From: Myxococcales bacterium
Lineage (GTDB): Bacteria; Myxococcota; Myxococcia; Myxococcales; Myxococcaceae
DNA length: 64,000 bases
Assembly (NCBI GenBank): GCA_016191815.1
Contig: JACPVI010000035.1
Span: 62,001-126,000, forward strand
Direction: 5' to 3'
Shown: piece after piece, positions 1 to 64,000 of the stretch
Numbering within the stretch: position 1 is the first letter of the stretch
How the letters are laid out: each line of letters starts with the position of its first letter
The notes under the pieces: model-generated
The model's input: only the letters and a program-made list of their open reading frames with translations
Database searches by the model: none
Told to the model about the DNA's origin: nothing
Translations under genes and position numbers: made by a program

Positions 1-404
1 TGCGCTTCCTGGTCGGAGAGGAGGCCCCGGTGAAGGCGGTGGCCGACTCGGTGGGCTTCGGCTACGCCTACGACGAGGAGCTGGACCAGTACGCCCACGC
101 CGCGGTGCTCACCGTGCTCGCGCCGGGCGGCAAGGTGTCTCGCTACCTCTACGGAGTCCGCTACCCGCCCAAGGACTTGAAGCTCGCTCTGCTTGAAGCG
201 GCGGGCGGCAAGGTGGGCACCGCCTTCGACCGCTTCCTGCTCACCTGCTACCGGTACGACCCGGCCAGCCGGAGGTACCAGCTCTACATGTGGGGCTTCC
301 TCCGCGGAGGCGCGCTCTTGGTGTTCCTGGCGCTCGCCGCGGTGCTGGGAGGCTTCTGGCGGAGGGAGCTTGTGGCCCGCCGCCGAGCGGGGGTGGACCG
401 ATGA
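1..404 (+). CDS. SCO/SenC-family copper chaperone, C-terminal part (5' end outside window)
   Basis: The last 133 residues of a SCO-type protein; the frame enters at base 3 and the start lies outside the window. SCO proteins are membrane-anchored thioredoxin folds that deliver copper to the CuA centre of cytochrome oxidase subunit II. The CxxxC copper motif would lie upstream and cannot be checked. The third ligand, a His before the strand AAVLTVLAPGGKV, is present (bases 96-98). A C-terminal membrane helix (LLVFLALAAVLGGF) and a basic tail follow; a C-terminal anchor is less usual than an N-terminal one. The stop overlaps the ctaC start as ATGA, so it is co-translated with the oxidase genes, which fits a role in their assembly. 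Confidence 0.85.
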   Translation, partial: RFLVGEEAPVKAVADSVGFGYAYDEELDQYAHAAVLTVLAPGGKVSRYLYGVRYPPKDLKLALLEAAGGKVGTAFDRFLLTCYRYDPASRRYQLYMWGFLRGGALLVFLALAAVLGGFWRRELVARRRAGVDR

Positions 405-1416
405 GCCTGCTCGACCAACTCCTCTTCCTCCCCGAGCGCGCCTCCACCTTCGCGGAGCAGGTGGACCAACTCCACTACTTCGTGGTGCTCACCACCATCG
501 TGGCCTCCACCGCGGTGGGCGTCACCGCCCTGTTGCTCTTCGTCCGCTTCCGGCAGCGCACGGTGGGCCAGCAGACCGTCCCGGTCCACCCTCCCATCTG
601 GCTGGAGGCGCTCTTCGTGGTGGTGCCCCTCGCCTTTTTCCTCGTTTGGTTCGGCATCGGCTACCGCGACTACCTCCTCCTCTCCACTCCGCCCAAGGAC
701 GCGATGGACGTCTACGTGATGGGCAAGCAGTGGATGTGGCAGTTCGCCTACCCGGACGGCCCAAGCTCGGTGGAGGTGCTCCGCGTCCCCAAGGGGAGGC
801 CGGTGCGGCTGCTCCTCACCTCCCGGGACGTCATCCACTCCTTCTACGTCTCTCAGTTCCGCATCAAGCAGGACGCCCTGCCGGGCCGCTACACCCAGAC
901 CTGGTTCACCGCCACCCGGGCGGGGAGCTTCGAGGTGCTCTGCACCGAGTACTGCGGAGTGGACCACTCCATCATGCGCGGGGAGGTGTTGGTCCTCGAG
1001 CCGGAGGAATTCGACCGGTGGTGGCAAGGGCAGCGGCGGGGGCTGTTCGCCCGCGGGGACTACCCCGCCTCGAGGGAAGCCGAGGAGTCCAGCATGGTAG
1101 GCCAGGGGAGGAGGCTCGCCATGGAGCTGGGCTGCCTCCGCTGCCACAGCCTGGACGGCACCCCGCACATCGGGCCGAGCTGGAAGGATCTCTACGGGCG
1201 GGAGGAGAAGCTGGAGTCCGGCGGGCGCGTGAAGGTGGACGAGGCCTACCTCACCCGCTCGATGATGGACCCGCTCGCCGAGGTGGTGGCCGGCTTCAAA
1301 CCGGTGATGCCCAGCTTCCGCGGCCGGGTGGAGCCGGCCCAGGCGGCGGCGCTGGTGGAATTCATCAAGTCGCTCAGGAGCGAGCCGTTCGCGCAGGAGC
1401 TTCCCCGAGGTGAGCG

Positions 1417-1420
<4 letters not shown>
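401..1420 (+). CDS. ctaC: Cytochrome c oxidase subunit II with fused cytochrome c domain (caa3 type)
   Basis: 339 residues. Two N-terminal membrane helices (about 25-50 and 65-90) are followed by the periplasmic cupredoxin domain. The CuA ligands are complete: His146, then C181-x3-C185-x3-H189-x2-M192 (CTEYCGVDHSIM). A C-terminal domain has the haem-attachment motif CLRCH at 245-249 and a later Met (KPVMPSF) suited as axial ligand, so the subunit carries its own cytochrome c as in caa3 oxidases. The start at 401 overlaps the upstream stop; a longer reading upstream to 290 encodes a Pro/Arg-rich tail typical of an out-of-frame shadow and was rejected. The stop overlaps the ctaD start by ATGA. 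Confidence 0.97.
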
Positions 1421-3037
<1,617 letters not shown>

Positions 3038-3051
<14 letters not shown>

Positions 3052-3670
3052 GGTGCGCGCCGCCCACTTCGCCTCCGCCGAGCAGCAACTCGCCGCGGCG
3101 AGGATGGGGATGTGGCTCTTCGTGGCCAGCGAGGTGCTGCTCTTCACCGGGCTGTTCGTCGCCTACGCCGCCTACCGGTTTCTCTTCCCGGAGACCTTCG
3201 CCCAGGCCAGCCGGCACCTGGACCTCTTCTTGGGCACCCTCAACACGGTGGTGCTCATCACCAGCTCCCTCACCGTGGCGCTGGCGGTGCACTTCGCCTC
3301 GGCTGGGCGCTCCAAGCTCGCGGCCGCGATGCTCGCCGCCTCGATCGCCTTCGGGGTGGCCTTCCTCCTCGTGAAGGCGAGGGAGTACGGCCACCACTTC
3401 GAGACGCGCGCCTTGCCCGGGCGGCACTACGGGCTGGAGGGGCTCACCCTTCCGGGGGCGAGCCTGTTCTTCACCCTCTACTTCTTCATGACCGGGCTCC
3501 ACGCGCTGCACGTGCTGGTGGGAGTGGGCGTCTTGGGCTGGGTGGCGGCGCGCTGCTACCGGGGCGACTTCTCGGCCGAGTACCACACCCCGGTGGAGCT
3601 GGGAGGGATGTACTGGCACCTGGTGGACCTGGTGTGGATTTTCCTCTACCCGATGCTGTACCTCATCTGA
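3038..3670 (+). CDS. ctaE: Cytochrome c oxidase subunit III
   Basis: 210 residues, the short bacterial form of subunit III with about five membrane helices (for example MWLFVASEVLLFTGLF and LFFTLYFFMTGLHALHVLVG). The family signatures E-V-L-L-F near the N-terminus, the GLHALHV helix and the closing YWHLVDLVWIFLYPMLYL are all present. It stabilises subunit I. The ATG at 3038 lies inside the last codons of ctaD, so the two are probably translationally coupled. The next gene starts 10 bases after its stop. Confidence 0.97.
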
Positions 3671-3680
3671 GGAGCGGTCG

Positions 3681-4025
3681 ATGAAGGCCAATGCCATTCA
3701 CCGGGGGGCCTGGAGCTACGGGGCGGTGTGGCTTTCGCTCTTGGGGTTCACCTTTCTCACCTTCTTCGCGGCCAAGGTGGACCTGGGGACCTGGAACATC
3801 GGCATCGCGCTGGCCATCGCCTCCGCGAAGTCGGCGCTGGTGGTGATGTTCTTCATGCATCTTCGGACGCACGCCGCCACCAACCGGGCCTTCTTCGCCC
3901 TGGCGGTGGTGTTCGTCGGCTTGCTCGCCTCGCTCACCCTGGCGGATCTGGCCACGAGGCTTCCCACCGCCAGGCCGGGGCACCCGGCCCTTCCTCCTCT
4001 CGGCGCCGAGCCGCGCGGCCGCTAG
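3681..4025 (+). CDS. ctaF: Cytochrome c oxidase subunit IV, prokaryotic small subunit
   Basis: 114 residues with three membrane helices (about 14-36, 40-64 and 72-93). The middle helix ends in the family motif SALVVMFFMHL. It is the last gene of the oxidase operon and has a GAGGAG ribosome site eight bases upstream. The C-terminal tail (HPALPPLGAEPRGR) is Pro/Arg-rich and its last codons run into the left terminal repeat of the element at 4022-4345, so the original C-terminus may have been altered by that insertion. Confidence 0.9.
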   Translation: MKANAIHRGAWSYGAVWLSLLGFTFLTFFAAKVDLGTWNIGIALAIASAKSALVVMFFMHLRTHAATNRAFFALAVVFVGLLASLTLADLATRLPTARPGHPALPPLGAEPRGR

Positions 4026-4345
4026 TGCTCCGACCCGAGCGTAGCGATTCCATCGTATCGGAATGTGCGCCGGGCGCGATCCGCCCGGTGCGTCCATGCC
4101 CGCACCTCTGTCTTCAGCAGGCGAAGCGTTCCGATTCGGCGCTTCCCAAGACACTCACGAGACACGAGCCCCGCCTCCATCTCGGCCGCGTTCAGCCAGC
4201 TGGCGTTCGCCACGGCTTTCGGTCCCCAACTGATAGCCTGAGCCCTGTGAATCGCTCTCGTTGCCCCATTCCATGCGGTAGATCAAAGTCAGATCCCTCA
4301 CGCAAGCCCGACCGCGTGATCAAAGCGACCGGGTCGGAACACTAG
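4022..4345. mobile_element. MITE-like element with terminal inverted repeats
   Basis: A 324-base gene-free interval is bounded by inverted repeats that match at 15 of 16 positions: CTAGTGCTCCGACCCG at 4022-4037 and its complement at 4330-4345. Both ends finish in CTAG, so either CTAG or TA could be the duplicated target. The interior has no convincing gene but holds smaller inverted repeats (ATTCC/GGAAT near 4046-4063, GAAGCG/CGCTTC near 4122-4144). This is the architecture of a small non-autonomous transposable element. No transposase is encoded and no second copy was found here, so the call rests on the terminal repeats alone. Confidence 0.5.
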
Positions 4346-4349
4346 GGGG

Positions 4350-4991
4350 CTACCAGTCGTCGTCCCTCGGCTTCCGCTTGTACTCGCGCTCCGGCGCCGG
4401 AGGCCTGGCCTGCTCGTGGGCCAGCACCTGCTCGTGCATCCGTTCGACCGGAGCCGACATGTTGATCGGCTCGAACTGCACCAACCAGGCGGCCGGCGCC
4501 CGCGCGAGCAGCTCCCGGGCGAAGGGTTCTCCCACCCGGTCGATGCCACGGAAATCGAGGATCGCGGCGCGGTAGGCCCTCAGCGAGCCGATGAGCTTCT
4601 GCGCGTCCCTCCTCGTCTCCAGAGCGAGGCCGGATTCCACCAAGCGGACGTAGGCGAGCCAAGGCACCGCCGACACCACCGCTTGCCACATTGCGAGCGA
4701 CCTGCCGAAGAATCCCCCGCCCTGTCCGCTCGCCTCGCTCGCCGGCCGCACATAGCGCACCGAGCGACCATGCCCTTCGACTCGCAACACCCCCAGGCGC
4801 ACCAGCCTCGAAAGTTGCCGGTGAACCGCCTGCCTCGTGACTCCCGCCTTTCTCGCCACCTCGCGATTGGTGACGGCCGAGCGTCGCTCGAGCAGCTCCT
4901 CCACGACGGCGCGCACGCTCAGAGCCAGGGTGGGGGTGGGGGTCTGCAAGGCGGGTGTAATCGTAAACGTTACGATTACCGAACGCGCCAA
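4350..4991 (-). CDS. Transcriptional regulator: winged HTH plus STAS-like (DUF4325-type) domain
   Basis: 213 residues if started at the TTG at 4991. Residues about 25-75 form a winged helix-turn-helix (NREVARKAGVTRQAVHRQL with a basic wing GHGRSVRYVRP). The C-terminal half (about 125-185) has the STAS-like pattern of DUF4325 proteins: a helix ARRL-like segment, the strand ILDFRGID, then GEPFARELLAR. The first codons overlap a perfect-arm palindrome (4957-4979), so either the operator is inside the gene or translation begins downstream at a GTG near 4913. The palindrome pair suggests self-regulation and control of a divergent target that now seems lost. No target gene is evident. Confidence 0.75.
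   Translation of the reverse strand: MARSVIVTFTITPALQTPTPTLALSVRAVVEELLERRSAVTNREVARKAGVTRQAVHRQLSRLVRLGVLRVEGHGRSVRYVRPASEASGQGGGFFGRSLAMWQAVVSAVPWLAYVRLVESGLALETRRDAQKLIGSLRAYRAAILDFRGIDRVGEPFARELLARAPAAWLVQFEPINMSAPVERMHEQVLAHEQARPPAPEREYKRKPRDDDW
4957..4979. promoter_or_regulatory. Palindromic operator-like site 1
   Basis: Ten-base arms GTAATCGTAA and TTACGATTAC flank the three bases ACG; the arms are exact complements. An almost identical site lies 73 bases away (5030-5052). Both sit at the 5' end of the HTH/STAS-like regulator gene, so the simplest reading is the regulator's own operator. Confidence 0.6.
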
Positions 4992-5029
4992 AAGTCAGTA
5001 GCAATATCCATCGCTTGGCAAGGGCAAGC

Positions 5030-5052
5030 GCAATCGTAACGTTTACGATTAC
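5030..5052. promoter_or_regulatory. Palindromic operator-like site 2
   Basis: Arms GCAATCGTAA and TTACGATTAC around CGT; nine of ten arm bases pair. It is the same sequence as site 1 read on the opposite strand. The two centres are 73 bases apart, about seven helical turns, which would allow two bound dimers to lie on one face of the DNA. Confidence 0.55.
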
Positions 5053-5262
5053 AGGGCCCCTGCGAAGAAGCCGCCCACCTCCGCCTGGTTTACTACGGGC
5101 GAACCGATGCACGAGGAGGGCGCAGGAGCCCGCGATGAAGGGGGCAGCGCCAAGAGCGAGCGGCGTGTGCAGCACGTCACCGTGCGCCACTCCAAAGAGC
5201 GCGGCGGTGACGGCGATGCCCGCCCCGAGTGCGCGTGTCCCTCCGCTGGAGCGCACCCCCGG
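5040..5262 (-). pseudogene. Remnant of a membrane-protein gene, CPBP-like
   Basis: On the minus strand one frame encodes a strongly hydrophobic segment with no proper start or stop: a helix (GAGIAVTAALFGVAHGD), then HTPLALGAAPFIAGSCALL and a basic end RFARSK. The LFGVAHGD stretch resembles the last conserved motif of CPBP intramembrane proteases (F-x3-H), but the match is short and family membership is uncertain. The frame then runs through palindrome site 2 without stopping. It reads as a 3' fragment left between the regulator and the IS66 remnant. Confidence 0.3.
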
Positions 5263-5311
5263 ACTGACTTGATCGCGGCCCCCGAGGACGGCGGGGCGCG
5301 GCAAGCTCCCG

Positions 5312-5540
5312 CGGCATGGCGGTCTGCTGACACGTCGTCCCCACCCGGCGCCCCGGCGGCCGTGCCCGGTGTGCGGCCTGGAGAGAGTTTGCATCGGGCA
5401 CGACGTCACCGAAGTCATCGACCTGATTCCGGCGGAAGTCATCGTCCGCGTGGACAAGCGCGAGAAGCTCGCGTGCCTGCCATGCGAGGGGAAGCTGGTA
5501 CGGGCGCCATTGGGGGACAAGGTGGTGGCCTGGGCGACGG
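5312..5540 (+). pseudogene. IS66-family transposase (TnpC) zinc-finger fragment
   Basis: An open frame encodes a piece of the IS66 TnpC zinc-finger domain: CPVCG, then HDVTEVIDLIPAEVIVRVDK, then the second pair in LACLPCEG and APLGDKVV. Order and spacing (C-x2-C, about 35 residues, C-x2-C, xDKVV) match the family. The N-terminal coiled coil and the DDE catalytic domain are missing, and after the DKVV motif the frame turns into low-quality sequence that runs into the nth 3' end. It is a scar of a former insertion; no inverted terminal repeats were found. Confidence 0.6.
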
Positions 5541-5587
5541 ATGCTTCCATGGGGCCTTGGCCGCAGCCTGGGGGCTCGTCCAGGGCG

Positions 5588-6337
5588 TCAGCCCGGCGCT
5601 TCGCGCCGAGGGATTCGCCCGGCCTCCCCCTTCGCCCGCTCCTTCCAACTCCCCTTGGGCTTGGCCTCCCGGCTGGGGCACTGCTCGTTCACCGGGCAGG
5701 CGGCGCAGTCGGGGGCGCGCGCGGTGCAGAGGTAGCGTCCGTGAAGCTGCAGCCTGAGCGCCGACCGATTCCACTCGCCCATTGGGAAGAGCCCGCAGAG
5801 GTTCGCCTCCACCTTCACCGGATCCGTCTGCGTGGCGAGGCCCAGCCGCTGCGACACCCTGAGCACGTGGGTATCCACGAAGAGGCCGGCCTCGATGCCG
5901 TAGGCGTTGCCGAGCACCACGTTGGCCGTTTTCCGGGCCACTCCCGGCAATTCGATCATCTCTTCGATGGTCCTCGGCACCTCTCCGCCGTGCCGCTCCA
6001 CGAGGGCCCGGCTGCACTCCCGAATCGCCTTCGCCTTGTTCCGGAAGAACCCCGTGGACTTCACCAGCTGCTCCACCGTCTCCTGGGGCGCTCGCGCCAG
6101 CGCAGCCGGCGCCGGGTACCGCCGGAACAGCTCGGGTGTCACGCGGTTGATCAGCTCGTCGTTGGCCTGCGCCGAGAGGATGGTCGCGATCAGCAACTGC
6201 CACGGGCTGCGGAAGTCCAGCTCGAGGTGCGGCTGCGGAATGGCCGTCGAAAGGCGCGCGCGCACCTCGTCCGCCCTTCGGCGAAGGGCGGCGGTACTCC
6301 TCGGCATCGCTGGACGCGCCGACATCGCGCGACGCAT
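5588..6337 (-). CDS. nth: Endonuclease III (DNA glycosylase/AP lyase)
   Basis: 249 residues. Base-excision-repair enzyme that removes oxidised pyrimidines and cuts abasic sites. The helix-hairpin-helix LPGVARKTANVVL carries the catalytic Lys, and FVDTHVLRV carries the catalytic Asp. The iron-sulfur loop is complete: C-x6-C-x2-C-x5-C in CTARAPDCAACPVNEQC. The substrate-pocket motif LSAQAND replaces the common LSAQATD. The C-terminal tail after the cluster (about 25 Lys/Arg-rich residues) is longer than usual. Start at 6337 follows a short AGG ribosome site; a second Met four codons in is an alternative. Confidence 0.95.
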   Translation of the reverse strand: MRRAMSARPAMPRSTAALRRRADEVRARLSTAIPQPHLELDFRSPWQLLIATILSAQANDELINRVTPELFRRYPAPAALARAPQETVEQLVKSTGFFRNKAKAIRECSRALVERHGGEVPRTIEEMIELPGVARKTANVVLGNAYGIEAGLFVDTHVLRVSQRLGLATQTDPVKVEANLCGLFPMGEWNRSALRLQLHGRYLCTARAPDCAACPVNEQCPSREAKPKGSWKERAKGEAGRIPRREAPG

Positions 6338-6850
6338 ACCTCAAGGGCGATCCACGCGCATCGGCCAGGAGCCCCGAGCGTCAGCGGGAGGTCCATCTTG
6401 GACGCCGCACCTTCACCCCCTTTGCCGCGCCCTGGAATGCCCTCGGTCGCGGTGCTGGATAGCCTCCTTGCCCCTGAGCAACGCGAGCCCGAAAAAGAGC
6501 GCGCGGAGCCGGCCAGGGATCCGGCTCCGCGCTCCTCGGATTTCCTGCTTGGATTGTCTTGACGGCCTCCTTTCTCGGTCGTCCGCGCCCCTACCGACGG
6601 AGCGCCTTCGCATCGAACGCACCTGGAGCAAGCCTTGCGCCAGGTCTGCACGCTGTCGGCAGGCCAGGTTGCAAGCCCGGCGCCCGGGTCAGTCATCCCT
6701 CCCGGGGTCGAGCCGGCCCAGCGTGCGGACCTCCGCTCCAGGGACCGCAGGCCCCGCCCTCCTTCGGTCGCAAGGCGGGCGGGCGAGGGGGCGGTCCTGT
6801 CGGCGCACCGGAGCGGCCTCACCTTTCCGTCGAGGAGGCTCCTCGCGGGC
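6338..6850. other. Gene-free interval of about 510 bases
   Basis: No reading frame here looks like a protein; the open frames are Arg/Pro/Ser-rich shadows. The only clear structure is the strong hairpin at 6497-6534. The interval separates the divergent nth gene from the holin-like pair and presumably contains both promoters, but no convincing promoter pair was recognised. Confidence 0.6.
6497..6534 (-). terminator. GC-rich hairpin followed by a T-run on the minus strand
   Basis: Arms GCGCGGAGCCGG (6501-6512) and CCGGCTCCGCGC (6521-6532) are perfect complements around an eight-base loop. On the minus strand the hairpin is followed by GCTCTTTTTCGGG, giving five T. It therefore reads as an intrinsic terminator for minus-strand transcription, although no minus-strand gene is recognised just upstream (6550-6850). 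Confidence 0.5.
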
Positions 6851-7234
6851 ATGGACGCTGATCAGCTTCGTTCCCTGTCTACGCCCGAGCTCCTGCGGCA
6901 CGCCGTCGAGGAAGCGAGGCTGCTCGCGCGGGCGGAGGTGCTGCACGCCAAGGCAGAGCTCAAGGAGGAGCTTGGGAAGGCCAAGTTGGCGGGCCTCTTG
7001 CTTGGGGCAGCGGCCTCCGCCGGCCTCAGCGGACTCTCGCTGCTCTTCGTGGCGCTGGCGGTGACGTTCCCCTTGCCGGTGGGGATTGGGCCGCTGCTCC
7101 TGGGAGCGCTCCTGCTCGCCCTCTGCGCGACGCTCGCCTTCGCCGCCTACCGGAAACTCCCCAAGAGGCCGCTCCCCAGGACACAGCAGCGGCTCCGCGA
7201 GGACTTCACGCTCGCGAAGGACCAATTCGCATGA
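6851..7234 (+). CDS. Phage-holin-family (Holin-X, PF07332-like) small membrane protein
   Basis: 127 residues from the ATG at 6851. An amphipathic N-terminal helical region (TPELLRHAVEEARLLARAEV) resembles this family, which is often annotated as holin superfamily III or YqjE-like. Two membrane helices follow (about 44-67 and 73-96), then a basic tail with an amphipathic end. Despite the name, chromosomal members are not tied to phage lysis and their role is unclear. The stop overlaps the next start by ATGA. A longer reading from 6635 adds Arg/Pro-rich sequence without a ribosome site and was not used. Confidence 0.75.
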   Translation: MDADQLRSLSTPELLRHAVEEARLLARAEVLHAKAELKEELGKAKLAGLLLGAAASAGLSGLSLLFVALAVTFPLPVGIGPLLLGALLLALCATLAFAAYRKLPKRPLPRTQQRLREDFTLAKDQFA

Positions 7235-7638
7235 GATTCGGCATCGACCAGACCGAGAAGACCGCCGACCGGATTCGAGGCGATTTCCTCGCCACCCTGC
7301 ACGAGCTGGAAGCCCGCCGGCAGCGGGCCACCGACCTGCGCTACCAGCTCACCCAGCACCTCGGCACCGTGGCAGTGTCGCTGGTCGCCCTCGGAGTGGC
7401 GGTCGCGCTCGGGGGGCTCGCCCTCCGACTCCGGGCGAGGACGCGCGGGCCGCGGATGCTCCGCAAGAGGCTCCGGGCCTTCATCCGCGCCTGGGAGCAC
7501 CCCGGCCGCCTGGCGAGCCGCGTCGAGCAACGCCCCCTTCCCCTCGAGCTGGCGCGCCGGTCCGCCCTCGCGTTCACCTCGGCGCTCGCCGCCCAGCTCG
7601 CCCGAGGCGCCGCCACCGGCATCGCCCGCCGAAGCTGA
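7231..7638 (+). CDS. Small membrane protein, partner of the holin-like protein
   Basis: 135 residues. An N-terminal helical segment (TEKTADRIRGDFLATLHELEARRQ) resembles the cytoplasmic helix of DUF3618/YqjD-type proteins. One clear membrane helix follows (VAVSLVALGVAVALGGLAL), then an Arg-rich region and a weak hydrophobic C-terminus. It is coupled to the preceding gene by ATGA. Such pairs of holin-X and YqjD-like proteins are common in proteobacteria and may act at the inner membrane under stress; that role is not shown by this sequence. Confidence 0.65.
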   Translation: MRFGIDQTEKTADRIRGDFLATLHELEARRQRATDLRYQLTQHLGTVAVSLVALGVAVALGGLALRLRARTRGPRMLRKRLRAFIRAWEHPGRLASRVEQRPLPLELARRSALAFTSALAAQLARGAATGIARRS

Positions 7639-7653
7639 CTGCCTTCTCACGCT

Positions 7654-7674
7654 GTGTCAGGACTGTCCTGGCAC
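7654..7674. repeat. Imperfect 21-base palindrome (REP-like)
   Basis: GTGTCAGGAC and GTCCTGGCAC flank one central T; nine of ten positions pair. The following bases (CGACACCGCGAACGACC then GGGGGACAG) give a pattern often seen near REP-type extragenic palindromes. It lies 16 bases after the stop of the preceding gene and may act as a weak transcription end. Only one copy was noticed. Confidence 0.3.
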
Positions 7675-7754
7675 CGACACCGCGAACGACCGGGGGACAG
7701 ATGATCGGCCCGCCCGGATCTGTTACACAATCGAGCTCCTCTCCCGGGGGCCGC

Positions 7755-8015
7755 ATGCCGACTGCAGGGCTGGTGTTGGAACGACGTTTGCGAAGCGGCC
7801 GCTACGACTTGTTGATGGCCATCGACCATCTCCTGGAGGGCGCTCAGCTCTACGGGAAGGCCGCTCAGGACGCGGCGGGCGCGGGAGACTCCGAGGCTGC
7901 CGAGTTCTTCGGCTCGCTGGAGCGCGGCAGCCGGCGCCAGGCGCAGGTGGCACGCGAGCTGTTGGAGAGGCCGATGCCGCAGCGCGCCCAGGTGCATGCG
8001 GCAGTGGGGAGCTGA
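7755..8015 (+). CDS. Small helical protein of unknown function
   Basis: 86 residues from the ATG at 7755. The sequence is strongly helical and rich in Ala, Glu and Arg (DLLMAIDHLLEGAQLYGKAA then EAAEFFGSLERGSRRQAQVA), without membrane helices or a recognised motif. The pattern of paired helices is reminiscent of four-helix-bundle (ferritin-like) pieces but is too short to assign. It stands alone between the palindrome at 7654 and a receiver-like gene. A start at the Met at 7815 is also possible. Confidence 0.45.
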   Translation: MPTAGLVLERRLRSGRYDLLMAIDHLLEGAQLYGKAAQDAAGAGDSEAAEFFGSLERGSRRQAQVARELLERPMPQRAQVHAAVGS

Positions 8016-8110
8016 ACCCAGGGCGCTGGGTCGCCCGGCCTGCGTTGCGGCGGGCGCGCCCGCCTGACCTCCTTCGTGCGGAAGCGCTGGCGCAGCTTCA
8101 CCTTTGAAGG

Positions 8111-8464
8111 GTGAAGCAGAAGCTCATCCTGCTCGTGTCGGGAGACGAAGCCACCCGCTCCTCGCTCGCGGCGGCGCTGCGCCAGGGCGGCTTCGAGGTG
8201 GCGTGCGCCAAGGGCAGCGAAGAGGCGCTGGCTCGGCTTCAGCGCACCTCTCCAGTGGCGGTGGTGCTCTTGGACTGCGCCGCGCCGGGAGCGCCGGGCT
8301 TGGCCCAGGCGGTGGCCTCGCGGGCCGGCCTGCCGTCGCTGGTCTCGGTGTCCGCCTCGGAGTCGGAGGGCATCTCGGTGAGGTTCCAGGGCGCGCTGCC
8401 GCGAGGGGTGGATCAGGGCTCCTTCCTGGAGAAGGTGGTGCGGGCGCTCGAGGCGGGGCGCTAG
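8111..8464 (+). CDS. Degenerate response-regulator receiver domain protein
   Basis: 117 residues, a stand-alone receiver fold. The first strand and acidic turn (LILLVSGDEATR) keep Asp-Glu, and the phospho-acceptor position is kept in VVLLDCAAPG. The conserved Lys-Pro of the last active-site loop is missing: the corresponding segment is GALPRGVDQGSF. Phosphorylation chemistry is therefore doubtful, and it may be a protein-binding pseudo-receiver. Start is a GTG with a weak GAAGGG site. Its stop overlaps the stop of the convergent LuxR-type gene within a CTAG. Confidence 0.7.
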   Translation: MKQKLILLVSGDEATRSSLAAALRQGGFEVACAKGSEEALARLQRTSPVAVVLLDCAAPGAPGLAQAVASRAGLPSLVSVSASESEGISVRFQGALPRGVDQGSFLEKVVRALEAGR

Positions 8465-9144
8465 GGCGTTCCCTGCTCGCTCCGCGGCGGCAACGCGGGC
8501 GGCCTCAGCCCCGACTGCCTCGCCAGCAGCGCGAGCTGGGTCCGGTTGTCCTGGCCGAGCTTTCGGTAGAGGTTGGAGACGTGTGCCTTCACCGTGCGCT
8601 CGGAGATGCGCAGCGCATTGGCGATTCTCAGGTTGTCCGCCCCGGCGGCGAGGTGGGCGAGCACCTCCCGCTCGCGCTCGGAGAGCGCGCGCAACAGCTC
8701 GGAGGACTCGTTCCTCTTCCCGGCAGCGCGCAAGAGGTCCTCCACCGCGTTGGCGGGGAAGACGTTGTTGCCTCGAGCGACGGCGTGAACGGCGTCCACC
8801 AGGGCCTCCAGGCGCGCGCTGGAGCAGTCCACGTAGCCCGAGGCGCCCGCCCGGAAGCAGGCGTCCAACAGCTCGTGATCCAGCCTGGGGGCCAAAACCA
8901 ATAGCCGCACCTCGGGGTGGAGTTGGTGGGCCTCTTGCAGCACCGTGAGGGCGTCGGAGCCGTCCATCGCCACCGCCACCTGCGGCTTCTCCGTGCCCAG
9001 GGCGAGGAGGAACGGGTGAGCCGAGGAGTGCTGGGAGCCCACCTGTAGCCCGGAAGCTTCCAGCATTCGGCACAGGCAGTCGCGGTGCAAAGTCTGCTCC
9101 CCCAAAACGGAGAGCCTCAAGGGCTCGGGCAGTCCGGTCGACAT
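8461..9144 (-). CDS. LuxR/NarL-type transcriptional regulator
   Basis: 227 residues. The N-terminal 125 residues follow the receiver fold (LRLSVLGEQTLHRD, VAVAMDGSDALTVL, LVLAPRL) with an Asp at the acceptor position but a poorly conserved surrounding. The C-terminal part is a typical LuxR helix-turn-helix: LSEREREVLAHLAAGADNLR, IANALRISERTVKAHVSNLY, RKLGQDNRTQLALLAR. Start chosen at 9144 (MSTGLPEPLRL); the upstream extension to 9237 is Arg/His-rich and lacks a ribosome site. No cognate kinase is adjacent. Confidence 0.82.
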   Translation of the reverse strand: MSTGLPEPLRLSVLGEQTLHRDCLCRMLEASGLQVGSQHSSAHPFLLALGTEKPQVAVAMDGSDALTVLQEAHQLHPEVRLLVLAPRLDHELLDACFRAGASGYVDCSSARLEALVDAVHAVARGNNVFPANAVEDLLRAAGKRNESSELLRALSEREREVLAHLAAGADNLRIANALRISERTVKAHVSNLYRKLGQDNRTQLALLARQSGLRPPALPPRSEQGTP

Positions 9145-9299
9145 GGATGAGGCCAAATAACTCCAGTGCGCGCGCTTCACCCGCCTTCCCGACGCGCGGT
9201 GTCGAAAAGTGGCGAAAGCGCCCGGCCACCTGTTCATTCCCGGCCAATCCTCCGGCGGTTCCCCAAAGGGCGTTTCCGTGCGAGAACTCGCCGCCCGAG

Positions 9300-10208
<909 letters not shown>

Positions 10209-10213
10209 GCTGC

Positions 10214-10606
10214 CTAGTGCTTGAGCCCTCCGGCGTGGCCCAGCTCCTGCTCCTCCAGCCCGTGGGACATCAGGAAGTGGTAGAGGGGGAAGGGCTCCTC
10301 CTTCGGCCCGCCGATCAGCTCGAAGAGGTAGCGCCCGCTCTCTTCGGCGTCGGGGTCCCTGGTCACCTGGACGAAGAGCAGCTCGCGGACGTCGAGCACC
10401 AGCTCGCCGACGAGCTGCTTGCCGCGGACCACCTGGATCATCGGGTTGTGGTCCTCGTCCTCGTCGAGTTGCCAGTGCAGCTCCTCGAGGTCGTACAACA
10501 CCGCGTCAGAGGTGCCAGCGCGCAGCAGGCAGTTGGAGTGCTCGAGCAGCCACCGCCAGAAGCGCTCGAAGGTCAGGGAGAGCCCGCTCTGCACGGAGAT
10601 GGTCAT
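10214..10606 (-). CDS. Conserved-looking acidic protein of unknown function
   Basis: 130 residues from the ATG at 10606. It is compact and acidic, with alternating strands and helices (FERFWRWLLEHSNCLLRAGT, DAVLYDLEELHWQLDEDEDH, ELVLDVRELLFVQV) and no signal, membrane helix or Cys motif. I do not recognise the family. It converges on prs with five bases between the stops. The upstream extension to 10747 is Arg/Pro-rich shadow and overlaps the M23 gene on the other strand. Confidence 0.6.
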   Translation of the reverse strand: MTISVQSGLSLTFERFWRWLLEHSNCLLRAGTSDAVLYDLEELHWQLDEDEDHNPMIQVVRGKQLVGELVLDVRELLFVQVTRDPDAEESGRYLFELIGGPKEEPFPLYHFLMSHGLEEQELGHAGGLKH

Positions 10607-10659
10607 CGGGCGCGCAAGCTTACCCGAAGCGGCCCCTCGCCTACCGAGGAGACGTTCCA

Positions 10660-11316
10660 GTGTTCGCCAGAGCGCCGATGGGCAACCGAGGGCCCAGGTT
10701 GGGAAATGCGCACGGCCGAGCGCGGGTTTTGGGGGCCGCGTTGGCACCGCCCGTCTGGACGCTCCTCTTATGGGTCGGCTTGAGAGCTGCCCCGGCCGCC
10801 CCGCTGCCTTTGGCCAGCGTGCCCTTCGCCTGCGGCCGCTCGTTCGTGGTGTCCCAGGCGCACCAGGTGGGGAGCCACCGGAGCCACGACGAGTTCGCCT
10901 GGGACTTCCGAATGCCGGAGGGAGAACCGATCGTCGCCGCGATGCCGGGGGTGGTCCGGCTGGCCAGGGGGGACTCGATCATTGGCGGGTGCGACGCGGC
11001 CTTCGCCAGGGAGGCCAACTTCGTGGTCATCTCCCACGACGGGGGCATCGAGACGCAGTACCTCCACTTCTCCAAGGTGGTGGTGAAGCCGGCAGAGGCG
11101 GTGCAGCAAGGACAGCTCATCGGGTATTCGGGGAGGACCGGCTGGGCCTGCGGCTCCCACTTGCACTTCAAGGTGGCGAGGGCAGAGAGCCCGAGCTGGA
11201 ACAACCGCTCCATCCCGGCGCGCATCGAGGGCCACGGGGACCCGGGCTTCGGAGTGCGGGTGGACGCGCCGCCCTGCGGGGGCGCCTCTGCCAGGCCGGA
11301 GCTCGCCAGTCCGTAG
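10660..11316 (+). CDS. M23-family metallopeptidase, secreted or membrane-anchored
   Basis: 218 residues from the GTG at 10660 with a GAGGA site nine bases upstream. A hydrophobic segment (about 30-45) follows a basic N-terminus and serves as signal or anchor. The LytM/M23 zinc motifs are present: His76-x5-Asp82 in SHDEFAWDF and His167-x-His169 in CGSHLHFKV. M23 enzymes cut peptidoglycan cross-bridges or regulate amidases. The fold is shorter than usual and lacks LysM or coiled-coil partners. It is divergent from the acidic protein gene and upstream of the PilT-family gene without overlap. Confidence 0.85.
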   Translation: MFARAPMGNRGPRLGNAHGRARVLGAALAPPVWTLLLWVGLRAAPAAPLPLASVPFACGRSFVVSQAHQVGSHRSHDEFAWDFRMPEGEPIVAAMPGVVRLARGDSIIGGCDAAFAREANFVVISHDGGIETQYLHFSKVVVKPAEAVQQGQLIGYSGRTGWACGSHLHFKVARAESPSWNNRSIPARIEGHGDPGFGVRVDAPPCGGASARPELASP

Positions 11317-11375
11317 TGGGTGCTTGCGCACGGGCGGCCGCGCCCGTTTGATGCGGGCCCGGAGGGAGGCAGCGC

Positions 11376-12491
11376 ATGGAGCCGCAGACCGAAGGTGGCC
11401 TGACCCCTGACAAGGTTCATTCGCTGTTGCAGCTCGCGGTCAAGCGCCAGGCCAGCGACGTGCACTTCGAAGTCGGCTACCCGCCGACCTACCGCGTGTT
11501 CGGCGACCTGTTGCCGCTCAAGCATCCGCCGCTCACCAGCTCGGACACCGAGTCGGTGGTGGCCTTGGTGCTCAAGCACGCGGGGGAAGGCTCGGTGGAG
11601 TTCTTCCGGGAGGGGGACCGGAGCTACTCCTTGCCGGGGGTGTCGAGGTTTCGGGCCACCCTGTTCAAGCAGCGGGGCACCTGGGGCGCGGTGATGCGCC
11701 TCATCCCCTTTGCCGTCCCCAACTTCCAGCAACTCGGGCTGCCCTCGGTGGTGCAGACAGTGTGCGGGGCGCGGCGCGGGCTGGTGTTGGTGACCGGCGC
11801 AACCGGCAACGGCAAGTCCACCACCATCGCCGCGATGCTGAACCACATCATCCTCCAGGAGCGGCTGCACGCGGTGACGGTGGAGGACCCGATCGAGTTC
11901 CTCTTCCCCTCCAACGCCAAGGGGATGGTCATCCAGCGCGAGGTGGGTACCGACACCCCGAGCTACAGCGAGGCCTTGCGGATGGCGCTGCGGCAGGACC
12001 CGGACGTCATCATGGTGGGCGAATTGAGGGACCGGGACACCGCGGACACTTGCCTCAAGGCGTCGGAGACCGGGCACCTGGTGCTCACCTCCCTGCACAC
12101 CCCGGACGTGGCGAGGTCGATCGGCCGGCTGGTGGGGATGTTCCCCGCCGGCGAGCAGGACACGGTGCGCTCGCGACTGGCCGAGAATCTCCAGGCGGTG
12201 CTGTCCTTGAGACTGCTCACCCGGGCCGACGGCTCCGGCCTGGTCCCGGCGGTGGAGGCTCTGCTCACCACCAGCACCGTCCGCCAGATGGTCCGCGAAG
12301 GAAAGACCGACGAAATCCACAAGTACATGGAGACCGCCGGCGCCGACCTGGGGATGCACAGCTTCGACCAGTACCTCTACCGGCTGCACGAATCGAAGCT
12401 GATCACCCTCGATGCGGCGCTGGCCAACGCCACCAACCGCGCCGACCTGGAGCGCCGGCTGATGATCGAGACCGCTGGACCCGCCGTATGA
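11376..12491 (+). CDS. PilT-family type IV pilus ATPase
   Basis: 371 residues. Hexameric ATPase family that powers pilus retraction. The N-terminal domain carries ASDVHFEVGYPPTYR, the Walker A loop is GATGNGKST (141-149, Asn replacing the usual Ser), and the Walker B and His box are DPDVIMVGELRD and GHLVLTSLHTPD. The C-terminal part keeps VRQMVREGKTDEI, the PilT-type AIRNLIRE region in diverged form. This fits PilT/PilU or one of the extra paralogues seen in myxobacteria; which one cannot be told. GGAGGG ribosome site. The stop overlaps the following PilZ gene by ATGA. Confidence 0.92.
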   Translation: MEPQTEGGLTPDKVHSLLQLAVKRQASDVHFEVGYPPTYRVFGDLLPLKHPPLTSSDTESVVALVLKHAGEGSVEFFREGDRSYSLPGVSRFRATLFKQRGTWGAVMRLIPFAVPNFQQLGLPSVVQTVCGARRGLVLVTGATGNGKSTTIAAMLNHIILQERLHAVTVEDPIEFLFPSNAKGMVIQREVGTDTPSYSEALRMALRQDPDVIMVGELRDRDTADTCLKASETGHLVLTSLHTPDVARSIGRLVGMFPAGEQDTVRSRLAENLQAVLSLRLLTRADGSGLVPAVEALLTTSTVRQMVREGKTDEIHKYMETAGADLGMHSFDQYLYRLHESKLITLDAALANATNRADLERRLMIETAGPAV

Positions 12492-13339
12492 GCCAAGCGG
12501 CGGCACCTCTCCGGGTGGTGGTGGTCGGGACCGACGCCGACGTGTCGGCCAGTCTCCACCTCTACCTGGAGCGCGCCGGCTGCGCGGTGCACTGTGTGCC
12601 GTTCCCCAACCAACTGGAGGCGATGGTGCGGGCGGTGGCCGCGCAGGTGGTGGTGGTAGTGCTGCCGGCGGTCTTGGAGGAGGCCTGGCTGCGCGGGGTT
12701 TCGGCGGCGAGCGGGATGGCAGGCGGGGCGCAGGTCACCGCGATGGCGCCCACTCCGGAGGTGGCTGCCCGCGTCGGGAATGTGCCCGGGCTGAGGGTGG
12801 TGGGGCGGCAGGAGCTGCTCTCGCGGCCGACCTTGGTTTTGGATCGCCGCGGCGCCCCGGTCGCCGCGCCCCCGCCGGCTCCGGCGGCATCGGCGGGGAT
12901 GTCCCCGGTGGTTCCTCCGTCGCCGCCCGCCGCGGCGTCGGCGCCCCCCTCAGCGGACCTGCTCAGGCTCATCGAGGAGGAGTTGGAGGAGCCGATCGTC
13001 GGCCAGCCGCTGGACTCGGAGCTGTTGGAGGTGGCGGTGACGCTGGTCTCCCAGCACAACTATTACGTGGGGCCCACCGGGCGGTTGGACTCGGGCGGGG
13101 TATTCGTGGCCTCGGGGAGTCCGCCCCAGGTGGGGACGGCGGTGAAAGTGCGGTTGGTCCTGGCGGACGGCCGCACCGTGGACGTGAATGGAGAGGTGTC
13201 CTGGGTGAGGGCCAAGTCCGGCGTCACCCGGAGCTTCGTGCCCGGCTGCGGGGTGCGCCTCTCGGGCGTGCCGGAGTGGGCGGTCCAGTCCATCGAGCGC
13301 TTCATGAAGGCGCGGCCGCCGATCCGGATGGGAAGCTGA
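12488..13339 (+). CDS. PilZ-domain protein with N-terminal receiver-like domain
   Basis: 283 residues. Residues 1-120 resemble a degenerate receiver (LRVVVVGTDADVSASLHLYL) without an acidic acceptor in the expected VVVVVLPAVL strand. A Pro/Ala linker (about 127-155) leads to a PilZ-like barrel (about 175-280): YYVGPTGRLDSGGVFVASG, then VKVRLVLADGRTVDVNGEV. The classical c-di-GMP motif RxxxR is not obvious, so this is probably a myxobacterial TIGR02266-like PilZ that may not bind the nucleotide. Coupling to the PilT-family gene by ATGA suggests that it tunes pilus retraction. Confidence 0.8.
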   Translation: MSQAAAPLRVVVVGTDADVSASLHLYLERAGCAVHCVPFPNQLEAMVRAVAAQVVVVVLPAVLEEAWLRGVSAASGMAGGAQVTAMAPTPEVAARVGNVPGLRVVGRQELLSRPTLVLDRRGAPVAAPPPAPAASAGMSPVVPPSPPAAASAPPSADLLRLIEEELEEPIVGQPLDSELLEVAVTLVSQHNYYVGPTGRLDSGGVFVASGSPPQVGTAVKVRLVLADGRTVDVNGEVSWVRAKSGVTRSFVPGCGVRLSGVPEWAVQSIERFMKARPPIRMGS

Positions 13340-13342
13340 TTG

Positions 13343-13364
13343 CCTCTCCCGCGAGCGGGAGAGG
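13343..13364. repeat. REP-like perfect hairpin after the PilZ gene
   Basis: CCTCTCCCGC and GCGGGAGAGG flank two bases (GA) four bases after the PilZ stop. Arms are exact complements. The same CTCTCCC/GGGAGAG type recurs at 22369-22388 and 47363-47379. It may end transcription of the PilT-PilZ pair. Confidence 0.55.
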
Positions 13365-13417
13365 GTGCCCGAGCCCCGCCTCAGCGCTCGATGTGCCGCC
13401 CTCGCGCACCCTGGCGC

Positions 13418-13447
13418 TTGACACCCTACGCGCTCGGTGTGGATACC
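13418..13447 (+). promoter_or_regulatory. Sigma-70-type promoter for the 13476 gene
   Basis: A perfect -35 TTGACA at 13418-13423 is followed, 18 bases later, by GATACC (13442-13447), a fair -10 box. Transcription would begin about 10-20 bases before the ribosome site AGAAGGGGGA and the ATG at 13476. This supports 13476, and not an internal start, as the true beginning of the large gene. Confidence 0.5.
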
Positions 13448-13475
13448 ATCTACCACCTCGACAGAAGGGGGACCC

Positions 13476-16400
13476 ATGGGCGAGCCGGCCATCGGAGGCG
13501 AAGCGAGCCACGGCGGAAGGCGCCGGGCATCCAGGCTGCTTCCCGCGGGCTTGTCCGCGGCGGCCGCGCTGGTGGCGCTGACGTGCGGGGTGCCGGACGA
13601 TGGCCGCACGGCGTCGGCGCTCGATGGGGGGGGGTAGCACGGGAGGCGCGTCGAGCTGCGGCCTCCCCGTCGACGCGCTGATTGAGGAGCTGCGGCTTTC
13701 GGACCCAGGCCTCCCGGTGGAGCGGTTTGCGCTGGGCGAGGTTTCGCGTGAGGCCTTCCTCTTGCTCGACGCCATGGAGGCCTCGGGCCCGCTGCCGGCG
13801 TTCCCTTCCATCTCTGCCCTTGGCCCGGCGGAGCGGAGGATGACGGCGGCGGGCGCGGCGATTCGGCTCCACGGAGTCTTCGCGCTCAACTGCGCGGAGC
13901 TCCGGCGGCTCGCTTACGGCCCGCCGAAGTCGGTGCTCGAGGTGGCACAAGCGGTAAACCTGGCGGCGGGGGCTCCGCTTTCGCCGTCCCAGGTGGCGGC
14001 GCTCCCCTTCGAGCGGCAATTCTTGGTGTGGGAGGTGGCGCGGGCCAACGACTTGGGCGAGGGGTGGAACGCCGCGGCGCACAACTCGGGCCCACCCGCC
14101 GAGAAGGGCGCACCCGGAGATGACCGGGTGGTGAGCGCGTCTTCCACCGTGGTTGCCAACCCGGTGAAGCAGCTCCTCATCGCCTTCATCGGAGCGCAGA
14201 AGGGGCGAGAGGCCTTCCCGCCGAAAGGAGCGGAGGATGCAGCCAAGCGGTGGCTTTCGGCGACTCGGGAGCAAGTCGACTTCGACGCGCTCTTGCGCGC
14301 GCTGGGGGACACCACGCCTCCGCCCGCCCCCAGCCTCGACCCTCTGCGCAGCCCCACCAACCAAACCCCCATCTCGCTCTCCGGCAGCACCGAGGCCTTC
14401 GCCACCGTCTTCGTCCTCGGAGGCAGCGCCCCGACATCCGCCGTGGCCGACGCGGCCGGACGCTTCTCGGTGGCAGTGCAGCTCCAATCCAACGTGGAAA
14501 ACCAGCTCCGCGCCACCGCGGTGGACCCAGCGGGAAACGCGGGCCCCGAGGCCACCGTTGCCATCCGCCACGACGATGTCCCGCCCACCGTGGTTGTTTC
14601 GGCGCCCGCAGATGGCGCGGCCACCGAGGAGATTGTCGTCCAGGTGCGGGGCAGTGCGGCCGACGACTTCCTGCTCAAGGAGGTGAGAGTCAACGCGGTT
14701 GCCGCGGCGCTGGCCCAGGGCGCCTTCGCCTCGGAGGTGACGCTGTCGGAGGGCAGCAACCTCATCCGCGCCGAGGCGGAGGACGAGGCCGGCAACCTCT
14801 CGGCCTTCGACGTGACCGTCCTTCACCGGAGGCCACCGGCCTACGCCCTCATCGGCCCGAGCGGCGGGAGCATCGAGGTGACGGATGTGAATCCCCTGTT
14901 GGGGGCCAAGCTGACGGTGCCGCCGGGAGCCGTCTCCCAGCCGGTGTGGGTGTGGATACGGCTGGTCGGCGCGGACTCGCTGCCGCCGCTCGGAGACGGA
15001 GTCGTGGCGCTCGGCCCGGCTGCAGCCTTCGAGACGAATGCCACGAGTTTCGCCGCGCCCGTCACCATCTCGGTGCCCTTCGACCGGACGCTCGTGCCGG
15101 CCGTCTGGGGCGACGTCGCGAGAGTGCGGATGTACCGACTCGACTCTGCCCAGGACGTTTTTGCAGAGGTGGCCGGAGCGGCCGAGAGCGGCGGATTCTT
15201 GCAGGCGCGCGTCACGAGCTTCTCCATCTACCAGGACGGCCTTCCACCCACGGTGCCGCTGGATGTCCGGGTGGAGACTTTGGCGGGCGATGGCACCTCG
15301 GGCGCGACGAGCTCCACGGACGAAGCCTGGAAGACCGCCCTCCCCACCCCCGAATGGACCGCGGTGGCCGCCGACGGCTCCTTCTATGCGAGCAGCTACG
15401 ATGGCTCGAAGACGAGCGTCTACAAGCTGGATGCCGCCACTCGAAGCCTGGTGCTCAAGGGCAGCGTGAGCGGCGTGCGGGGCAGTGGCTTGGGCGTAAA
15501 CAAGACCGGAGACGCCTTCGTGGGCGACAGGCAGGGGAAGAAGGTGTGGAAGCTCTCGGGAGGAGTCGCCTCCGCCTACGCGGGAGGAGGGACGAGTGCC
15601 GTCACCTCTACTTCCAACCTCGTCCAGCCCGCCACCTCGGCAGACTTGGGTGAGGTGCTCGGGCTCGCAGTGGATGTGGACACCGGAGACGTCTACGTCG
15701 TCGGCAGCCAGTACTTCGTGGTGCCCTCCGGGGGCGCCGGAGTGAAGCTGGCCGCGCCGCCCTTCACCCGGGCGCCGCCGCCTCCCTTGCCACCGAGCCT
15801 CGGCTTGTGCCCCACGCCGGCAGGTGGCGCGACGCGGCATCCTTTCGTGGTGGCCGTTTCGCCGGCTGGATTGCAGAGCGGGACTTCCCCGAAGCTTCTC
15901 TACATTGCCGACAGCGAGGCCAAGACGCTCGAGGTGGTCAACCTTGGCGCTTCTTCCGTCACCGTCTGGCCCGCGGCAAACGGCGTGTGCGGCTTTTCGA
16001 AGACGGTGGCCCCGGGGCAGAAGGCGACGCTGCTTGCGCCGACTCTCACGCTGTGGCCCGACTTGAAGCAGGAGGTCCCGTTCGAGGACCTCACCGGCCT
16101 GGCGGTGAGCAAGACCGGCGACATCTACTACACCGAGCGCCTGCAGCAGCGGGTTTCAGTCCGCTCCGGCCAGACGGGTTGCCCGACCGAGCTGGGGGGC
16201 GACAGGCAGTTCATCTCCACGTTCCGCATCTTCGCCAACGCCTGCGCCTATGACGGAGACGGGCGGCACCCAGTCGGCACTGCCTTCTTCGACCCGACTG
16301 GAGTGGCGCTGACGGAGGACGGGAACCTCCTGGTGGCCGACGCCGCCAACCAAAGGCTGCGCCTCATCTACGACGACGACCTCGACAACGATGGGGTGAG

Positions 16401-19400
16401 AAACGGGGACGGCTTCCGGGTGAAGGGTCCCGACAACTGCCCCAAGGCGTCCAACCAGAGCCAGGCCGACTACGACGCGGATGGCGAGGGCGACGCCTGC
16501 GACTCGGACGACGACAACGACGGAGTGCCGGACACCTCGGACAACTGCCCTTGGGCCTCCAACCCGGACCAGAGCAACGTCTGCCAGGGCGACGCCGACG
16601 GCGACGGAGTGCTGGACGACGGGAATGCGAGCGGTGTGGCTGGGGACTTGCTCTGCCCCCGGACGTCCAGCTCGCTGGGCCCCACCGCCTGCGACGACAA
16701 CTGCCCCACCGTCGCCAACTTCGACCAACTGGACCTGGACGGCGACGGGAAGGGCGACGCCTGCGACGGCGACGTGGACGGGGATGGCGTCGACGAAGCG
16801 GGCGCGGCGGCGGCCTGCAAAGGAGGGGCGACGACGGGATGCAACGACAACTGCGCGAACTTTCCCAACCCGACGCAGGCGGACATCGACTCGGACGGCG
16901 TGGGAGACCTGTGCGACTCGGACGCGGACGGCGACGGCATCCTGAACGACGCGGAGATTCTGGTCGGGCTGGACCCCGCGAAGGCGGACTCCGATGGCAA
17001 TGGGAAGTCCGATGGCGCCGAGGCGGGCACCTCCCTGGGGCCCGACGGGAAACTCACCGGGCCGCTGCCGGACCAGGACGGCGACGGCCTCCCCGACCCA
17101 GCCGAGGACGAAAACGGGGACGAAGACGACGATGGCACCAATGACGAGCAGGACTCGACGGATGACCGGCCGCTAGTGGCGCGTCTGTGGCTGGTCCGAG
17201 AGGACGTCACTGCAGTGGCGATGCCTGCCAGCACGACGCTGCTCGGGCTAAGGCATGGCGCCCAGACATCCTTCACGGCCCTGTACGGGCTCGCCACTGT
17301 CCCCCTGGCAGTCGGGCCGCCGCAATATGGCATCGTCCACGAGAAGCTGCCGCTGCCGAACGCCAGCGAGAACGCGAGGGTGTCTCCGTTCTGCGAACCC
17401 CGAACGAGGACGATCTCCGGTCCCTGCGGCACTGTGACCAGCTTGAAGACCTCTACTACCTGGTGCGAGTCAGAGACTCTGCGAGGCAGCATCCCCTGGC
17501 CCACCTTCAGCCGAGGCGCGGATTGCGGGCCGAGTGATCCGTCCTGCCTGGCAAGCACGCGCCTTCTCGGTGTTGGGCGCGGCAACGCGGCGGCCTTCCA
17601 GGTCGGTGAGGAGCAGGTCGACGTCGACGAGGTGCGGCGCGTCTCCTGCACCGCGTGCACGACCGGGACCGCCGAGTGCGGCACGACCGTCAGACAAGCC
17701 TCGGACAGCATGCTGATGAATGACGAGGCGGCGGTGAATATCCTCTCGATGGCCCACGCCATCGCGCGCCCCAACTCCGGCGCCAGCACCATGCTGTACC
17801 GCCTCACCGACTCCCGCCTGAAGGACGCCAAGCCCTTCACGACGTCCTACTGGTACCAGGGCGGCACCTCCGCTGGAGGCCTCGTGTTCTCGCAGGCGAC
17901 GGTTTCCGGCACTGCGGCACTGACGCCAATCCGGGCTGTCCTCTCCGACACTCCATCTTCCTACGTGCCCGACCTCGCCACGCCGCCGGGCCTCTACACG
18001 GTCGACCTAGAGCCCAAGACGTGGGAGGGAGTGCCCCTCAAGGCGAAGTTCCGTGTGACGCTCTTCGACACCACCGACTATCCGGGCTGCGCGATGAATG
18101 CGCACAATGGGGTCGCGCCGTGCAGAATCGCCTTCGATGGGAAGCCCGTGACGGACACGGACCCCGACATCGCCTTCGAGGTGCCGCTCCCGCTTGGAGC
18201 CACCCAAGTCACCAAGAGCACCGACACCAACGGCAGCCCGGTGCAGTACTTCGAGACGGCGCAGTTCGCCGACTCGTTCGGCTTCAACCTCAACGTTCAG
18301 GACTACGCCGCGTACTCGAAGCTGAAGGTGAGCATCGTGGCGCTGGAACTGGATGGCAAGCCATGGACGCCCTCCACTCCGGGTGCCTTGCCGCCGTTCC
18401 CCGGCTTCGTCTTGGGCCGCAAGCCGACCACGAAGGAGTGCGAGTTCAAACCGCTGGGGGCCACCGAGGAAGCTGGGTGCTTCACCCTCATCCCCATCGA
18501 CCGCGGCGAGTTACCAAACAGCCAGCCAGACAACAAGATCGCGGATCTTGGATGGACCGACGGCGCTGGTGCCAACGTCCCAGATACCTTCTCGGTCGCC
18601 ATGCTCAACGACAAGAACGTGACCGACGTGGAGTTGTACGGGAGCATCTTCGGGAAGGGCGACGGCTTCACTGTTCGTGAGGAATACCGGGGATTCGTGG
18701 CGCGGGGCGTACATCTGCGCACCAACCCCAACAAAGCTGACCTTTTTGCTACCGTCTACCCTCCGGCTCGCCTGACGATCCAGCACCTGGACAAGCTACC
18801 GACGGTTGCGGTGCACGAAGTCCTCTGGCCCGAGGTGGAGCGGAAGGCGGGCACCACTGCAGAGCTCGACGACCACCGAATCAACCTCCAGGGCAGTGTC
18901 TCTCACTTCCCCTGGTGGCGAGCGCAATCCGCGGTCGTGATACGCGAAGACGCCGACACGCATACCGGCCTGATCGATCCAAGTTCTGGCCTTCCACGCA
19001 ATTGGACATTGGGCGAAACTGCCTGCCTCGTCCCGAATCGCGGTCCGAATAGCTGCGGTCACGCTCGGGTGTTCTCGAAGCACATCGCATGGGTCAGCCC
19101 TCCTAACACATGCTTCTGCTGGGACGAGCAGCAATACCCGGCCCCGGTTGATTGCCAGCCGAACTACCTCCTCGGCCCCCCGCCTCCCGACCCCCTCGAT
19201 CCCGATGTCGAACGCGTCATCGCGGCGCACGAAGGCGGCCACGCGACGCCCATGGAGCACTACGATCGCGGCGCTGGGGTGCCAAGAAGCTTCATGGAAA
19301 ACCCCGGACTCGCGTGCTCGCCGACTCGAGATCTCGGTTGGTTCTCGAGTCTCCCAACTTCATACAACGCGGCGCGCGACCCTCTCCTGATGGAGTTGAC

Positions 19401-19413
19401 CGAGCCGAGGTAG
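13476..19413 (+). CDS. Giant secreted TSP3-repeat protein with C-terminal HEGGH motif; frame broken at a G9 tract
   Basis: The start with ribosome site and signal peptide (LPAGLSAAAALVALTCG) lies in one frame and ends at a stop at 13635. The rest, open to 19413, is in another frame. The frames meet at a run of nine G (13626-13634); with eight G they join as LDGGGSTGGASS, giving about 1978 residues. Visible parts are: a helical N-terminal region (50-280), Ig-like strands with DPAGNAGPEA and DEAGNLS (290-450), NHL/propeller-like repeats (GVALTEDGNLLVADAANQRL; 600-960), and Asp-rich thrombospondin type 3 repeats (DNDGVPDTSDNC and similar; 965-1230). A 600-residue region of unknown fold follows, then HEGGH at 1918-1922, the zincin motif HExxH. 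The Cys after the signal is not in a clean lipobox. Without the join, an ATG at 13600 would give a protein with no signal peptide. Confidence 0.75.
13626..13634. repeat. G9 homopolymer at the frame break
   Basis: Nine consecutive G separate the signal-peptide frame from the main frame of the large gene. Eight (or eleven) G would restore a continuous frame. Runs of this length are prone to slipped-strand change in cells and to miscounting by sequencers. Confidence 0.85.
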
Positions 19414-19424
19414 GAGGTAGTCAA

Positions 19425-20761
19425 ATGGTGTTCCATCCCGCTTCCATCCTCCTCGTCGCTATCTCCTCTTCCGCTCCGGAGGAATGTCCGAGGGACACTG
19501 CCGCCGTGATGGATTTTGGCATCAAGTTTGATACGGAAGAGGGCCGCAGAGAGCCAGGGGGTGCCGAAGCACTGTTTCTCGGCGAGAAGATCGACGCATC
19601 GGTCACCTTCTCTTGGACGGGGAATAGCTCGGCGATGGTCGCTGTTGGGCTTGCTCCGCAGCCAGCCGAGAGTTTCAACAATTACGTGTATTGGGTTGCC
19701 GCTCAGGAGTCAAAGAGTGCCGTTGCGCCGGCGAGCGTCAACCGGGAAGGGGGTGCTCCGCAACGTGCCCTTCGACTTCCCATGGAGAAACTCCCCCCCC
19801 CGGTCTCTACACGCTTGCCGTGAGAATCGGAACCTGTCCGCTGCAGGGAACGCCCGAATGGTTGCGGGTGAAGGAGTCCAGAACCAATCGCGAGAAGGCA
19901 ATCGTTCACTTGCGTCGGGCGTTCCTCCTGCAGACTCGTCCTGACGGGCTCGAGGCGGCGAAGATCGAGCTGCGCGCCGCGCGGGAGTTGGCTGGAGTTT
20001 GGCAGCCGTACATCTTCGTTGGGATGTTCGTGAACGCGAAAGACACGCATAGACGCGGCTCCAATAAGCCGGACCCCGAGTTCTGCAAAGACTTGTGGTT
20101 CAACCTCAGCCAGCAGCCGGCTAATCGGTTCGATCCAGGTGGACTCGCGCGCATGGAAGAGAGCTGCGGAAAGAGTCCATTCCCATTGGGTACGATTCCG
20201 GCCGAACCGCGGAAGCGTGTAGTGGATCGGCAGAGTTCTGACTACCTTCCCCACCGCGCGAAGTTGGCAGCCGGCTATGGACGGTACAAGGAGGCGAGGG
20301 AACTCTTGGCAGAAGCAAGGCGAATGTTGCATGACAAAGAAGACGCACTGGAGATTCAATACGTGGAGTACTTGCTGGCACTCAGGGAGGCTCGTTTGAG
20401 TGATGCCCTTTCGATCGCTGAGGCGATTGATCGCGAAAGCCCTCCTCCACACCCGACCTCATCACTTGCTCGGGCGGTCTTGGGAACCATGGTTTCAGTG
20501 GCGGCGCGAAAGGTGGAGGAGGGTGACCTGCAGGGAGCGGAAGTGCTGCTGAAGGAGGTTCGCCCGCGCATCGCGCCGGGCGACCGGCACCAGTTTCTTC
20601 GCGTGGAGGCGACCATCGCCAAGCGGCAAGGCCGCTGGGCAGACGCCGTTCGTCATCTCGAGGAGCTGCAGAGGCTGGAAAGATCGACCCCGCCAGAGAT
20701 CGAGGAGCTCCGACGCCAGGCCCAAGAAGCGCGGTCGCCCGCCGGGCCTGCTCAGCAATGA
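19425..20761 (+). CDS. Secreted protein with C-terminal TPR-like region; frame broken at a C9 tract
   Basis: The start at 19425 has a TAGGAGG ribosome site and follows the giant gene by 11 bases, so the two are likely one operon. The first part has a weak signal (ILLVAISSSAPEEC) and a beta-rich region (KIDASVTFSWTGNSSAMVAV). That frame stops at 19821, but the next frame continues smoothly from PPGLYTLAVRIGTCP to 20761. A tract of nine C (19793-19801) lies at the junction; ten C would give one protein of 445 residues. The C-terminal half has TPR-like helix pairs (AAGYGRYKEARELLAEARRM, ALSIAEAIDRE, GRWADAVRHLEELQRLE). GC is clearly lower than in the surroundings (52-53% in bases 20281-20400). 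Confidence 0.65.
19793..19801. repeat. C9 homopolymer at the frame break
   Basis: Nine consecutive C lie exactly where the coding signal of the 19425 gene changes frame. Ten or seven C would restore the frame. This is the second nine-base run in adjacent genes; I noticed no others in the window. Confidence 0.85.
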
Positions 20762-20824
20762 CCTTCTCGATGGCGATGGTCGCTCCCTTGCCGTTCGCCC
20801 CGCTGGGTAGCATCCTCATCTTCC

Positions 20825-21382
20825 ATGGCCGGACAGCCCGCCAAGCGCCTTGCGACCTATGCAGATCTCGAGTCGGTACCCGAGCACCAGCAAGGGGAGA
20901 TCATCGGCGGCGAGCTGATCGTCAGCCCGCGCCCTCGGGGCCGGGCGACGGTGTCCGCCAGCCACCTGGGAGGCATTCTGATCGGCCCCTTCCGGTTTGG
21001 AGTCGGCGGCCCCGGGGGGTGGGTGATCCTCTATGAACCGGAGATCCGGATTGCGGGAGAGCTGGCCATCCCCGACCTCGCCGGGTGGCGGCGCGAGCGG
21101 ATGCCCGTCGTCCCCGAGACGTTCGAAATGGCTCCGGACTGGGCGTGCGAAATCCTGTCGCCCTCCACGGAGGCCCTCGACCGCGGAGAGAAGATGCCGC
21201 TCTACGCCCGCTGGGGCGTGGGCCACTCCTGGCTCATCGACGCCAGCCTGAAGACCATCGAGGTGTTCCGGCTCGACGGAGGAAGCTGGCGCGTGGTCGG
21301 AACCTTCGTGGGCGAGCGCAAGGTTCGGCTCGAGCCCTTCGAGGCCATCGAGTTGGACCTCTCTCTCCTCTGGGCAATATAG
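20825..21382 (+). CDS. Uma2-family (DUF820) endonuclease-like protein
   Basis: 185 residues with the PD-(D/E)xK-like Uma2 pattern. It has an N-terminal helix and the strand GEIIGGELIVSPRP, then GGWVILYEPEIRIAGELAIP DLAGWRR (acidic residues of the active site), then CEILSPSTEALDRGEKMPLY and YARWGVGHSWLIDASLKTIE. Members are numerous in cyanobacteria and myxobacteria and are thought to be nucleases, but their biological role is unknown. A start at 20825 (ATGGCCGG) gives the family's usual length. It lies between the low-GC TPR gene and a convergent HAD gene. Confidence 0.88.
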   Translation: MAGQPAKRLATYADLESVPEHQQGEIIGGELIVSPRPRGRATVSASHLGGILIGPFRFGVGGPGGWVILYEPEIRIAGELAIPDLAGWRRERMPVVPETFEMAPDWACEILSPSTEALDRGEKMPLYARWGVGHSWLIDASLKTIEVFRLDGGSWRVVGTFVGERKVRLEPFEAIELDLSLLWAI

Positions 21383-21398
21383 AAACTGGAGGCGAGCC

Positions 21399-22319
21399 TC
21401 AACTCCCTCTCGTCGCGGCCACCTTCCGCGAGGCGCGCGCGCTCTCCTCCACCACCTCCAACACTTGGGCGAAGCTGGAGAGCGCGTGGGTGGCGGTGTC
21501 GCGCTCCGCCTTGTCCGCCTCGTACACCGAGGCCGCGTGCCGGCGGGTGACCGAGATGGCGGAGATGATGTCCAGCCGCTCCCGGTACTCGATGGAGACG
21601 TAGGTGCCGTACTCCGCCCAGCAGTCGATCGCCCCCACCGCCCGGGCCACTCCCACGTCCTTCCTGAGGCTGTCCCCAATCACCAGGGTCTCCGCCGGCG
21701 CTACCCCGCTCTCGCGGCAGACCTGGAGCATCCCAGCCGGGTTGGGCTTCTCGTACTCCCGAGGCAGCTCCACCACCGGGCAGCTCGCCCGGTAGTCCCC
21801 CCGCTCCTCCCGCCGGAGGATGTCCGGCGCCACCAGCTTCTCCCCCTCGCTCCCCGAGGGAAAATGGAAGCCGGGCAGGGTGTAGAGCGCGGTGAGCAGC
21901 CGATCCAGCCCCATCCGCTTGGCCCGGTACTCCGCCGGGTTCCTCGGGGCATCAGTGAGCGCCACCACCGGGATGCCCCGCTCCTTCAATCCCTCCAGCG
22001 CGGGCACCACTCCCTTGTAGGGGCGCAAGTACTTCCTCCGCGCCTGGGAGAAGGCGGCCCGGGCCGGGTCAATCACCAGCTTGTCGAAGCTGGCGAAGTC
22101 GGGGAACTCCGAGAAGAGCGACGACTCCTGCAGCGCGAAGGGGTACTCGTTGGACTCGTAGCGGGAGTAGACCTGCTTGAGCGACTGGACCACCTTTATC
22201 TTCGGGAAGCCGGTGGCGCGGCAGACCGCATCCACCATCGCCTCCACCGCCGGGACGATGTAGTCCACCCACGAGTAGAGGGTGTTGTCCATGTCGGTGA
22301 CCACCAGGCGGACCGGCAC
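21399..22319 (-). CDS. HAD-superfamily hydrolase
   Basis: 306 residues. All four HAD motifs are present: motif I DMDNTLYSWVD (nucleophile and acid Asp), motif II VVALTDAPRN, motif III Lys in REYEKPNPAGM, and motif IV VIGDSLRKDVGVARAVG. A helical cap lies between motifs I and II. It is a phosphatase-type enzyme, but the substrate cannot be told. The last 60 residues form a helical extension not usual for the family (RRHAASVYEADKAERDTATH). It converges on the Uma2 gene with 16 bases between stops. Confidence 0.88.
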   Translation of the reverse strand: MPVRLVVTDMDNTLYSWVDYIVPAVEAMVDAVCRATGFPKIKVVQSLKQVYSRYESNEYPFALQESSLFSEFPDFASFDKLVIDPARAAFSQARRKYLRPYKGVVPALEGLKERGIPVVALTDAPRNPAEYRAKRMGLDRLLTALYTLPGFHFPSGSEGEKLVAPDILRREERGDYRASCPVVELPREYEKPNPAGMLQVCRESGVAPAETLVIGDSLRKDVGVARAVGAIDCWAEYGTYVSIEYRERLDIISAISVTRRHAASVYEADKAERDTATHALSSFAQVLEVVEESARASRKVAATRGS

Positions 22320-22368
22320 GGGCCTCCCTTACCGTTTCGGCACCCCGAGGGGAAGGCCCTCACTCTGA

Positions 22369-22388
22369 CCTTCTCCCAAGGGGGAAGG
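22369..22388. repeat. REP-like imperfect hairpin
   Basis: CCTTCTCCC and GGGGGAAGG flank AA; eight of nine positions pair. A CCCTCACTCTGA tag lies just before it, resembling the GGGTGAGGGTGC tag beside the 47363 copy. It belongs to the same extragenic palindrome type as 13343-13364. Confidence 0.45.
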
Positions 22389-22507
22389 CTGACTTTTGCG
22401 CCATGTGGGTGACCGCCTTCCGGCACCCCGCCGCCCGCGCGCGGGCAGATCCGCCCTCTTTTCGCGCGCCGCCACCGTCCGGGAACGACAACCCGCCCCG
22501 CCATGTG

Positions 22508-22522
22508 GGCATCGGCCTTGCA
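22508..22522 (+). promoter_or_regulatory. Candidate sigma-54 promoter (-24/-12)
   Basis: GGCATCGGCCTTGCA contains GG at -24 (22508-22509) and GC at -12 (22520-22521) with exactly ten bases between them. It matches the core GGCA-N6-TTGCA of the sigma-54 consensus. The expected start of transcription is near 22533, just before the ATG at 22550. Two sigma-54 activators are encoded elsewhere in the window. No upstream activator site was identified. Confidence 0.4.
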
Positions 22523-22549
22523 ATTTCGGCTAGATTCCCCCGCTTCGCC

Positions 22550-23668
22550 ATGCGCCGAGCCCTGATTCCCGGAATGCTGCTTTTGGCCGCCTGCCCCAAG
22601 GAGCGGCTAAAGCCCGCGCGCCCTCCGGACGTGTGGGTGGACACTTACGACCAGCAAGCCGCCTCCAAGGTGGACGTGCTGTGGGTGGTGGACAACTCCG
22701 GCTCGATGGCGCCGCGCCAGGAAAACCTGGCGAAGAACTTCCAGTCCTTCATCGAGCTTTTCTCCAAGGGCTCGATCGACTTCCGCATCGCCATCACCAC
22801 CACCGACGTCTTCAAGGACCAGGGGCAATTCAAGGGCACTCCGAGAATCCTCTCCTCCACCACCCCCAACCTCGCGAACGCCTTCTCCGCCAACATCAAG
22901 GTGGGCATCACCGGCAGCCCCTATGAAGCGGGGCTGCAGGCGGCGCAGATGGCCCTGGAGCGCCAGGCCCAGACCAACGCCCCCAAGCTCGCCGCCATCG
23001 AGCAGTGCAAGACGGATTGCCAGAAGCAGTCCAACCCGCTCACCTGCTCGGAGGCCTGCCCCGCGAAGACGCCGATCGACTTCCTCCGGCCCGACGCCTA
23101 CCTCTACCTCATCTTCGTCTCCGACGAGGAGGACCGCAGCTCCCAGGACATCCGCTACTACTGGCGCGCCTTCGAGACCGCCAAGGGCATCGGCAACGAC
23201 GGCACCGTCACCACCGCGGCGATCATCGGCGATGTGCCGACCAATTCTTGCGGGGCCACTCCCGGAGCGCGCTACGTGGGGCTGTCCAGCCTCACCGGCG
23301 GAGAGGTGGGGAGCGTCTGCGACGTGAGCTTCGCCACCACCTTGCGGAAGCTGGCGACCAACGCGGTGGGCCTCAAGCGGAAGTTCGCCCTCTCCCGCTC
23401 GCCGAACGTGCAGACCATCAAGGTGCTGATCCGCTACCCGTGCAACTCCGCCGAGGACGTCTTCAAGGGCTGCGCCGAGGTGAACAAGGAGGACTGCAAG
23501 GACGCGCCGGCGGATTCGCTGAACGCGGTCTGCACCCCGCGCCAGGGAGGCCCCGACGGCTGGAGCTACGAGCCTTCCACGCAGGTCATCTTCTTCGCGG
23601 GCGAGTCGGTGCCCGGGCTTCGGGCCTCGGTGGAGATTGAGTACTACGAGGAGGGGACCGGCCCGTGA
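22550..23668 (+). CDS. Lipoprotein with von Willebrand factor A domain
   Basis: 372 residues. The lipobox LLAAC puts the lipidated Cys at 15. A VWA domain follows with the metal-site motif DNSGSM (48-53) inside VDVLWVVDNSGSM, then ITTTDVFKDQG and LIFVSDEEDRS. Three Cys-containing insertions (EQCKTDCQKQSN, CSEACPAKT, CAEVNKEDC) suggest disulfides outside the cytoplasm. VWA proteins bind other proteins through a metal ion. First gene of a five-gene lipoprotein chain; it overlaps the next start by GTGA. The ATG at 22550 was chosen for the signal peptide; the longer reading to 22403 is shadow. Confidence 0.85.
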   Translation: MRRALIPGMLLLAACPKERLKPARPPDVWVDTYDQQAASKVDVLWVVDNSGSMAPRQENLAKNFQSFIELFSKGSIDFRIAITTTDVFKDQGQFKGTPRILSSTTPNLANAFSANIKVGITGSPYEAGLQAAQMALERQAQTNAPKLAAIEQCKTDCQKQSNPLTCSEACPAKTPIDFLRPDAYLYLIFVSDEEDRSSQDIRYYWRAFETAKGIGNDGTVTTAAIIGDVPTNSCGATPGARYVGLSSLTGGEVGSVCDVSFATTLRKLATNAVGLKRKFALSRSPNVQTIKVLIRYPCNSAEDVFKGCAEVNKEDCKDAPADSLNAVCTPRQGGPDGWSYEPSTQVIFFAGESVPGLRASVEIEYYEEGTGP

Positions 23669-25113
23669 AGCGGCTCCTCCTCTCGCTCCTCGCGCTCGCC
23701 GCCGCCTCTTGCGACTGCGGCGGAGGAGTGTCCCGGGTGAAGGCGCAACTGGTGCCTCCGCCCGAGGCGGTGGACTTCGGCACCGTGCCGGTCTTGAACG
23801 AGAGGCTTTTGGGAATCGAAGTCACCAACGCCGGGAGGGCGGTGCTCAAGGTGAAGGGCGCCTCCATCCGCGAGGAGGGCCCCTTCAGCTTGAAGTCAAT
23901 CCCCGAAGAGGTGGGCACCAGCGAGACCAAGCAGGTGGAGGTTTCCTTCGTCCCGCCCCGCGAGGAGGAGTTCTTGGCCACCTTGGTCCTGGAAACCGAG
24001 GACGAGGTCTACCCCACCGTGGAGGTGAAGCTTTCGGGCCGCGGCTCCACCCGCGCGGTGATGGAGGTGGAGCCCTCCGCCATCGACTTCGGCCGGGTGG
24101 GGGAGTGCACCTCCGCGGTGCGGGCGCTCACCATCCGCTCCAAGGGCACCGCGGATTTGGTGCTCAACGCCATTCGCTTCGCCGACGGGACTTCGCCCGG
24201 ATTCTCCAGCTTGGGCTCCTGGAACGCGCCGGTGGCCATCAAGCCTCTGGGGGCGAACGGGCTGCCCGGGCAAATCCAGCTCACCGTGAGGTACACCGTG
24301 TCGCAGGGGGACGCCCCGGCGAACGGAGGCGTCTTCCTCAGCGGGACGGACCCGGACCGCCCGGAGATGGTGGTGCCTCTCTCCGGCCAGCCGAACCGCG
24401 CGCCCTTGCCCTCCATCCAGCCCTTGGGCAACGGGGCGCCGGGGATGACGGTGTCGCTGGATGGCTCGGCTTCGAGCGATCCCGACGGCGACGCCCCGCT
24501 CTCCTACAAGTGGACGCTCCGCTCCAAGCCGCTCGCCGCCAGCACCCAGATTGTCGGCCCCGAGCAGCCTCAAACCTCGATGACCTTGGACCCCACCCTC
24601 CCCGGCGAGTACGAGGTGGAGCTGAACGTCACCGACGCCAAGGGGGTGAAGAACTGCGCCCCGGCGAGGGCAAAGGTGGTGGCCACTCCGGCGCAGAAGC
24701 TCCTCATCGAGCTGTTCTGGAGCCACCCGAAGACGGACATCGACCTGCACGTCTTGCGCACGCCCACCGCGATGGTGGGGCAGGCCCCCGACGACTGCTT
24801 CTACGCCAATCCCAAGCCCGACTGGGGAGTGGCCGGGGATTCCTCGGACGACCCGGAGCTGCTCCGCGACGCGCTCACCGGCTACGGGCCGGAGCTCCTG
24901 GGCTACGTCAACCCGGCTGACGGCAGCTACCGGGTGGTGGTGGAGTTCGCCCACGACCATCTGGACCCCAACCCGTCCACCGAGGTGACGGTGCGCATCT
25001 ACGAGTTCGGGGTGGTGAAGGCCGAGCTCAAAAAGACGATGCTCCAGCGCGGAGAGGTGTGGCCGGTGGCGGACATCGACTGGCCAAGCGGCACCGTCAC
25101 GAGGCTTCAATGA
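23665..25113 (+). CDS. Lipoprotein with choice-of-anchor-D/ASH-like and PKD-like domains
   Basis: 482 residues from a GTG that overlaps the previous stop. Signal peptide with Cys16 (LALAAASC). Two Ig-like repeats of the choice-of-anchor D/ASH type are visible: VDFGTVPVLNERLLGIEVTN (about 35-130) and IDFGRVGECTSAVRALTIRS (about 138-240). A PKD-like domain follows (VSLDGSASSDPDGDAPLSYKW, about 265-345), then a C-terminal domain (SHPKTDIDLHVLR to the end) of the type often annotated DUF2135-like. All are protein-interaction folds. Overlaps the next gene by ATGA. Confidence 0.8.
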   Translation: MKRLLLSLLALAAASCDCGGGVSRVKAQLVPPPEAVDFGTVPVLNERLLGIEVTNAGRAVLKVKGASIREEGPFSLKSIPEEVGTSETKQVEVSFVPPREEEFLATLVLETEDEVYPTVEVKLSGRGSTRAVMEVEPSAIDFGRVGECTSAVRALTIRSKGTADLVLNAIRFADGTSPGFSSLGSWNAPVAIKPLGANGLPGQIQLTVRYTVSQGDAPANGGVFLSGTDPDRPEMVVPLSGQPNRAPLPSIQPLGNGAPGMTVSLDGSASSDPDGDAPLSYKWTLRSKPLAASTQIVGPEQPQTSMTLDPTLPGEYEVELNVTDAKGVKNCAPARAKVVATPAQKLLIELFWSHPKTDIDLHVLRTPTAMVGQAPDDCFYANPKPDWGVAGDSSDDPELLRDALTGYGPELLGYVNPADGSYRVVVEFAHDHLDPNPSTEVTVRIYEFGVVKAELKKTMLQRGEVWPVADIDWPSGTVTRLQ

Positions 25114-26561
25114 GGCGCTGGCTTTTGGCCGGCCTCTTGCCGGCGCTGCTTGGGGGTTGCCCTCCGCCGCCTCCTCCGGCTTTGGACGGAGGAGGCCCGC
25201 CTCCCTGCGAGAGCCGCGCCGACTGCGAGCCGGGCTTCATCTGCACCGAGGAGAAGGTGTGCGATGCCTGCGAATCCTCCGGGCAGTGCCGGCTCAAGGA
25301 GCAGTGCAGCCCCACCTCGCTCCTCTGCGAGCTTCGCGGCGGCTGGGGAGACGCCTGCGCCACCCACGAGCAGTGTCTGGCCGGCCAGTGGTGCCGCCAG
25401 GGGCTGTGCCTGGACCGCTCGGAGGTCTCGCTCTGCCCCGGGGGCCAGAAGTCGGAGTGCCCCACCGGGATGAGGTGCAACGCCATCAACCTGGTCTGCG
25501 AGGAAGACTTGGGCTGCGCCGAGGCCGCCGACTGCGGCCCCGGAGAGGTGTGCAACACCGGCAGCCACGCCTGCGTCCCCCGCTGCACGGTGGACACCCA
25601 GTCCCAGGTTTGCCTGGGCGGGGAGAGGTGCGTCAACGAGCTGTGCGTGCAGTGCGCCTCCGATGCAGAGTGCGGGGTGGGGCTGGTCTGCGACGCCGCC
25701 GGGAAGTGCTCCTCCGCGCAACGCTGCTACCAGGACCGCGACTGCAAGGTGCCCTTGGTGTGCCACCTCCAGACCGGGGCCTGCCTGGAGAAGCAGCCTC
25801 CTTGCGTCTCGGACGAGAACTGCGCCCCCGAGCAGCGCTGCGACGTGGGCAGCGGCAAGTGCGTGCCACGGGCTTGCCAGCCGGACCGCTACGAGCCGAA
25901 CAACGACTACTCGAGCGCCTTCGGCATCTCCGCCTCCAAGTACGTCGGCCTCACCTTGTGCCCGCAGGATGTGGACTATTTCTCCATCACCCTCTCCCGG
26001 GGGGACCAGCTCGGGGTGAACGTGGACGCGGACCCCTTCGCGGAGAACACCTTCAGCGCGGTGGTGAAGGACGCCACCGGCCGCACCCTCGCCGCCGGCA
26101 AGCTGCTCACCAGCTACGTGGCCTCGGCCTCGCAGAAGTACTTCGTGGTGGTAAGCACCACCGACCTCTACCAGCCCTATGACGTCACCTTCCTGCTCTC
26201 GAGGGGCACGCCCTGCGACGACGACGGCTACGAGCCGAACGACCTCGCCAGCCAGGCCACTCCGGTGAATGCCGCCACCACCCTCGAGGGAGCCATCTGC
26301 CCTCAGGACCAGGACCATTTCGCCGTCGCCGTCCCGGCGCAGAAGGGCGTGCGGGTTTCGCTGGTGAACTACGATGCCTCCAAGGGCCTGCTTCGCCTGT
26401 GCCTGATGGATGGAGCTACACAGCTCGGCTGCAACGATGATCCGGCGCCGGAGGTTTCGGCCAGCTCGAGCCAGGCCGGAGGGAAGAGCCTCACCGCCCG
26501 GGTGGTCGGCTCGACCGACCGGGTGGCCAACAGCTATACGCTCAAGGTGGAGTTTCTATGA
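25110..26561 (+). CDS. Cys-rich lipoprotein with two PPC-like C-terminal domains
   Basis: 483 residues. Lipobox LGGC with Cys17, followed by a Pro/Gly linker. Residues about 30-260 contain repeated short Cys units (CESRADCEPGFIC, CASDAECGVGLVC, CVSDENCAPEQRC), the tandem Cys-rich pattern common in myxobacterial outer-surface lipoproteins. Two pre-peptidase C-terminal (PPC)-like beta domains follow, each opened by a YEPN motif (DRYEPNNDYSSA and DGYEPNDLASQA). No catalytic domain is seen. Linked to both neighbours by ATGA overlaps. Confidence 0.8.
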   Translation: MRRWLLAGLLPALLGGCPPPPPPALDGGGPPPCESRADCEPGFICTEEKVCDACESSGQCRLKEQCSPTSLLCELRGGWGDACATHEQCLAGQWCRQGLCLDRSEVSLCPGGQKSECPTGMRCNAINLVCEEDLGCAEAADCGPGEVCNTGSHACVPRCTVDTQSQVCLGGERCVNELCVQCASDAECGVGLVCDAAGKCSSAQRCYQDRDCKVPLVCHLQTGACLEKQPPCVSDENCAPEQRCDVGSGKCVPRACQPDRYEPNNDYSSAFGISASKYVGLTLCPQDVDYFSITLSRGDQLGVNVDADPFAENTFSAVVKDATGRTLAAGKLLTSYVASASQKYFVVVSTTDLYQPYDVTFLLSRGTPCDDDGYEPNDLASQATPVNAATTLEGAICPQDQDHFAVAVPAQKGVRVSLVNYDASKGLLRLCLMDGATQLGCNDDPAPEVSASSSQAGGKSLTARVVGSTDRVANSYTLKVEFL

Positions 26562-29500
26562 GGTTGCATGAGTCGCAGGTGACGAGGGTAAGGGTGAGTG
26601 CGCTCTGCTTCACCCTCCTCTCCGGCCTCCTCGCCGGTTGCGGATGCGGAAAGCCGCCCCTCCCACCCCCCGAGCAGGACGCCGGGGAGGACGCCGGTCT
26701 TCCGCCCGAAGAGGACGGGGGAGTCGACGCGGGCGAGCCCGACGCCGGCCCGCCTCCGGAGCTGAAAATCCTCAAGGTGCTCCCGCCCCGCGGAGGGGTG
26801 GCCGGCGGCACCCAGGTGCTCATCACCGGCTCCGCCTTCATCCGCGACTTCTCCACCCGCGGCACCCAGGCGAAGAGGGACACCACCATCAAGTTCGGCT
26901 CCAACCCCTCGCTCGACTTCCAGGTCATCGACGACGAGACCATCGAGGCCAAGTTGCCGCCGGGGAAGGCGGGGCTGACCAACGTCTCCATCGCCAACCC
27001 CAACGGGCTATTCGTCTGCACCGGCTGCTTCACCTACTACGAGGAGCTGTACCTCACCGGCATCGCCCCCAAGGAAGGCCCGCTCCGCGGCGGCAACGAG
27101 GTGGTGCTCGACGGGCAGGGCTTCACCCCGGAGGTGGAGGTGCTCTTCGGCGGCTACTCCAGCCCCCAAGTCACCTTGGTCTCCTCGAAAAAGCTCAAGG
27201 TGGTGGCGCCGCGCGGGCAGGCGGCCGACCTGGTGGACGTGGTGGTGTACAACAAGAACGGAGTCGGCTCGCAAAGGCGCGTCTACCGCTACTACGAGGA
27301 CCTGCGCGTCACGACTGTCTCGCCGCTCACCGGGCCGCTCGGCGGCGGCACCCAGGTAATCATCTCCGGCAAGGGCTTGGAGGGCGCAACCTCGGTGAAG
27401 TTCGGCAGCACCGCCGCCTCCTTCACGGTGGATTCGCCCACCCAAATCACCGCCACCGCGCCACCGGCGACTTTGGCCGGCGCGGTGGACCTCGCCATCC
27501 TGACTCCGCGCGATGGCTGGACGGTGAAGGGCGGCTTCACCTACGCGGACGCCTCCGGGGCCTTCGCCCTCTTCGGCGTCTTCCCTCACCTGGGCGCCGC
27601 AGCCGGAGGAGACACCGTCACCGCCACCGGCCAGGCACTCGACACTCCCGGGCTCAGCTTCTCCGTCGGAGGCGCTTCGGCGACAGTGCTCTCCGCCAGC
27701 TTCTCCACCGCCGTCCTCCAAACCCCTCCGCGGGGCGCCTCGCCGCGCAAGGTGGACCTCTCCGCCAGCGACGGGACTCTCTTTGCCACCCTGAGCGGGG
27801 CCTTCACCTATCGGCTCTCGCTCTCGGACATCTCTCCCAAGCTCGGCCCCTCTTCGGGAGGCACCGCCGCCGCTCTCACCGGCTCCGCCCTCCCGCCGGA
27901 CCTGAAAGCGCACGTGGGCGCGCTCGCCGCGCAGCTCTCCGGCGCTCCCACCGAGTCGCAAGCCAACCTCCTCACCCCTCCCGGCTCCGGGGGAGGCAAG
28001 AGCGACCTCTGGGCCTTCGAGGCCGCCGACCCGGAGAACGAGGCTCTGCTCGAAGACGCCTTCACCTTCGAAGAGCCCCTCTCGATTGGAAGGGCCCAGC
28101 CGGAGCGCGGCGCCATCGCCGGAGGCACCCTCATCACCGTCCTCGGCGCCGGCTTCGGCGAAGGCACGGTGGTGACCTTCGGGCAAAACCGCGCCAAGGA
28201 CGTGAAGGTGGTGGACAGCCACACCCTCACCTGCCGCACCCCGCGCGGCGAGGTGGGCACGGTGGACGTGGGGGTGGAGCGCCTGAGCTCCACCGACCTC
28301 CTGCCTGGAGGCTTCTCCTATTTCGATCCGCGCAGCATCTCCGGAGGGCTCTCCGGCGGGCCCTTGGTGGGCACCTTGAACGTCACCGTGCTCGACGGCA
28401 CCCAGGGCTTCTTCGGGCTACCGGTGCCGCTCGCCTCGGTGATGCTGGGAATCGACGCCGCCACTCCGTTCCAGGGCCTCACCGACGCGAGAGGGCAAAT
28501 CACCTTCTCCGACCCCTCACTGGTGAAGGCGCAGGCGGTGACGGTGTGGAAGGAGGGCTACGAGTCGGCCACCGTCACCTCGATCACCTCGGAGAACTTG
28601 ACCGTCTTCATCGCCCGCACCGGAGGGGACGGAAACCCGGCGATGCCGCCGCCCGGGCCGCCGCCCTCCATCATCTCGGGCCGGGTGACCGGCTTCAAGG
28701 CGCCGAGGGCGCTCACCGCCAACGAGTCGCTCGAGGCGCGGGTGTTCGTCACCCAGTCCTCGCTCTACGGAGGACCGCCCTACCGTCCCCCGCCGAGCAA
28801 GAAGAGCGAGAAGTGGGTGCTCACCGCCGACGGAGCGGAGTACATCGTCTTCTCCGGCGCCGGCCTCCGGGCGGTGTACGCGGTGCTCGGGGTGAAGAAC
28901 AAGCAGACCGGCCAGTTCGAGCCCACCCTGATGGGCATCAAGCGTGGCATCACCACCTCCCCCGACAACCCGGCGGTGAACCAGGACATCATCCTGGACA
29001 TGCACCTGGACCTCACGGTGCCCATCACCATCGACTCGCCCATCAACATCCCCCTCGCCCAGGGCGGCACTGCTCCGGCCAACAACAGCGTCTACGCCTG
29101 GCTGGACCTGGGGGCGGAGGGCTTCATCCCCAACCCGCAGAACTGGGACACCGGCACCCGCGGCACCTCGACGGTGAACGGCACCACGCCCTCGCTCAGC
29201 TTCCCCTCCTTCCCGCGGCTGGACGGCTCGAACTTCATCTTCCTCAACGAGGCGGCCGGCTCCGACGCCTATCCGGTGAGCTACTACTTCCGCCGCCAGC
29301 CGGGAGACCTCTCCCAGGGCGTCACCATCGGCCCGATGCTGCCCACCCCGCGCTTCGCCCAGCCCACCTCCGCCGGGTTGACCGGGACGATTTCCTGGAC
29401 CACCGAGCCGGGAGCGGTGCCCAACATCCACCAGGTGCTGATCCTCAAGCCCACCATGTTCGGCACCGTCACCCTCTGGTCGATGGTGCTGCCCGGCAGC

Positions 29501-29692
29501 GAGACGCAGGTGGTGCTGCCTCCGCCGGCTTTGCAGAAGCTCCGCGACGAGGAGGCGACCAGCACCCTCTTCGCCGCCATCCTCTCCAGCCGCTCGCCCA
29601 AGTTCAGCTACAGCCAATGGACGTACGACTCTTTGAGCGGCGTCAGTTGGTCGAGCTACACCATCGCGGTGTCGGATCCGTTCCTGCCGTGA
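26558..29692 (+). CDS. Large lipoprotein with six IPT/TIG repeats
   Basis: 1044 residues. Lipobox LAGC (Cys28), then an Asp/Glu/Pro-rich linker. Six IPT/TIG Ig-like repeats of about 85 residues follow, each opening with PxxGxxxGGxxVxxxG: LPPRGGVAGGTQVLITG, IAPKEGPLRGGNEVVLDG, VSPLTGPLGGGTQVIISG, VFPHLGAAAGGDTVTATG, ISPKLGPSSGGTAAALTG, AQPERGAIAGGTLITVLG. A carboxypeptidase-regulatory-like beta domain (VPLASVMLGIDAATPFQGLT) and a long beta-rich C-terminus follow. Such proteins act as rods or adhesins. Longest member of the five-gene chain; overlaps the next start by GTGA. Confidence 0.85.
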   Translation: MRLHESQVTRVRVSALCFTLLSGLLAGCGCGKPPLPPPEQDAGEDAGLPPEEDGGVDAGEPDAGPPPELKILKVLPPRGGVAGGTQVLITGSAFIRDFSTRGTQAKRDTTIKFGSNPSLDFQVIDDETIEAKLPPGKAGLTNVSIANPNGLFVCTGCFTYYEELYLTGIAPKEGPLRGGNEVVLDGQGFTPEVEVLFGGYSSPQVTLVSSKKLKVVAPRGQAADLVDVVVYNKNGVGSQRRVYRYYEDLRVTTVSPLTGPLGGGTQVIISGKGLEGATSVKFGSTAASFTVDSPTQITATAPPATLAGAVDLAILTPRDGWTVKGGFTYADASGAFALFGVFPHLGAAAGGDTVTATGQALDTPGLSFSVGGASATVLSASFSTAVLQTPPRGASPRKVDLSASDGTLFATLSGAFTYRLSLSDISPKLGPSSGGTAAALTGSALPPDLKAHVGALAAQLSGAPTESQANLLTPPGSGGGKSDLWAFEAADPENEALLEDAFTFEEPLSIGRAQPERGAIAGGTLITVLGAGFGEGTVVTFGQNRAKDVKVVDSHTLTCRTPRGEVGTVDVGVERLSSTDLLPGGFSYFDPRSISGGLSGGPLVGTLNVTVLDGTQGFFGLPVPLASVMLGIDAATPFQGLTDARGQITFSDPSLVKAQAVTVWKEGYESATVTSITSENLTVFIARTGGDGNPAMPPPGPPPSIISGRVTGFKAPRALTANESLEARVFVTQSSLYGGPPYRPPPSKKSEKWVLTADGAEYIVFSGAGLRAVYAVLGVKNKQTGQFEPTLMGIKRGITTSPDNPAVNQDIILDMHLDLTVPITIDSPINIPLAQGGTAPANNSVYAWLDLGAEGFIPNPQNWDTGTRGTSTVNGTTPSLSFPSFPRLDGSNFIFLNEAAGSDAYPVSYYFRRQPGDLSQGVTIGPMLPTPRFAQPTSAGLTGTISWTTEPGAVPNIHQVLILKPTMFGTVTLWSMVLPGSETQVVLPPPALQKLRDEEATSTLFAAILSSRSPKFSYSQWTYDSLSGVSWSSYTIAVSDPFLP

Positions 29693-30840
29693 GAAGTCGG
29701 AAGCCAAAGCTCCCCGGCGTTGCCCTCCTCGCGCCGATGGTGCTGCTCCTCGGCTGCCCCAAGGACCGGCTCACGGACAAGGGCTGCAAGGAGGACAAGG
29801 ACTGCGGCAGCCCCACTTCCGCCTACCGCTGCGAGACGCGCACCGGGGCCTGCTACTGCCGGACCAACGAGGCCTGCCTGCCGCGCGAGTTCTGCAACAC
29901 CGCCGGCTTCTGCCAGGACAAGTCCGGCTGCGAGAAGAACGAGGACTGCCTGGACCAAACCCTCTTCTGCGACACCACCACCGGCACCTGCCTCTCCAAG
30001 GGGCGGTGCTCCATCGACCTGCACTGCCCGCTCGGGCAGGTGTGCGACGTCTCGCGGGCGAGCTGCACCGAGGGCTGCCGCACCGACGGAGACTGCCAGG
30101 GCTCGAGCTGCCGCTGCGGCGAGAGGCCCTGCTCCTGCACCGGGAAGACCCAATCGGAGCTGGCGAGCTGCCCCTTGGGGGTGTGCGACTCGAGCTTCTG
30201 CTCCAACGAGACCTTCTGCCGCTTCGGAGAGCTGTGCGGAGTGGCCCCCGACGCGGGCAGCCCGCTCAACCAGTGCTACAGCGACTTCGACGACAACCGG
30301 CGGCCCTACTGCGCCAACTGCTCCTGGGGCGGAGGCACCCAGGTGTGCGGCAGCGGGGCCAACTACTGCCTCATCGACACCGCCCACCCAGGCAACTTCT
30401 TCTGCGGAGTGGACTGCTCGGAGGGCCAGGCCTGCCCGCGCGGCTACTCCTGCCAGGACGTCATCGTGGTCTTCACCCAGTGGCAGTGCACCCGGAGCAA
30501 CCCAGCCTGCCCCGCCAACCCGCGGCTTCCCTGCACCCAGGACAGCGACTGCAAGCGGGGAGGCTATTGCGCCAAGCAGCCCGGGGCGGCCAGCGGCTCC
30601 TGCGCCGGCAAGTGCGGCATCGACGAGGGCGACAACGTGGGCTTCTGCAGCTGCCAGGTCGACTCCGACTGTGCCCAGGAGACTTGCTCCGCCGGCGAGT
30701 GCACCATCTCCCGGAAGAAGTGCGTCACCGACCAGGACTGCCGCGCCATCCGCTGCGTGGACTTCCAGGGCGCCGGGGGGTGCCTGATCGGCCAGAACTG
30801 CGCGCCCTCCAACGGGCTCTCCTGCCTCGAGGTGCAGTGA
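29689..30840 (+). CDS. Cys-rich lipoprotein with tandem short Cys repeats
   Basis: 383 residues from a GTG overlapping the previous stop. Lipobox LLGC (Cys23). The rest is almost entirely Cys units of the form C-x5-C-x6-C (for example CKEDKDCGSPTSAYRC, CEKNEDCLDQTLFC, CRTDGDCQGSSCRC). They are like those in the 25110 protein and resemble an extended, disulfide-stapled rod. No enzymatic domain. Last of the five coupled lipoprotein genes. The same frame is open far upstream (26638), but that part is the shadow of the IPT/TIG gene. Confidence 0.8.
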   Translation: MRSRKPKLPGVALLAPMVLLLGCPKDRLTDKGCKEDKDCGSPTSAYRCETRTGACYCRTNEACLPREFCNTAGFCQDKSGCEKNEDCLDQTLFCDTTTGTCLSKGRCSIDLHCPLGQVCDVSRASCTEGCRTDGDCQGSSCRCGERPCSCTGKTQSELASCPLGVCDSSFCSNETFCRFGELCGVAPDAGSPLNQCYSDFDDNRRPYCANCSWGGGTQVCGSGANYCLIDTAHPGNFFCGVDCSEGQACPRGYSCQDVIVVFTQWQCTRSNPACPANPRLPCTQDSDCKRGGYCAKQPGAASGSCAGKCGIDEGDNVGFCSCQVDSDCAQETCSAGECTISRKKCVTDQDCRAIRCVDFQGAGGCLIGQNCAPSNGLSCLEVQ

Positions 30841-30907
30841 GCCGAGCGGCGCGCCCCTCGAATCCACGCCCGCGGAGAGCCCTTGCCATCGCCAGACGCC
30901 GCGCGTA

Positions 30908-30927
30908 GTCTTACTGCGTCTTACTGC
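30908..30927. promoter_or_regulatory. Tandem decamer repeat before the antitoxin gene
   Basis: GTCTTACTGC occurs twice in direct succession, 22 bases before the AbrB-type antitoxin start. Such short direct repeats often serve as operator half-sites for antitoxin or toxin-antitoxin complex binding, so this is a likely autoregulatory site. Confidence 0.4.
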
Positions 30928-30948
30928 AGAGGTGCGGCGGTGGGCTCG

Positions 30949-31194
30949 ATGACCAGGCTGTCGACCAAGGGCCAGCTCGTCATTCCGCGTGAAATCCGCG
31001 CCCGCCACGGCTGGGGTTCGGGCACCGAGCTGGAGGTGGAGGACCGTGGCGAGTCCGTCGTCCTGCGCCAGGCCAGGAAGATTCCGCGCACCAAGGTGGA
31101 GGACCTCCTGGGTTGTCTCCCCTACGCGGGACGCCCCAAGACCATCGTGCAGATGGAGGCGGCGATCGCCCGCGGTGCTCGTCTCCGCCGGTGA
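30949..31194 (+). CDS. AbrB/SpoVT-type antitoxin (VapB-like)
   Basis: 81 residues. The N-terminal swapped-hairpin motif is clear: TRLSTKGQLVIPREIRARHG followed by GTELEVEDRGESVVLRQ. This fold binds DNA as a dimer. The C-terminal half (KVEDLLGCLPYAGRPKTIVQ) is the toxin-binding tail typical of VapB. The start at 30949 is preferred over the longer reading from 30883, which lacks the fold. Overlaps the PIN toxin gene by GTGA. Confidence 0.88.
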   Translation: MTRLSTKGQLVIPREIRARHGWGSGTELEVEDRGESVVLRQARKIPRTKVEDLLGCLPYAGRPKTIVQMEAAIARGARLRR

Positions 31195-31592
31195 TCGGCA
31201 TCGACACCAACTTGGTGGTGCGAGTCATCACCAACGACGATCCCCAGCAGGCTCGCCGGGCGGCGGAGTTGATGCGGAAAAACCGCCTGTGGCTGAGCAA
31301 GACGGTGCTGCTCGAGACGGAGTGGGTGCTTCGCTACGCCTACGGGTATTCGCCAGCGGCCTCATGCCACGCGCTGCTCAAGCTCGTGGGATTGGAGAAT
31401 CTGCAGGTCGAGGACACCTCCGCGGTTGAGGCGGCACTGGTCTGGCACCAAGCCGGGCTAGAGCTCGCCGACGCCCTGCACCTCGCCTCCTGCGGGCCTG
31501 CGCGCGCATTCGCCACGTTCGACCGAGGGCTGGCGCGCCGGGCCACGCGCATCGGCGACGCCCCGAAGGTTCGGCTGCTCCGAGCGCGATGA
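31191..31592 (+). CDS. PIN-domain toxin (VapC-like ribonuclease)
   Basis: 133 residues from a GTG coupled to the antitoxin stop. The PIN acidic residues are in place: Asp in GIDTNLVVRV, Glu in VLLETEWVL, Asp in ELADALHLAS and Asp in FATFDRGLA. Toxins of this family cut RNA, often tRNA, when free of the antitoxin. The pair looks intact, unlike the second PIN gene at 51046. Confidence 0.9.
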   Translation: MIGIDTNLVVRVITNDDPQQARRAAELMRKNRLWLSKTVLLETEWVLRYAYGYSPAASCHALLKLVGLENLQVEDTSAVEAALVWHQAGLELADALHLASCGPARAFATFDRGLARRATRIGDAPKVRLLRAR

Positions 31593-31685
31593 GCTTGCCG
31601 ATCATGGCCGCTCGCCCGGGCAAGCCGCGCCGTTGAATAGCCGGCCGGGGCTCCCGTCCAAGCGGCCGTTCACAGGAGGTCGACA

Positions 31686-32153
31686 ATGAAGGCCAACACC
31701 CTCACCCTCTCCTTGGCGCTGGCGCTCGCTCCTCTCGCCGCCCGGGCCGACCACGACGACGACTTCGAGGAGCAACGGGCGACAGTCCACGTCCACGACC
31801 AGTTCTGCGGCCACACCGCCACTCCTACGGGCACCCCCGCCCAGTCCGGCCGCTACGAGCTGCGCACGGTGCTGAAGTGGGTGCCCGGCTACCACCAGCA
31901 GGTCTGGGTCCCCGGGAGCTGCGAGTACAAGCAACACCAGCACCGGCGGCACCGCCACCACCTCAGGTGCAGCCAGGGCCGCTACGAGCAGCAGTGGGTG
32001 CCCGGCCGCTACGAGACCGCCCAGGAGTGGGTCTGGGTGCCCACCTCCCAGGGCGGCTACGGCTGGAACGCCGCCCCGAGCGGCTGGCGCGCCGGCGTCT
32101 CCTCGAGCAACGGCTCGGCCAGCTTCGGCTTCCGCATGAGCGGCGACCTCTAG
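31686..32153 (+). CDS. Secreted protein with WVPG repeats
   Basis: 155 residues with a signal peptide (LTLSLALALAPLAARA) and a strong AGGAGGT ribosome site. The mature part is rich in His, Tyr, Trp and Gln and has repeated WVPG units (LKWVPGYHQQVWVPGSC, QQWVPGRYETAQEWVWVP) joined by a His/Arg block (KQHQHRRHRHHLRC). This recalls the YxWVPG/WxxGxW-type repeats of small periplasmic or envelope proteins, whose function is unknown. Two Cys could pair. Stands alone downstream of the VapBC-like pair. Confidence 0.75.
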   Translation: MKANTLTLSLALALAPLAARADHDDDFEEQRATVHVHDQFCGHTATPTGTPAQSGRYELRTVLKWVPGYHQQVWVPGSCEYKQHQHRRHRHHLRCSQGRYEQQWVPGRYETAQEWVWVPTSQGGYGWNAAPSGWRAGVSSSNGSASFGFRMSGDL

Positions 32154-32227
32154 AGGAGCAGGCGAGCGTCGGTCGCAGCAGCAGGGGGAGCGGGCGGCAG
32201 GTCCGCGATGTAGAGTAGGCGCCGGCC

Positions 32228-34189
32228 GTGGCCGGACCGCTCCCCAAGCCGGTGGTGCTCGTCCCCCAGCGCCCTCAGGCGCCGGGGGCAATCTTGCGCG
32301 CCCTAAAAGAGGTGGGCGCCATCGCCGTCGAGCCCTCCCGCGCCGAGGAAGCCGAGCTGGCCGTCGCCGACCTCTCCCTCCCCGAAGGCGAGAAGGCCCT
32401 CGCCGACTTGAGGGAAACTCCGGCGGGCGGACGGCTGTCCATCATCGCCATCGGCGAGCTGCCGGCCGTCTCCGAGCTCGGGGTGGCCGACTTTCTCACC
32501 CCGGCCGCGGTGGAGCGAGAGCTTCCCGGCCGGCTCCGCGCCGCCCTGGCCCGGCACCAGGCGCTCAAGGAGGCGCACCAGAGGCAGCGGGACCTCTCGC
32601 TTTTGCTCAAGCTCACCGGAGACTACGCCGAGAGCCTGGAGGTGGAGGACCTGCTCCACGGGGTGACCCGCCGCCTGGCCGAGGAGATGGACATCGCCCG
32701 GGCCTCCTTGGTGGTGCTGGATGAGGCCCAGGGGGCCGGCTTCATCGTGGCGGCGAGCGACGACGCCGCTTTGAAGGACCTGCGCATCGAGCTGTCGCGC
32801 TACCCGGAGATCCGCGAGGTGGTGCGCACCGGCAAGCCGGTCATCGTGGAGGACGCCCCCACCCACCCGCTCCTCGAGGGGGTGAAGAGCCAGGTTGCGG
32901 CGAGGGGAATCCAGAACATCGCCGCCCTGCCCTTGGCCGTCCGGGGGAAGGTTTTGGGGGTGCTCCTGCTTCGGGCCTCCTCCCGGCGGGGCGCCTTCAC
33001 CTCCAGGGAGATAGACCTGCTCGCCACGGTGGCCCACGCCACCGCGGTGGCCTTCCGCAACGCGCGGCACCTCGAGAGCATCCGGGGGCAGAGCGAGCGC
33101 GAGAAGAACGCCCGCATCGCCGCCGAGGAGCGGGCCAGAAACCTCAAGCGCTACGAGTCCTACTTCGAGCATCTCTCGGACGGCATCGCCATCGTGGACG
33201 AGAGCGCCCGGGTGCTCTCCTTGAATCCCGCCGGGCTTCGGCTGTTGGACCTCTCCGCCCAGGAAGCCCAGGGGCGGCACGTCAACTCCGCCATCAACCC
33301 CGCCGACGACGGGCTGATGTTGGACCTGTTGCTCCGGGTCGCCCGGGGGGAGCAGGGCGGAGAGGTGGACGTGCAGGCCCGCACCATCGCCGGCCGCCGC
33401 CTCACCCTCTCCGTCTCCGCCTCCCCCATCCCCGACGGCAGCGGGGCCACCATCCTCTCGATGAGGGACGTCACCCAGGCGCGAAGGCTGGCCGACGAGC
33501 TGCGGCAGACCAAGGATTTTCTCGAGCGGCTCATCGACAGCTCGGTGGACGCCATCATCGCCGCGGACATGAAGGGGAAGGTGGTCCTCTTCAACAAGGG
33601 GGCGGAGGCCATCTGCGCCTACGCCGCCGAGGAGGCCCTGGCCAACCTCAACGTGCGCGACCTCTACCCTCCGGGCGAGGCCAAGGCGGTGATGGCCAAG
33701 CTGCGCAGCCCGGACTTCGGCGGCAAGGGCCGCCTCACCGTGAGCCGGCAAGAGATTGTCACCAAAAAGGGCGAGCGGGTGCCGGTCAACATGACCGCCT
33801 CCATCATCTACGAGAGCGAGCGGGAGACCGCCACGGTGGGCATCTTCTCCGACTTGCGCGACCGGATGCAGCTCGAGCGGAAGCTCTCCGACGCCCAGAC
33901 CCGCCTGGAGGAGTCGGAGCGCAACGCGGTCATCGTGGCGCTGGCCGGCACCGCCGCCCACGAGCTGAACCAGCCGCTCACCTCGGTGATGGGCTACGCC
34001 GAGTTGCTCAAACGCAAGCTCAAGGAAACCGACTTCGCCTACCGCCCGGTGGATATCATCTACCGGGAGGCGGAGCGGATGGCGGAGATCGTCCGGAAAA
34101 TCGGGAAAATCACTCGATACGAGACAAAGTCGTACATCGGCGCGGCAAAGATCCTCGACCTAGAGAAAGCATCGTCGCATGAAGAGTGA
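32228..34189 (+). CDS. Histidine kinase-like protein without ATPase domain (receiver-like, GAF, PAS, PAS, HisKA)
   Basis: 653 residues from a GTG. The order is a receiver-like segment (1-110, Lys replaced in ADFLTPAA), a GAF domain (about 125-285), two PAS domains (about 315-420 and 430-545) and a HisKA dimer helix with the phospho-His at 578 (AAHELNQPLTSVMGYAELL). Only 75 residues follow the His and none of the N, G1 or G2 boxes exist, so it cannot bind ATP in the usual way. It overlaps the complete kinase gene at 34179 by 11 bases. It may be phosphorylated in trans or act as a heterodimer partner. Confidence 0.85.
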   Translation: MAGPLPKPVVLVPQRPQAPGAILRALKEVGAIAVEPSRAEEAELAVADLSLPEGEKALADLRETPAGGRLSIIAIGELPAVSELGVADFLTPAAVERELPGRLRAALARHQALKEAHQRQRDLSLLLKLTGDYAESLEVEDLLHGVTRRLAEEMDIARASLVVLDEAQGAGFIVAASDDAALKDLRIELSRYPEIREVVRTGKPVIVEDAPTHPLLEGVKSQVAARGIQNIAALPLAVRGKVLGVLLLRASSRRGAFTSREIDLLATVAHATAVAFRNARHLESIRGQSEREKNARIAAEERARNLKRYESYFEHLSDGIAIVDESARVLSLNPAGLRLLDLSAQEAQGRHVNSAINPADDGLMLDLLLRVARGEQGGEVDVQARTIAGRRLTLSVSASPIPDGSGATILSMRDVTQARRLADELRQTKDFLERLIDSSVDAIIAADMKGKVVLFNKGAEAICAYAAEEALANLNVRDLYPPGEAKAVMAKLRSPDFGGKGRLTVSRQEIVTKKGERVPVNMTASIIYESERETATVGIFSDLRDRMQLERKLSDAQTRLEESERNAVIVALAGTAAHELNQPLTSVMGYAELLKRKLKETDFAYRPVDIIYREAERMAEIVRKIGKITRYETKSYIGAAKILDLEKASSHEE

Positions 34190-36104
34190 AGGTTCGGCCA
34201 AGAACCTCCCTGTCGGCCCCGCCGCCGACGCGCTGCAAGCCTTCTTCAAGCTGGTGGAGTCGCCCGCGGCCCTGTGCGACGTCCAGCTCAACCTGCTCAG
34301 CGCCAACCAAGCCTTCGAGACTTTGTGCGGAGTGGAGGAGACGTCAGGGCAGCTGCTCTGCGAGCTGCTCCAGAGCGCCGCCGGCGCGGTGCCTCCGGAC
34401 GGCGCCTCGCGGGAGGTGACCGTGAAGTGCCCCAAGGGGCAGGACGTCACGCTCACCCTTTCACGGAGGGGGAGCGCGGTGGCGGTGTTGGCCCGGCGGC
34501 TCTCCGAGGCGGCCGAGGGAGTCTCGCTCGCGGTGGCGGCGAGCGCGCTCCAGGAGCAGGCGCGGATCGAGCAGGCGCTGCTCGAGCTCGGGCGCCAGGT
34601 GGCGGGAGCCACCTCCGAAGAGGAGCTGGTGGCGGCGGTGGCCCGGGGGGTGAAGGGGCTGTTCCCCGGCCGGAGCTCCTGCGTGCGCATCACCGACCAG
34701 AGGACCAGCGCGCTCACCTCGATGTACGCCGAAGGGAGGCTAAGGGAGGGCGCCAGGGACGTCATCGCCATCCGGCACTCCGCGGCGGAGAAGACCCACC
34801 TGCTCACCCACCTCTTGCCGCCGGACAAGGTGAGCATCACCGATGACGAGGTGCCGCTGATGTTCCACGGCACCGGGAAGTCCATCTGCGCGCCGCTGGT
34901 GGCCTCCGGGCAGCTGTTCGGGGCCATCAACATCGAGTACCCGGAGGGCCCGCAGTTCGACCTCGAGTCCGACGACCGGGTGCTCATCCAGCTCGCCAAC
35001 CAGGTGGCGGTGGGGGTGCGGAACGCCAAGCTGATCGACGAGCTGACCTTCGTCCGCAAGTACCTCGAGGAGCTTCTGGAGCACGCCAACGCGCTCATCC
35101 TGGTCGCCAACCGCGAGCGGCGCATCGTGGTGTTCAACAAGGCGCTCTCCACCCTGACCGACCTCTCCAAGCACGAGGTGTTGGGCCAGGACCTGCTCAA
35201 CTTCGTGCCCGACGGGGAGCGGATGCGGGTGATGCGCATCATCGCCGCCTCCTTGCGGGGCGAGCCGGTGTCGAACTTCGAGACGAGGGTGGTGGGGAAG
35301 GACGGCCGGGAGGTGCGCGTCTCCTTCGCCACCTCCACGGTGCTCACCGCCACCGGCGAGGTGGAGGGAGTCATCGCCATCGGCCAGGACTTGACCAAGA
35401 TGCGCGAGCTGGAGCGCCGCATCATCCACGCCGAGAAGCTGGCCTCGCTGGGGCAGTTCGCCGCCTCGGTGGTGCACGAAATCAACAACCCGATGACCGC
35501 GGTGGCCGCCTACACCGACGCCCTCTTGACCCGCTCCATGGGCCGGGCCACCGACAGCTCCGAGGTGGAGAAGCTGAGGAAGATCCTCGACAACTGCGAG
35601 CGGGTCTTGCGCTTCACCCGCGACCTGGTCAGCTACGCGCGCCCGGCCCAGGACAAGCCGGAGGAGGTGGACCTCCACCGGGTGATCGACACCGCCATCG
35701 GCTTTTGCGACCATGTGGTGCACAAGCACGGGGTGCACATCGAGCGGGAGTACGGGGAGCTGCCCAAGCTGCACGCGGTGAAGGGGAACCTGGTCCAGGT
35801 GTTCGTCAACCTGGTCACCAACGCCTGCCAGGCCACCCAGCCGGGCGGAGTGGTGACGCTCAAGACCAGGCGGGAGGGGAGCCACGCGGTGGTGAGGGTG
35901 AAGGACACCGGCTACGGCATCGAGCCCAAGCACCTCGACCGCATCTTCGAGCCGTTTTTCACCACCAAGCCCGACGGCAAGGGCACCGGGCTGGGGCTGT
36001 CCATCGTGCAGGGCATCGTGGAGAGCCACGGCGGAGGCATCTCGGTGGAGAGCACCGTGGGGATGGGCACTACCTTCCTGGTCCGGCTGCCCTTCGGGGA
36101 GTGA
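34179..36104 (+). CDS. Sensor histidine kinase (PAS, GAF, PAS, HisKA, HATPase)
   Basis: 641 residues. A short N-terminal PAS-like region (15-110), a GAF domain (about 140-285), a PAS domain (about 290-405), the HisKA H-box VVHEINNPMTAVAAYTD, and a complete ATPase with LVTNACQATQPGG (N-box), DTGYGIEP (G1), FEPFFTTKPDGKGTGLGLSI (F/G2). There are no membrane helices, so it is cytoplasmic. Its tight overlap with the ATPase-less kinase suggests that the two work together. No response regulator is adjacent. It ends in a palindrome shared with the convergent gene. Confidence 0.92.
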   Translation: MKSEGSAKNLPVGPAADALQAFFKLVESPAALCDVQLNLLSANQAFETLCGVEETSGQLLCELLQSAAGAVPPDGASREVTVKCPKGQDVTLTLSRRGSAVAVLARRLSEAAEGVSLAVAASALQEQARIEQALLELGRQVAGATSEEELVAAVARGVKGLFPGRSSCVRITDQRTSALTSMYAEGRLREGARDVIAIRHSAAEKTHLLTHLLPPDKVSITDDEVPLMFHGTGKSICAPLVASGQLFGAINIEYPEGPQFDLESDDRVLIQLANQVAVGVRNAKLIDELTFVRKYLEELLEHANALILVANRERRIVVFNKALSTLTDLSKHEVLGQDLLNFVPDGERMRVMRIIAASLRGEPVSNFETRVVGKDGREVRVSFATSTVLTATGEVEGVIAIGQDLTKMRELERRIIHAEKLASLGQFAASVVHEINNPMTAVAAYTDALLTRSMGRATDSSEVEKLRKILDNCERVLRFTRDLVSYARPAQDKPEEVDLHRVIDTAIGFCDHVVHKHGVHIEREYGELPKLHAVKGNLVQVFVNLVTNACQATQPGGVVTLKTRREGSHAVVRVKDTGYGIEPKHLDRIFEPFFTTKPDGKGTGLGLSIVQGIVESHGGGISVESTVGMGTTFLVRLPFGE

Positions 36105-36116
36105 GGCTCACTCCCC
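36096..36116. terminator. Bidirectional hairpin holding both convergent stops
   Basis: GGGGAGTGAG and CTCACTCCCC flank a single G; the arms are exact complements. The stop of the kinase (36102-36104) and that of the convergent MshEN gene (36108-36110) both lie inside it. No T-run follows, so it may act as a barrier hairpin and not as a classical intrinsic terminator. Confidence 0.5.
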
Positions 36117-36932
36117 CTCGTCCAGCTCGTTCAGGAACTCTTCCTTGGTGATGAGGCCCTTGCGGGCCATGATTCTCATCAGCGCCCAGAACTTCCGCTC
36201 CAGCTTCTCCACCGACTCGTCGCCGCCCATCCCGAAGAGGTAGTCCATGTCCTTGGAGACCGCCTCCATCCCCTTGCCGGAGCGCTGGCCCCTCCTCTGG
36301 GCGCGCTGCTGCTCGCGCTTCTTGATGAGGTCCGCCAGCGCGGTGCGCTCGGTCACCTCGCCCGGAGGCAGCTCCACCCCAACGATGACCTCCTCCTCGG
36401 CCTCCTGGGGCTTGGTGTCGGTGTCCACCACCCGCGAGACCCCGCCGGGCTGGATGACGGTCATCTTCCCCGCCGGCGCGTCGTCGGGATTCACCTTGTA
36501 GTAGTAGCGGAGGATGGCGGCTCGAATCTGGGAGAGCGGCGCGATGCGGGGGCTCACCTTGAAGCCGGTAGTGAACTCGATTTCCTCGATCGCGGGCAGG
36601 TTGAGCGGGTCCGCCATCGCCACCATCACCTGCTTTCGGGCCTTGCTATTCTCCAGGGCGAAGGGGAAGAGGTCGTTGCTCTCGCAGAAGCGCGCCCGGA
36701 GCAGGTGCACCGCGCTCCAGTCCGGCGTCTGGGACTTCAGGCTCACCTCGGAGATGGCCAGAGCCTCGGAGAGCGCCCTGGAGAGCTGCTCCTCGTTCAC
36801 GAAGCCCTTCTGCACCAGCGCCACCCCCAGCCGCTGGCGGGAGGAGCGGTGGTAGGAGAGGCCCTCCTCGAGCTGCTGGACCGTGATGACGCCGCGCTCG
36901 AGCAGCAGCTCTCCGATTCGCTTGCGCGCCAT
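36108..36932 (-). CDS. Stand-alone MshEN/GspE-N-terminal-domain protein
   Basis: 274 residues from the ATG at 36932 with a GGAGA ribosome site. Residues 1-140 match the N-terminal domain of type II secretion and type IV pilus ATPases (KRIGELLLERGVITVQQLEE, RLGVALVQKGFVNEEQLSRAL, NSKARKQVMVAMADPLNLPA). In MshE this domain binds c-di-GMP through RLGxx-L-xx-G-type motifs, and RLGVALVQKG fits. No ATPase domain follows. Instead there is an acidic linker and a helical tail (SVEKLERKFWALMRIMARKG). It may be a c-di-GMP-responsive adaptor for a motility or secretion machine. Confidence 0.8.
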   Translation of the reverse strand: MARKRIGELLLERGVITVQQLEEGLSYHRSSRQRLGVALVQKGFVNEEQLSRALSEALAISEVSLKSQTPDWSAVHLLRARFCESNDLFPFALENSKARKQVMVAMADPLNLPAIEEIEFTTGFKVSPRIAPLSQIRAAILRYYYKVNPDDAPAGKMTVIQPGGVSRVVDTDTKPQEAEEEVIVGVELPPGEVTERTALADLIKKREQQRAQRRGQRSGKGMEAVSKDMDYLFGMGGDESVEKLERKFWALMRIMARKGLITKEEFLNELDEGE

Positions 36933-37008
36933 TTCTCCGGAACCCTGGAAAGTGCCCTGTCTAGGCGGTTTTCGCAACGGAATCAAAGCGTTCGTCCCCC
37001 GGCCCGCC

Positions 37009-37038
37009 TTGACACCTTTTTTAGGCCCCCTGTAAAGT
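37009..37038 (+). promoter_or_regulatory. Sigma-70-type promoter for the TolQ/TolR operon
   Basis: TTGACA at 37009-37014 is a perfect -35. TAAAGT at 37033-37038 is a fair -10 at a spacing of 18. The operon's first start codon is at 37134, leaving a leader of about 90 bases. No competing promoter-like sequence was seen. Confidence 0.55.
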
Positions 37039-37133
37039 CCGCGCGATAAAAAACCTGATCCGACAGGCCGAGGGCGCTGTCAGTCAGGTACACCGGACCG
37101 CGTCGGTCTGGCCACTCCGGAGGCAAACGTCAA

Positions 37134-37859
37134 ATGAAGCTTGGGCACCTGCTTCTCCTCGCGAACGCGCCGGGCTCGGACCGGTCCTTCTTCGATGAAC
37201 TGTCCTACCGCTGGACCGCGGGCGACTGGGGCATGTACCCCATCGCCATCTGCCTGGTGGTGGCGCTGGCGATCATGATCGAGCGCAGCATCGTTCTGTA
37301 CTTCTCGGCCTCCATCAACAAGGAGGGCTTCCTCCGCGGGCTGAAGAAGCACATCTACGCGGGCGATTTGGACAAGGCCATCAACTACGTGGCCGGCCAG
37401 AAGCCCACCCCGCTCACCAACGTCATCAAGTCGGGATTGATGAACGTCCCCAAGGGCGAGGAGGAGGTCCAGGCGGCGCTCGACGAGGCGGCGCTGCGCG
37501 AGACTCCCAGGCTGGAGGCCCGCACCGGCTACCTGGCGATGCTCGGCAACGCGGCGATGCTCGCCGGCCTGCTCGGCACGGTGTCCGGGCTGATCCGCTG
37601 CTTCGAGGCGGTGGCCACGGTGAACCCGGCCGACAAGGCCACCATCCTCGCCGCCGGCATCTCCGAGGCGATGAACTGCACCGGCTTCGGGTTGCTCACC
37701 GCCATTCCGGCGCTGGTGGCCTTCTCGGTGCTCAACGGCCGGACCCAGGCGCTCATCAACGACATCAACGAGACCTCGGTCTCGGTGTTGAACCTCATCG
37801 TCTCCAACCGGGACAAGTTCAAGAACGCCACCATCTCCTCGCGGCACGACGAGGACTAG
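37134..37859 (+). CDS. MotA/TolQ/ExbB-type proton channel subunit
   Basis: 241 residues. Three membrane helices (about 32-52, 135-160 and 175-200). The family signature lies in YLAMLGNAAMLAGLLGTVSGLIRCFEAV and in the third helix (SEAMNCTGFGLLTAIPALVAF), with the conserved Thr and Gly residues. It forms the stator with TolR/ExbD-type partners and converts proton flow to force. One TolQ with two TolR genes is the arrangement of the myxobacterial gliding motor AglR-AglQ-AglS. That assignment is inferred from gene order only, and Tol or Exb paralogues remain possible. Confidence 0.9.
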   Translation: MKLGHLLLLANAPGSDRSFFDELSYRWTAGDWGMYPIAICLVVALAIMIERSIVLYFSASINKEGFLRGLKKHIYAGDLDKAINYVAGQKPTPLTNVIKSGLMNVPKGEEEVQAALDEAALRETPRLEARTGYLAMLGNAAMLAGLLGTVSGLIRCFEAVATVNPADKATILAAGISEAMNCTGFGLLTAIPALVAFSVLNGRTQALINDINETSVSVLNLIVSNRDKFKNATISSRHDED

Positions 37860-37934
37860 CCGACCGGCTCGCCTTGGCCGGAACCCGGCCGAGGTGGGCG
37901 CTGTCACCACTGCTCGGAAGAAGAGGAGTAGCGC

Positions 37935-38417
37935 ATGGCCGGCGGAATGGACCTGGGAAGCGGCAAGGGCAAGAAGAAGCCGCTCGACACAACCATCAAC
38001 CTGGTGCCGTTCATCGACCTGATGGCGGTGACCATCAGCTTCCTCATCATGACCGCGGTGTGGACGCAGATCGGCCGGCTTCAGGTGGCGCAGTCGGGAG
38101 GCCCACCGGACCCGAACAAGGAGCAGGAGGAGCAGAAGACGGTGCCGCTCATCCTGCTCATCACCGACAAGGAGCTGCGGCTCACCGCTGGCGGCAGCGC
38201 CTTCGACCCGATGCCGATGATTCGCGACAGCAAAGGGAAGCTGGACCTCAACAAGCTCACCGGGAAGATAAAAGAGCTGAAGACGCAGCTGCCCGACCAG
38301 AGCCAAATCACCCTCCAGACCGAGGACGCGGTTCGCTACGAGGACCTGGTGCGGATCATCGACGAGTGTATTGGAGCGGGCCTGCCCAACGTCTCGGTGC
38401 AGGCCGCGATGGGCTAG
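37935..38417 (+). CDS. ExbD/TolR-type subunit, first copy
   Basis: 160 residues with a Lys-rich N-terminus (GKGKKKPLDTTINL), one membrane helix starting with the proton-carrying Asp (LVPFIDLMAVTISFLIMTAV) and a periplasmic domain with the usual C-terminal half (TEDAVRYEDLVRIIDECIGA). GGAAGAAGAGG-like ribosome site upstream. The periplasmic domain has an extra Lys/Glu linker. It should pair with the TolQ-like product. Confidence 0.9.
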   Translation: MAGGMDLGSGKGKKKPLDTTINLVPFIDLMAVTISFLIMTAVWTQIGRLQVAQSGGPPDPNKEQEEQKTVPLILLITDKELRLTAGGSAFDPMPMIRDSKGKLDLNKLTGKIKELKTQLPDQSQITLQTEDAVRYEDLVRIIDECIGAGLPNVSVQAAMG

Positions 38418-38429
38418 GAGGAATTCGCC

Positions 38430-39029
38430 ATGCCGATCAAGGTTCCCGGCAAGCGGGTGGGCAAGCGGCTGGAGCACTCCAAGGTGTTCGGCCACGGCGC
38501 GCAGCACGGCAAGAAGTCGATCTTCGCCGACCTGCTCATCACCCCGCTGGTGGACATGTTCGTCATCATCGTGCTCTTCCTCATCGCGAACTTCTCCGCG
38601 ACCGGCGAGGTGCTGATGATGACCAAGGACATCCAGCTCCCCGAGGCGGTGAACGTGAAGGAAGTGGAGATGGTCCCGGTGGTGATGATCTCCAACGACC
38701 AGGTGCTGGTCTCGGGGTCGGTGATCGGCCGGGTGGAGGACCTCTCGCGCGAGGAGTACCTGAACATCCCCGCGCTGGAAGAGAAGCTGCGGGACATGAA
38801 GAAGCAGTACGAGGACCTGCACTCGATGGCCCAGGACCGCGAGGCCTTCAAGGGCGACGTCAACATCCAGGCCAACAAGGACGTGCAGTTCAAGATCATC
38901 AAGCGGGTGATGTTCAGCTGCGCCACCGCGGGCTACCAGAACATCAACTTCGCGGTGACCAACAAGGGCTCTACCAGCGGCTCCCAGCCCGAGGGCGCGG
39001 CGCCAGCGGCGACGACGGGATCTCGCTAG
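38430..39029 (+). CDS. ExbD/TolR-type subunit, second copy
   Basis: 199 residues and longer than the first copy. N-terminal basic region, membrane helix with the conserved Asp (ADLLITPLVDMFVIIVLFLI), periplasmic domain interrupted by a charged coiled-coil-like insertion (REEYLNIPALEEKLRDMKKQYEDLHSMAQD), and a C-terminal Gln/Thr/Ser-rich tail. AGGAGGAAT ribosome site. The first helix keeps LVDM where the first copy has FIDLM, so both copies have the proton-binding Asp. Two unlike TolR copies per TolQ suggests a heteromeric stator. Confidence 0.9.
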   Translation: MPIKVPGKRVGKRLEHSKVFGHGAQHGKKSIFADLLITPLVDMFVIIVLFLIANFSATGEVLMMTKDIQLPEAVNVKEVEMVPVVMISNDQVLVSGSVIGRVEDLSREEYLNIPALEEKLRDMKKQYEDLHSMAQDREAFKGDVNIQANKDVQFKIIKRVMFSCATAGYQNINFAVTNKGSTSGSQPEGAAPAATTGSR

Positions 39030-39180
39030 TCGAGCGTCGAGAGTCCAGCGTCTGGTGTGACCCGTCGAGGGTCCGTTGAGTGGCTCCCGACGTCGTCCGT
39101 CGACGGGAATGCGTCGAGGCCCTCGACGCTCGCTCGACCGGTTGCGCTGGACACTCGACGCTCGACCCTCAACTGATTGG
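39030..39180. repeat. GTCGAG-rich dispersed intergenic repeat
   Basis: Repeated short units of GTCGAG and GTCCAG type (for example TCGAGCGTCGAGAGTCCAG at 39030, and the reverse complement of TTGAGGGTCGAGCGTCGAG at about 39155-39173). The same GAGGGTCGAGCGTCGAG stretch recurs at 59830-59846 before maf. The remainder to 39403 holds nothing that I could recognise as a gene. Confidence 0.55.
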
Positions 39181-39403
39181 CAGCGACTCCAGGGCGCGAC
39201 ATGTGCGTGTGTTGACCTCCTCGAGCCCACCCTACGCGCCCCGGGGCGCGCCATTGCAGCCGCCCGCCCGGCGCCGGGCCTGCCCGGCGTGTGGCCATAG
39301 GGCGGCCGCCGCACCGCGGCGCGGCATGAATTGACTTGGGGGCTGTTGCCCTGGAGAGTTTTCTCAGTTCCGCCTTCCAGCGGCGGTGGCTAGGTTCGAC
39401 GCG

Positions 39404-40183
39404 ATGCGCTCTCGGTTGACTGTGGCGATTGGGGGATTGGCGCTCATCGCCGCCCAGGCCTTCGGACAGGTTGAACCAGCTCCGGGCGAATCGCCAGAGG
39501 CGGAGGCTCCGGAGTCGGTCCACGACGCGGGCTCGGCCGAGGCGGAAGACGCCGGCGCACCCCCCGCGGCCACCCAATCGGCGCCGGAGGACGCCGGCCC
39601 CTGGGAGGTGGTTTTGGAGGGGCGGGTGACGGTGAAGGCCCGCGAGCGCGCCGGCTCCCCGGTGCGGGAGGTTTGGGCCGAGGGGCCGATCGACGCGCCG
39701 GCCATCGACATCCAGGAGGCGCTGATCGACGCCGAGCGCTTTCCCAAGTTCATGCCCTACGTGCGGGAGTCGCGCCGCCTGAAAGCGGAGAGTCCCGACG
39801 GAGCGCGGCTGATGTACACCAGGCTGGAATTGCCCATCGTCACCTCCCGGGACTACGTCACGCTGGTGCAGGAGGATGAGTTGGTGGGGGCGGACGGCAC
39901 TGGAGAGTTTCGGCAGCGCTGGGAGGCGGTGAACGACCTGTTGCCGAGCCGCGCCAACGTCATCCGCGGCCAGCTCAACGAGGGGGGCTGGAACGTGAAG
40001 CCCGACGGGGAGGAGAGGAGCTGGGCGGTGTTCCGCACCACCATCGACCCGGGCGGCTGGCTCCCCAACTTCGCGGTGGAGATGGGGAACAAGACCGCGA
40101 TGACCAAGACCTTCGAGGCGGTGGAGAAAGAGGCCAAGCGCCGCTACAAGGATCGCAAGAAAGCCCAGGCGCTGAAAAAGTAG
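39404..40183 (+). CDS. Secreted START/SRPBCC-like protein
   Basis: 259 residues. Signal peptide (VAIGGLALIAAQAFG), then an acidic Pro/Ala/Glu linker (about 25-65), then a START/SRPBCC-type domain. Its strand-helix pattern shows in AIDIQEALIDAERFPKFMPY, RLMYTRLELPIVTSRDYVTL and RSWAVFRTTIDPGGWLPNFA, ending in a long amphipathic helix with a Lys/Arg tail. START domains bind lipids or other hydrophobic ligands. The Met at 39404 gives the signal peptide; the Met at 39386 would add MARFDA. Confidence 0.75.
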   Translation: MRSRLTVAIGGLALIAAQAFGQVEPAPGESPEAEAPESVHDAGSAEAEDAGAPPAATQSAPEDAGPWEVVLEGRVTVKARERAGSPVREVWAEGPIDAPAIDIQEALIDAERFPKFMPYVRESRRLKAESPDGARLMYTRLELPIVTSRDYVTLVQEDELVGADGTGEFRQRWEAVNDLLPSRANVIRGQLNEGGWNVKPDGEERSWAVFRTTIDPGGWLPNFAVEMGNKTAMTKTFEAVEKEAKRRYKDRKKAQALKK

Positions 40184-40234
40184 GCGCCGCCGTCCCCGGC
40201 TGCGCTTTACTTGGGCAGGGGAGGTCCTCCACCC

Positions 40235-42124
40235 ATGCGACTCGTCAAGCTCGGCCTCGCGAGCGTGAACACTACCGTGGGCGCGTTCGCGGCCAACGTG
40301 GACCGCGCCCTCGCGTTGGCACTCAAGATGGCGGCCGAGAACGTCACCGTGGCCGTCTTCCAGGAGCAGTTGGTGGGCGGCTACCCCTCGGAAGACCTGA
40401 TTCAGTGGCAGGGCTTCGTGGAGCGGCAATGGCCGGAGCTGTTGCGCTTCGCCCAGGCTACCGCCCACACCCGCACGGCGTACGTGGTGGGGGTGGCGGT
40501 GGCCCACAACGGCCTTCGCTACAACTGCGCGGCGGTGCTCGCCTCCGGCACGGTGAGAGGGCTGGTGCCGAAGGAGAAGCTGCCCACCTACAACGTCTTC
40601 TACGAGGGCCGCACCTTCTCGCGGGGCCACCTCGGCCAGGACGACCGCTTCGAGGGAGTGCCCTTGGGGGACCACATCTTCGCCTTCGACTTCGGCACCC
40701 TGGCGGCGGAGGTGTGCGAGGACATCTGGAGCGCGGACGGGCCGATGCGGCGGCGGGCCTACTCCGGGGCGGAGCTGGTGGTGAACCTCTCGGCCTCGCC
40801 GTACCGGATCGGCGTGGTCCCCACCCGGCGGGAGATGATCGCCACCCGCGCCTCGGACCACCAGTGCACGGTGGCTTACGCCAACGCGGTGGGCTCCAAC
40901 GACGGGCTCATCTTCGACGGAGGCGGCTTCGTCTTCCAGAACGGCAAGCCCATTCTGGAGGCCAAGCGCTTTGGCGAGGGCTACGGCACCTGCGTGGTGG
41001 ATTTGGACCGCACCACCCGACTGCGCTCCGAGAACACCACCTGGCGCTCGGACCGGGAGAGCTACGCCGCCAACGAGCGCCTGGTGCCCGTGGTGGCGGT
41101 GCCCGCCTCGGAGCTGTCCACCCAGCGAGAGGGCCTGGTCTACCCGGTGCCTCCCCACCGGAGCTTCTTCCTCCCGATGCCGCAGGCGAAGCGAACCGCT
41201 CGGGAGGAGCTGTGCGAGGACATCCTCGACGCCTTGGCTTTGGGAGTGGGGGACTACTTCGAGAAGACGCGCGCCTTCAAGTGCATCGGCATCGCCCTCT
41301 CCGGGGGGAGGGACTCCTTGCTCACCCTCCTGGTGGCCCACCGCTACGCCCAACGGGTGCGCCCGGAGGACCCCAGCTCGCTCCTCCAGACCTTCTACAT
41401 GCCGAGCCGCTTCTCCTCGGAGCAGACCAGGAAGGCGGCGGAGACCATCGCCCGGGAGCTGGGGGTGGGCTTTAGGGTGGTGTCCATCGACGAGGCCTTC
41501 GAGCGGGAGCTCTCCGCGGTGAAGGCGATGCTGCCGGAGGGTGCGCCGGTGACGCCCATCACCCAGCAGAACATCCAGGCCCGGCTTCGGGCGCAAAGGA
41601 TGTGGAACTGGGCCAACTCCTCGGGGGGGCTCTTCCTCCAGACCGGGAACATGAGCGAGCGGGCGGTGGGCTACACCACCATCGGGGGAGACCTGATGGG
41701 CTCGCTGGCGGTCATCTCCAACGTGCCCAAGACGGTGGTGATGTACCTGCTCGACTACCTATACGAGAAGCACGGCTACGAGGGCATCAAGCTGGTGGCG
41801 CTGCGGCCAGCCGGGCCGGAGCTGGCGCCCAACCAGGTGGGGGAGGAGGAGCTGATGCCCTTCCCCATCCTGGACGCCTGCTTCTACCTCTTCGCCGGGG
41901 AGAAGCTCTTGCCCAAGGAGATGGTGGAGGCTTTGGCCGCGATGTTCCCCGAGCTGCCCAGGGAGCGGGTGGGGGGATACGTGGAGAAGTTCGTGCGGCT
42001 GTTTTTGCAGTCCATCTACAAGTGGGTGCAGGCGCCCCTCTCCTTGCACATCGGGAACCTGGACCTGGACCGCGAGCGGGCGCTGCAGCTTCCGGTGGTG
42101 ACGCGGCGGGACTGGTCGCAGTAG
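40235..42124 (+). CDS. nadE: NAD+ synthetase, glutamine-dependent
   Basis: 629 residues. Final step of NAD synthesis: adenylation of nicotinate adenine dinucleotide and its amidation with ammonia from glutamine. The N-terminal nitrilase-type glutaminase has Glu (AVFQEQLVGGYPSEDL), Lys (VPKEKLPTYNVFYEG) and Cys (AAEVCEDIWS). The C-terminal synthetase has the P-loop GIALSGGRDSLLTLL and LQTGNMSERAVGYTTIGGDL. The usual SGGIDS appears as SGGRDS. Full length. Start at ATG 40235, four codons after an AGGGGAGG stretch. It converges on the EcsC gene with five bases between stops. Confidence 0.97.
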   Translation: MRLVKLGLASVNTTVGAFAANVDRALALALKMAAENVTVAVFQEQLVGGYPSEDLIQWQGFVERQWPELLRFAQATAHTRTAYVVGVAVAHNGLRYNCAAVLASGTVRGLVPKEKLPTYNVFYEGRTFSRGHLGQDDRFEGVPLGDHIFAFDFGTLAAEVCEDIWSADGPMRRRAYSGAELVVNLSASPYRIGVVPTRREMIATRASDHQCTVAYANAVGSNDGLIFDGGGFVFQNGKPILEAKRFGEGYGTCVVDLDRTTRLRSENTTWRSDRESYAANERLVPVVAVPASELSTQREGLVYPVPPHRSFFLPMPQAKRTAREELCEDILDALALGVGDYFEKTRAFKCIGIALSGGRDSLLTLLVAHRYAQRVRPEDPSSLLQTFYMPSRFSSEQTRKAAETIARELGVGFRVVSIDEAFERELSAVKAMLPEGAPVTPITQQNIQARLRAQRMWNWANSSGGLFLQTGNMSERAVGYTTIGGDLMGSLAVISNVPKTVVMYLLDYLYEKHGYEGIKLVALRPAGPELAPNQVGEEELMPFPILDACFYLFAGEKLLPKEMVEALAAMFPELPRERVGGYVEKFVRLFLQSIYKWVQAPLSLHIGNLDLDRERALQLPVVTRRDWSQ

Positions 42125-42129
42125 CGCCT

Positions 42130-42738
42130 TTAGGCTCCGCTCGCCTTCTGCGTCTTCTCGTGCGCCTTGTCGAAGCCCTGGTAGTGGCGCAGGGCCTCCT
42201 CGCCCACCCGCTGCAGGTGCACGCTGTTCAGGTAGGCGGTGATGGGGGCCGCCACCAAGGGCACCGCCCTCCCCAGCATCCCCAGCCCTCCCCGCCGGAG
42301 CAGTAGCCCCGCCACCGAGCCCAATACCTTCGGCCCCGCCCTCCGCATCGACCCGATGCCATTGGCGTAGCCGTAGAGGTCCAGAAGCTCCCGGCGAGCG
42401 CGCTCCGGCTTGAGGTTCACCTTGTAGAGGGTGGCGATGTCTACCAGGAGGACTATCTGCAGCCAGCCGATGACCACCAGGTCCGCCGGCACCGAGAGGA
42501 CGCCGAACACCCCGCTCACCCCGCCGATCATCCCGGCGAGGTTTTTCTTGTCGTCCACCATCCGCTGCGCCAGCTCGCGGGGACCGGCGGTGGGGTAGCG
42601 CTGCTGCAAGTCGTCCAGGCGGCGGCGGGACCTCCCCGCCTCGCGCAGCACGATGTCCGAGAGCTTCTCGCCCGCCAGCTTCTTGAGCCTCGAGGGGCTG
42701 AGGCTCTTGATGAAGTCCAGCGGGTCGGAGAAGGCCAT
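42130..42738 (-). CDS. EcsC-family membrane protein
   Basis: 202 residues. EcsC-family pattern with the DDKKNLAGMIGGVSGVFGVLSVPADLVVIG region and a glycine-rich hydrophobic stretch (SVAGLLLRRGGLGMLGRAVPLVAAPITAYLNS) characteristic of the family. In Bacillus, EcsC accompanies the EcsAB transporter; here there is no transporter, so the role is unknown. It is the last of a run of minus-strand genes (43506 to 42130). Confidence 0.8.
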   Translation of the reverse strand: MAFSDPLDFIKSLSPSRLKKLAGEKLSDIVLREAGRSRRRLDDLQQRYPTAGPRELAQRMVDDKKNLAGMIGGVSGVFGVLSVPADLVVIGWLQIVLLVDIATLYKVNLKPERARRELLDLYGYANGIGSMRRAGPKVLGSVAGLLLRRGGLGMLGRAVPLVAAPITAYLNSVHLQRVGEEALRHYQGFDKAHEKTQKASGA

Positions 42739-42739
42739 C

Positions 42740-43168
42740 TCAATAACCGTGCTCGGCGAGGTAGAGGTCCACCAGCGCGCCTTCTTCGAACCACACCTGG
42801 CTCTGAACCTGCTGGAACCAGCGGGATTCCGGGCGGGCCCCGCGGATTTCCAAAAGCACCCTCCGCCCGTCCGCGTCCGCCACCGATGCCCGGGTGAGGC
42901 AGGAGGCTCCCGGCGCCTCTCCGAAGCCGCCCTCCAGGCACACCGCGTCCAAGGTGGAGAGCCCCCTGGCGTACGTCTGGGCCAGGTACTTCGCCTCCTC
43001 GCAGCTTTGGCGGGCCGAGGACTGGCCGTGGGCCTTGCACCGGTCGGAGAGCGGCGCCTTCACCTCCGGCGCGGCGTCGAAGATGGCCGCTCCTCCGCGC
43101 TCTCGTGCGGCGCGGTCGTCGCGGATGCACCCCGGCACGAGAACGAGCACGATGAGGAGCGGCCTCAC
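42740..43168 (-). CDS. Small lipoprotein of unknown function
   Basis: 142 residues. A GTG start overlaps the upstream PilZ stop by GTGA. Signal peptide with VPGC (Cys14). The mature part has four more Cys (CKAH, CEEAK, CLEGG, CLTRA), a helical region (AKYLAQTYARGLSTLDAVCL) and a C-terminal beta region (RRVLLEIRGARPESRWFQQV). Its Cys number suggests two disulfides. No family recognised. The EcsC start lies one base after its stop. Confidence 0.7.
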   Translation of the reverse strand: MRPLLIVLVLVPGCIRDDRAARERGGAAIFDAAPEVKAPLSDRCKAHGQSSARQSCEEAKYLAQTYARGLSTLDAVCLEGGFGEAPGASCLTRASVADADGRRVLLEIRGARPESRWFQQVQSQVWFEEGALVDLYLAEHGY

Positions 43169-43506
43169 TTCTTCTCCTCGTCGGAGTATTTGGCGGTGAA
43201 GGCCTGGAGCCGCCGCTTGTCCTCGGCCGACAGGTCGATGAAGCGCACCCCCATGCCGAACTGTTGCTCGTCGGGCACGTTCACCACCTCCGCGGCGCAG
43301 ACGATGGGCCGGTTCTCCCCCGGCAGGGTGAAGGAGGCAGTCACCTTCGAGCCCACCGCATGAGGGATGGCGCGGTCGAAGAAGGCGCCTCCCAGCGAGA
43401 CGTCGCTGGAGGAGTGCAAGGAGAAGCCGCGCTCGTCGCGCAGCTCCACGGTGATGGTCACCGCCACCCTGGCCGACCGGCGCCGCTCGAGCGAGAAGTC
43501 GTCCAT
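43165..43506 (-). CDS. PilZ-domain protein, single domain
   Basis: 113 residues from the ATG at 43506. The PilZ barrel is recognisable: ERRRSARVAVTITVELRD at the N-terminus (the RRxxR c-di-GMP motif in diverged form), then SSSDVSLGGAFFDRA (the DxSxxG motif) and GMGVRFIDLSAEDKRRLQAF. With both motif parts present, c-di-GMP binding is plausible. It is translationally coupled to the following lipoprotein gene. The long upstream reading to 44139 is the shadow of the next PilZ gene. Confidence 0.85.
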   Translation of the reverse strand: MDDFSLERRRSARVAVTITVELRDERGFSLHSSSDVSLGGAFFDRAIPHAVGSKVTASFTLPGENRPIVCAAEVVNVPDEQQFGMGVRFIDLSAEDKRRLQAFTAKYSDEEKK

Positions 43507-43640
43507 CGGCCGCCGAGCATACCCCAGCGCGTCAGGGCCGAGATCCGAACCGTCGGCTTGCCTCGGCGGGCTCGGGCGATCAGGGGCGGAGCGCCCGAGC
43601 CTCGCCGGCGCCTGCTCGGTGGCTCTGCACTGCGCCGAGG

Positions 43641-44123
43641 TCAGATGGCGCGGGCCTTCATCCGAAAAACGAGGTAGCGGTGGATCCGCCGCGCCGCCTC
43701 GCGGCTGGGATTTCGGAAGGCGAGCCGCATCCCTCCGTGCACGTCGTAGGGGCTGACCACCTCGGCCTCTACCTCCACGGGGCAATCCATCTCGTCGGGA
43801 AGGTGAATGAGCAACTTGAGCCGGGTTCCCACTTTCCTCGGGCAGCCCCGCCTCACTCCGATGCCGAAGGTGGACAAGTCCGAGGTTAGGCGGAAGTAGC
43901 GCGCCGGGCCCACCCGCTCCTCGCACTCGAGCTGCACCTCCACCCTCGGAGTGGCCCTCCGCTCGGAGCGCTTCCGGCGCTCCCGCTCGAGGATCGGCCG
44001 GGAGCCGATCAGCGCCTTCGCCAGACTCTTTTGCTGCCGGCGCTCTCCCAGCCGGCGGTCCGCGGGCACCTTCGGCCTCGGGGTGATGAGCGGCAACTTC
44101 GTGATTTCGCTCAGCGGGCCCAT
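43641..44123 (-). CDS. PilZ-domain protein with N-terminal extension
   Basis: 160 residues. A basic N-terminal extension (about 1-50, RRLGERRQQKSLAKALIGSR) is followed by a PilZ domain: KRSERRATPRVEVQLECEER (RxxxR-type motif), YFRLTSDLSTFGIGVRRG (DxSxxG) and GMRLAFRNPSREAARRIH. It is the second PilZ gene within 1 kb, and a third PilZ-like protein lies at 12488. This suggests that c-di-GMP-linked regulation is important here. 134 bases of no evident content separate it from the single-domain PilZ gene. Confidence 0.82.
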   Translation of the reverse strand: MGPLSEITKLPLITPRPKVPADRRLGERRQQKSLAKALIGSRPILERERRKRSERRATPRVEVQLECEERVGPARYFRLTSDLSTFGIGVRRGCPRKVGTRLKLLIHLPDEMDCPVEVEAEVVSPYDVHGGMRLAFRNPSREAARRIHRYLVFRMKARAI

Positions 44124-44210
44124 GCTGGAGGACTGGCACCTACATTATCGCCTGGCGGCTCTACTCGTTGCCTGGGCGGCCCATAACAATTCAGCCGAAA
44201 TGGAACCGCC

Positions 44211-44234
44211 TAGTGCTCTCAGGGCAGAGCACTA
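44211..44234 (-). terminator. Hairpin at the end of the LEA14-like gene
   Basis: TAGTGCTCT and AGAGCACTA flank CAGGGC; the nine-base arms are perfect. The stop codon of the 44232-45059 gene is inside the right arm. A clear T-run is missing, so termination strength is uncertain. Confidence 0.5.
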
Positions 44235-45059
44235 ACGGCGGAAGGAGAGGTGCTGGCTGAAGGAGATGGGGATTAAGGCCCCGCCGGACTGGAGCTGTCC
44301 GTTGAAGGAGACGGTGCCGGAGCCCTGGGCGAGCGCGGCGGCGGCGGCTCGGGCGGAGGCGAAGTTGACGGTGATGGGGAGGTTGAGCTGGCGGGTGCCG
44401 CGGCCGGGCAGAACTCCCACCTCTCCAGTGGAGAGGTTGCCCACGTTGGCGCCGGCGATGGCGAGGGAGCCGGAGAGGCCGCCGATGGGAAGCTCGAAAG
44501 AGTTTCTGCTGGTGACGGTGAGGGGAAGCTCCAGGGTGGCTCCCTGCAAGGAGAGGTTGGCGATGCGCGGCGAGCCGAGCTGCACCTCGGGGAGCTTGGG
44601 CACCTCGAACTGCCCCTCGTAAGAGAGGGGTAGCTTGAGGATGCCGATGGGAGTCTGCACTCCCAGGTGTCCCTCGGCGCGGTAGCGGGCGTAGTCCTGG
44701 GTGAGGAAGGTCTGCACCAGGGGGGCGATGTCGGCGAACTTGACGTTGGCGGGGAAGACCAGCTCGCTGGAGCCGCGGGCGGGGATGGTGAGGCCGGCCG
44801 GCGGCTTTCCCGCCACCACCTGCTTGCCCTCCACGAAGAGGGCGTAATCCACCTCCGCCAGGGAGAGCCCGATGGAGTTGGGGTTGTCCAAGGACCAGTG
44901 GGTATTGAGGGTGATGCCGGAGAGCGCCGCGTCGCCCAGGGTGACGGTGCGGAATTGGAGGGTGGGCTTCCGGAAGGCGCGGGTGAAGAGGTCTCTGAGG
45001 AAGGTGCAGCCGGAGAAGGCCAGCAAGACCGCGGCGGCCGCGAGGAGGCGTCGGTTCAT
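44232..45059 (-). CDS. LEA14/WHy-like lipoprotein
   Basis: 275 residues. Signal peptide with FSGC (Cys18). The remainder has the LEA type 2 (WHy) beta-sandwich pattern: VTLGDAALSGITLNTHWSL, DNPNSIGLSLAEVDYALFVE, GKPPAGLTIPARGSSELVFP (strand motifs of WHy domains), and a second similar unit (LSLQGATLELPLTVTSRNSF). LEA14 proteins are linked to desiccation or stress tolerance, but the bacterial role is unproven. The start at 45059 gives the signal peptide. Divergent from the gene at 45132, with 72 bases between starts. Confidence 0.78.
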   Translation of the reverse strand: MNRRLLAAAAVLLAFSGCTFLRDLFTRAFRKPTLQFRTVTLGDAALSGITLNTHWSLDNPNSIGLSLAEVDYALFVEGKQVVAGKPPAGLTIPARGSSELVFPANVKFADIAPLVQTFLTQDYARYRAEGHLGVQTPIGILKLPLSYEGQFEVPKLPEVQLGSPRIANLSLQGATLELPLTVTSRNSFELPIGGLSGSLAIAGANVGNLSTGEVGVLPGRGTRQLNLPITVNFASARAAAAALAQGSGTVSFNGQLQSGGALIPISFSQHLSFRR

Positions 45060-45131
45060 GAGCGTCGAATTTGGGGCGGCTTGACGGCGGAGCACAACTG
45101 GAAATTCAGCAGGCGTGCTATTCGTTCAGGC

Positions 45132-45947
45132 GTGGCCGTGGAGCGCGCCCTCGAAGCCCCGCTGCAGCGGATCGCCGAGCCAGAAGCTTCGAGCGGGAGG
45201 GACCCGCGCGCCGCCCTCTTGGAGCTTTTGCCGCAGCTAACCTCGGCGGAGCCCGAGGAACGGGAGGAGCTGGCCGAGCGGATCAACCACTGGCTGACCG
45301 CGCTCGCCAAGCTCGAGGGGGGGCGGGCGGCGGAGCTAATCGACCGGCTCTTGGACGAGAGCGCCTTCGCGGACCTGCGCGACTCGAATGGAATCTCCTG
45401 CCGCGCCCGGGCGGTGGAGTTGCTCTTGGCGCTGGGCTTCCCCCACGCGCTCACCGTCTCGCCCGAGGACTTGGCCGTCTTCCGCGCCGAGGAGAAGCGG
45501 CGGGGCTTCTCCTTCCGGCGGCTTTTGGCGAGGCTCTTGGTGAGCGTGCCCGCGGCCGTCTCTTTGGCCTGGAGCGTCATCGCCATGGTGCCTTCGGTGA
45601 TGCTGGCCGCGGATGGCTCATTCGCTTGGCCGTACGCCGGCACCGCCGCTCTTCTCTACCTGGTCGGAATGGGCCACGCCGCCCTCGCGCTGAGCGCCGC
45701 CAAGGGGGCCGCCTCCAAGGGCGACGAGCCGACGCGCGAGAAGGGCCTGGCCCGGCTCGGCAAGCTCGGCTGGACCGGCCTCGTCTTCCTCATTCCGGCG
45801 GCGGTGGCGGAGGTGGGCTTTGGCGCAAAGGGTTTCGGGCTAATTCTCTTCGCGCCCCAGCTCGCCACCTCGCTTGCTTGCTTTCTGGCGCGGCCGCTCC
45901 TCACCGGCGCCGCCCCGACCAAGGTACCCGCCGCTCTGGCGAAGTAG
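45132..45947 (+). CDS. Membrane protein of unknown function
   Basis: 271 residues from a GTG at 45132 (the longer frame upstream is the antisense of the LEA14-like gene). The N-terminal 120 residues are soluble and helical (LELLPQLTSAEPEEREELAE, DRLLDESAFADLRDSNGISC). The C-terminal half has four hydrophobic segments (LLVSVPAAVSLAWSVIAMVP, YAGTAALLYLVGMGHAALAL, TGLVFLIPAAVAEVGFG, GLILFAPQLATSLACFLA). No recognised family. 27 bases before the FHA activator gene, so possibly in one transcript with it. Confidence 0.65.
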   Translation: MAVERALEAPLQRIAEPEASSGRDPRAALLELLPQLTSAEPEEREELAERINHWLTALAKLEGGRAAELIDRLLDESAFADLRDSNGISCRARAVELLLALGFPHALTVSPEDLAVFRAEEKRRGFSFRRLLARLLVSVPAAVSLAWSVIAMVPSVMLAADGSFAWPYAGTAALLYLVGMGHAALALSAAKGAASKGDEPTREKGLARLGKLGWTGLVFLIPAAVAEVGFGAKGFGLILFAPQLATSLACFLARPLLTGAAPTKVPAALAK

Positions 45948-45974
45948 GCTCCGTCGCGGTACGACTCCGGGGCC

Positions 45975-47327
45975 ATGGCCCAGCCTCCTGAACGGACCGA
46001 GCTGTTGCACTCCGACGTGGCGCGCTTCCCCCGCGCCCGCCTCACGGTGGTGAAGGGCCCGGACAAGGGCGCCGAGGTGGTGCTCGAAGGACAGGCGGTG
46101 GTGATTGGCTCCGAGGAGAGCTGCCAGCTCAAGCTCTCCGACACCTCGGTCTCCCGGCGCCACGTGGAGCTGTCCGGAGGCCCCGGCGGCTACCGGGTGC
46201 GAGACTTGCGGTCCACCAACGGGGTGTTCATCGAGGGAGTGCAGGTCCTCGAGGGCCGCCTCACCGAGAAGGCCCGCCTCACCATCGGCCGCACCGAGCT
46301 TCGCTTCGAGCCGGAGCGGCAGCAAATCCAGTGGCCGCTCTCCCAGTCGGACCACTTCGGCGACGCCTTCGGCCAGAGCACCGCCATGCGGAGGCTGTTC
46401 GCCCTGCTCGAGCGGGCCGCGCCCACCGAGTCGGCCATCGTGCTCGAGGGCGAGCCCGGAGTGGGGAAAGAGCTCTTGGCCCGCGCCATCCACATGATGA
46501 GCGAGCGGAAAGAGCACCCCTTCGCGGTGGTGGACTTGGGCTCGCTGCCGGAGCAGCTGGTGGAGAGCGACCTCTTCGGGCACGACGTGGGCGCCTTCAC
46601 CGGAAGCCGCTCGGCCCGGCCGGGCGCCTTCGAAGAGGCCCAGGGAGGGACGCTCTTTCTGGACGAGGTGTCCGAGCTTCCCTTGGCCCTCCAGCCCAAG
46701 CTGCTCAGGGCCATCGAGGCCAAGGAGCTCAAGCGGCCGGGGGCGGCCGGGACGCTCAAGCTGGACGTGAGGGTGTTGGCCTCCTCGCAGAAGGACCTCG
46801 AGGCCGAGGTGCGGGCCGGACGCTTCCGGGAGGACTTGTTCTTCAAGCTCTCCGTCTTCCGGGTGAAGGTGCCGCCCCTGCGCGAGCGGGCCGAGGACAT
46901 TCCGATGCTGGTGCGGATGTTCGAGTCCAAGCACCACACGGCGCACCCCATCCCCGCCGAGACGGTGGAGATGCTCTCCCGCCACGACTGGCCGGGAAAC
47001 GTGCGGGAGCTCAGGAACGTGGTGGAGCGGCTGGCCGCCTTCCCCGACCTCGGCGCCGGCGCCATCGCCCGCGCGCTGGGGAAGAACATCGACGGCGACG
47101 AGTCGAGCGGCGCCAAGCTTCGCCAGGAGGTGGCCAAGCAGCTGCTCGCCTTGCCTTACCACGAGGCGAAGGAGCGGGTGTTGGAGAGCTTCGAGAAGAC
47201 CTACTTGATGGAGCACTTGAAGGCGGCGGGCGGAGTGGTGACCAGGGCGGCGCAGAGGGTGGGGCTACCCCGCCAGTCGGTGCACCGGATGCTCAGGAGG
47301 CTCGGCATCTCCTCCAGCGACGAGTAG
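45975..47327 (+). CDS. Sigma-54-dependent activator with N-terminal FHA domain
   Basis: 450 residues. The FHA domain (20-105) has the phosphothreonine pocket residues in VIGSEESCQLKLSDTSVSRRHVEL and LRSTNGVFIEG. The AAA+ domain has Walker A GEPGVGKELL, Walker B GGTLFLDEVSEL, and sensor residues ELRNVVERLAAF. The sigma-54-contacting loop reads GAFTGS, where GAFTGA is standard. The C-terminal Fis-like HTH is TRAAQRVGLPRQSVHRMLRRL. Such proteins switch on sigma-54 genes when the FHA meets a Thr-phosphorylated partner; the kinase gene follows 68 bases downstream. Confidence 0.92.
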   Translation: MAQPPERTELLHSDVARFPRARLTVVKGPDKGAEVVLEGQAVVIGSEESCQLKLSDTSVSRRHVELSGGPGGYRVRDLRSTNGVFIEGVQVLEGRLTEKARLTIGRTELRFEPERQQIQWPLSQSDHFGDAFGQSTAMRRLFALLERAAPTESAIVLEGEPGVGKELLARAIHMMSERKEHPFAVVDLGSLPEQLVESDLFGHDVGAFTGSRSARPGAFEEAQGGTLFLDEVSELPLALQPKLLRAIEAKELKRPGAAGTLKLDVRVLASSQKDLEAEVRAGRFREDLFFKLSVFRVKVPPLRERAEDIPMLVRMFESKHHTAHPIPAETVEMLSRHDWPGNVRELRNVVERLAAFPDLGAGAIARALGKNIDGDESSGAKLRQEVAKQLLALPYHEAKERVLESFEKTYLMEHLKAAGGVVTRAAQRVGLPRQSVHRMLRRLGISSSDE

Positions 47328-47362
47328 GCGCGCTTCACTCGCCTTGGTGAGGGGATTCCCTC

Positions 47363-47379
47363 TCCCTCTGAGAGAGGGA
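47363..47379. repeat. REP-like hairpin between activator and kinase
   Basis: TCCCTCT and AGAGGGA flank GAG, with GGATAGGGTGAGGGTGC just after it. The same type of palindrome as at 13343 and 22369. It may attenuate transcription from the activator into the kinase. Confidence 0.45.
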
Positions 47380-47394
47380 TAGGGTGAGGGTGCC

Positions 47395-49017
47395 GTGCCC
47401 TTTCAACCTGGACAGCGGGTCGGCCGGTACCGGGTGGTGCGCCTGCTCGCGCAGGGCGGGATGGCCGAGGTGTACCGGGCCGAGCAGGAGCTGGCGGCGG
47501 GCATCTTCCGCCCGGCGGCGCTGAAGGTGATCCGCCCCGAGTACTCCGGGTCGCAGGACTTCCGCGAGATGTTCCTCGACGAGGCGCGGACCGCCTCGAC
47601 CCTCTCCCACCCGAACATCGTCCACATCTACGACGTGGGCGAGGACGGCGGGCTGCTCTACATGGCGATGGAGCTGGTGCCCGGGGAAACGTTGGCCAAC
47701 GTGGCGCGCACCCTGCGCGATCGGAACGTTCGCTTCACCGACGAGGTGCTCCTGGCGGTGGGAATCTTCACCTGCTCGGCGCTGGAGGCGGTCCACGCGC
47801 TCAAGCTCCCCGGGGAGGGACACGTCAACCTGGTCCACCGCGACCTCTCACCGCACAACCTGCTTCTCTCCTCGAGTGGCTCGCTCAAGCTCATCGACTT
47901 CGGCATCGCCAAGGCCGCCACCAACCGGAACCTCACTTCCCCCGGGGTGACCAAGGGGAAGGCCGGGTACTTTTCCCCCGAGCAGGCGATGGGCAGGGCG
48001 CTGGACGGGAGGAGCGACCTCTTCTCGTTGGGAGTGACTCTCTACAAGCTGGCCCACGGAGCCACCCCCTTCGATGATCACCGGACGCACCACTCGAGGA
48101 ACACCGCACTGGTGCGCGGGCAGTGGGAGAGTCTGAGGAAGGTCTGCCCCGGGCTGCTTCCCGGGCTGTACGCCGTCGCCGAGCGGGCGCTCGAGCTCCG
48201 GCCGGAGGACCGGTACGCCGACGCGCGGGAGATGCGCGAGGCCTTGGAGCGGGTGGCGGTGGACTCGGGCATCCACGTGGGCCAGAGCTCGCTTGCGGGC
48301 TGGGTGGGCGACGACGGAGAGATTTCCGCCACTCCCTCCCAGAAGCACCAGGTTTTGCGTCCGCCGCCTCCGGACGAGACCGCCCTGGACTTGACCCTCA
48401 AGCGCAAGGGCGAGCCCGCTGCGCCGGCGCGAAGGAAGACCGAGCGGGTGATGGCCAGCCCCGCCACGGAGGAGAAGCTGAAGCGGACCCGCTTCGCGCT
48501 GGTGGGCGCCTCGGCCGGGGCGCTGGTGGTGATTGCGGCGGTGAGCTGGCTGCTGCTCCGGACCGGGCCGGCCCCGGTGACCTCGCCGCTGCCGCCCCCG
48601 GAGAAGGTCGAAGTAGAGGCCCAGCCGGAGGCGGCGATTTCGATCTCCGAGCCGGTGGTGGAATCGCCGCGGCCGGCGGTTCGGCCTCCGGCCACTTCCG
48701 AGCCGAAGGGGCGGCCCAAGCCTTCGAAGGTGTCCGTGGCGCCCAAGGAGCCGGAGCGGCGCGAGGAGCCGGCGGAGCGGCGCATTCCCAAAGGGGAGGG
48801 GAGGCTCCGGATCGGCGCCACCCCCAACGGCGAGGTGGTGGTGGGCAAGGAGGTGTGGGGCACCACCCCGGTGGACCGGAAGATTCCCTCCGGGCTCTAC
48901 TCGGTGTTCATCACCGCCAACGGCCGCAAGGGCCGCTGCGAGGCGGAGGTGATGCCGGACAAGGTGAACATCTACATCTACAACTTCGAGCTGGGCAGCT
49001 GCCGGCGGACGCAGTGA
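47395..49017 (+). CDS. Ser/Thr protein kinase with transmembrane helix and PEGA-like tail
   Basis: 540 residues from a GTG. The kinase domain (11-285) has the Gly loop LAQGGMAEVYRA, catalytic Lys in AALKVIRPE, HRDLSPHNLL, DFG in KLIDFGIAKA and SPEQAMG. HRDLSPHN replaces the usual HRDLKPxN, so the catalytic Lys+2 is Ser, which is common among myxobacterial kinases. A membrane helix (about 365-385: LVGASAGALVVIAAVSWLLL) and a Pro-rich linker lead to a PEGA-like domain (GEVVVGKEVWGTTPVDRKIP). It is an inner-membrane sensor kinase and a candidate for phosphorylating a partner of the FHA activator. Confidence 0.9.
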   Translation: MPFQPGQRVGRYRVVRLLAQGGMAEVYRAEQELAAGIFRPAALKVIRPEYSGSQDFREMFLDEARTASTLSHPNIVHIYDVGEDGGLLYMAMELVPGETLANVARTLRDRNVRFTDEVLLAVGIFTCSALEAVHALKLPGEGHVNLVHRDLSPHNLLLSSSGSLKLIDFGIAKAATNRNLTSPGVTKGKAGYFSPEQAMGRALDGRSDLFSLGVTLYKLAHGATPFDDHRTHHSRNTALVRGQWESLRKVCPGLLPGLYAVAERALELRPEDRYADAREMREALERVAVDSGIHVGQSSLAGWVGDDGEISATPSQKHQVLRPPPPDETALDLTLKRKGEPAAPARRKTERVMASPATEEKLKRTRFALVGASAGALVVIAAVSWLLLRTGPAPVTSPLPPPEKVEVEAQPEAAISISEPVVESPRPAVRPPATSEPKGRPKPSKVSVAPKEPERREEPAERRIPKGEGRLRIGATPNGEVVVGKEVWGTTPVDRKIPSGLYSVFITANGRKGRCEAEVMPDKVNIYIYNFELGSCRRTQ

Positions 49018-49018
49018 G

Positions 49019-49321
49019 CTACAGCTCCTGCTCGAGCCATCGCCGCAGGGCCTCCCACAGGCCTCCGAAGAGCCTGGGACGGGGGCGGGCGAAGCTCGCC
49101 GACGGCGTGGGGGCAGGCGCAAACCGGAACGTCAGCACTCCCGCCGTCTCTGCGCCTTCGTGCAGGCTCGAGCTCACCGGCACTCGCTCTGCCAGCTTCA
49201 GGCCAGGCGCTTGGTCCCTGCTGTCGCGGGCTTGAGCTGCGGAACTGTCGCCACTGGGTACGGCGATGCGCACCAAGCGCAGGGCGTGGAGGGCAGCGGT
49301 CAATTGGACGCGGGGCGTCAC
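49019..49321 (-). CDS. Small protein of unknown function
   Basis: 100 residues from the GTG at 49321, which overlaps the stop of the upstream 49318 gene as GTGA; that overlap is the main reason to accept it. No motif. The middle is polar (AERVPVSSSLHEGAETAGVL) and the C-terminal half ends in FGGLWEALRRWLEQEL, an amphipathic helix. It converges on the kinase gene one base from its stop. It could be a partner of the secreted protein, or a marginal frame. Confidence 0.45.
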   Translation of the reverse strand: MTPRVQLTAALHALRLVRIAVPSGDSSAAQARDSRDQAPGLKLAERVPVSSSLHEGAETAGVLTFRFAPAPTPSASFARPRPRLFGGLWEALRRWLEQEL

Positions 49322-50148
49322 CGCGGGGGAGCGGGGCTGAAGAGGTAGACGACCCCGGCCACTGCCACCACCGCCACGCCGCTCGCGCCCCAAATCCAGG
49401 GGTCCTCGTACCAGGCGTCCTGGCCGACCACCGAGAGCTGCAGGGGCTCCTGGGGGCCGGCGGCGGTGGCGATGGTGTCGCCGTCTTCATCGAGAGCCTC
49501 GGCGTAGTACCAGGCGGTGAAGGACGACGCGCCTCGCGGCAGAGGAATGGAGCCCTGGCAGCGCTCGCCATGGCAGCGCATCGGGCTCGAGTGGAAGGGG
49601 CCGGCGGGTGAGAGCGCGTGGCGGATCAGCACCCGCTTGGCGCGTCCTTGTGGATCCGTCAGGTGGGCGTGGACGGTGCGCGGCGGATCAGCGCCTGCCC
49701 GGGGGAGCACCTCCAGGCGGGCGCGGGCGGCGAGGCTCTTGCGGACGGTTTCCACGAAGGCAGCGTGCCTGGAGCTGGCGCCCGGGGGCAGCCGGACCTC
49801 GGGGTCCAGCTCGAGCGCCTCCACGGTGCGCTTCTGGGCGTTCACCTGGTCCTCGAGCAGCAGGTGGAGGAAGCCCAGCTCGAGCAAGGCCTTGGCGCGT
49901 TCGGCGACGGGGCGGTTGGGGTCGCCGAGGTAGCGCTGGTACTCGACGAAGGCCTCCTCGAAGCGCAGCTCGTCGGCGAGCCGGCGGGCGTCGAGGAGGC
50001 TCTTGGGCACCTCGCTGGGGCCGGCGGCGGTCACTTCACGGGGGAGCTGGAGCGGGAGGAGGGCGACCCGCACCTCTCGCGGCGCGTCGGGCGCGGCGGC
50101 CAGGAGCAGAAGGAGCAGGCCCATCGGCGGGGAGAGAGTACCCGACAT
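49318..50148 (-). CDS. Secreted protein with helical repeat domain and C-terminal membrane helix
   Basis: 276 residues from 50148 (SGTLSPPMGLLLLLLAAAPD as signal). Residues 40-130 are helical and resemble TPR-type repeats (LADELRFEEAFVEYQRYLGD, ERAKALLELGFLHLLLEDQV, VEALELDPEVRLPPG). A beta domain follows (GPFHSSPMRCHGERCQGSIP) with one Cys pair, and a C-terminal helix (GASGVAVVAVAGVVYLF) gives a membrane anchor. The signal-peptide DNA is duplicated 760 bases away (50860-50902). It is the first gene of a two-gene operon with the 49019 frame. Confidence 0.7.
   Translation of the reverse strand: MSGTLSPPMGLLLLLLAAAPDAPREVRVALLPLQLPREVTAAGPSEVPKSLLDARRLADELRFEEAFVEYQRYLGDPNRPVAERAKALLELGFLHLLLEDQVNAQKRTVEALELDPEVRLPPGASSRHAAFVETVRKSLAARARLEVLPRAGADPPRTVHAHLTDPQGRAKRVLIRHALSPAGPFHSSPMRCHGERCQGSIPLPRGASSFTAWYYAEALDEDGDTIATAAGPQEPLQLSVVGQDAWYEDPWIWGASGVAVVAVAGVVYLFSPAPPR
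50097..50139. repeat. Direct repeat copy A (43 bases), inside the 49318 gene
   Basis: CGGCCAGGAGCAGAAGGAGC at its start, continuing through the signal-peptide codons of the 49318 gene. Copy B at 50860-50902 matches at 41 of 43 positions in the same orientation. The two copies bound the antitoxin and MazF-type toxin genes. Confidence 0.8.
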
Positions 50149-50222
50149 CCGCGCCCGAAGGAGCTTCTGCTTCGAGGGAACACCCACGGACGACGGCCGC
50201 GGCAAAGGGGAGGTACGGCTTG

Positions 50223-50232
50223 CTTGTACAAG
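50223..50232. promoter_or_regulatory. Palindrome CTTGTACAAG before the antitoxin gene
   Basis: A perfect ten-base palindrome lies 22 bases upstream of the antitoxin start, followed by the AT-rich TAATTATACATAAAG, unusual in this GC-rich DNA. This fits an autoregulatory operator and promoter of a ribbon-helix-helix antitoxin. Confidence 0.45.
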
Positions 50233-50254
50233 TAATTATACATAAAGTTCCATC

Positions 50255-50521
50255 ATGAAGCCGGTGCAGATCGTGATGGATGAGCAACTGCTCGCCCGGT
50301 TGGATCGGGCAGCGAGGAGGCGGAAGCTCTCCCGCTCGGCGTTCATCCGCCAATCGGTCGAGGCGGCCCTGTCGTCGGATCAGCTCCAGGCCCTGGTGGA
50401 GGCGGAGCGGCAGGCCTATCGGAAGCAGCCCCTCTCAGCCGCTGAGCGCGCCGCCTTCCGGGAACTCTCGAAGGCCCAGGAGCGGGTCCTCCAGGGCCTC
50501 TCACGCGGGGAGCGTTGGTGA
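50255..50521 (+). CDS. Ribbon-helix-helix antitoxin (CopG/MazE-like)
   Basis: 88 residues. The N-terminal ribbon-helix-helix has KPVQIVMDEQLLARLDRAARR followed by LSRSAFIRQSVEAALSS, the pattern of CopG-type DNA-binding antitoxins. The C-terminal region (VEAERQAYRKQPLSAAERAA) would wrap the toxin. It overlaps the toxin start by GTGA. The AT-rich leader with the palindrome at 50223 suggests self-repression. Confidence 0.85.
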   Translation: MKPVQIVMDEQLLARLDRAARRRKLSRSAFIRQSVEAALSSDQLQALVEAERQAYRKQPLSAAERAAFRELSKAQERVLQGLSRGERW

Positions 50522-50850
50522 AAAGGGGGGAGGTTCGCTGGTACCGCTTTCCCTCGCCAGACAAGCGGCGGCCGGTGCTGGTGTTGACCCGCTCCGACTT
50601 GATTTCTCACCTGGGAACGGTGACGGTGGCGGCAATCAGCTCGACGGTTCGAGGAGTCGCGAGCGAAGTGCGGCTGGGGCCGGAGGTCGGGTTGCCGAAG
50701 GTCTGCGCGGTGAATCTCCACAACGTCTTCACCCTAGAGAAGGCAGAGGTGGGGCCGTTCTTGGCAGAGCTTCCCTCCGAAGTGATGGCCCTGGTGGATC
50801 GGGCACTCGTCTTCGCCCTCGGCGTGGGTGAGCGCAGCGCTGAAGCCTGA
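50518..50850 (+). CDS. MazF/PemK-type toxin (mRNA interferase)
   Basis: 110 residues from the GTG coupled to the antitoxin. MazF fold: KRGEVRWYRFPSPDKRRPVL (the GEV and RRPV strand motifs), VTVAAISSTVRGVASEVRLG with the conserved Ser/Thr, and KVCAVNLHNVFTLEKAEVG. These enzymes cut mRNA at short sequences. The gene ends 10 bases before direct repeat copy B. It looks intact. Confidence 0.85.
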   Translation: MKRGEVRWYRFPSPDKRRPVLVLTRSDLISHLGTVTVAAISSTVRGVASEVRLGPEVGLPKVCAVNLHNVFTLEKAEVGPFLAELPSEVMALVDRALVFALGVGERSAEA

Positions 50851-50859
50851 GGCGCGCGT

Positions 50860-50902
50860 CGGCCAGGAACAGAAGGAGCAGGCCCATCGGCGGGGAGAGG
50901 GT
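50860..50902. repeat. Direct repeat copy B (43 bases), after the MazF gene
   Basis: 41 of 43 positions equal copy A at 50097-50139. On the minus strand it still encodes a relic of the 49318 signal peptide (TLSPPMGLLLLFLADA), though no gene uses it here. Confidence 0.8.
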
Positions 50903-50935
50903 CTCGCGAAAGCCTGCGCGGGCCCTCGCCGGCGC

Positions 50936-51049
50936 GTGAGGCCCGCGGAGTTGCAATCGTTCGTCGAGTCGCTCTACGGCCGAGCCAAGCCGGAGCACGT
51001 CGTCGAAGACTTCGTCCTCCAGCGACATCGGGACGCGAGCAAGGAATGA
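50936..51049 (+). pseudogene. Truncated antitoxin relic before the broken PIN gene
   Basis: An ATGA overlap with the PIN gene at 51046 marks this as the partner antitoxin. Only about 37 residues are convincing (RPAELQSFVESLYGRAKPEH then VVEDFVLQRHRDASKE), the toxin-binding tail. The frame continues upstream to a GTG at 50828, but that part runs through direct repeat copy B and the MazF 3' end, so the original N-terminal DNA-binding domain appears to have been replaced. Confidence 0.45.
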
Positions 51050-51430
51050 TTGCAATCGACGCCTCCGCCCTGCTCGCGCTGCTCTTCAAGGAGCAGGGCC
51101 ATGGAAGGGTCGCCGAAGTCATGACATCCGAGGAATGCTGGATGTCCACGGTAAACCTGGCGGAGGTTCTCGCCCGTTTCGCTCGCGATGGCCATTCGAG
51201 CCTGCTGGTGCTCTCGAGGCTGCAGGCTACCTCCATCGAGTGGATGGGACTTCGGCGGCCGGCAGGCCGGCCTCTCGGCGGATTTCCTGCCACGCACACG
51301 GCACCTCGGGTTGTCCTTGGGAGACCGGGCCTGCCTCGCTTTGGCGGCCACGCTGGCTTGTCCGGCGCTGACTGCCGATGCCTCGTGGAAGGAGGCCGAG
51401 CTCGGAGTGGCGGTCGAGCTGATTCGCTGA
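51046..51430 (+). pseudogene. PIN-domain toxin gene with a frameshift
   Basis: The first frame starts with a typical PIN opening (IAIDASALLALLFKEQGHGR; STVNLAEVLARFARDGHSS) and the matching C-terminal half is in the next frame (LSADFLPRTRHLGLSLGDRA; CLALAATLACPALTADASWK). The two join if one G is removed from the GGG at 51246-51248, giving about 127 residues. All acidic PIN residues are present across both parts. Either the toxin is dead or the sequence has an error; the truncated antitoxin favours decay. Confidence 0.7.
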
Positions 51431-52120
51431 CTACTCGTCGAGCTCCAGCCGGTAGCCCACCCCGCGGACGGTGCGGATGTGGAAGCGGGAGCGGGGCTGC
51501 CAGCCGAGCTTCCGCTTGAGGCTGGAGACGAAGTTGTCCACGGTGTGGGAGTCGACCACCACCTCTTTGCCCCACACCTGGTCGAGGATTTCGTCGCGGG
51601 TGAGCACCCGGTCCCTGGAGCGCAACAGGCAATGCAGCAGGTCGAACTCGGTCTTGGTCAGCTCGATGAGCTTGCCCTCGCCATCGGCCAAGGTGCGCTT
51701 TCCCAGGTTCAGCTCGAAGCCGGCAAAGCGGAGCACCTCCGGGGCCGGGCCGACGCCGCCGCGGCGGGAGAGCGAATTCACTCTGGCGAGCAGCTCCCTC
51801 AGGCGGTAGGGCTTGCCCAAATAGTCGTCGGCGCCCGCCTCGAAGCCTTTCACCAGGTCGTCTTCCAGCGTCCGCGCGGTGAGCATCAGCACCCGGCAGC
51901 CGAGCCCTTCCTGTCGGATCCGCCGGCAGAGCGAGTAGCCGTCTCCGTCGGGGAGCATGATGTCCAGCACCACCACCTCGTAGGGGCGCCCGCAAAGCTG
52001 CGCCCAGGCCTCCGCGGCGGTGGCGGCGGAGGAGACCTGGTATCCCTCCTCGGCGAGGTTGTCCTCCAGAGTCAGGCGGAGGTTGTGGTCGTCCTCCACG
52101 ATGAGCACCGCGCCGCTCAT
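51431..52120 (-). CDS. OmpR-family response regulator
   Basis: 229 residues from ATG 52120. Receiver domain with VLIVEDDHNLR (acidic pair), VVLDIMLPDGDGY (phospho-Asp), MLTARTLEDD and YLGKPYRLREL (Lys). Winged-helix DNA-binding domain with LIELTKTEFDLLHCLLRSRD, VLTRDEILDQVWG and SSLKRKLGWQPRSRFHIRTV. The start overlaps the kinase stop by ATGA, so they form one operon. Its stop lies one base from the broken PIN gene, on the other strand. Confidence 0.95.
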   Translation of the reverse strand: MSGAVLIVEDDHNLRLTLEDNLAEEGYQVSSAATAAEAWAQLCGRPYEVVVLDIMLPDGDGYSLCRRIRQEGLGCRVLMLTARTLEDDLVKGFEAGADDYLGKPYRLRELLARVNSLSRRGGVGPAPEVLRFAGFELNLGKRTLADGEGKLIELTKTEFDLLHCLLRSRDRVLTRDEILDQVWGKEVVVDSHTVDNFVSSLKRKLGWQPRSRFHIRTVRGVGYRLELDE

Positions 52121-53949
52121 GCTTCTCCTCGCCTTGGGAAGCAAAGCTCGAAGGTGGTGCCTTCCGGACCGGACTTTTGCACCCGGATGCCTCCTCGGTG
52201 GACGCCCATGATTCTCTTGCAGATCGCCAGTCCGAGCCCACTGCCTCCTTTGCCGGCGGTGCGCAGCCGGTGGAACTCCTTGAAGACGTTCTCCCGCTCG
52301 CCCTCGGGGATGCCCACCCCGTTGTCCCGCACCCCGATGAGCAGCTCCCTTTCCCTTCGCTCGGCGGAGATGGCCACCTCCACACGCTCATTCGCGTTGT
52401 GGCGACAGGCGTTGCGGAGGAGATTTCGAAACAGCATCGAGAGCAGCTCGCGGTCCGCGGTGAGCGATATGCCTTCCATTCCCTCGAGCGCCACCGTCAC
52501 CTGGGCTTGCGAGTAGCCCTTGGCTTCCTCCGCGAGCGGGGGGAGCAGCTCGTCCAGCCGCACCAACTGGAGGCGCGCCACCCACCGTCCCTTGTCCAGC
52601 CGGTTGAAGGAGAGAATGTTCTCCACCAAGAAGCCGAGCGAGTCGACCTCCCGCACGATGCGGGCGGGGTAGTCCCTGGCGCCCGCGTGGCCCAACAGGC
52701 GCTTCTCCAGAGTCTCCGCCATCACCCGCACCGAGGCGAGCGGGGTGCGAAGCTCGTGCGAGACGGTGGAGATGAAGTCCGCTTTCAATTCCAGGAAGCG
52801 GTGCCGCCGGTGCTGGAGCACCACCGCCATCGCGGCCAGAACGGTGGCGAGCAGGCCGCAGCCCAGAAGCAGCGCGGTCTTCACCCGGTAGCGGGCCTCG
52901 ATGGAGCGCTGGGCCTTCCCGAAGGAGGGCGACTCGACCGCGACGGCGAGGGAGGAAACGGCCCTGGTGGCCTGCGCGGCCGGCGGCAGAGGGAGGCGTT
53001 CCTCCGCTCCGAGCAGGGCCCGTTCGCGCATCTCGGCCAGGATTCCGGCCAAAAGCTCCTCCAGGCTCACCTCCACTCCCCGGGCCCCCTGGGAGGTGGG
53101 CTCCACGTACCACCTGCCCCGGTGCAGTGAAGGCCCTCCGAGCGGCGAGGGGACTCCCAGCTCTTCGGCCGGCTCCTCCTGGCAGCGGGCGGAGAAGTCG
53201 TCGAAGGCCGCGCCGGCCCTGGCGGAGAGGGAGGCGATGCGCTCGCAGAAGTACGACAGCTCCTCGGCGGTGAAGCGGTCCTTGCGCCGAATGAGCGCCC
53301 GCTGCAGGCCCTCCAGCTCCGCGCCGCGCGGGCCTCCGAGGCCATCCCGGAGCAGCGCCCGGAGGAGCGACGGCTCCGGCGAGCTCTTGGAGAGCAGTTG
53401 CTCGAGCAGGTGGAGGGTGAAGGGCACCTCCTTGGCGGGGCCCACCCGGTACATGGCGCGGTGGAAGAGGATGGCGCGGAAGCTCTCCTCGATTTCGCGC
53501 CGGTCGGCCTTGCGGAGCGCGGCCTCGAAGCGCGAGAGCAGCAAGAGCCGCTGTCCCCAAGGCTCGCCGGCCTCGCCCGCGAGCGCCGCGCCGTTGGCGA
53601 GGTCCCGATGGAGCGCCCTGCCCTGTCCCTCGCCCATCGAGGGGGCGGGAAGGAGCCGCCGGGGGAGGAGCTGCTGGGACTGCTCTTGGAAGAAGAGGCC
53701 CTGGTCTGGGGCGAGCGGATCTGCCAGGGCCCGGTCGATTGCGGGAGCGGCGGAGGAGAGGCGGGCGGAGAGCTGCTGCTTCAAGGCCTCGAGGGCGTAC
53801 TGTTCGAGGGCACGGCGGCGGGCGGACAGCTCGGCAGTAGCCTCGTCGCGCTCGGCGCGGAAGATGCGCCCAAGGCCGGCCAACCCGAGGAGCAGGGCGG
53901 CCAGCCCGAGCGCGAGCGCCAAGAGGGTCGGCAGGAGCCGCCTGAGCAT
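52117..53949 (-). CDS. Membrane sensor histidine kinase
   Basis: 610 residues. N-terminal membrane helix (LLPTLLALALGLAALLLGLAGL), a long periplasmic sensor region (about 30-345) rich in helices, a second membrane helix (LLLGCGLLATVLAAMAVVL), then HisKA with FISTVSHELRTPLASV and ATPase with LLRNACRHNAN (N-box), RDNGVGIPEG (G1) and KGGSGLGLAICKRIM (G2). All catalytic parts are present. Partner of the OmpR-type regulator. The sensor domain is not recognised; the signal is unknown. The VWA lipoprotein gene lies four bases upstream in the same direction. Confidence 0.92.
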   Translation of the reverse strand: MLRRLLPTLLALALGLAALLLGLAGLGRIFRAERDEATAELSARRRALEQYALEALKQQLSARLSSAAPAIDRALADPLAPDQGLFFQEQSQQLLPRRLLPAPSMGEGQGRALHRDLANGAALAGEAGEPWGQRLLLLSRFEAALRKADRREIEESFRAILFHRAMYRVGPAKEVPFTLHLLEQLLSKSSPEPSLLRALLRDGLGGPRGAELEGLQRALIRRKDRFTAEELSYFCERIASLSARAGAAFDDFSARCQEEPAEELGVPSPLGGPSLHRGRWYVEPTSQGARGVEVSLEELLAGILAEMRERALLGAEERLPLPPAAQATRAVSSLAVAVESPSFGKAQRSIEARYRVKTALLLGCGLLATVLAAMAVVLQHRRHRFLELKADFISTVSHELRTPLASVRVMAETLEKRLLGHAGARDYPARIVREVDSLGFLVENILSFNRLDKGRWVARLQLVRLDELLPPLAEEAKGYSQAQVTVALEGMEGISLTADRELLSMLFRNLLRNACRHNANERVEVAISAERRERELLIGVRDNGVGIPEGERENVFKEFHRLRTAGKGGSGLGLAICKRIMGVHRGGIRVQKSGPEGTTFELCFPRRGEA

Positions 53950-53953
53950 CCGC

Positions 53954-55981
53954 CTACTTCAAGACCGGGATGCGGTCGAAGTCCATCATCGCCAGCGGGA
54001 GGTCCTTTTCGAACTTGTCTCCTCGCCTGTCCAAGGAGCGCGCCTTCTGGACCAGCTCGCGGAGCTCTCCCACCTCCTTGCGCTGGCGCAAGGGCTCGGG
54101 AATCTGCTCCCACATTCTCAAGATGTCGTCGTAGGAGAGGTTTCGGGCCCAGTAGGAGCCGCGCAGCTTCTCGGCGAAGGCGGCGGCCACCATCGACACC
54201 CGGGTGGGGCCGGCGGTCTTGAGGTAGCTGTCGCGGACGATTTCCGAGGGCAGCCGCTTCTCCACCAAGGAGGAGGTGCGGCCGTCGGGCTGCTTGAAGC
54301 GCACTCGCAGGGTGGCGAAGTAGGTGGGCCGCTCCTCGCGGAGCTTCACCTCGTAGATGGCGGTGACCGAGTGGCCGGCGCCCAGCTCCCCGGCGTCGAT
54401 GCGGTCGTCGGCGAAGTCCTGCTTCTTGAGCATCCGGTTCTCGAAGCCGAGCAGCCGGTAGCGGGCCACCGCGCGGGGGTCGAACTCGAGCTGGATTTTC
54501 ACGTCCTTGGCGATGACTTCCAGGGTGCCGGTGAGCTGCTCCACGAAGATGCGGCGGGCCTCGTCGAGGCGGTCCACGTAGGCGTAGTGGCCGTTGCCGG
54601 TGTCGGCCAGCCGCTCCATGAGGACGTCGTTGTAGTTGCCCATCCCGAAGCCGACCGCGGTGAGGGTGATGCCCAGCTCGGACTGCTGCTTCACCGTGGC
54701 GAAGATGGCGTCGGCGTCGGTGATGCCGTTGTTGGCCACTCCATCCGAGCAGACGATGACCCGGTTGGCGGTGCCGGCGCGGAGGTGGCGGGCGGCGAGC
54801 TGGTAGGCGAGCTCGAGGCCGGCCTGGACGTTGGTGGAGCCCTCCGGGTGGAGCCGGTCGATGGCCTCGAGGATGCGCTCCTTTCGGTCGGCGGTGGTGG
54901 GCTCGAGCACGGTGTGGGCGGAGTCGCCGTAGACGACGATGCCCACGCTGTCGCGTTCGTCGAGCTGGCTCACCAGGAGGTGGAGCGCCCGCTTCACCAG
55001 AGAGAGCCGGTTCTCCATGTTCATCGAGCCGGAGACGTCGATGGTGAAGATGAGGCTCGCCGGCTTGCGCTGCTCCTTGCGGATTTCCTTTCCTTTCAGT
55101 CCGACGTGGAGCACGTGGTAGCCCTTGCGGTTGGGCGAGGGGAAGGCCTCCACCTGCACCGCGAAGGCCTCGCGCTCGGGCGGGCGGTAGCCGTAATTGA
55201 AGGAGTTGACGAACTCCTCCACCCGGACGGCCTCTTCCTCCGGCATCGCGTTGCGGGCGAGGTAGGCGCGGGCCAGGGTGTAGGAGGCGGTGTCCACGTC
55301 GGCGGCGAAGGTGGAGACGGGCTCGTCATCGGTCTCGATGGTGGGGTTGACGCCGAAGTGGCGGAAGTACATGTCGCGGATGTCGATGGGCGGCTTGGCG
55401 ACCCGGCCGGAGATTTCCAATCGGTGCTCGCCGGAGTGGAGCCGGTCGTCGCCGTCCTTGCCTCCCTCGGTGGCGGCGACCTTCGGGCCCTTCGCCTTGC
55501 CGTCGATGATGATTTGCGCGGATGGCGGCTTGGATTTGAGGTCCAGCGTCGGCGGCTTCGCCGGAGGAGGCTGCAAGGCGGGCGGCTTCTCCGAGGGCGC
55601 TTGCGATGGCTCCCGCTCTGCGAACGACTCGGGCACTTTGATCAGATTCTCGTGCTTCACTTTCTTCCGCGCCTCGACGTACTCGCCGTCGGGCTTTGAC
55701 AGGTCACCCCCCACGGCGACGTCGGAGAAGTCGATGGTCGTCTTTCCCGAGCGGCGGCCGTCAGTGGAGGTCGTCTCCGAAACGGCGTCGGCGTCGGAAT
55801 GGCCGGGTGGGGCGTAGGAGTTCTCCGCCTCCTTCCCATCCGGAGGCTTCGCCGCGGTGGTGGCGGCCGGGGTGCGGTCAGGCACCCTTTCTTTCTGGGC
55901 GGGGGCGTAGAGGCCGCAGCCGATCGCGGCGAGCAGGGCGGCGGCTCCGAGGATGGTGGGCAGTGCGAGTGACTTCTTCAT
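53954..55981 (-). CDS. YfbK-type von Willebrand factor A lipoprotein
   Basis: 675 residues from ATG 55981. Signal peptide with AIGC (Cys22), a long Pro/Lys-rich linker (about 30-170) and PEGA-like strands (AQIIIDGKAKGPK), then the YfbK pattern. This has an N-terminal VWA-associated domain (DVDTASYTLARAYLARNAMP, PEEEAVRVEEFVNSFNYGY), a VWA domain with MIDAS FTIDVSGSMNMENRL, and a C-terminal DUF3520-like part (ARNLSYDDILRMWEQIPEPL). It is encoded just upstream of the kinase gene and could be its extracytoplasmic partner. A start at 56041 would precede the signal and was rejected. Confidence 0.88.
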   Translation of the reverse strand: MKKSLALPTILGAAALLAAIGCGLYAPAQKERVPDRTPAATTAAKPPDGKEAENSYAPPGHSDADAVSETTSTDGRRSGKTTIDFSDVAVGGDLSKPDGEYVEARKKVKHENLIKVPESFAEREPSQAPSEKPPALQPPPAKPPTLDLKSKPPSAQIIIDGKAKGPKVAATEGGKDGDDRLHSGEHRLEISGRVAKPPIDIRDMYFRHFGVNPTIETDDEPVSTFAADVDTASYTLARAYLARNAMPEEEAVRVEEFVNSFNYGYRPPEREAFAVQVEAFPSPNRKGYHVLHVGLKGKEIRKEQRKPASLIFTIDVSGSMNMENRLSLVKRALHLLVSQLDERDSVGIVVYGDSAHTVLEPTTADRKERILEAIDRLHPEGSTNVQAGLELAYQLAARHLRAGTANRVIVCSDGVANNGITDADAIFATVKQQSELGITLTAVGFGMGNYNDVLMERLADTGNGHYAYVDRLDEARRIFVEQLTGTLEVIAKDVKIQLEFDPRAVARYRLLGFENRMLKKQDFADDRIDAGELGAGHSVTAIYEVKLREERPTYFATLRVRFKQPDGRTSSLVEKRLPSEIVRDSYLKTAGPTRVSMVAAAFAEKLRGSYWARNLSYDDILRMWEQIPEPLRQRKEVGELRELVQKARSLDRRGDKFEKDLPLAMMDFDRIPVLK

Positions 55982-56120
55982 CGCTGGCTCCTGGCTGGTT
56001 GACCCGCACAGGGTCGCTCCAGCGAAAAGAGAGCGTGTCACTCCGGGCTCATTTGTTCTTCACGGTTTCATCACGGCGCTTCTCCAGCGCCACTCACTCT
56101 CGAAACCCCTACGCGGCCGG

Positions 56121-56309
56121 CTACTTCCGCGTCAGCAAAAGGAGTGTCTTCAACGCCGCCGCGCAGTTGGACTCATCCGGCGGCAGCAGGACATCGAGGT
56201 CGAAGGTCGCTCGGGGAACACCGTAGAGCACCCCGGCCACGCCTCCACCCACCACAAAGCGCACCGCTCCCCGCTGGAGCGCGGCGACGACCTCAGGGTA
56301 GCTGCTCAT
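56121..56309 (-). CDS. Truncated nucleotidyltransferase-like protein
   Basis: 62 residues from 56309. The pattern VRFVVGGGVAGVLYGVPRATFDLDVLLPPDESN is the start of a minimal nucleotidyltransferase fold (GG motif, then DLDV with two Asp), like DUF6036/AbiEii-type antitoxin or toxin enzymes. Known members are much longer, so this lacks the third catalytic Asp region and most of the fold. It overlaps the zinc-ribbon gene by 17 bases. Probably a decayed half of a pair; expression is uncertain. Confidence 0.55.
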   Translation of the reverse strand: MSSYPEVVAALQRGAVRFVVGGGVAGVLYGVPRATFDLDVLLPPDESNCAAALKTLLLLTRK

Positions 56310-56502
56310 CGCGCAGGGCCGCACCTTGATTGCGCAGCAGCCAGCCAAGTAGCTCGGCGCGGCTCGGGTCAGGTGCAAGGTTGAGGTCCGGGTGCTCCCG
56401 CCGCCAGGCCGCCTCACAGCCCAGGCACCGGCCGTACAGCCTCAGGCTTTCGGCCGAGGCCGGGTTGTGACAGGCGGGGCAGGCGAGCGCCGGTGCAGCC
56501 AT
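56293..56502 (-). CDS. Small zinc-ribbon protein
   Basis: 69 residues from 56502. Two Cys pairs spaced as in a zinc ribbon: LACPACHNPAS and LYGRCLGCEAAW. The rest is helical (SRAELLGWLLRNQGAALRDE). No known family recognised. Its stop lies inside the start of the nucleotidyltransferase-like gene, so the two would be translated together. A longer reading to 56592 adds no sensible sequence. Confidence 0.55.
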   Translation of the reverse strand: MAAPALACPACHNPASAESLRLYGRCLGCEAAWRREHPDLNLAPDPSRAELLGWLLRNQGAALRDEQLP

Positions 56503-56569
56503 GCACCAACAGTAGGCCGTCGCCAGCCGGCGGCCAAGGGGCGCGGCCCTCCAAAAGCCTACCCGCAAC

Positions 56570-56602
56570 AAAAAAGGGGCGCCCCACCACACCGGGCACC
56601 CC
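56570..56602 (-). terminator. Intrinsic terminator after the Ala/Lys-rich gene
   Basis: On the minus strand GGGGTGCC and GGCGCCCC form an eight-pair stem (one G-T pair) with an 11-base loop, followed directly by six T. It lies about 20 bases after the stop of the 56624-56887 gene and fits a rho-independent terminator. Confidence 0.7.
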
Positions 56603-56623
56603 TTCCCCCTCTGCGAAGGCGGA

Positions 56624-56887
56624 CTACTTCGCGCCTTCGGCAGGCGCCTCGGCGGCGGCCTTGGTCGCCTCTGCCGCGGCCTTCTTCTTCGACTTCTTCA
56701 CCGGCTTGGCGGCCTCCGCCGGCTTCGCCTCGGAAGGAGTCACCTCTGCCGCAGGCTTCACTTCCGCGGCGGGCTTGGCGGCCTCCGCCGCAGGCTTCGC
56801 CGCCTCGGCCGGTTTGGCCGCGGCGGGCTCGCCGGCAAACGCGGCGAACGAAGTCGAAAGCACGAACGCCATCAGGATGCGCTTCAT
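56624..56887 (-). CDS. Small secreted Ala/Lys/Pro-rich protein
   Basis: 87 residues. Signal peptide (RILMAFVLSTSFAAFAG), then a low-complexity tail of repeated AKPAEAAKPA units with a Lys cluster (VKKSKKKAAAEATKAA). No domain. Such tails may bind DNA or cell-wall polymers, or act as a spacer; nothing here decides. A ribosome site (GGAGAGAA) lies upstream of the ATG. A strong terminator follows. Confidence 0.7.
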   Translation of the reverse strand: MKRILMAFVLSTSFAAFAGEPAAAKPAEAAKPAAEAAKPAAEVKPAAEVTPSEAKPAEAAKPVKKSKKKAAAEATKAAAEAPAEGAK

Positions 56888-56983
56888 CGATTCTCTCCGT
56901 CACAAGAGCGGCGCGGAATGCACCGATCAGCCCCGCGGGTTGAGCAGCCCCCGTGCCACTCCCGCCTACAGTCCGCTCGCCCC

Positions 56984-57005
56984 TTTCCACGGCTCACTGT
57001 GGAAA
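56984..57005. promoter_or_regulatory. Inverted repeat before the kinase gene
   Basis: TTTCCAC and GTGGAAA flank GGCTCACT; the seven-base arms are exact complements. It ends 51 bases before the ATG at 57057. It could be an operator or a leader hairpin; it is not a known motif to me. Confidence 0.35.
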
Positions 57006-57056
57006 AACTCCTCATCCCCGGCTGTCCCCTTGCGGACGGATTCCGCACGCCGTTTG

Positions 57057-58486
57057 ATGCGTGGCGTCGTGAGGTCCCGCTTCTCCATCCGCGGCTATCG
57101 AGCCGGCTTCCTCTTCGTGGTGGCGCTTTTGGCGGGCGTGGCCGGCTTCACCTTGTGGAGCGAGGTGCGCGCGAGCGAGCGGGTGAACGACCTGGTGGAG
57201 CAGGCTTTGGAGCGCGCGGCGCTGATGGCCACCATCCGGGTGGACGCGCTGTTGCTGGAGCAGGCGGTGGAGGACCACATCAAGGCCTCCACCGACGAGG
57301 AGCGAAAAGAGGCCGACGAGGAGATGGTATTCATCCTCGATGAAATCCGCGCCTCTTCCGACAAGTACGTGCGCGAGCTGCCTCCGGGGGAGGTGGAGCT
57401 GTGGAAGCGCTTCAACGGCACCTCCGAGTCCCTGGCCAAGCAGGTCCGCAAGGCCGCCAAGTACTCCAACCGGAAAGAGGCGGAGCGCGCCCGGAAGCAC
57501 CTGGAGGAGGAAATCAAACCCATCACCTGGGACCTCGACGAGGCGGCCAGCGCCCTCACCAAGAAGAACAACGAGGAGACCAAGGTGCTCCTCGGCAGGC
57601 TGGAGGACTTGCGCCTGCGCACCACCGCGCTGGGCGGAGTGGTGGCGGTGCTGGCGGTGGTGCTGGCGCTCTTGGTGGGGTTCCAGGTGACTTCGGTCTT
57701 GCGCCGGCAGGAGAAGACCATCACCGACCAGATGGCGGAGCTGAACCGGAGGAACCAGGAACTGGACGCCTTCGCCAGCCGGGTGGCGCATGACCTGGTG
57801 AGCCCGCTCGCGCCGCTCAAGGGCTACCTCACCCTGGCGCGCAGGTCCGCCCAGGCGGAGGAGCAGCTAAAGGAGCTGCTCCAGCAGGCGGAGACCAGCG
57901 CCGGGAGGATGAGCGACCTCATCGAGGCCTTGCTTCGCTTCTGCCGCGCCGGCAAGCCCTCGGAGCCGACCCTCTCCGAGCTGGACACTGCGGTGTCCAC
58001 CATCCTGCTCGAGGTAAGCCAGAGCGCCGCGGCGCAAAAAATAAACCTCGACCGGCGGCTCGAAGAGAAAGTGGTGGTGGCCTGCCCGGCGCAGCTGCTC
58101 CAGTCCATCGCGCAGAACCTGCTCTCCAACGCGGTGAAGTACTCCGCCGGCCGGCCGGAGGCGAAGGTGACGGTGAGGGTCTTCCGCGAGAAGGGCCAGG
58201 CGACCCTGGAAGTGACCGACAACGGCCTGGGGATGAGCGAAGAGTCCCAGCGGCAGCTCTTCCAGCCCTTCTTCCGCGCCGCCGAGGCCCGCGCCCTCCC
58301 CGGCCATGGGCTGGGGATGGCCACCACCAAGCGGCTGGTGGAGGCCCACGGGGGAACCATCCAAGTGCAGAGCGCGCTGGGGGCAGGCACCCAGGTGACC
58401 ATCCGCTTCCCGCTCGCCTCCGCGCCAGTTGGGGAGAGCCTGGCGCGCTTGCCCGAGCCCACTGCCGCGCTCGCCCGCGAGGCCCA

Positions 58487-58490
<4 letters not shown>
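57057..58490 (+). CDS. Membrane sensor histidine kinase
   Basis: 477 residues from ATG 57057. N-terminal membrane helix ([20 protein letters not shown]), a helical sensor region (about 40-180: [40 protein letters not shown]) of the four-helix-bundle type, a second membrane helix ([20 protein letters not shown]), HisKA with [19 protein letters not shown], and ATPase with [25 protein letters not shown] and [14 protein letters not shown]. The stop overlaps the regulator start by ATGA. Confidence 0.92.
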
Positions 58491-59818
<1,328 letters not shown>

Positions 59819-59819
59819 A

Positions 59820-59875
59820 GGTCCAGAGTCGAGGGTCGAGCGTCGAGCGCCACGGTCGAGCGGCGTCCAGCGGCG
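59820..59875. repeat. GTCGAG-rich dispersed repeat, second copy
   Basis: GTCCAGAGTCGAGGGTCGAG, followed by CGTCGAGCG units and then CGGTCGAGCGG. It contains the exact stretch GAGGGTCGAGCGTCGAG found in inverted orientation at about 39155-39173. It fills the 77 bases between the NtrC-type gene and maf. Confidence 0.55.
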
Positions 59876-59895
59876 TTCCGGCTTCGGGTCGAGCC

Positions 59896-60474
59896 GTGGA
59901 GCTGATTCTCGCCTCTACCTCTGCTGCCCGAAAGGCCCTGATGGACGCGCTCGGGCTGCCGTATCGGGCAGTCGCTCCTTTGGTCGAGGAGGTGATCGCT
60001 CCCGGAACCCCTCCCGAGCTGGCCGCGGCCGAGCTCGCCGAGAGGAAGGCGCGCGCGGTGGCCGCCCGGGAGCCCGATGCCCTCGTGCTGGCGGCTGATC
60101 AGCTCGCCGTCCCCGACGGCCTGGCGCTTGGCAAACCCGAAAGCCGCGAGGAGGCGAGGGCCCAGCTCGAGAGCCTGCTCGGCCGCGAGCACCGCATCGT
60201 CACCGGAGTGTGCCTGTTGGGCCCTGGCATCTTCGAGCGCGAAGTGGAAATTGCGCGGATTTGCCTCTACTCCATCTCCGGCGAAGAGCTGGAGCGCTAC
60301 CTCGACCTCGAGGAGTGGCGGGGCTGCGCCGGCGGCTACCGCGTCGAGGCCCAGGGCCAGGCCCTCTTCGAAGAGCTGGAGGGCGACCGCACCGGCGTCC
60401 AGGGCTTGCCGATGCTCCTCGTCGTCCGGCTGCTCCGGCGGGCAGGAGTCGAATTCTTTCATCGGCGGCCCTGA
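59896..60474 (+). CDS. maf: Maf-family nucleotide pyrophosphatase
   Basis: 192 residues from the GTG at 59896 ([20 protein letters not shown]). Maf enzymes cleave non-canonical nucleoside triphosphates and are linked to septum control. Signatures are [11 protein letters not shown] (the usual LASxSPRR in diverged form), VLAADQLAV with the catalytic Asp, [20 protein letters not shown], and [20 protein letters not shown] with the substrate-binding Gly. The first codons leave no room for a strong ribosome site, so a start a few codons away is possible. The frame is also open upstream within the NtrC-type gene, which is shadow. Confidence 0.85.
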
Positions 60475-60538
60475 CTGGCACCGCGCCCGCCCTTTCAGGG
60501 AGAATGGTCCGGGGCCACCCACCAGGAGCAATTCCAGG

Positions 60539-63526
60539 ATGCGCCGCGCAGTCCTGCTCGTCTCGTTGCTGTCATTCGTCTGCGCCTGCAAGTGCACGCC
60601 CCCTCCCGGAAACGTGGGCGAAGACGGCGGCCCCCAAGGAGTGCCCTGTTCTTCCGATGGCGATTGCCCCATCGGCGAGGCCTGCGTGGAGGGCTATTGC
60701 GGCACCCCCCAGGTGCCCGACGCCGCCACGGGCTGCACCAGAAACGAGGACTGCCCTCCGGGAGAAGTCTGCCTCCCCAGCACCGGCCAGTGCATCACCC
60801 CCACTCCCGAAGACTCGGGCACCGAAACCGACGCCGGACAGACCGGCACCTGCTTCGAGGGTCAGACCCAGTCCTGCGGCTCCAGCAAGCTCGGGGAGTG
60901 CAGGCTGGGCACCTCCTCCTGCGTGCAGGTGGCCGGTGTGTGGCAGTTCGGGCCCTGCATGGGCGCGGTGGACCCGGTCCCCGAGGCCTGCAACGGCAAG
61001 GACGACGACTGCGACGGCGTCATCGACGACGGGCTGGGGACTCTGAGCTGCGGAATGGGCGCCTGCGCCCGCAGCGTGGACGCCTGCCTCGGCGGACAGC
61101 AGATGACTTGCGTGAGCGGGCCCTCCTCCGCCGAGGTGTGCGACGGAGTGGACAACGACTGCGACGGGCTGACCGACGAGGTCCTGGGCCTCACGACTTG
61201 TGGCATTGGCGCCTGCCTGCGCACCGTGCAGAGCTGCGTCGGAGGCGTAACCCAGACCTGCACTCCCGGAAGCCCGGGCACCGAGTCCTGCAACGGGGTG
61301 GACGACGACTGCAACGGCACCTCCGACGACGGCCTGGGACAGACCACCTGCGGGCTCGGCATCTGCCAGCGCACCATGGCCAACTGCGCCGGAGGCCAAC
61401 CCCAGGCCTGCACCCCGCTCGACGCCGGCGTGGAGAGTTGCAACAGCATCGACGACAACTGCAACGGGCTCACCGACGAGACCTGCGCCTGCTCCGCGGG
61501 CCAGAACCAGGCCTGCTACACCGGGCCGGCGGGCACTCAGGGAGTGGGGCCCTGCGAGGCCGGCTCCCAATCCTGCGACGGCGGCTCCTGGGGGCCGTGT
61601 GCCAGCGAGGTGACGCCGGTGCCGGAGAGCTGCAACGGGGTGGACGACGACTGCAGCAGCCAGGTCGACGACGGCCTCGGCTCCACCTGGTGCGGAGTGG
61701 GCGCCTGCCGCGTCAACCAGCCGAACTGCCTGGGCGGCCAGCCCAATACCTGCGTCCCTCTGGATGCGGGAGTGGAGAGCTGCAACGGCATCGACGACGA
61801 CTGCGACACCCAGACCGATGAGGGGCTGGGCACCCTGACCTGTGGCGTGGGGGCCTGCCAGGTGACGGTGAACGCCTGCGTGGGCGGCACGCCCCAGTCC
61901 TGCACTCCGGGCAGCCCGAACACCGAGCTCTGCGACGGCATCGACAACAACTGCAACGGGAGCACCGACGAGACTTTCCCCCAGCAGGGCCAGAGCTGCC
62001 CCACCGGCCAGCAGGGCATCTGCGCGAGTGGCCAGTCCACCTGCGTCTCCGGCGCGCTGGGGTGCAAGGCTCCCGACGCCGGAGTGGAGCTGTGCCCGCC
62101 CGACGGAGGGCTGGACGAGAACTGCAACGGCATCGTGGATGATCCGATGATCTGCGGCTGCAACGTCACGGTGGACAACGACACCGACGGCGCCAACGAG
62201 TGCGTGGACTGCAACGACAACGACGGCACCATCAAGCCGGGCGCCACCGAGAAGTGCAACGGCAAGGACGACAACTGCAACTCGCAAGTAGACGAAGGCT
62301 TCGACCAGGACAGCGACGGCTTCACCACCTGCGGCACCAAGCCCGGCGGCGGAGTGGACCCCACCCGCATCGACTGCAATGACAACAACGCCTTCGTCTT
62401 CCCGCTGAAAGTGACCGACTGCGGGAACGCCGCCACCCCCAGCACCGCCAACGGGGTGGACGACAACTGCAACGGCTACATCGACGAGACTTGCACCTGC
62501 ACCGCCCAGGACAAGGACTCGGACGGCGTCACCACCTGCGCCGGCGACTGCAACGACAACGACCCGGCGGTGGCGCCCGGCAAGGCCGAGGTCTGCGACG
62601 GCAAGGACAACGACTGCAACAAGGCTACGGTGGACAACTGCGGGGTGTCGGATCCCTGCGGCCAGAGGCAGGGGCCCGGCTACGTCCCCTTCCCCGCCGG
62701 GACGGATCAATGCAAGCCCGACCTCCTCTGCATCTCCGACCTGCAGACCGGGGCGCTGAGCTGCCACTCCTTCTGCAACCAGACGGTGGGGCTCGGCCTC
62801 AACGACAGCTGCGCCAGCGGAGAGGGCTGTAACCGGACCTTCCTCCAGTCCGACGACCTCCATATGTGCGGGAAGACGCCCACCGGAGCGAAGACCACCG
62901 GGCAGACCTGCTCCTTGAGCTCGGAGTGCCGGACCGGGTGGTGCCGGAGCGAGAGCGGCCAGTCGTACTGCTCCGACGCCTGCACCCACGAGGCGGGCTG
63001 CAGCGCCAACACTACCTGCGTCATCAGCAAGCAGAACACGTTCCAGCAGGGGCAGCTCTATCAGTGGTTCTCCAGCACTTGCCGGCTGGACTCGCTCCTT
63101 TCCGGCACCAAGCTCACCGGCGACAGCTGCACCGGGACGCAGTGCAAGACCGGCGCGGACGGCTGCTTCAACGGGAAGTGCACCGAGCCCTGCTGCCAGC
63201 ACTCCGACTGCCCGGGGGCCTTCATCTGCTCCATCCAGGGGCCGCGCCAGTCGGTGGTCGGCGGCACCCAGGTGTCCGTCCAACCGGCCTGCCTCACCGC
63301 CACCGGCAGCAAGGTTTCCGGTCAGGCGTGCGGCGCTTCCACCGAGTGCAAGGCCGGCATCTGCGACAAGGCGCAAGGCATCTGCGTGGACCTCTGCTGC
63401 AACGACGGCTCCTGCCCCAACGGAACCACCTGCGAGCTGGTGAAGTTCAAGTTCTCCAACGGGAACGAGAGCAACATCCGCGCCTGCCTCTTCTCGCCGC
63501 TGCCCGCCCTGGTGGAGCAGAAGTAG
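60539..63526 (+). CDS. Large lipoprotein with about 11 MopE-type metal-binding repeats
   Basis: 995 residues. Signal peptide ending near Cys17 (SLLSFVCAC, weak lipobox). Short Cys units (CSSDGDCPIGEAC) at 35-85 lead into repeats of C-N-G-x-D-D-D-C-D-G-x-x-D (the PF11617/MopE-type putative metal-binding motif): CNGKDDDCDGVIDDG, CDGVDNDCDGLTDE, CNGVDDDCNGTSDDG and eight more, to about residue 700. A Cys-rich C-terminal part (CQHSDCPGAFIC, CCNDGSCPNGTTC) follows. In MopE the motif lies near the copper site of a methanotroph surface protein; here binding is inferred from Asp and Cys spacing only. Confidence 0.85.
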   Translation: MRRAVLLVSLLSFVCACKCTPPPGNVGEDGGPQGVPCSSDGDCPIGEACVEGYCGTPQVPDAATGCTRNEDCPPGEVCLPSTGQCITPTPEDSGTETDAGQTGTCFEGQTQSCGSSKLGECRLGTSSCVQVAGVWQFGPCMGAVDPVPEACNGKDDDCDGVIDDGLGTLSCGMGACARSVDACLGGQQMTCVSGPSSAEVCDGVDNDCDGLTDEVLGLTTCGIGACLRTVQSCVGGVTQTCTPGSPGTESCNGVDDDCNGTSDDGLGQTTCGLGICQRTMANCAGGQPQACTPLDAGVESCNSIDDNCNGLTDETCACSAGQNQACYTGPAGTQGVGPCEAGSQSCDGGSWGPCASEVTPVPESCNGVDDDCSSQVDDGLGSTWCGVGACRVNQPNCLGGQPNTCVPLDAGVESCNGIDDDCDTQTDEGLGTLTCGVGACQVTVNACVGGTPQSCTPGSPNTELCDGIDNNCNGSTDETFPQQGQSCPTGQQGICASGQSTCVSGALGCKAPDAGVELCPPDGGLDENCNGIVDDPMICGCNVTVDNDTDGANECVDCNDNDGTIKPGATEKCNGKDDNCNSQVDEGFDQDSDGFTTCGTKPGGGVDPTRIDCNDNNAFVFPLKVTDCGNAATPSTANGVDDNCNGYIDETCTCTAQDKDSDGVTTCAGDCNDNDPAVAPGKAEVCDGKDNDCNKATVDNCGVSDPCGQRQGPGYVPFPAGTDQCKPDLLCISDLQTGALSCHSFCNQTVGLGLNDSCASGEGCNRTFLQSDDLHMCGKTPTGAKTTGQTCSLSSECRTGWCRSESGQSYCSDACTHEAGCSANTTCVISKQNTFQQGQLYQWFSSTCRLDSLLSGTKLTGDSCTGTQCKTGADGCFNGKCTEPCCQHSDCPGAFICSIQGPRQSVVGGTQVSVQPACLTATGSKVSGQACGASTECKAGICDKAQGICVDLCCNDGSCPNGTTCELVKFKFSNGNESNIRACLFSPLPALVEQK

Positions 63527-63581
63527 CCGCTTCCTAAGGTGCGCCGAAGGGTGCTTGAGTTGGCCGCCTCGGAGGTGGCCG

Positions 63582-64000
63582 ATGCGGAAGGGAGCCTGCT
63601 TCTTGGCGCTGCTCGCGCTCGCCGGCTGCAAGGACAAGTACCGCGAGGCGGCGGAGTCGGCCCGCGCGCGCGACGCCGGCAGCCAAGTGGGCCCGATGCC
63701 CGAGCGCGCCACCTTGCTCGCCCACGGGCAGAACGTGCCGCGGGACCTCCAGCTCGACGGCCAAAACCTCTACTGGCTCAACGAGGGCCGGAGGGCCGAG
63801 GGCACTCCCGGCATCTACCGGATTCCCAAGTCGGGCGGAGAAGTCTCCGAGCTGGTCTCCGGGCGGGGAATCCACGCCATCGCGGTGGATGACGTGAGTG
63901 TCTACTTCCTCCACCCCGAGCAGGGCACCGTGAGCGCGGTGCCCAAGCTGGGCGGAGAGGCCCGCACCCTGGCCAGCGAGCAGGAAAACCTGGGGGCCCT
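63582..64000 (+). CDS. Lipoprotein with beta-propeller-like repeats, N-terminal part (runs off the window)
   Basis: The first 139 residues. Signal peptide with LAGC (Cys16) and a GGAGGTGG ribosome site. After a short linker come repeats of about 45 residues, LQLDGQNLYWLNEGRRAEGT then IHAIAVDDVSVYFLHPEQGT, with GIYRIPKSGGE and VSAVPKLGGE at their ends. This matches the DUF5050/propeller-type repeat (LDxxxLYWxN, KxGG) frequent in myxobacterial lipoproteins. The gene continues beyond 64000. Confidence 0.8.
   Translation, partial: MRKGACFLALLALAGCKDKYREAAESARARDAGSQVGPMPERATLLAHGQNVPRDLQLDGQNLYWLNEGRRAEGTPGIYRIPKSGGEVSELVSGRGIHAIAVDDVSVYFLHPEQGTVSAVPKLGGEARTLASEQENLGA

Follow-up and report, generated by a model that had tools for sequence, protein, structure and literature searches.

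Negatively autoregulated bacterial repressors have operators that overlap the promoter or start of their own gene, and REPINs are built of two inverted palindromes around a spacer and are dispersed in the genome. Among proteins, those with a STAS-like DUF4325 domain (PF14213) and an N-terminal winged helix-turn-helix (HTH) have the domain order predicted for the protein described here, which has 18 full-length relatives in the other genomes of its family. The three-domain HTH-HATPase-DUF4325 proteins of Myxococcota share the STAS-like domain, have a detectable HTH in most cases and have related half-sites in four out of five, but carry a histidine-kinase-like ATPase domain that a Pfam scan did not find in our protein. 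The literature searched, as far as its accessible text extends, holds next to nothing on DUF4325 and does not name PF14213, and we found nothing there on HTH-DUF4325-type regulators in myxobacteria; among the matches listed for the half-site string, none concerned the HTH-DUF4325 family by its title.

The stretch analysed (hereafter the window) comprises 64,000 nucleotides of a Myxococcales bacterium (contig JACPVI010000035.1, positions 62,001 to 126,000) and contains a pair of palindromes that directly precede a minus-strand regulator frame or overlap its first codons (Table 1). We interpret the palindromes as the predicted operator pair of this adjacent HTH-DUF4325 regulator, which would be an orphan one-component factor whose own promoter is its most conserved target, and we give this reading a probability of roughly 0.74. 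The pattern GTAATCGTAANNNTTACGATTAC matched operator 1 exactly and operator 2 with one mismatch, while 100 shuffles of the window gave no match. The two 23-bp palindromes are inverted with a start-to-start distance of 73 bp (centres ACG and CGT), the core of operator 2 is the reverse complement of that of operator 1, and the outward (left) half of operator 1 is a perfect family half-site, AATCGTAAAC. The near-identical palindromes with a mirror copy 73 bases away given in the preliminary description were thus real, as was the peptide IVTFTIT, readable after a TTG codon from both strands (minus 4350-4991, MARSVIVTFTIT; plus 5015-5272, MARASAIVTFTIT). A consensus scanner reported no sigma-70-type promoter or terminator in the window; by eye, TTGGCR-N16-TAACGT with the -10 element inside the palindrome was read in four of the copies described below.

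Table 1. Features of the window and positions of the palindrome pairs in the source genome
Feature	Position	Strand	Basis or remark
Palindromic operator 1 (predicted), GTAATCGTAAACGTTACGATTAC	4957..4979 (core 4959-4977)		pattern match
Palindromic operator 2 (predicted), GCAATCGTAACGTTTACGATTAC	5030..5052 (core 5032-5050)		pattern match
Spacer, 54 bp	4978..5031		same length in 6/6 copies, 47/54 columns variable
Left outer box, TGCAAG in window (consensus TCGCARGG)	4945..4950		constant offset, outer side of operator 1
Right outer box, reverse complement of TCGCARGG consensus	5059..5064		fixed distance outside operator 2
Candidate outward promoter TTGGCA-N16-TAACGT, -10 within operator 2	5015..5042	+	by eye
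Stretch common to window and longest genomic copy, C24	4874..5134		79% identity
HTH-DUF4325 regulator frame from TTG, 213 aa; likely coding region 4350-4916 (GTG, 188 aa)	4350..4991	-	ORF, alignment
Winged helix-turn-helix (HTH_24 + HTH_IclR), residues 33-71	4779..4895	-	HTH_24 E 3.7e-6, above cut-off
STAS-like DUF4325 segment	4506..4604	-	E 0.0073 alone, below cut-off
IS66 transposase zinc-finger remnant, neighbour outside the element	5369..5575	+	zf-IS66, E 6e-8
Pair C13 (first)	C13:22519/22592		pattern scan
Pair C13 (second)	C13:80448/80521		pattern scan
Pair C24	C24:33995/34068		pattern scan
Pair C25 = window	C25:66959/67032		pattern scan
Pair C46	C46:200642/200715		pattern scan
Pair C81	C81:77983/78056		pattern scan

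Scanning the source genome (6.77 Mb, 89 contigs) with the pattern AATCGTNAACGTTACGATT located the exact motif 12 times, and the 12 sites formed six inverted pairs, each with the fixed distance of 73 bp. Every core has the sequence AATCGTMAACGTTACGATT, where M is A or C, and the orientation was identical in every pair. Nine further rows with three mismatches consisted of eight known sites read backwards and one site elsewhere (C57). The preliminary description had taken many unrelated occurrences in the genome as a point against a regulator site; the result was mixed, in that the palindrome occurs at five extra places but always as an exact 73-bp pair, and the observation of the palindromes is confirmed as real and understated. 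When two mismatches or fewer were allowed, the longer 23-bp pattern occurred in a single one of the 96 family genomes, namely the source genome. The exact core had seven single matches in the genome_contigs collection, each unpaired and from a distant group, which we took as chance; the core was not found in viral contigs, and no DNA match was found in plasmid and phage collections. About 4924-5052 or more of the window is common to all six copies. Homology extends furthest in C24; in C81 it covers 4891-5078, and the homologous stretches of C13a, C13b and C46 are shorter. Both C24 and C81 contain about 13 codons of the 5′ end of the regulator gene, in a part where the relatives also align, and stop at nearly the same codon, the gene body being absent.

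Across the six copies, 2 of 38 core columns were variable, both at the A/C position, compared with 47 of 54 in the spacer (Fisher p 6.5e-16) and 32 of 40 in the 20 bp outside each core. Between pairs of copies, 12 to 34 of the 54 spacer positions and 8 to 24 of the 40 flank positions had drifted. Since core, spacer and flank share one history in each copy, recent copying alone is insufficient for this contrast, and near-invariant cores beside a drifting spacer indicate that the sites are selected; judged by this comparison of sequences, the palindrome pair is under strong selection. The A/C position differs between the arms of one copy in C13a and C46. A second conserved box with the consensus TCGCARGG lies at a fixed distance outside each palindrome, its G and C being kept in 12 of 12 arms and its A in 11 of 12, and one regulator does not account for this outer box.

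The regulator itself was characterized by domain searches and by an alignment of the window protein with 10 relatives. These were taken from 17 other candidate rows after leaving out L006 (in-frame stops), the longer proteins L007, L009, L011 and L017 (of which L009 and L017 represent one gene), and L016 and L018, which were outside the family by eye. The HTH and STAS-like regions are common to all 11 proteins. A DUF4325 match at E <= 0.01 was obtained in 10 of the 11, and the full-length family profile, of which the window protein is itself a part, matched it at E 3.3e-54. The window protein differs from PF14213 proteins with an N-terminal winged HTH in a DUF4325 score below the cut-off and in predicted palindromic paired operators, which were present in 1 of 96 genomes, that of the source. 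Protein relatives were found neither in genome_contigs (tblastn) nor in viral contigs. A single-sequence structure model had a mean pLDDT of 50.5, being usable for the HTH only and poor beyond it.

The preliminary description had placed the regulator start inside the palindromic site. The alignment of relatives begins at about V26 of the window frame, residues 1-23 are unstructured (pLDDT <50) in the weak single-sequence model, and the spacing between palindrome and V26 codon measures 42 in C25, 40 in C24 and 46 in C81, giving non-triplet length differences in the leader. These three observations favour GTG 4916, although the leader indels of C24 and C81 are weak evidence since neither copy is a working gene. 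The true start of the window gene is thus probably GTG 4916, not TTG 4991. A site within the coding start was instead found in 12 of the 18 relatives, in which AATCGTCAA occupies the same place, codons 3-6 (I-V-N or I-V-K). The codon before this in-frame site ends in A in 12 of 12 genes, whereas the share of A among third positions is 5.2%, which argues that DNA, and not the peptide alone, is conserved.

We then counted the half-site AATCGTMAAC/GTTKACGATT (GTTGACGATT), which is half of the palindrome, at the genes of the 18 full-length relatives, excluding the window's own row and leaving weaker rows (mostly HTH-only matches) uncounted. Half-sites with at most one mismatch occurred at 58 of 5,940 positions from -300 to +30, compared with 4 of 49,259 elsewhere in the loci. 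At least one was found near the start in 16 of the 18 loci, with an exact one in 15, while none was found at the genes of L094 (G005) and L099 (G023). They occur in both orientations, mostly ahead of the coding region. For 300 shuffled motifs, the mean was 0.13 hits, and the highest value (18) came from a near-copy containing most of the real motif. Genome-wide, tandem half-site pairs were detected at seven places in 6 of 96 genomes, and the regulator gene accounted for five of the seven; the reversed control gave 0. Inverted pairs were detected at four places in four genomes, none at the regulator gene. The regulator gene is found in 19 of 96 genomes and is present in all nine with paired half-sites (about 7e-8 by hand calculation, relatedness ignored). 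A near-match half-site was also located upstream or at the start in four of five longer relatives; of the four longer proteins scanned, Pfam detected DUF4325 and the histidine-kinase-like ATPase in all and the HTH in three. By this comparison, the GTTKACGATT half-site is a mark of the HTH-DUF4325 family. Its conservation at the starts of related regulator genes is what links the palindromes to the regulator as its own predicted operator, and the earlier assignment of the site to the regulator was supported to that extent. An inverted-repeat search upstream of the relatives detected no palindrome pair comparable to that of the window, and no gene neighbour of the regulator was common to more than 4 of 19 loci.

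Several other sequences were observed in these genomes. In G005 (L119:1501-1590), three half-sites precede an outer-membrane-like gene (named by eye) that has AATCGTC in its coding start; none was found at 11 homologous places (0/11), this promoter-like extra target being not conserved, and the G005 regulator gene itself is without a half-site. In G035 (L122:1459-1546), a small dehydroquinase-like gene (named by eye), a possible extra target, is closely preceded by three half-sites, and in L149 an array of ATTGACGCT-type repeats, perhaps a half-site variant, lies before position 563, ahead of an ATPase-DUF4325 gene. The common target in the family looks to be the regulator's own gene, and the other sites look lineage-specific. 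By eye, the upstream regions of the 18 relatives have in common a promoter-like motif of approximately GAAAA-TTGCGG-N16-TANNNT that ends near the start codon, which suggests leaderless transcripts in the relatives.

The surroundings of the copies were compared using simple gene calls and Pfam, and no target or divergent gene common to the five extra modules was found. The C24 and C46 modules lie between convergent genes, a position that is odd for operators and applies to two or more of the five additional pairs. The C13a module is upstream of a truA-like gene (named by eye), at a distance of 80 bp, and adjoins a truncated L,D-transpeptidase (YkuD) gene (L070:9300-9545) in which the last part of the catalytic domain comes directly after a signal-peptide-like stretch. 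The C13b and C81 modules are upstream of genes for a MopE-type lipoprotein and an aminotransferase-fold protein, respectively. Three of the six modules adjoin genes for MopE-type metal-binding proteins, one of them below the Pfam cut-off (L072:9644-11751, L073:10345-12653 and L071:8087-9775), and a PEGA-MopE gene pair is beside the module in both C24 and C46; the MopE link is post hoc and a lead only, with 101 MopE motif matches in the genome (about 30 frames by hand count). The preliminary description had also envisaged a divergent target that was destroyed and replaced by IS66 and membrane-gene remnants. The IS66 remnant was recovered (Table 1), while a Pfam scan of the window gave no match for the membrane-gene remnant, and there was no sign that a divergent target had ever existed.

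Taken on sequence evidence, the locus would probably encode a negatively autoregulating winged-helix/STAS-like regulator with a palindromic and duplicated operator, unlike that of its relatives. A regulator dimer may bind each palindrome, and the 73-bp spacing, close to seven helical turns, would place the two dimers on the same side of the helix, where they may touch. Binding would silence the promoter that overlaps or adjoins the sites, and the STAS-like domain may receive the signal that relieves repression. The mechanism would be ordinary negative autoregulation; as in other autoregulated repressors, the predicted operator lies at the regulator's own promoter, and in the relatives it extends into the coding start, but here the operator module has five further copies that lack the gene. 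The operator of the relatives would be an array of single half-sites, one of them at codons 3-6, which may have turned into two near-palindromes in the source lineage, the whole promoter-operator module then having been copied to the five other places. These extra modules are most likely still bound, given that both operators and their spacing are kept without the gene body, and they may control local transcription or serve as titrating sites.

The window module resembles REPINs in its inverted palindromes, spacer and dispersal, and a small REPIN- or MITE-like mobile element, whose transposase would recognise the arms while the regulator merely lay beside one copy, would agree with six dispersed copies having inverted arms, a spacer that varies and one further conserved box in each arm, and with the truncated YkuD gene next to C13a. 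We nevertheless consider a mobile element unlikely. Only six copies exist, the Y1 (RAYT-type) transposase profile PF01797 had 0 matches in the source genome (controls positive, 5/14), the half-site goes with the regulator family across many genera, the C24 and C81 copies include the regulator coding start, and the plasmid, phage and viral collections contained no match. The module ends are ragged between copies, and no target-site duplication was seen by eye. The copy number, the missing RAYT-type transposase and the link to a regulator family also distinguish the module from REPINs (PMC3116915).

Decay offers another origin for the five extra copies, as relics of dead paralogous regulator genes of which functionless promoters remain, and the 5′ codons kept beside the operators in C24 and C81 are in line with it. 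Neutral decay would, however, strike the cores as well, yet 12 of 12 are intact while spacer and flanks drifted, and the common end point of the two truncated copies also argues against it, leaving this origin quite unlikely. Finally, what is conserved could be an RNA (hairpins) or a leader peptide (IVTFTIT) instead of a site for protein binding, given that IVT[F/L]TI is read outward from both arms in 6 of 6 copies and that a conserved YTGC downstream would be a Leu codon if in frame (both readings partly by eye). The peptide reading from both arms follows from the near identity of the palindromes, the A/C mismatch between arms in C13a and C46 indicates that a paired inter-arm stem is not selected, and the short half-site occurs in both orientations upstream of the relatives, mostly before the coding region, so that we regard an RNA or peptide as very improbable.

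Within the operator reading, we tentatively raise the idea that the 120-bp module (outer box-palindrome-54 bp-palindrome-outer box) is a self-standing, selected landing platform of fixed geometry for the HTH-DUF4325 protein, and that this platform works with no target promoter next to it and spread from the regulator's promoter. If true, such a platform could, for example, titrate the regulator, bridge distant loci or organise the chromosome. The predicted recognition sequence, together with a family-wide site at the regulator's own gene, would make HTH-DUF4325 regulators directly testable, and the almost unchanged operator pairs away from the gene raise the question of what is under selection at a predicted binding site located elsewhere than at a promoter.

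Follow-up and report, generated by a model that had tools for sequence, protein, structure and literature searches.

Two neighbouring exported-protein genes interrupted at nine-base G/C runs: possibly a recently inactivated copy of a duplicated module

Two adjacent, co-directional genes, here called A and B, each lose their continuous reading frame at a run of nine identical bases. They lie in a 64-kb stretch of DNA, referred to as the window in the following, which covers positions 62001–126000 of contig C25 in a 6.77 Mb draft genome of 89 contigs. We find that this pair is best explained, with a confidence just short of even, as a recently inactivated copy of a two-gene module, most likely one that does not switch back. 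Gene B would be the second cistron of this module, which encodes first a large exported multidomain protein and then a small protein, likewise exported, with a beta-type and a TPR-like part, and the module would have been duplicated several times in this lineage. Small homopolymer indels would then have cost both cistrons their continuous frame, gene A at a G9 and gene B at a C9 run, with gene B probably carrying a further indel at about 19743–19756, so that its translation would yield a 132-residue beta fragment without the TPR half. Replication slippage would be the probable cause, and the window's copy would presumably have lost its function. We favor this interpretation because the genome holds intact one-frame paralogues as well as relics of the module, because the probable second lesion of gene B lies off the C run, because the gene A paralogue on contig C2 has no G run, and because run lengths in the genome are ordinary. 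Beyond its G9 run, gene A shows no other lesion and is intact over more than 1900 codons; decay would therefore have to be recent. The features are listed in Table 1.

Table 1. Features of the module in the window and of related copies (window positions unless a contig is given)
Feature	Position	Strand or setting	Basis or remark
Gene A leader: signal peptide with lipobox-like LVALTC, stop just past the G run	13476..13637	+	ORF; function and spacing as in the leader of the C2 paralogue
Gene A body, probable large exported protein: Big_6, Glucodextran_B, ZU5, NHL, thrombospondin type 3 repeats, lineage-specific C-terminal region	13600..19413	+	ORF, Pfam, paralogues on C2, C40 and C72
G9 run, frame change of gene A	13626..13634	+	Sequence
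GGAGG ribosome-binding site of gene B, overlapping the gene A stop codon	19413..19417	+	Sequence
Gene B, whole	19425..20761	+	Second cistron after gene A
Gene B, frame 1: leader and beta-type N-terminal part	19425..19823	+	Resembles P0005 around SVTFSWTGN
Gene B, codon usage favoring frame 2, VLRNVPFDFPWRNS; frame probably changes a second time near GGGAAGGGGG	19743..19792	+	Codon usage; weak alignment support
C9 run, where reading passes into frame 3	19793..19801	+	Sequence
Gene B, frame 3: TPR half, 319 residues and stop	19802..20761	+	Open frame, AlphaFold2, Foldseek, Pfam
Gene B paralogues	P0003 on C72; P0004 and P0005 on C40	One frame	Synteny and architecture
Module relic	C25:35299-35925	About 26 kb upstream of the window	Small gene internally deleted and frame-broken; gene A tail with stop

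The C run in gene B counts exactly nine bases. Frame 1 extends from its ATG over 132 codons, with a stop that ends 22 bases past the run, and frame 3 is open for the TPR half over 19802–20758. An earlier note on this DNA had described two halves in different frames that meet at nine C, and its coordinates are borne out by the sequence and the ORF reading; its calculation that ten C would give a 445-residue protein is likewise right, as frames 1 and 3 become continuous with either ten or seven C. The start of gene B lies 11 nt behind the stop of gene A, and this short gap, together with the ribosome-binding site that overlaps the stop codon, makes the two genes look like one operon. The window has a G+C content of 68%, and the module is directly followed by a gene of the Uma2 family (PF05685; 20825–21382). 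Gene content, G+C and genome size suggest that the organism is a myxobacterium.

Searches with gene A, rather than with gene B, uncovered paralogous modules elsewhere in the genome. The C-terminal region of gene A recurs on contigs C40 and C72, with 43% identity in the best-matching stretch of about 280 residues, and each of these gene A-like tails is followed by a small gene whose single frame covers an N-terminal leader and then beta-type and helical parts. P0004 has a weak TPR match of its own in Pfam, and the AlphaFold2 model of P0003 shows strands first and helices later, although at low confidence (mean pLDDT 36); beyond this order of elements, we discarded the model. Gene B resembles P0005 weakly over SVTFSWTGN...VAVGLAP, at the matching position. 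As sequence similarity is weak throughout, the assignment of these three proteins as gene B paralogues leans on synteny and architecture, and a frameshift-aware alignment of them to gene B proved too weak in similarity to place the break. Since the two halves share one frame in these paralogues, the intact architecture of gene B is, on this assignment, one continuous protein with a beta-type and a TPR-like part. This agrees with the earlier note, which had taken the two halves for one protein and had pointed to homologues lacking the N-terminal half as a counter-indication; the paralogues assigned here do have that half. The codon usage over 18897–20881, that is, of the gene A tail and gene B, is unlike that of the genome, and a codon model trained on this genome calls the region non-coding; the gene B paralogues behave alike.

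The C-terminal half of gene B is TPR-like by prediction. Pfam searches gave weak TPR matches (best E-value about 5e-4) below the curated cut-offs, and no Pfam TPR model matched this half above its gathering score. AlphaFold2 predicts tandem helix-turn-helix repeats, with TPR-like helix pairs over residues 161–290 of this half at a pLDDT of about 74–95, and TPR structures are prominent among its Foldseek matches, none of which has an E-value below 0.001. The predicted fold speaks for frame 3 as the one that codes beyond the C run. We found no homologues of the TPR half in 60 relatives, in 195 genomes of the phylum or in a scan of GTDB r220, and the beta-type N-terminal part of gene B matches no known family. 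The two-gene module, a large multidomain protein with a beta/TPR partner, seems confined to one lineage and is uncharacterised.

In gene A, the leader and the body of 1937 codons lie in different frames on either side of the G9 run; the earlier note had correctly recognized a neighboring co-directional gene broken at a nine-base run. The N-terminal part of gene A is 84% identical to that of a 2453-residue protein on contig C2, which has an intact lipobox, a continuous frame and no G run. In that protein, 23 residues separate the lipobox cysteine from a CGLP motif, and the same spacing is obtained when gene A is read across G9. A change in run length alone would thus be a fitting way to restore gene A, as its linker would then be as long as in the C2 paralogue. 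At the DNA level, the front half of gene A (13651–16573) is 81% identical to the C2 gene (L109), whose back half is unrelated. Gene A is, judging from these comparisons, a mosaic of a C2-like front and a C40/C72-like back, with a C-terminal region that appears exchangeable. This region contains HEGGHATPMEH (19228–19260), a metzincin-like HExxHxxxxxH zinc-site pattern that the C72 copy retains (HEGGHSVAMTH) and the C40 copy has lost (HEVGG); Pfam gave no support for a protease in the region.

Further copies of the module have decayed. At the relic locus upstream of the window (examined as L117 6905–7925, corresponding to C25:34905–35925), both the small gene and the gene A tail are damaged (Table 1), and on C40, the gene A tail ahead of P0005 is only fragmentary. 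By the sequence of these two loci, the decay of this module is documented independently in the genome.

In gene B, the C run does not appear to be the only lesion. We applied the codon model with frame-switch penalties from 6 to 15, and it placed frame changes at 19743 and 19804 at penalties of 6 to 12, and a single one only at 15. Over 19753–19792 (13 codons), frame 2 scores +3.0, compared with −6.6 and −7.2 for the other two frames. A win of this size for the +1 frame occurs in about 0.6% of windows in comparable intact genes (those of P0003, P0004, P0005 and the C2 protein, the big C40 gene and the TPR half), and in 3% in the worst of them. The corresponding peptide in frame 2, VLRNVPFDFPWRNSPP, gives a gap-free alignment with LPRILAVDLSEFVEEE of P0003, upstream of a GxYxL motif that both share, with a score that exceeds those of frames 1 and 3 and lies below significance; in profile searches, the readings with one and with two changes scored equally. 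The codon usage of these 13 codons makes it quite probable that gene B changes frame twice, once at about 19743–19756 and once at C9. In that case, a change of the C run alone would yield a fusion in which roughly 13 to 17 residues before the run are wrong, instead of a protein like the paralogues, and the earlier expectation that a single such change restores the protein is not supported by the frame-2 codon usage just left of it.

To put the two runs in context, we surveyed G/C runs across the genome. Apart from G9 and C9, the window has no run that reaches 8 bases. The genome as a whole has 212 G/C runs of at least 7; exactly 8 bases are found in 58 of them and 9 or more in 18, which comprise 13 runs of nine, a single run of 10, three of 11 and, at the end of a contig, one of 17. 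These lengths follow an ordinary decay curve, and length 9 is not enriched. In the genes of prokaryotes, poly-C and poly-G stretches are as a rule under-represented (PMC2831843). Elsewhere in this genome, seven runs of at least 9 sit within coding sequence without disturbing its frame, and so do 20 of the 29 runs sampled among the 58 of exactly 8; a further run (L046) falls in a long open frame of 392 + 244 codons and narrowly under the score threshold. The rest of the runs of at least 9 fall between genes, at the boundaries or ends of genes or close to contig ends, or are unclassified. Five loci considered as further broken genes (L040, L043, L047, L033 and L056) were rejected, as the runs turned out on inspection to lie at gene boundaries, starts or ends. 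What sets G9 and C9 of the window apart is that, among the classifiable runs of 9 or more, only they break a coding sequence internally. Their closeness alone is unremarkable, since another pair of such runs lies within about 7 kb (C3:61668 and 68917). With regard to conservation of the runs, which we compared in paralogues rather than orthologues, the C2 paralogue has no G run, and the gene B paralogues on C40 and C72 have no C/G run of 9 or more.

Three other long runs were observed in this survey. An eleven-base run (L040 3001–3011) sits at the 3' end of a histidine-kinase-like gene, beside its stop, where its length would set the C-terminal residues; a C11 run (L042 3001–3011) precedes by some 70–80 bases the point where a long ORF with a signal peptide probably starts; and contig C57 (L041) opens with 17 C (C57:1–17), a sign that long G/C runs stopped the assembly.

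The strongest alternative to a recently broken copy is phase variation, in which slipped-strand mispairing at both runs would switch genes A and B independently between up to four states, with the assembly capturing the off/off state. Switching, too, would place the breaks at the two longest runs of the window, where both of them are found, and this stands as a counterpoint to decay. That adjacent cistrons are each broken exactly at a nine-base G/C run, that these are the only internal breaks at long runs found in the genome, and that G9 closely follows the signal-peptide segment of what is probably a surface protein with an otherwise intact body all speak for it. Likewise, homopolymer switching does happen in a GC-rich genome, as cases in M. 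tuberculosis demonstrate (PMC11898584). On the other hand, gene B probably changes frame a second time outside the C run, the C2 paralogue has no G run, and run lengths are not enriched; moreover, since mutS is present, the raised slippage expected without mismatch repair is not obvious here. Reversible switching thus fits gene A well and gene B poorly, and we regard it as possible but unlikely overall. In the literature searched, we found no reports of homopolymer switching in myxobacteria, and GTDB r220, from which near-identical genomes may be left out, contained no second strain with the same flanks and another run length. That both runs are truly variable, so that this surface module of two cistrons, in a GC-rich and probably myxobacterial genome, would be a paired contingency locus whose expression states combine, appears quite unlikely to us. 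If they do vary, this would be homopolymer switching in a group for which our literature searches returned no such case, and with both tracts in the same operon, combinatorial switching could be tested.

It is also unlikely, in our estimate, that the genes are intact and one or both runs, perhaps along with the G-rich stretch near 19750, were miscounted in sequencing or assembly. The draft state of the genome and the 17 C at a contig start, which suggests that the assembly struggles with such runs, are in line with this, as is the otherwise fully open frame of gene A. Yet the runs of similar length that are in frame elsewhere, together with the lack of another internal break among the classifiable runs of 9 or more, argue against a general miscount, so that the systematic miscounting considered in the earlier note is not favored; two individual errors are still compatible with these counts. 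Furthermore, the relics of the module point to true decay, and if the second frame change is real, an extra error at a five-G run would be needed.

Nine identical bases in a row can cause slippage during expression, and transcriptional slippage or programmed ribosomal frameshifting at the runs could in principle provide some full-length protein. We consider this very improbable, because the paralogues are encoded in one frame and need no slippage, and because no long run lies at the site near 19750 where gene B probably changes frame a second time. Equally remote is the idea that two genes are involved, one for an exported protein of 132 residues and one for a TPR protein with its own start: while the frame-3 ORF has an upstream TTG at 19691, the paralogues encode both parts in one frame, and frame 3 upstream of the C run has a non-coding codon usage (−7.2 over 13 codons).

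Compared with known systems, gene B is similar to TPR proteins in the predicted TPR-like helix pairs of its C-terminal half, but differs in that its Pfam TPR matches are all sub-threshold, its N-terminal beta part is familyless and its TPR half lacks homologues in the 195 phylum genomes and GTDB r220. With the contingency genes of Campylobacter, Neisseria, Bordetella and M. tuberculosis, the locus shares a frame change at nine consecutive G or C in a gene whose protein is probably exported and, in gene A, the position of the run behind a signal peptide. In contrast to these genes, the candidate locus has a readable paralogue in which the run is absent, its gene B has a probable second frame change outside the run, and run lengths in its genome are not enriched. 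Finally, it resembles frameshifted pseudogenes of duplicated families in that intact paralogues, relics and homopolymer indels occur in the same genome, and differs from them in that gene A has no further lesion, so that inactivation would be recent or incomplete. If the window's module is indeed such a broken copy, it reveals an exported two-gene module that duplicates fast and decays fast.
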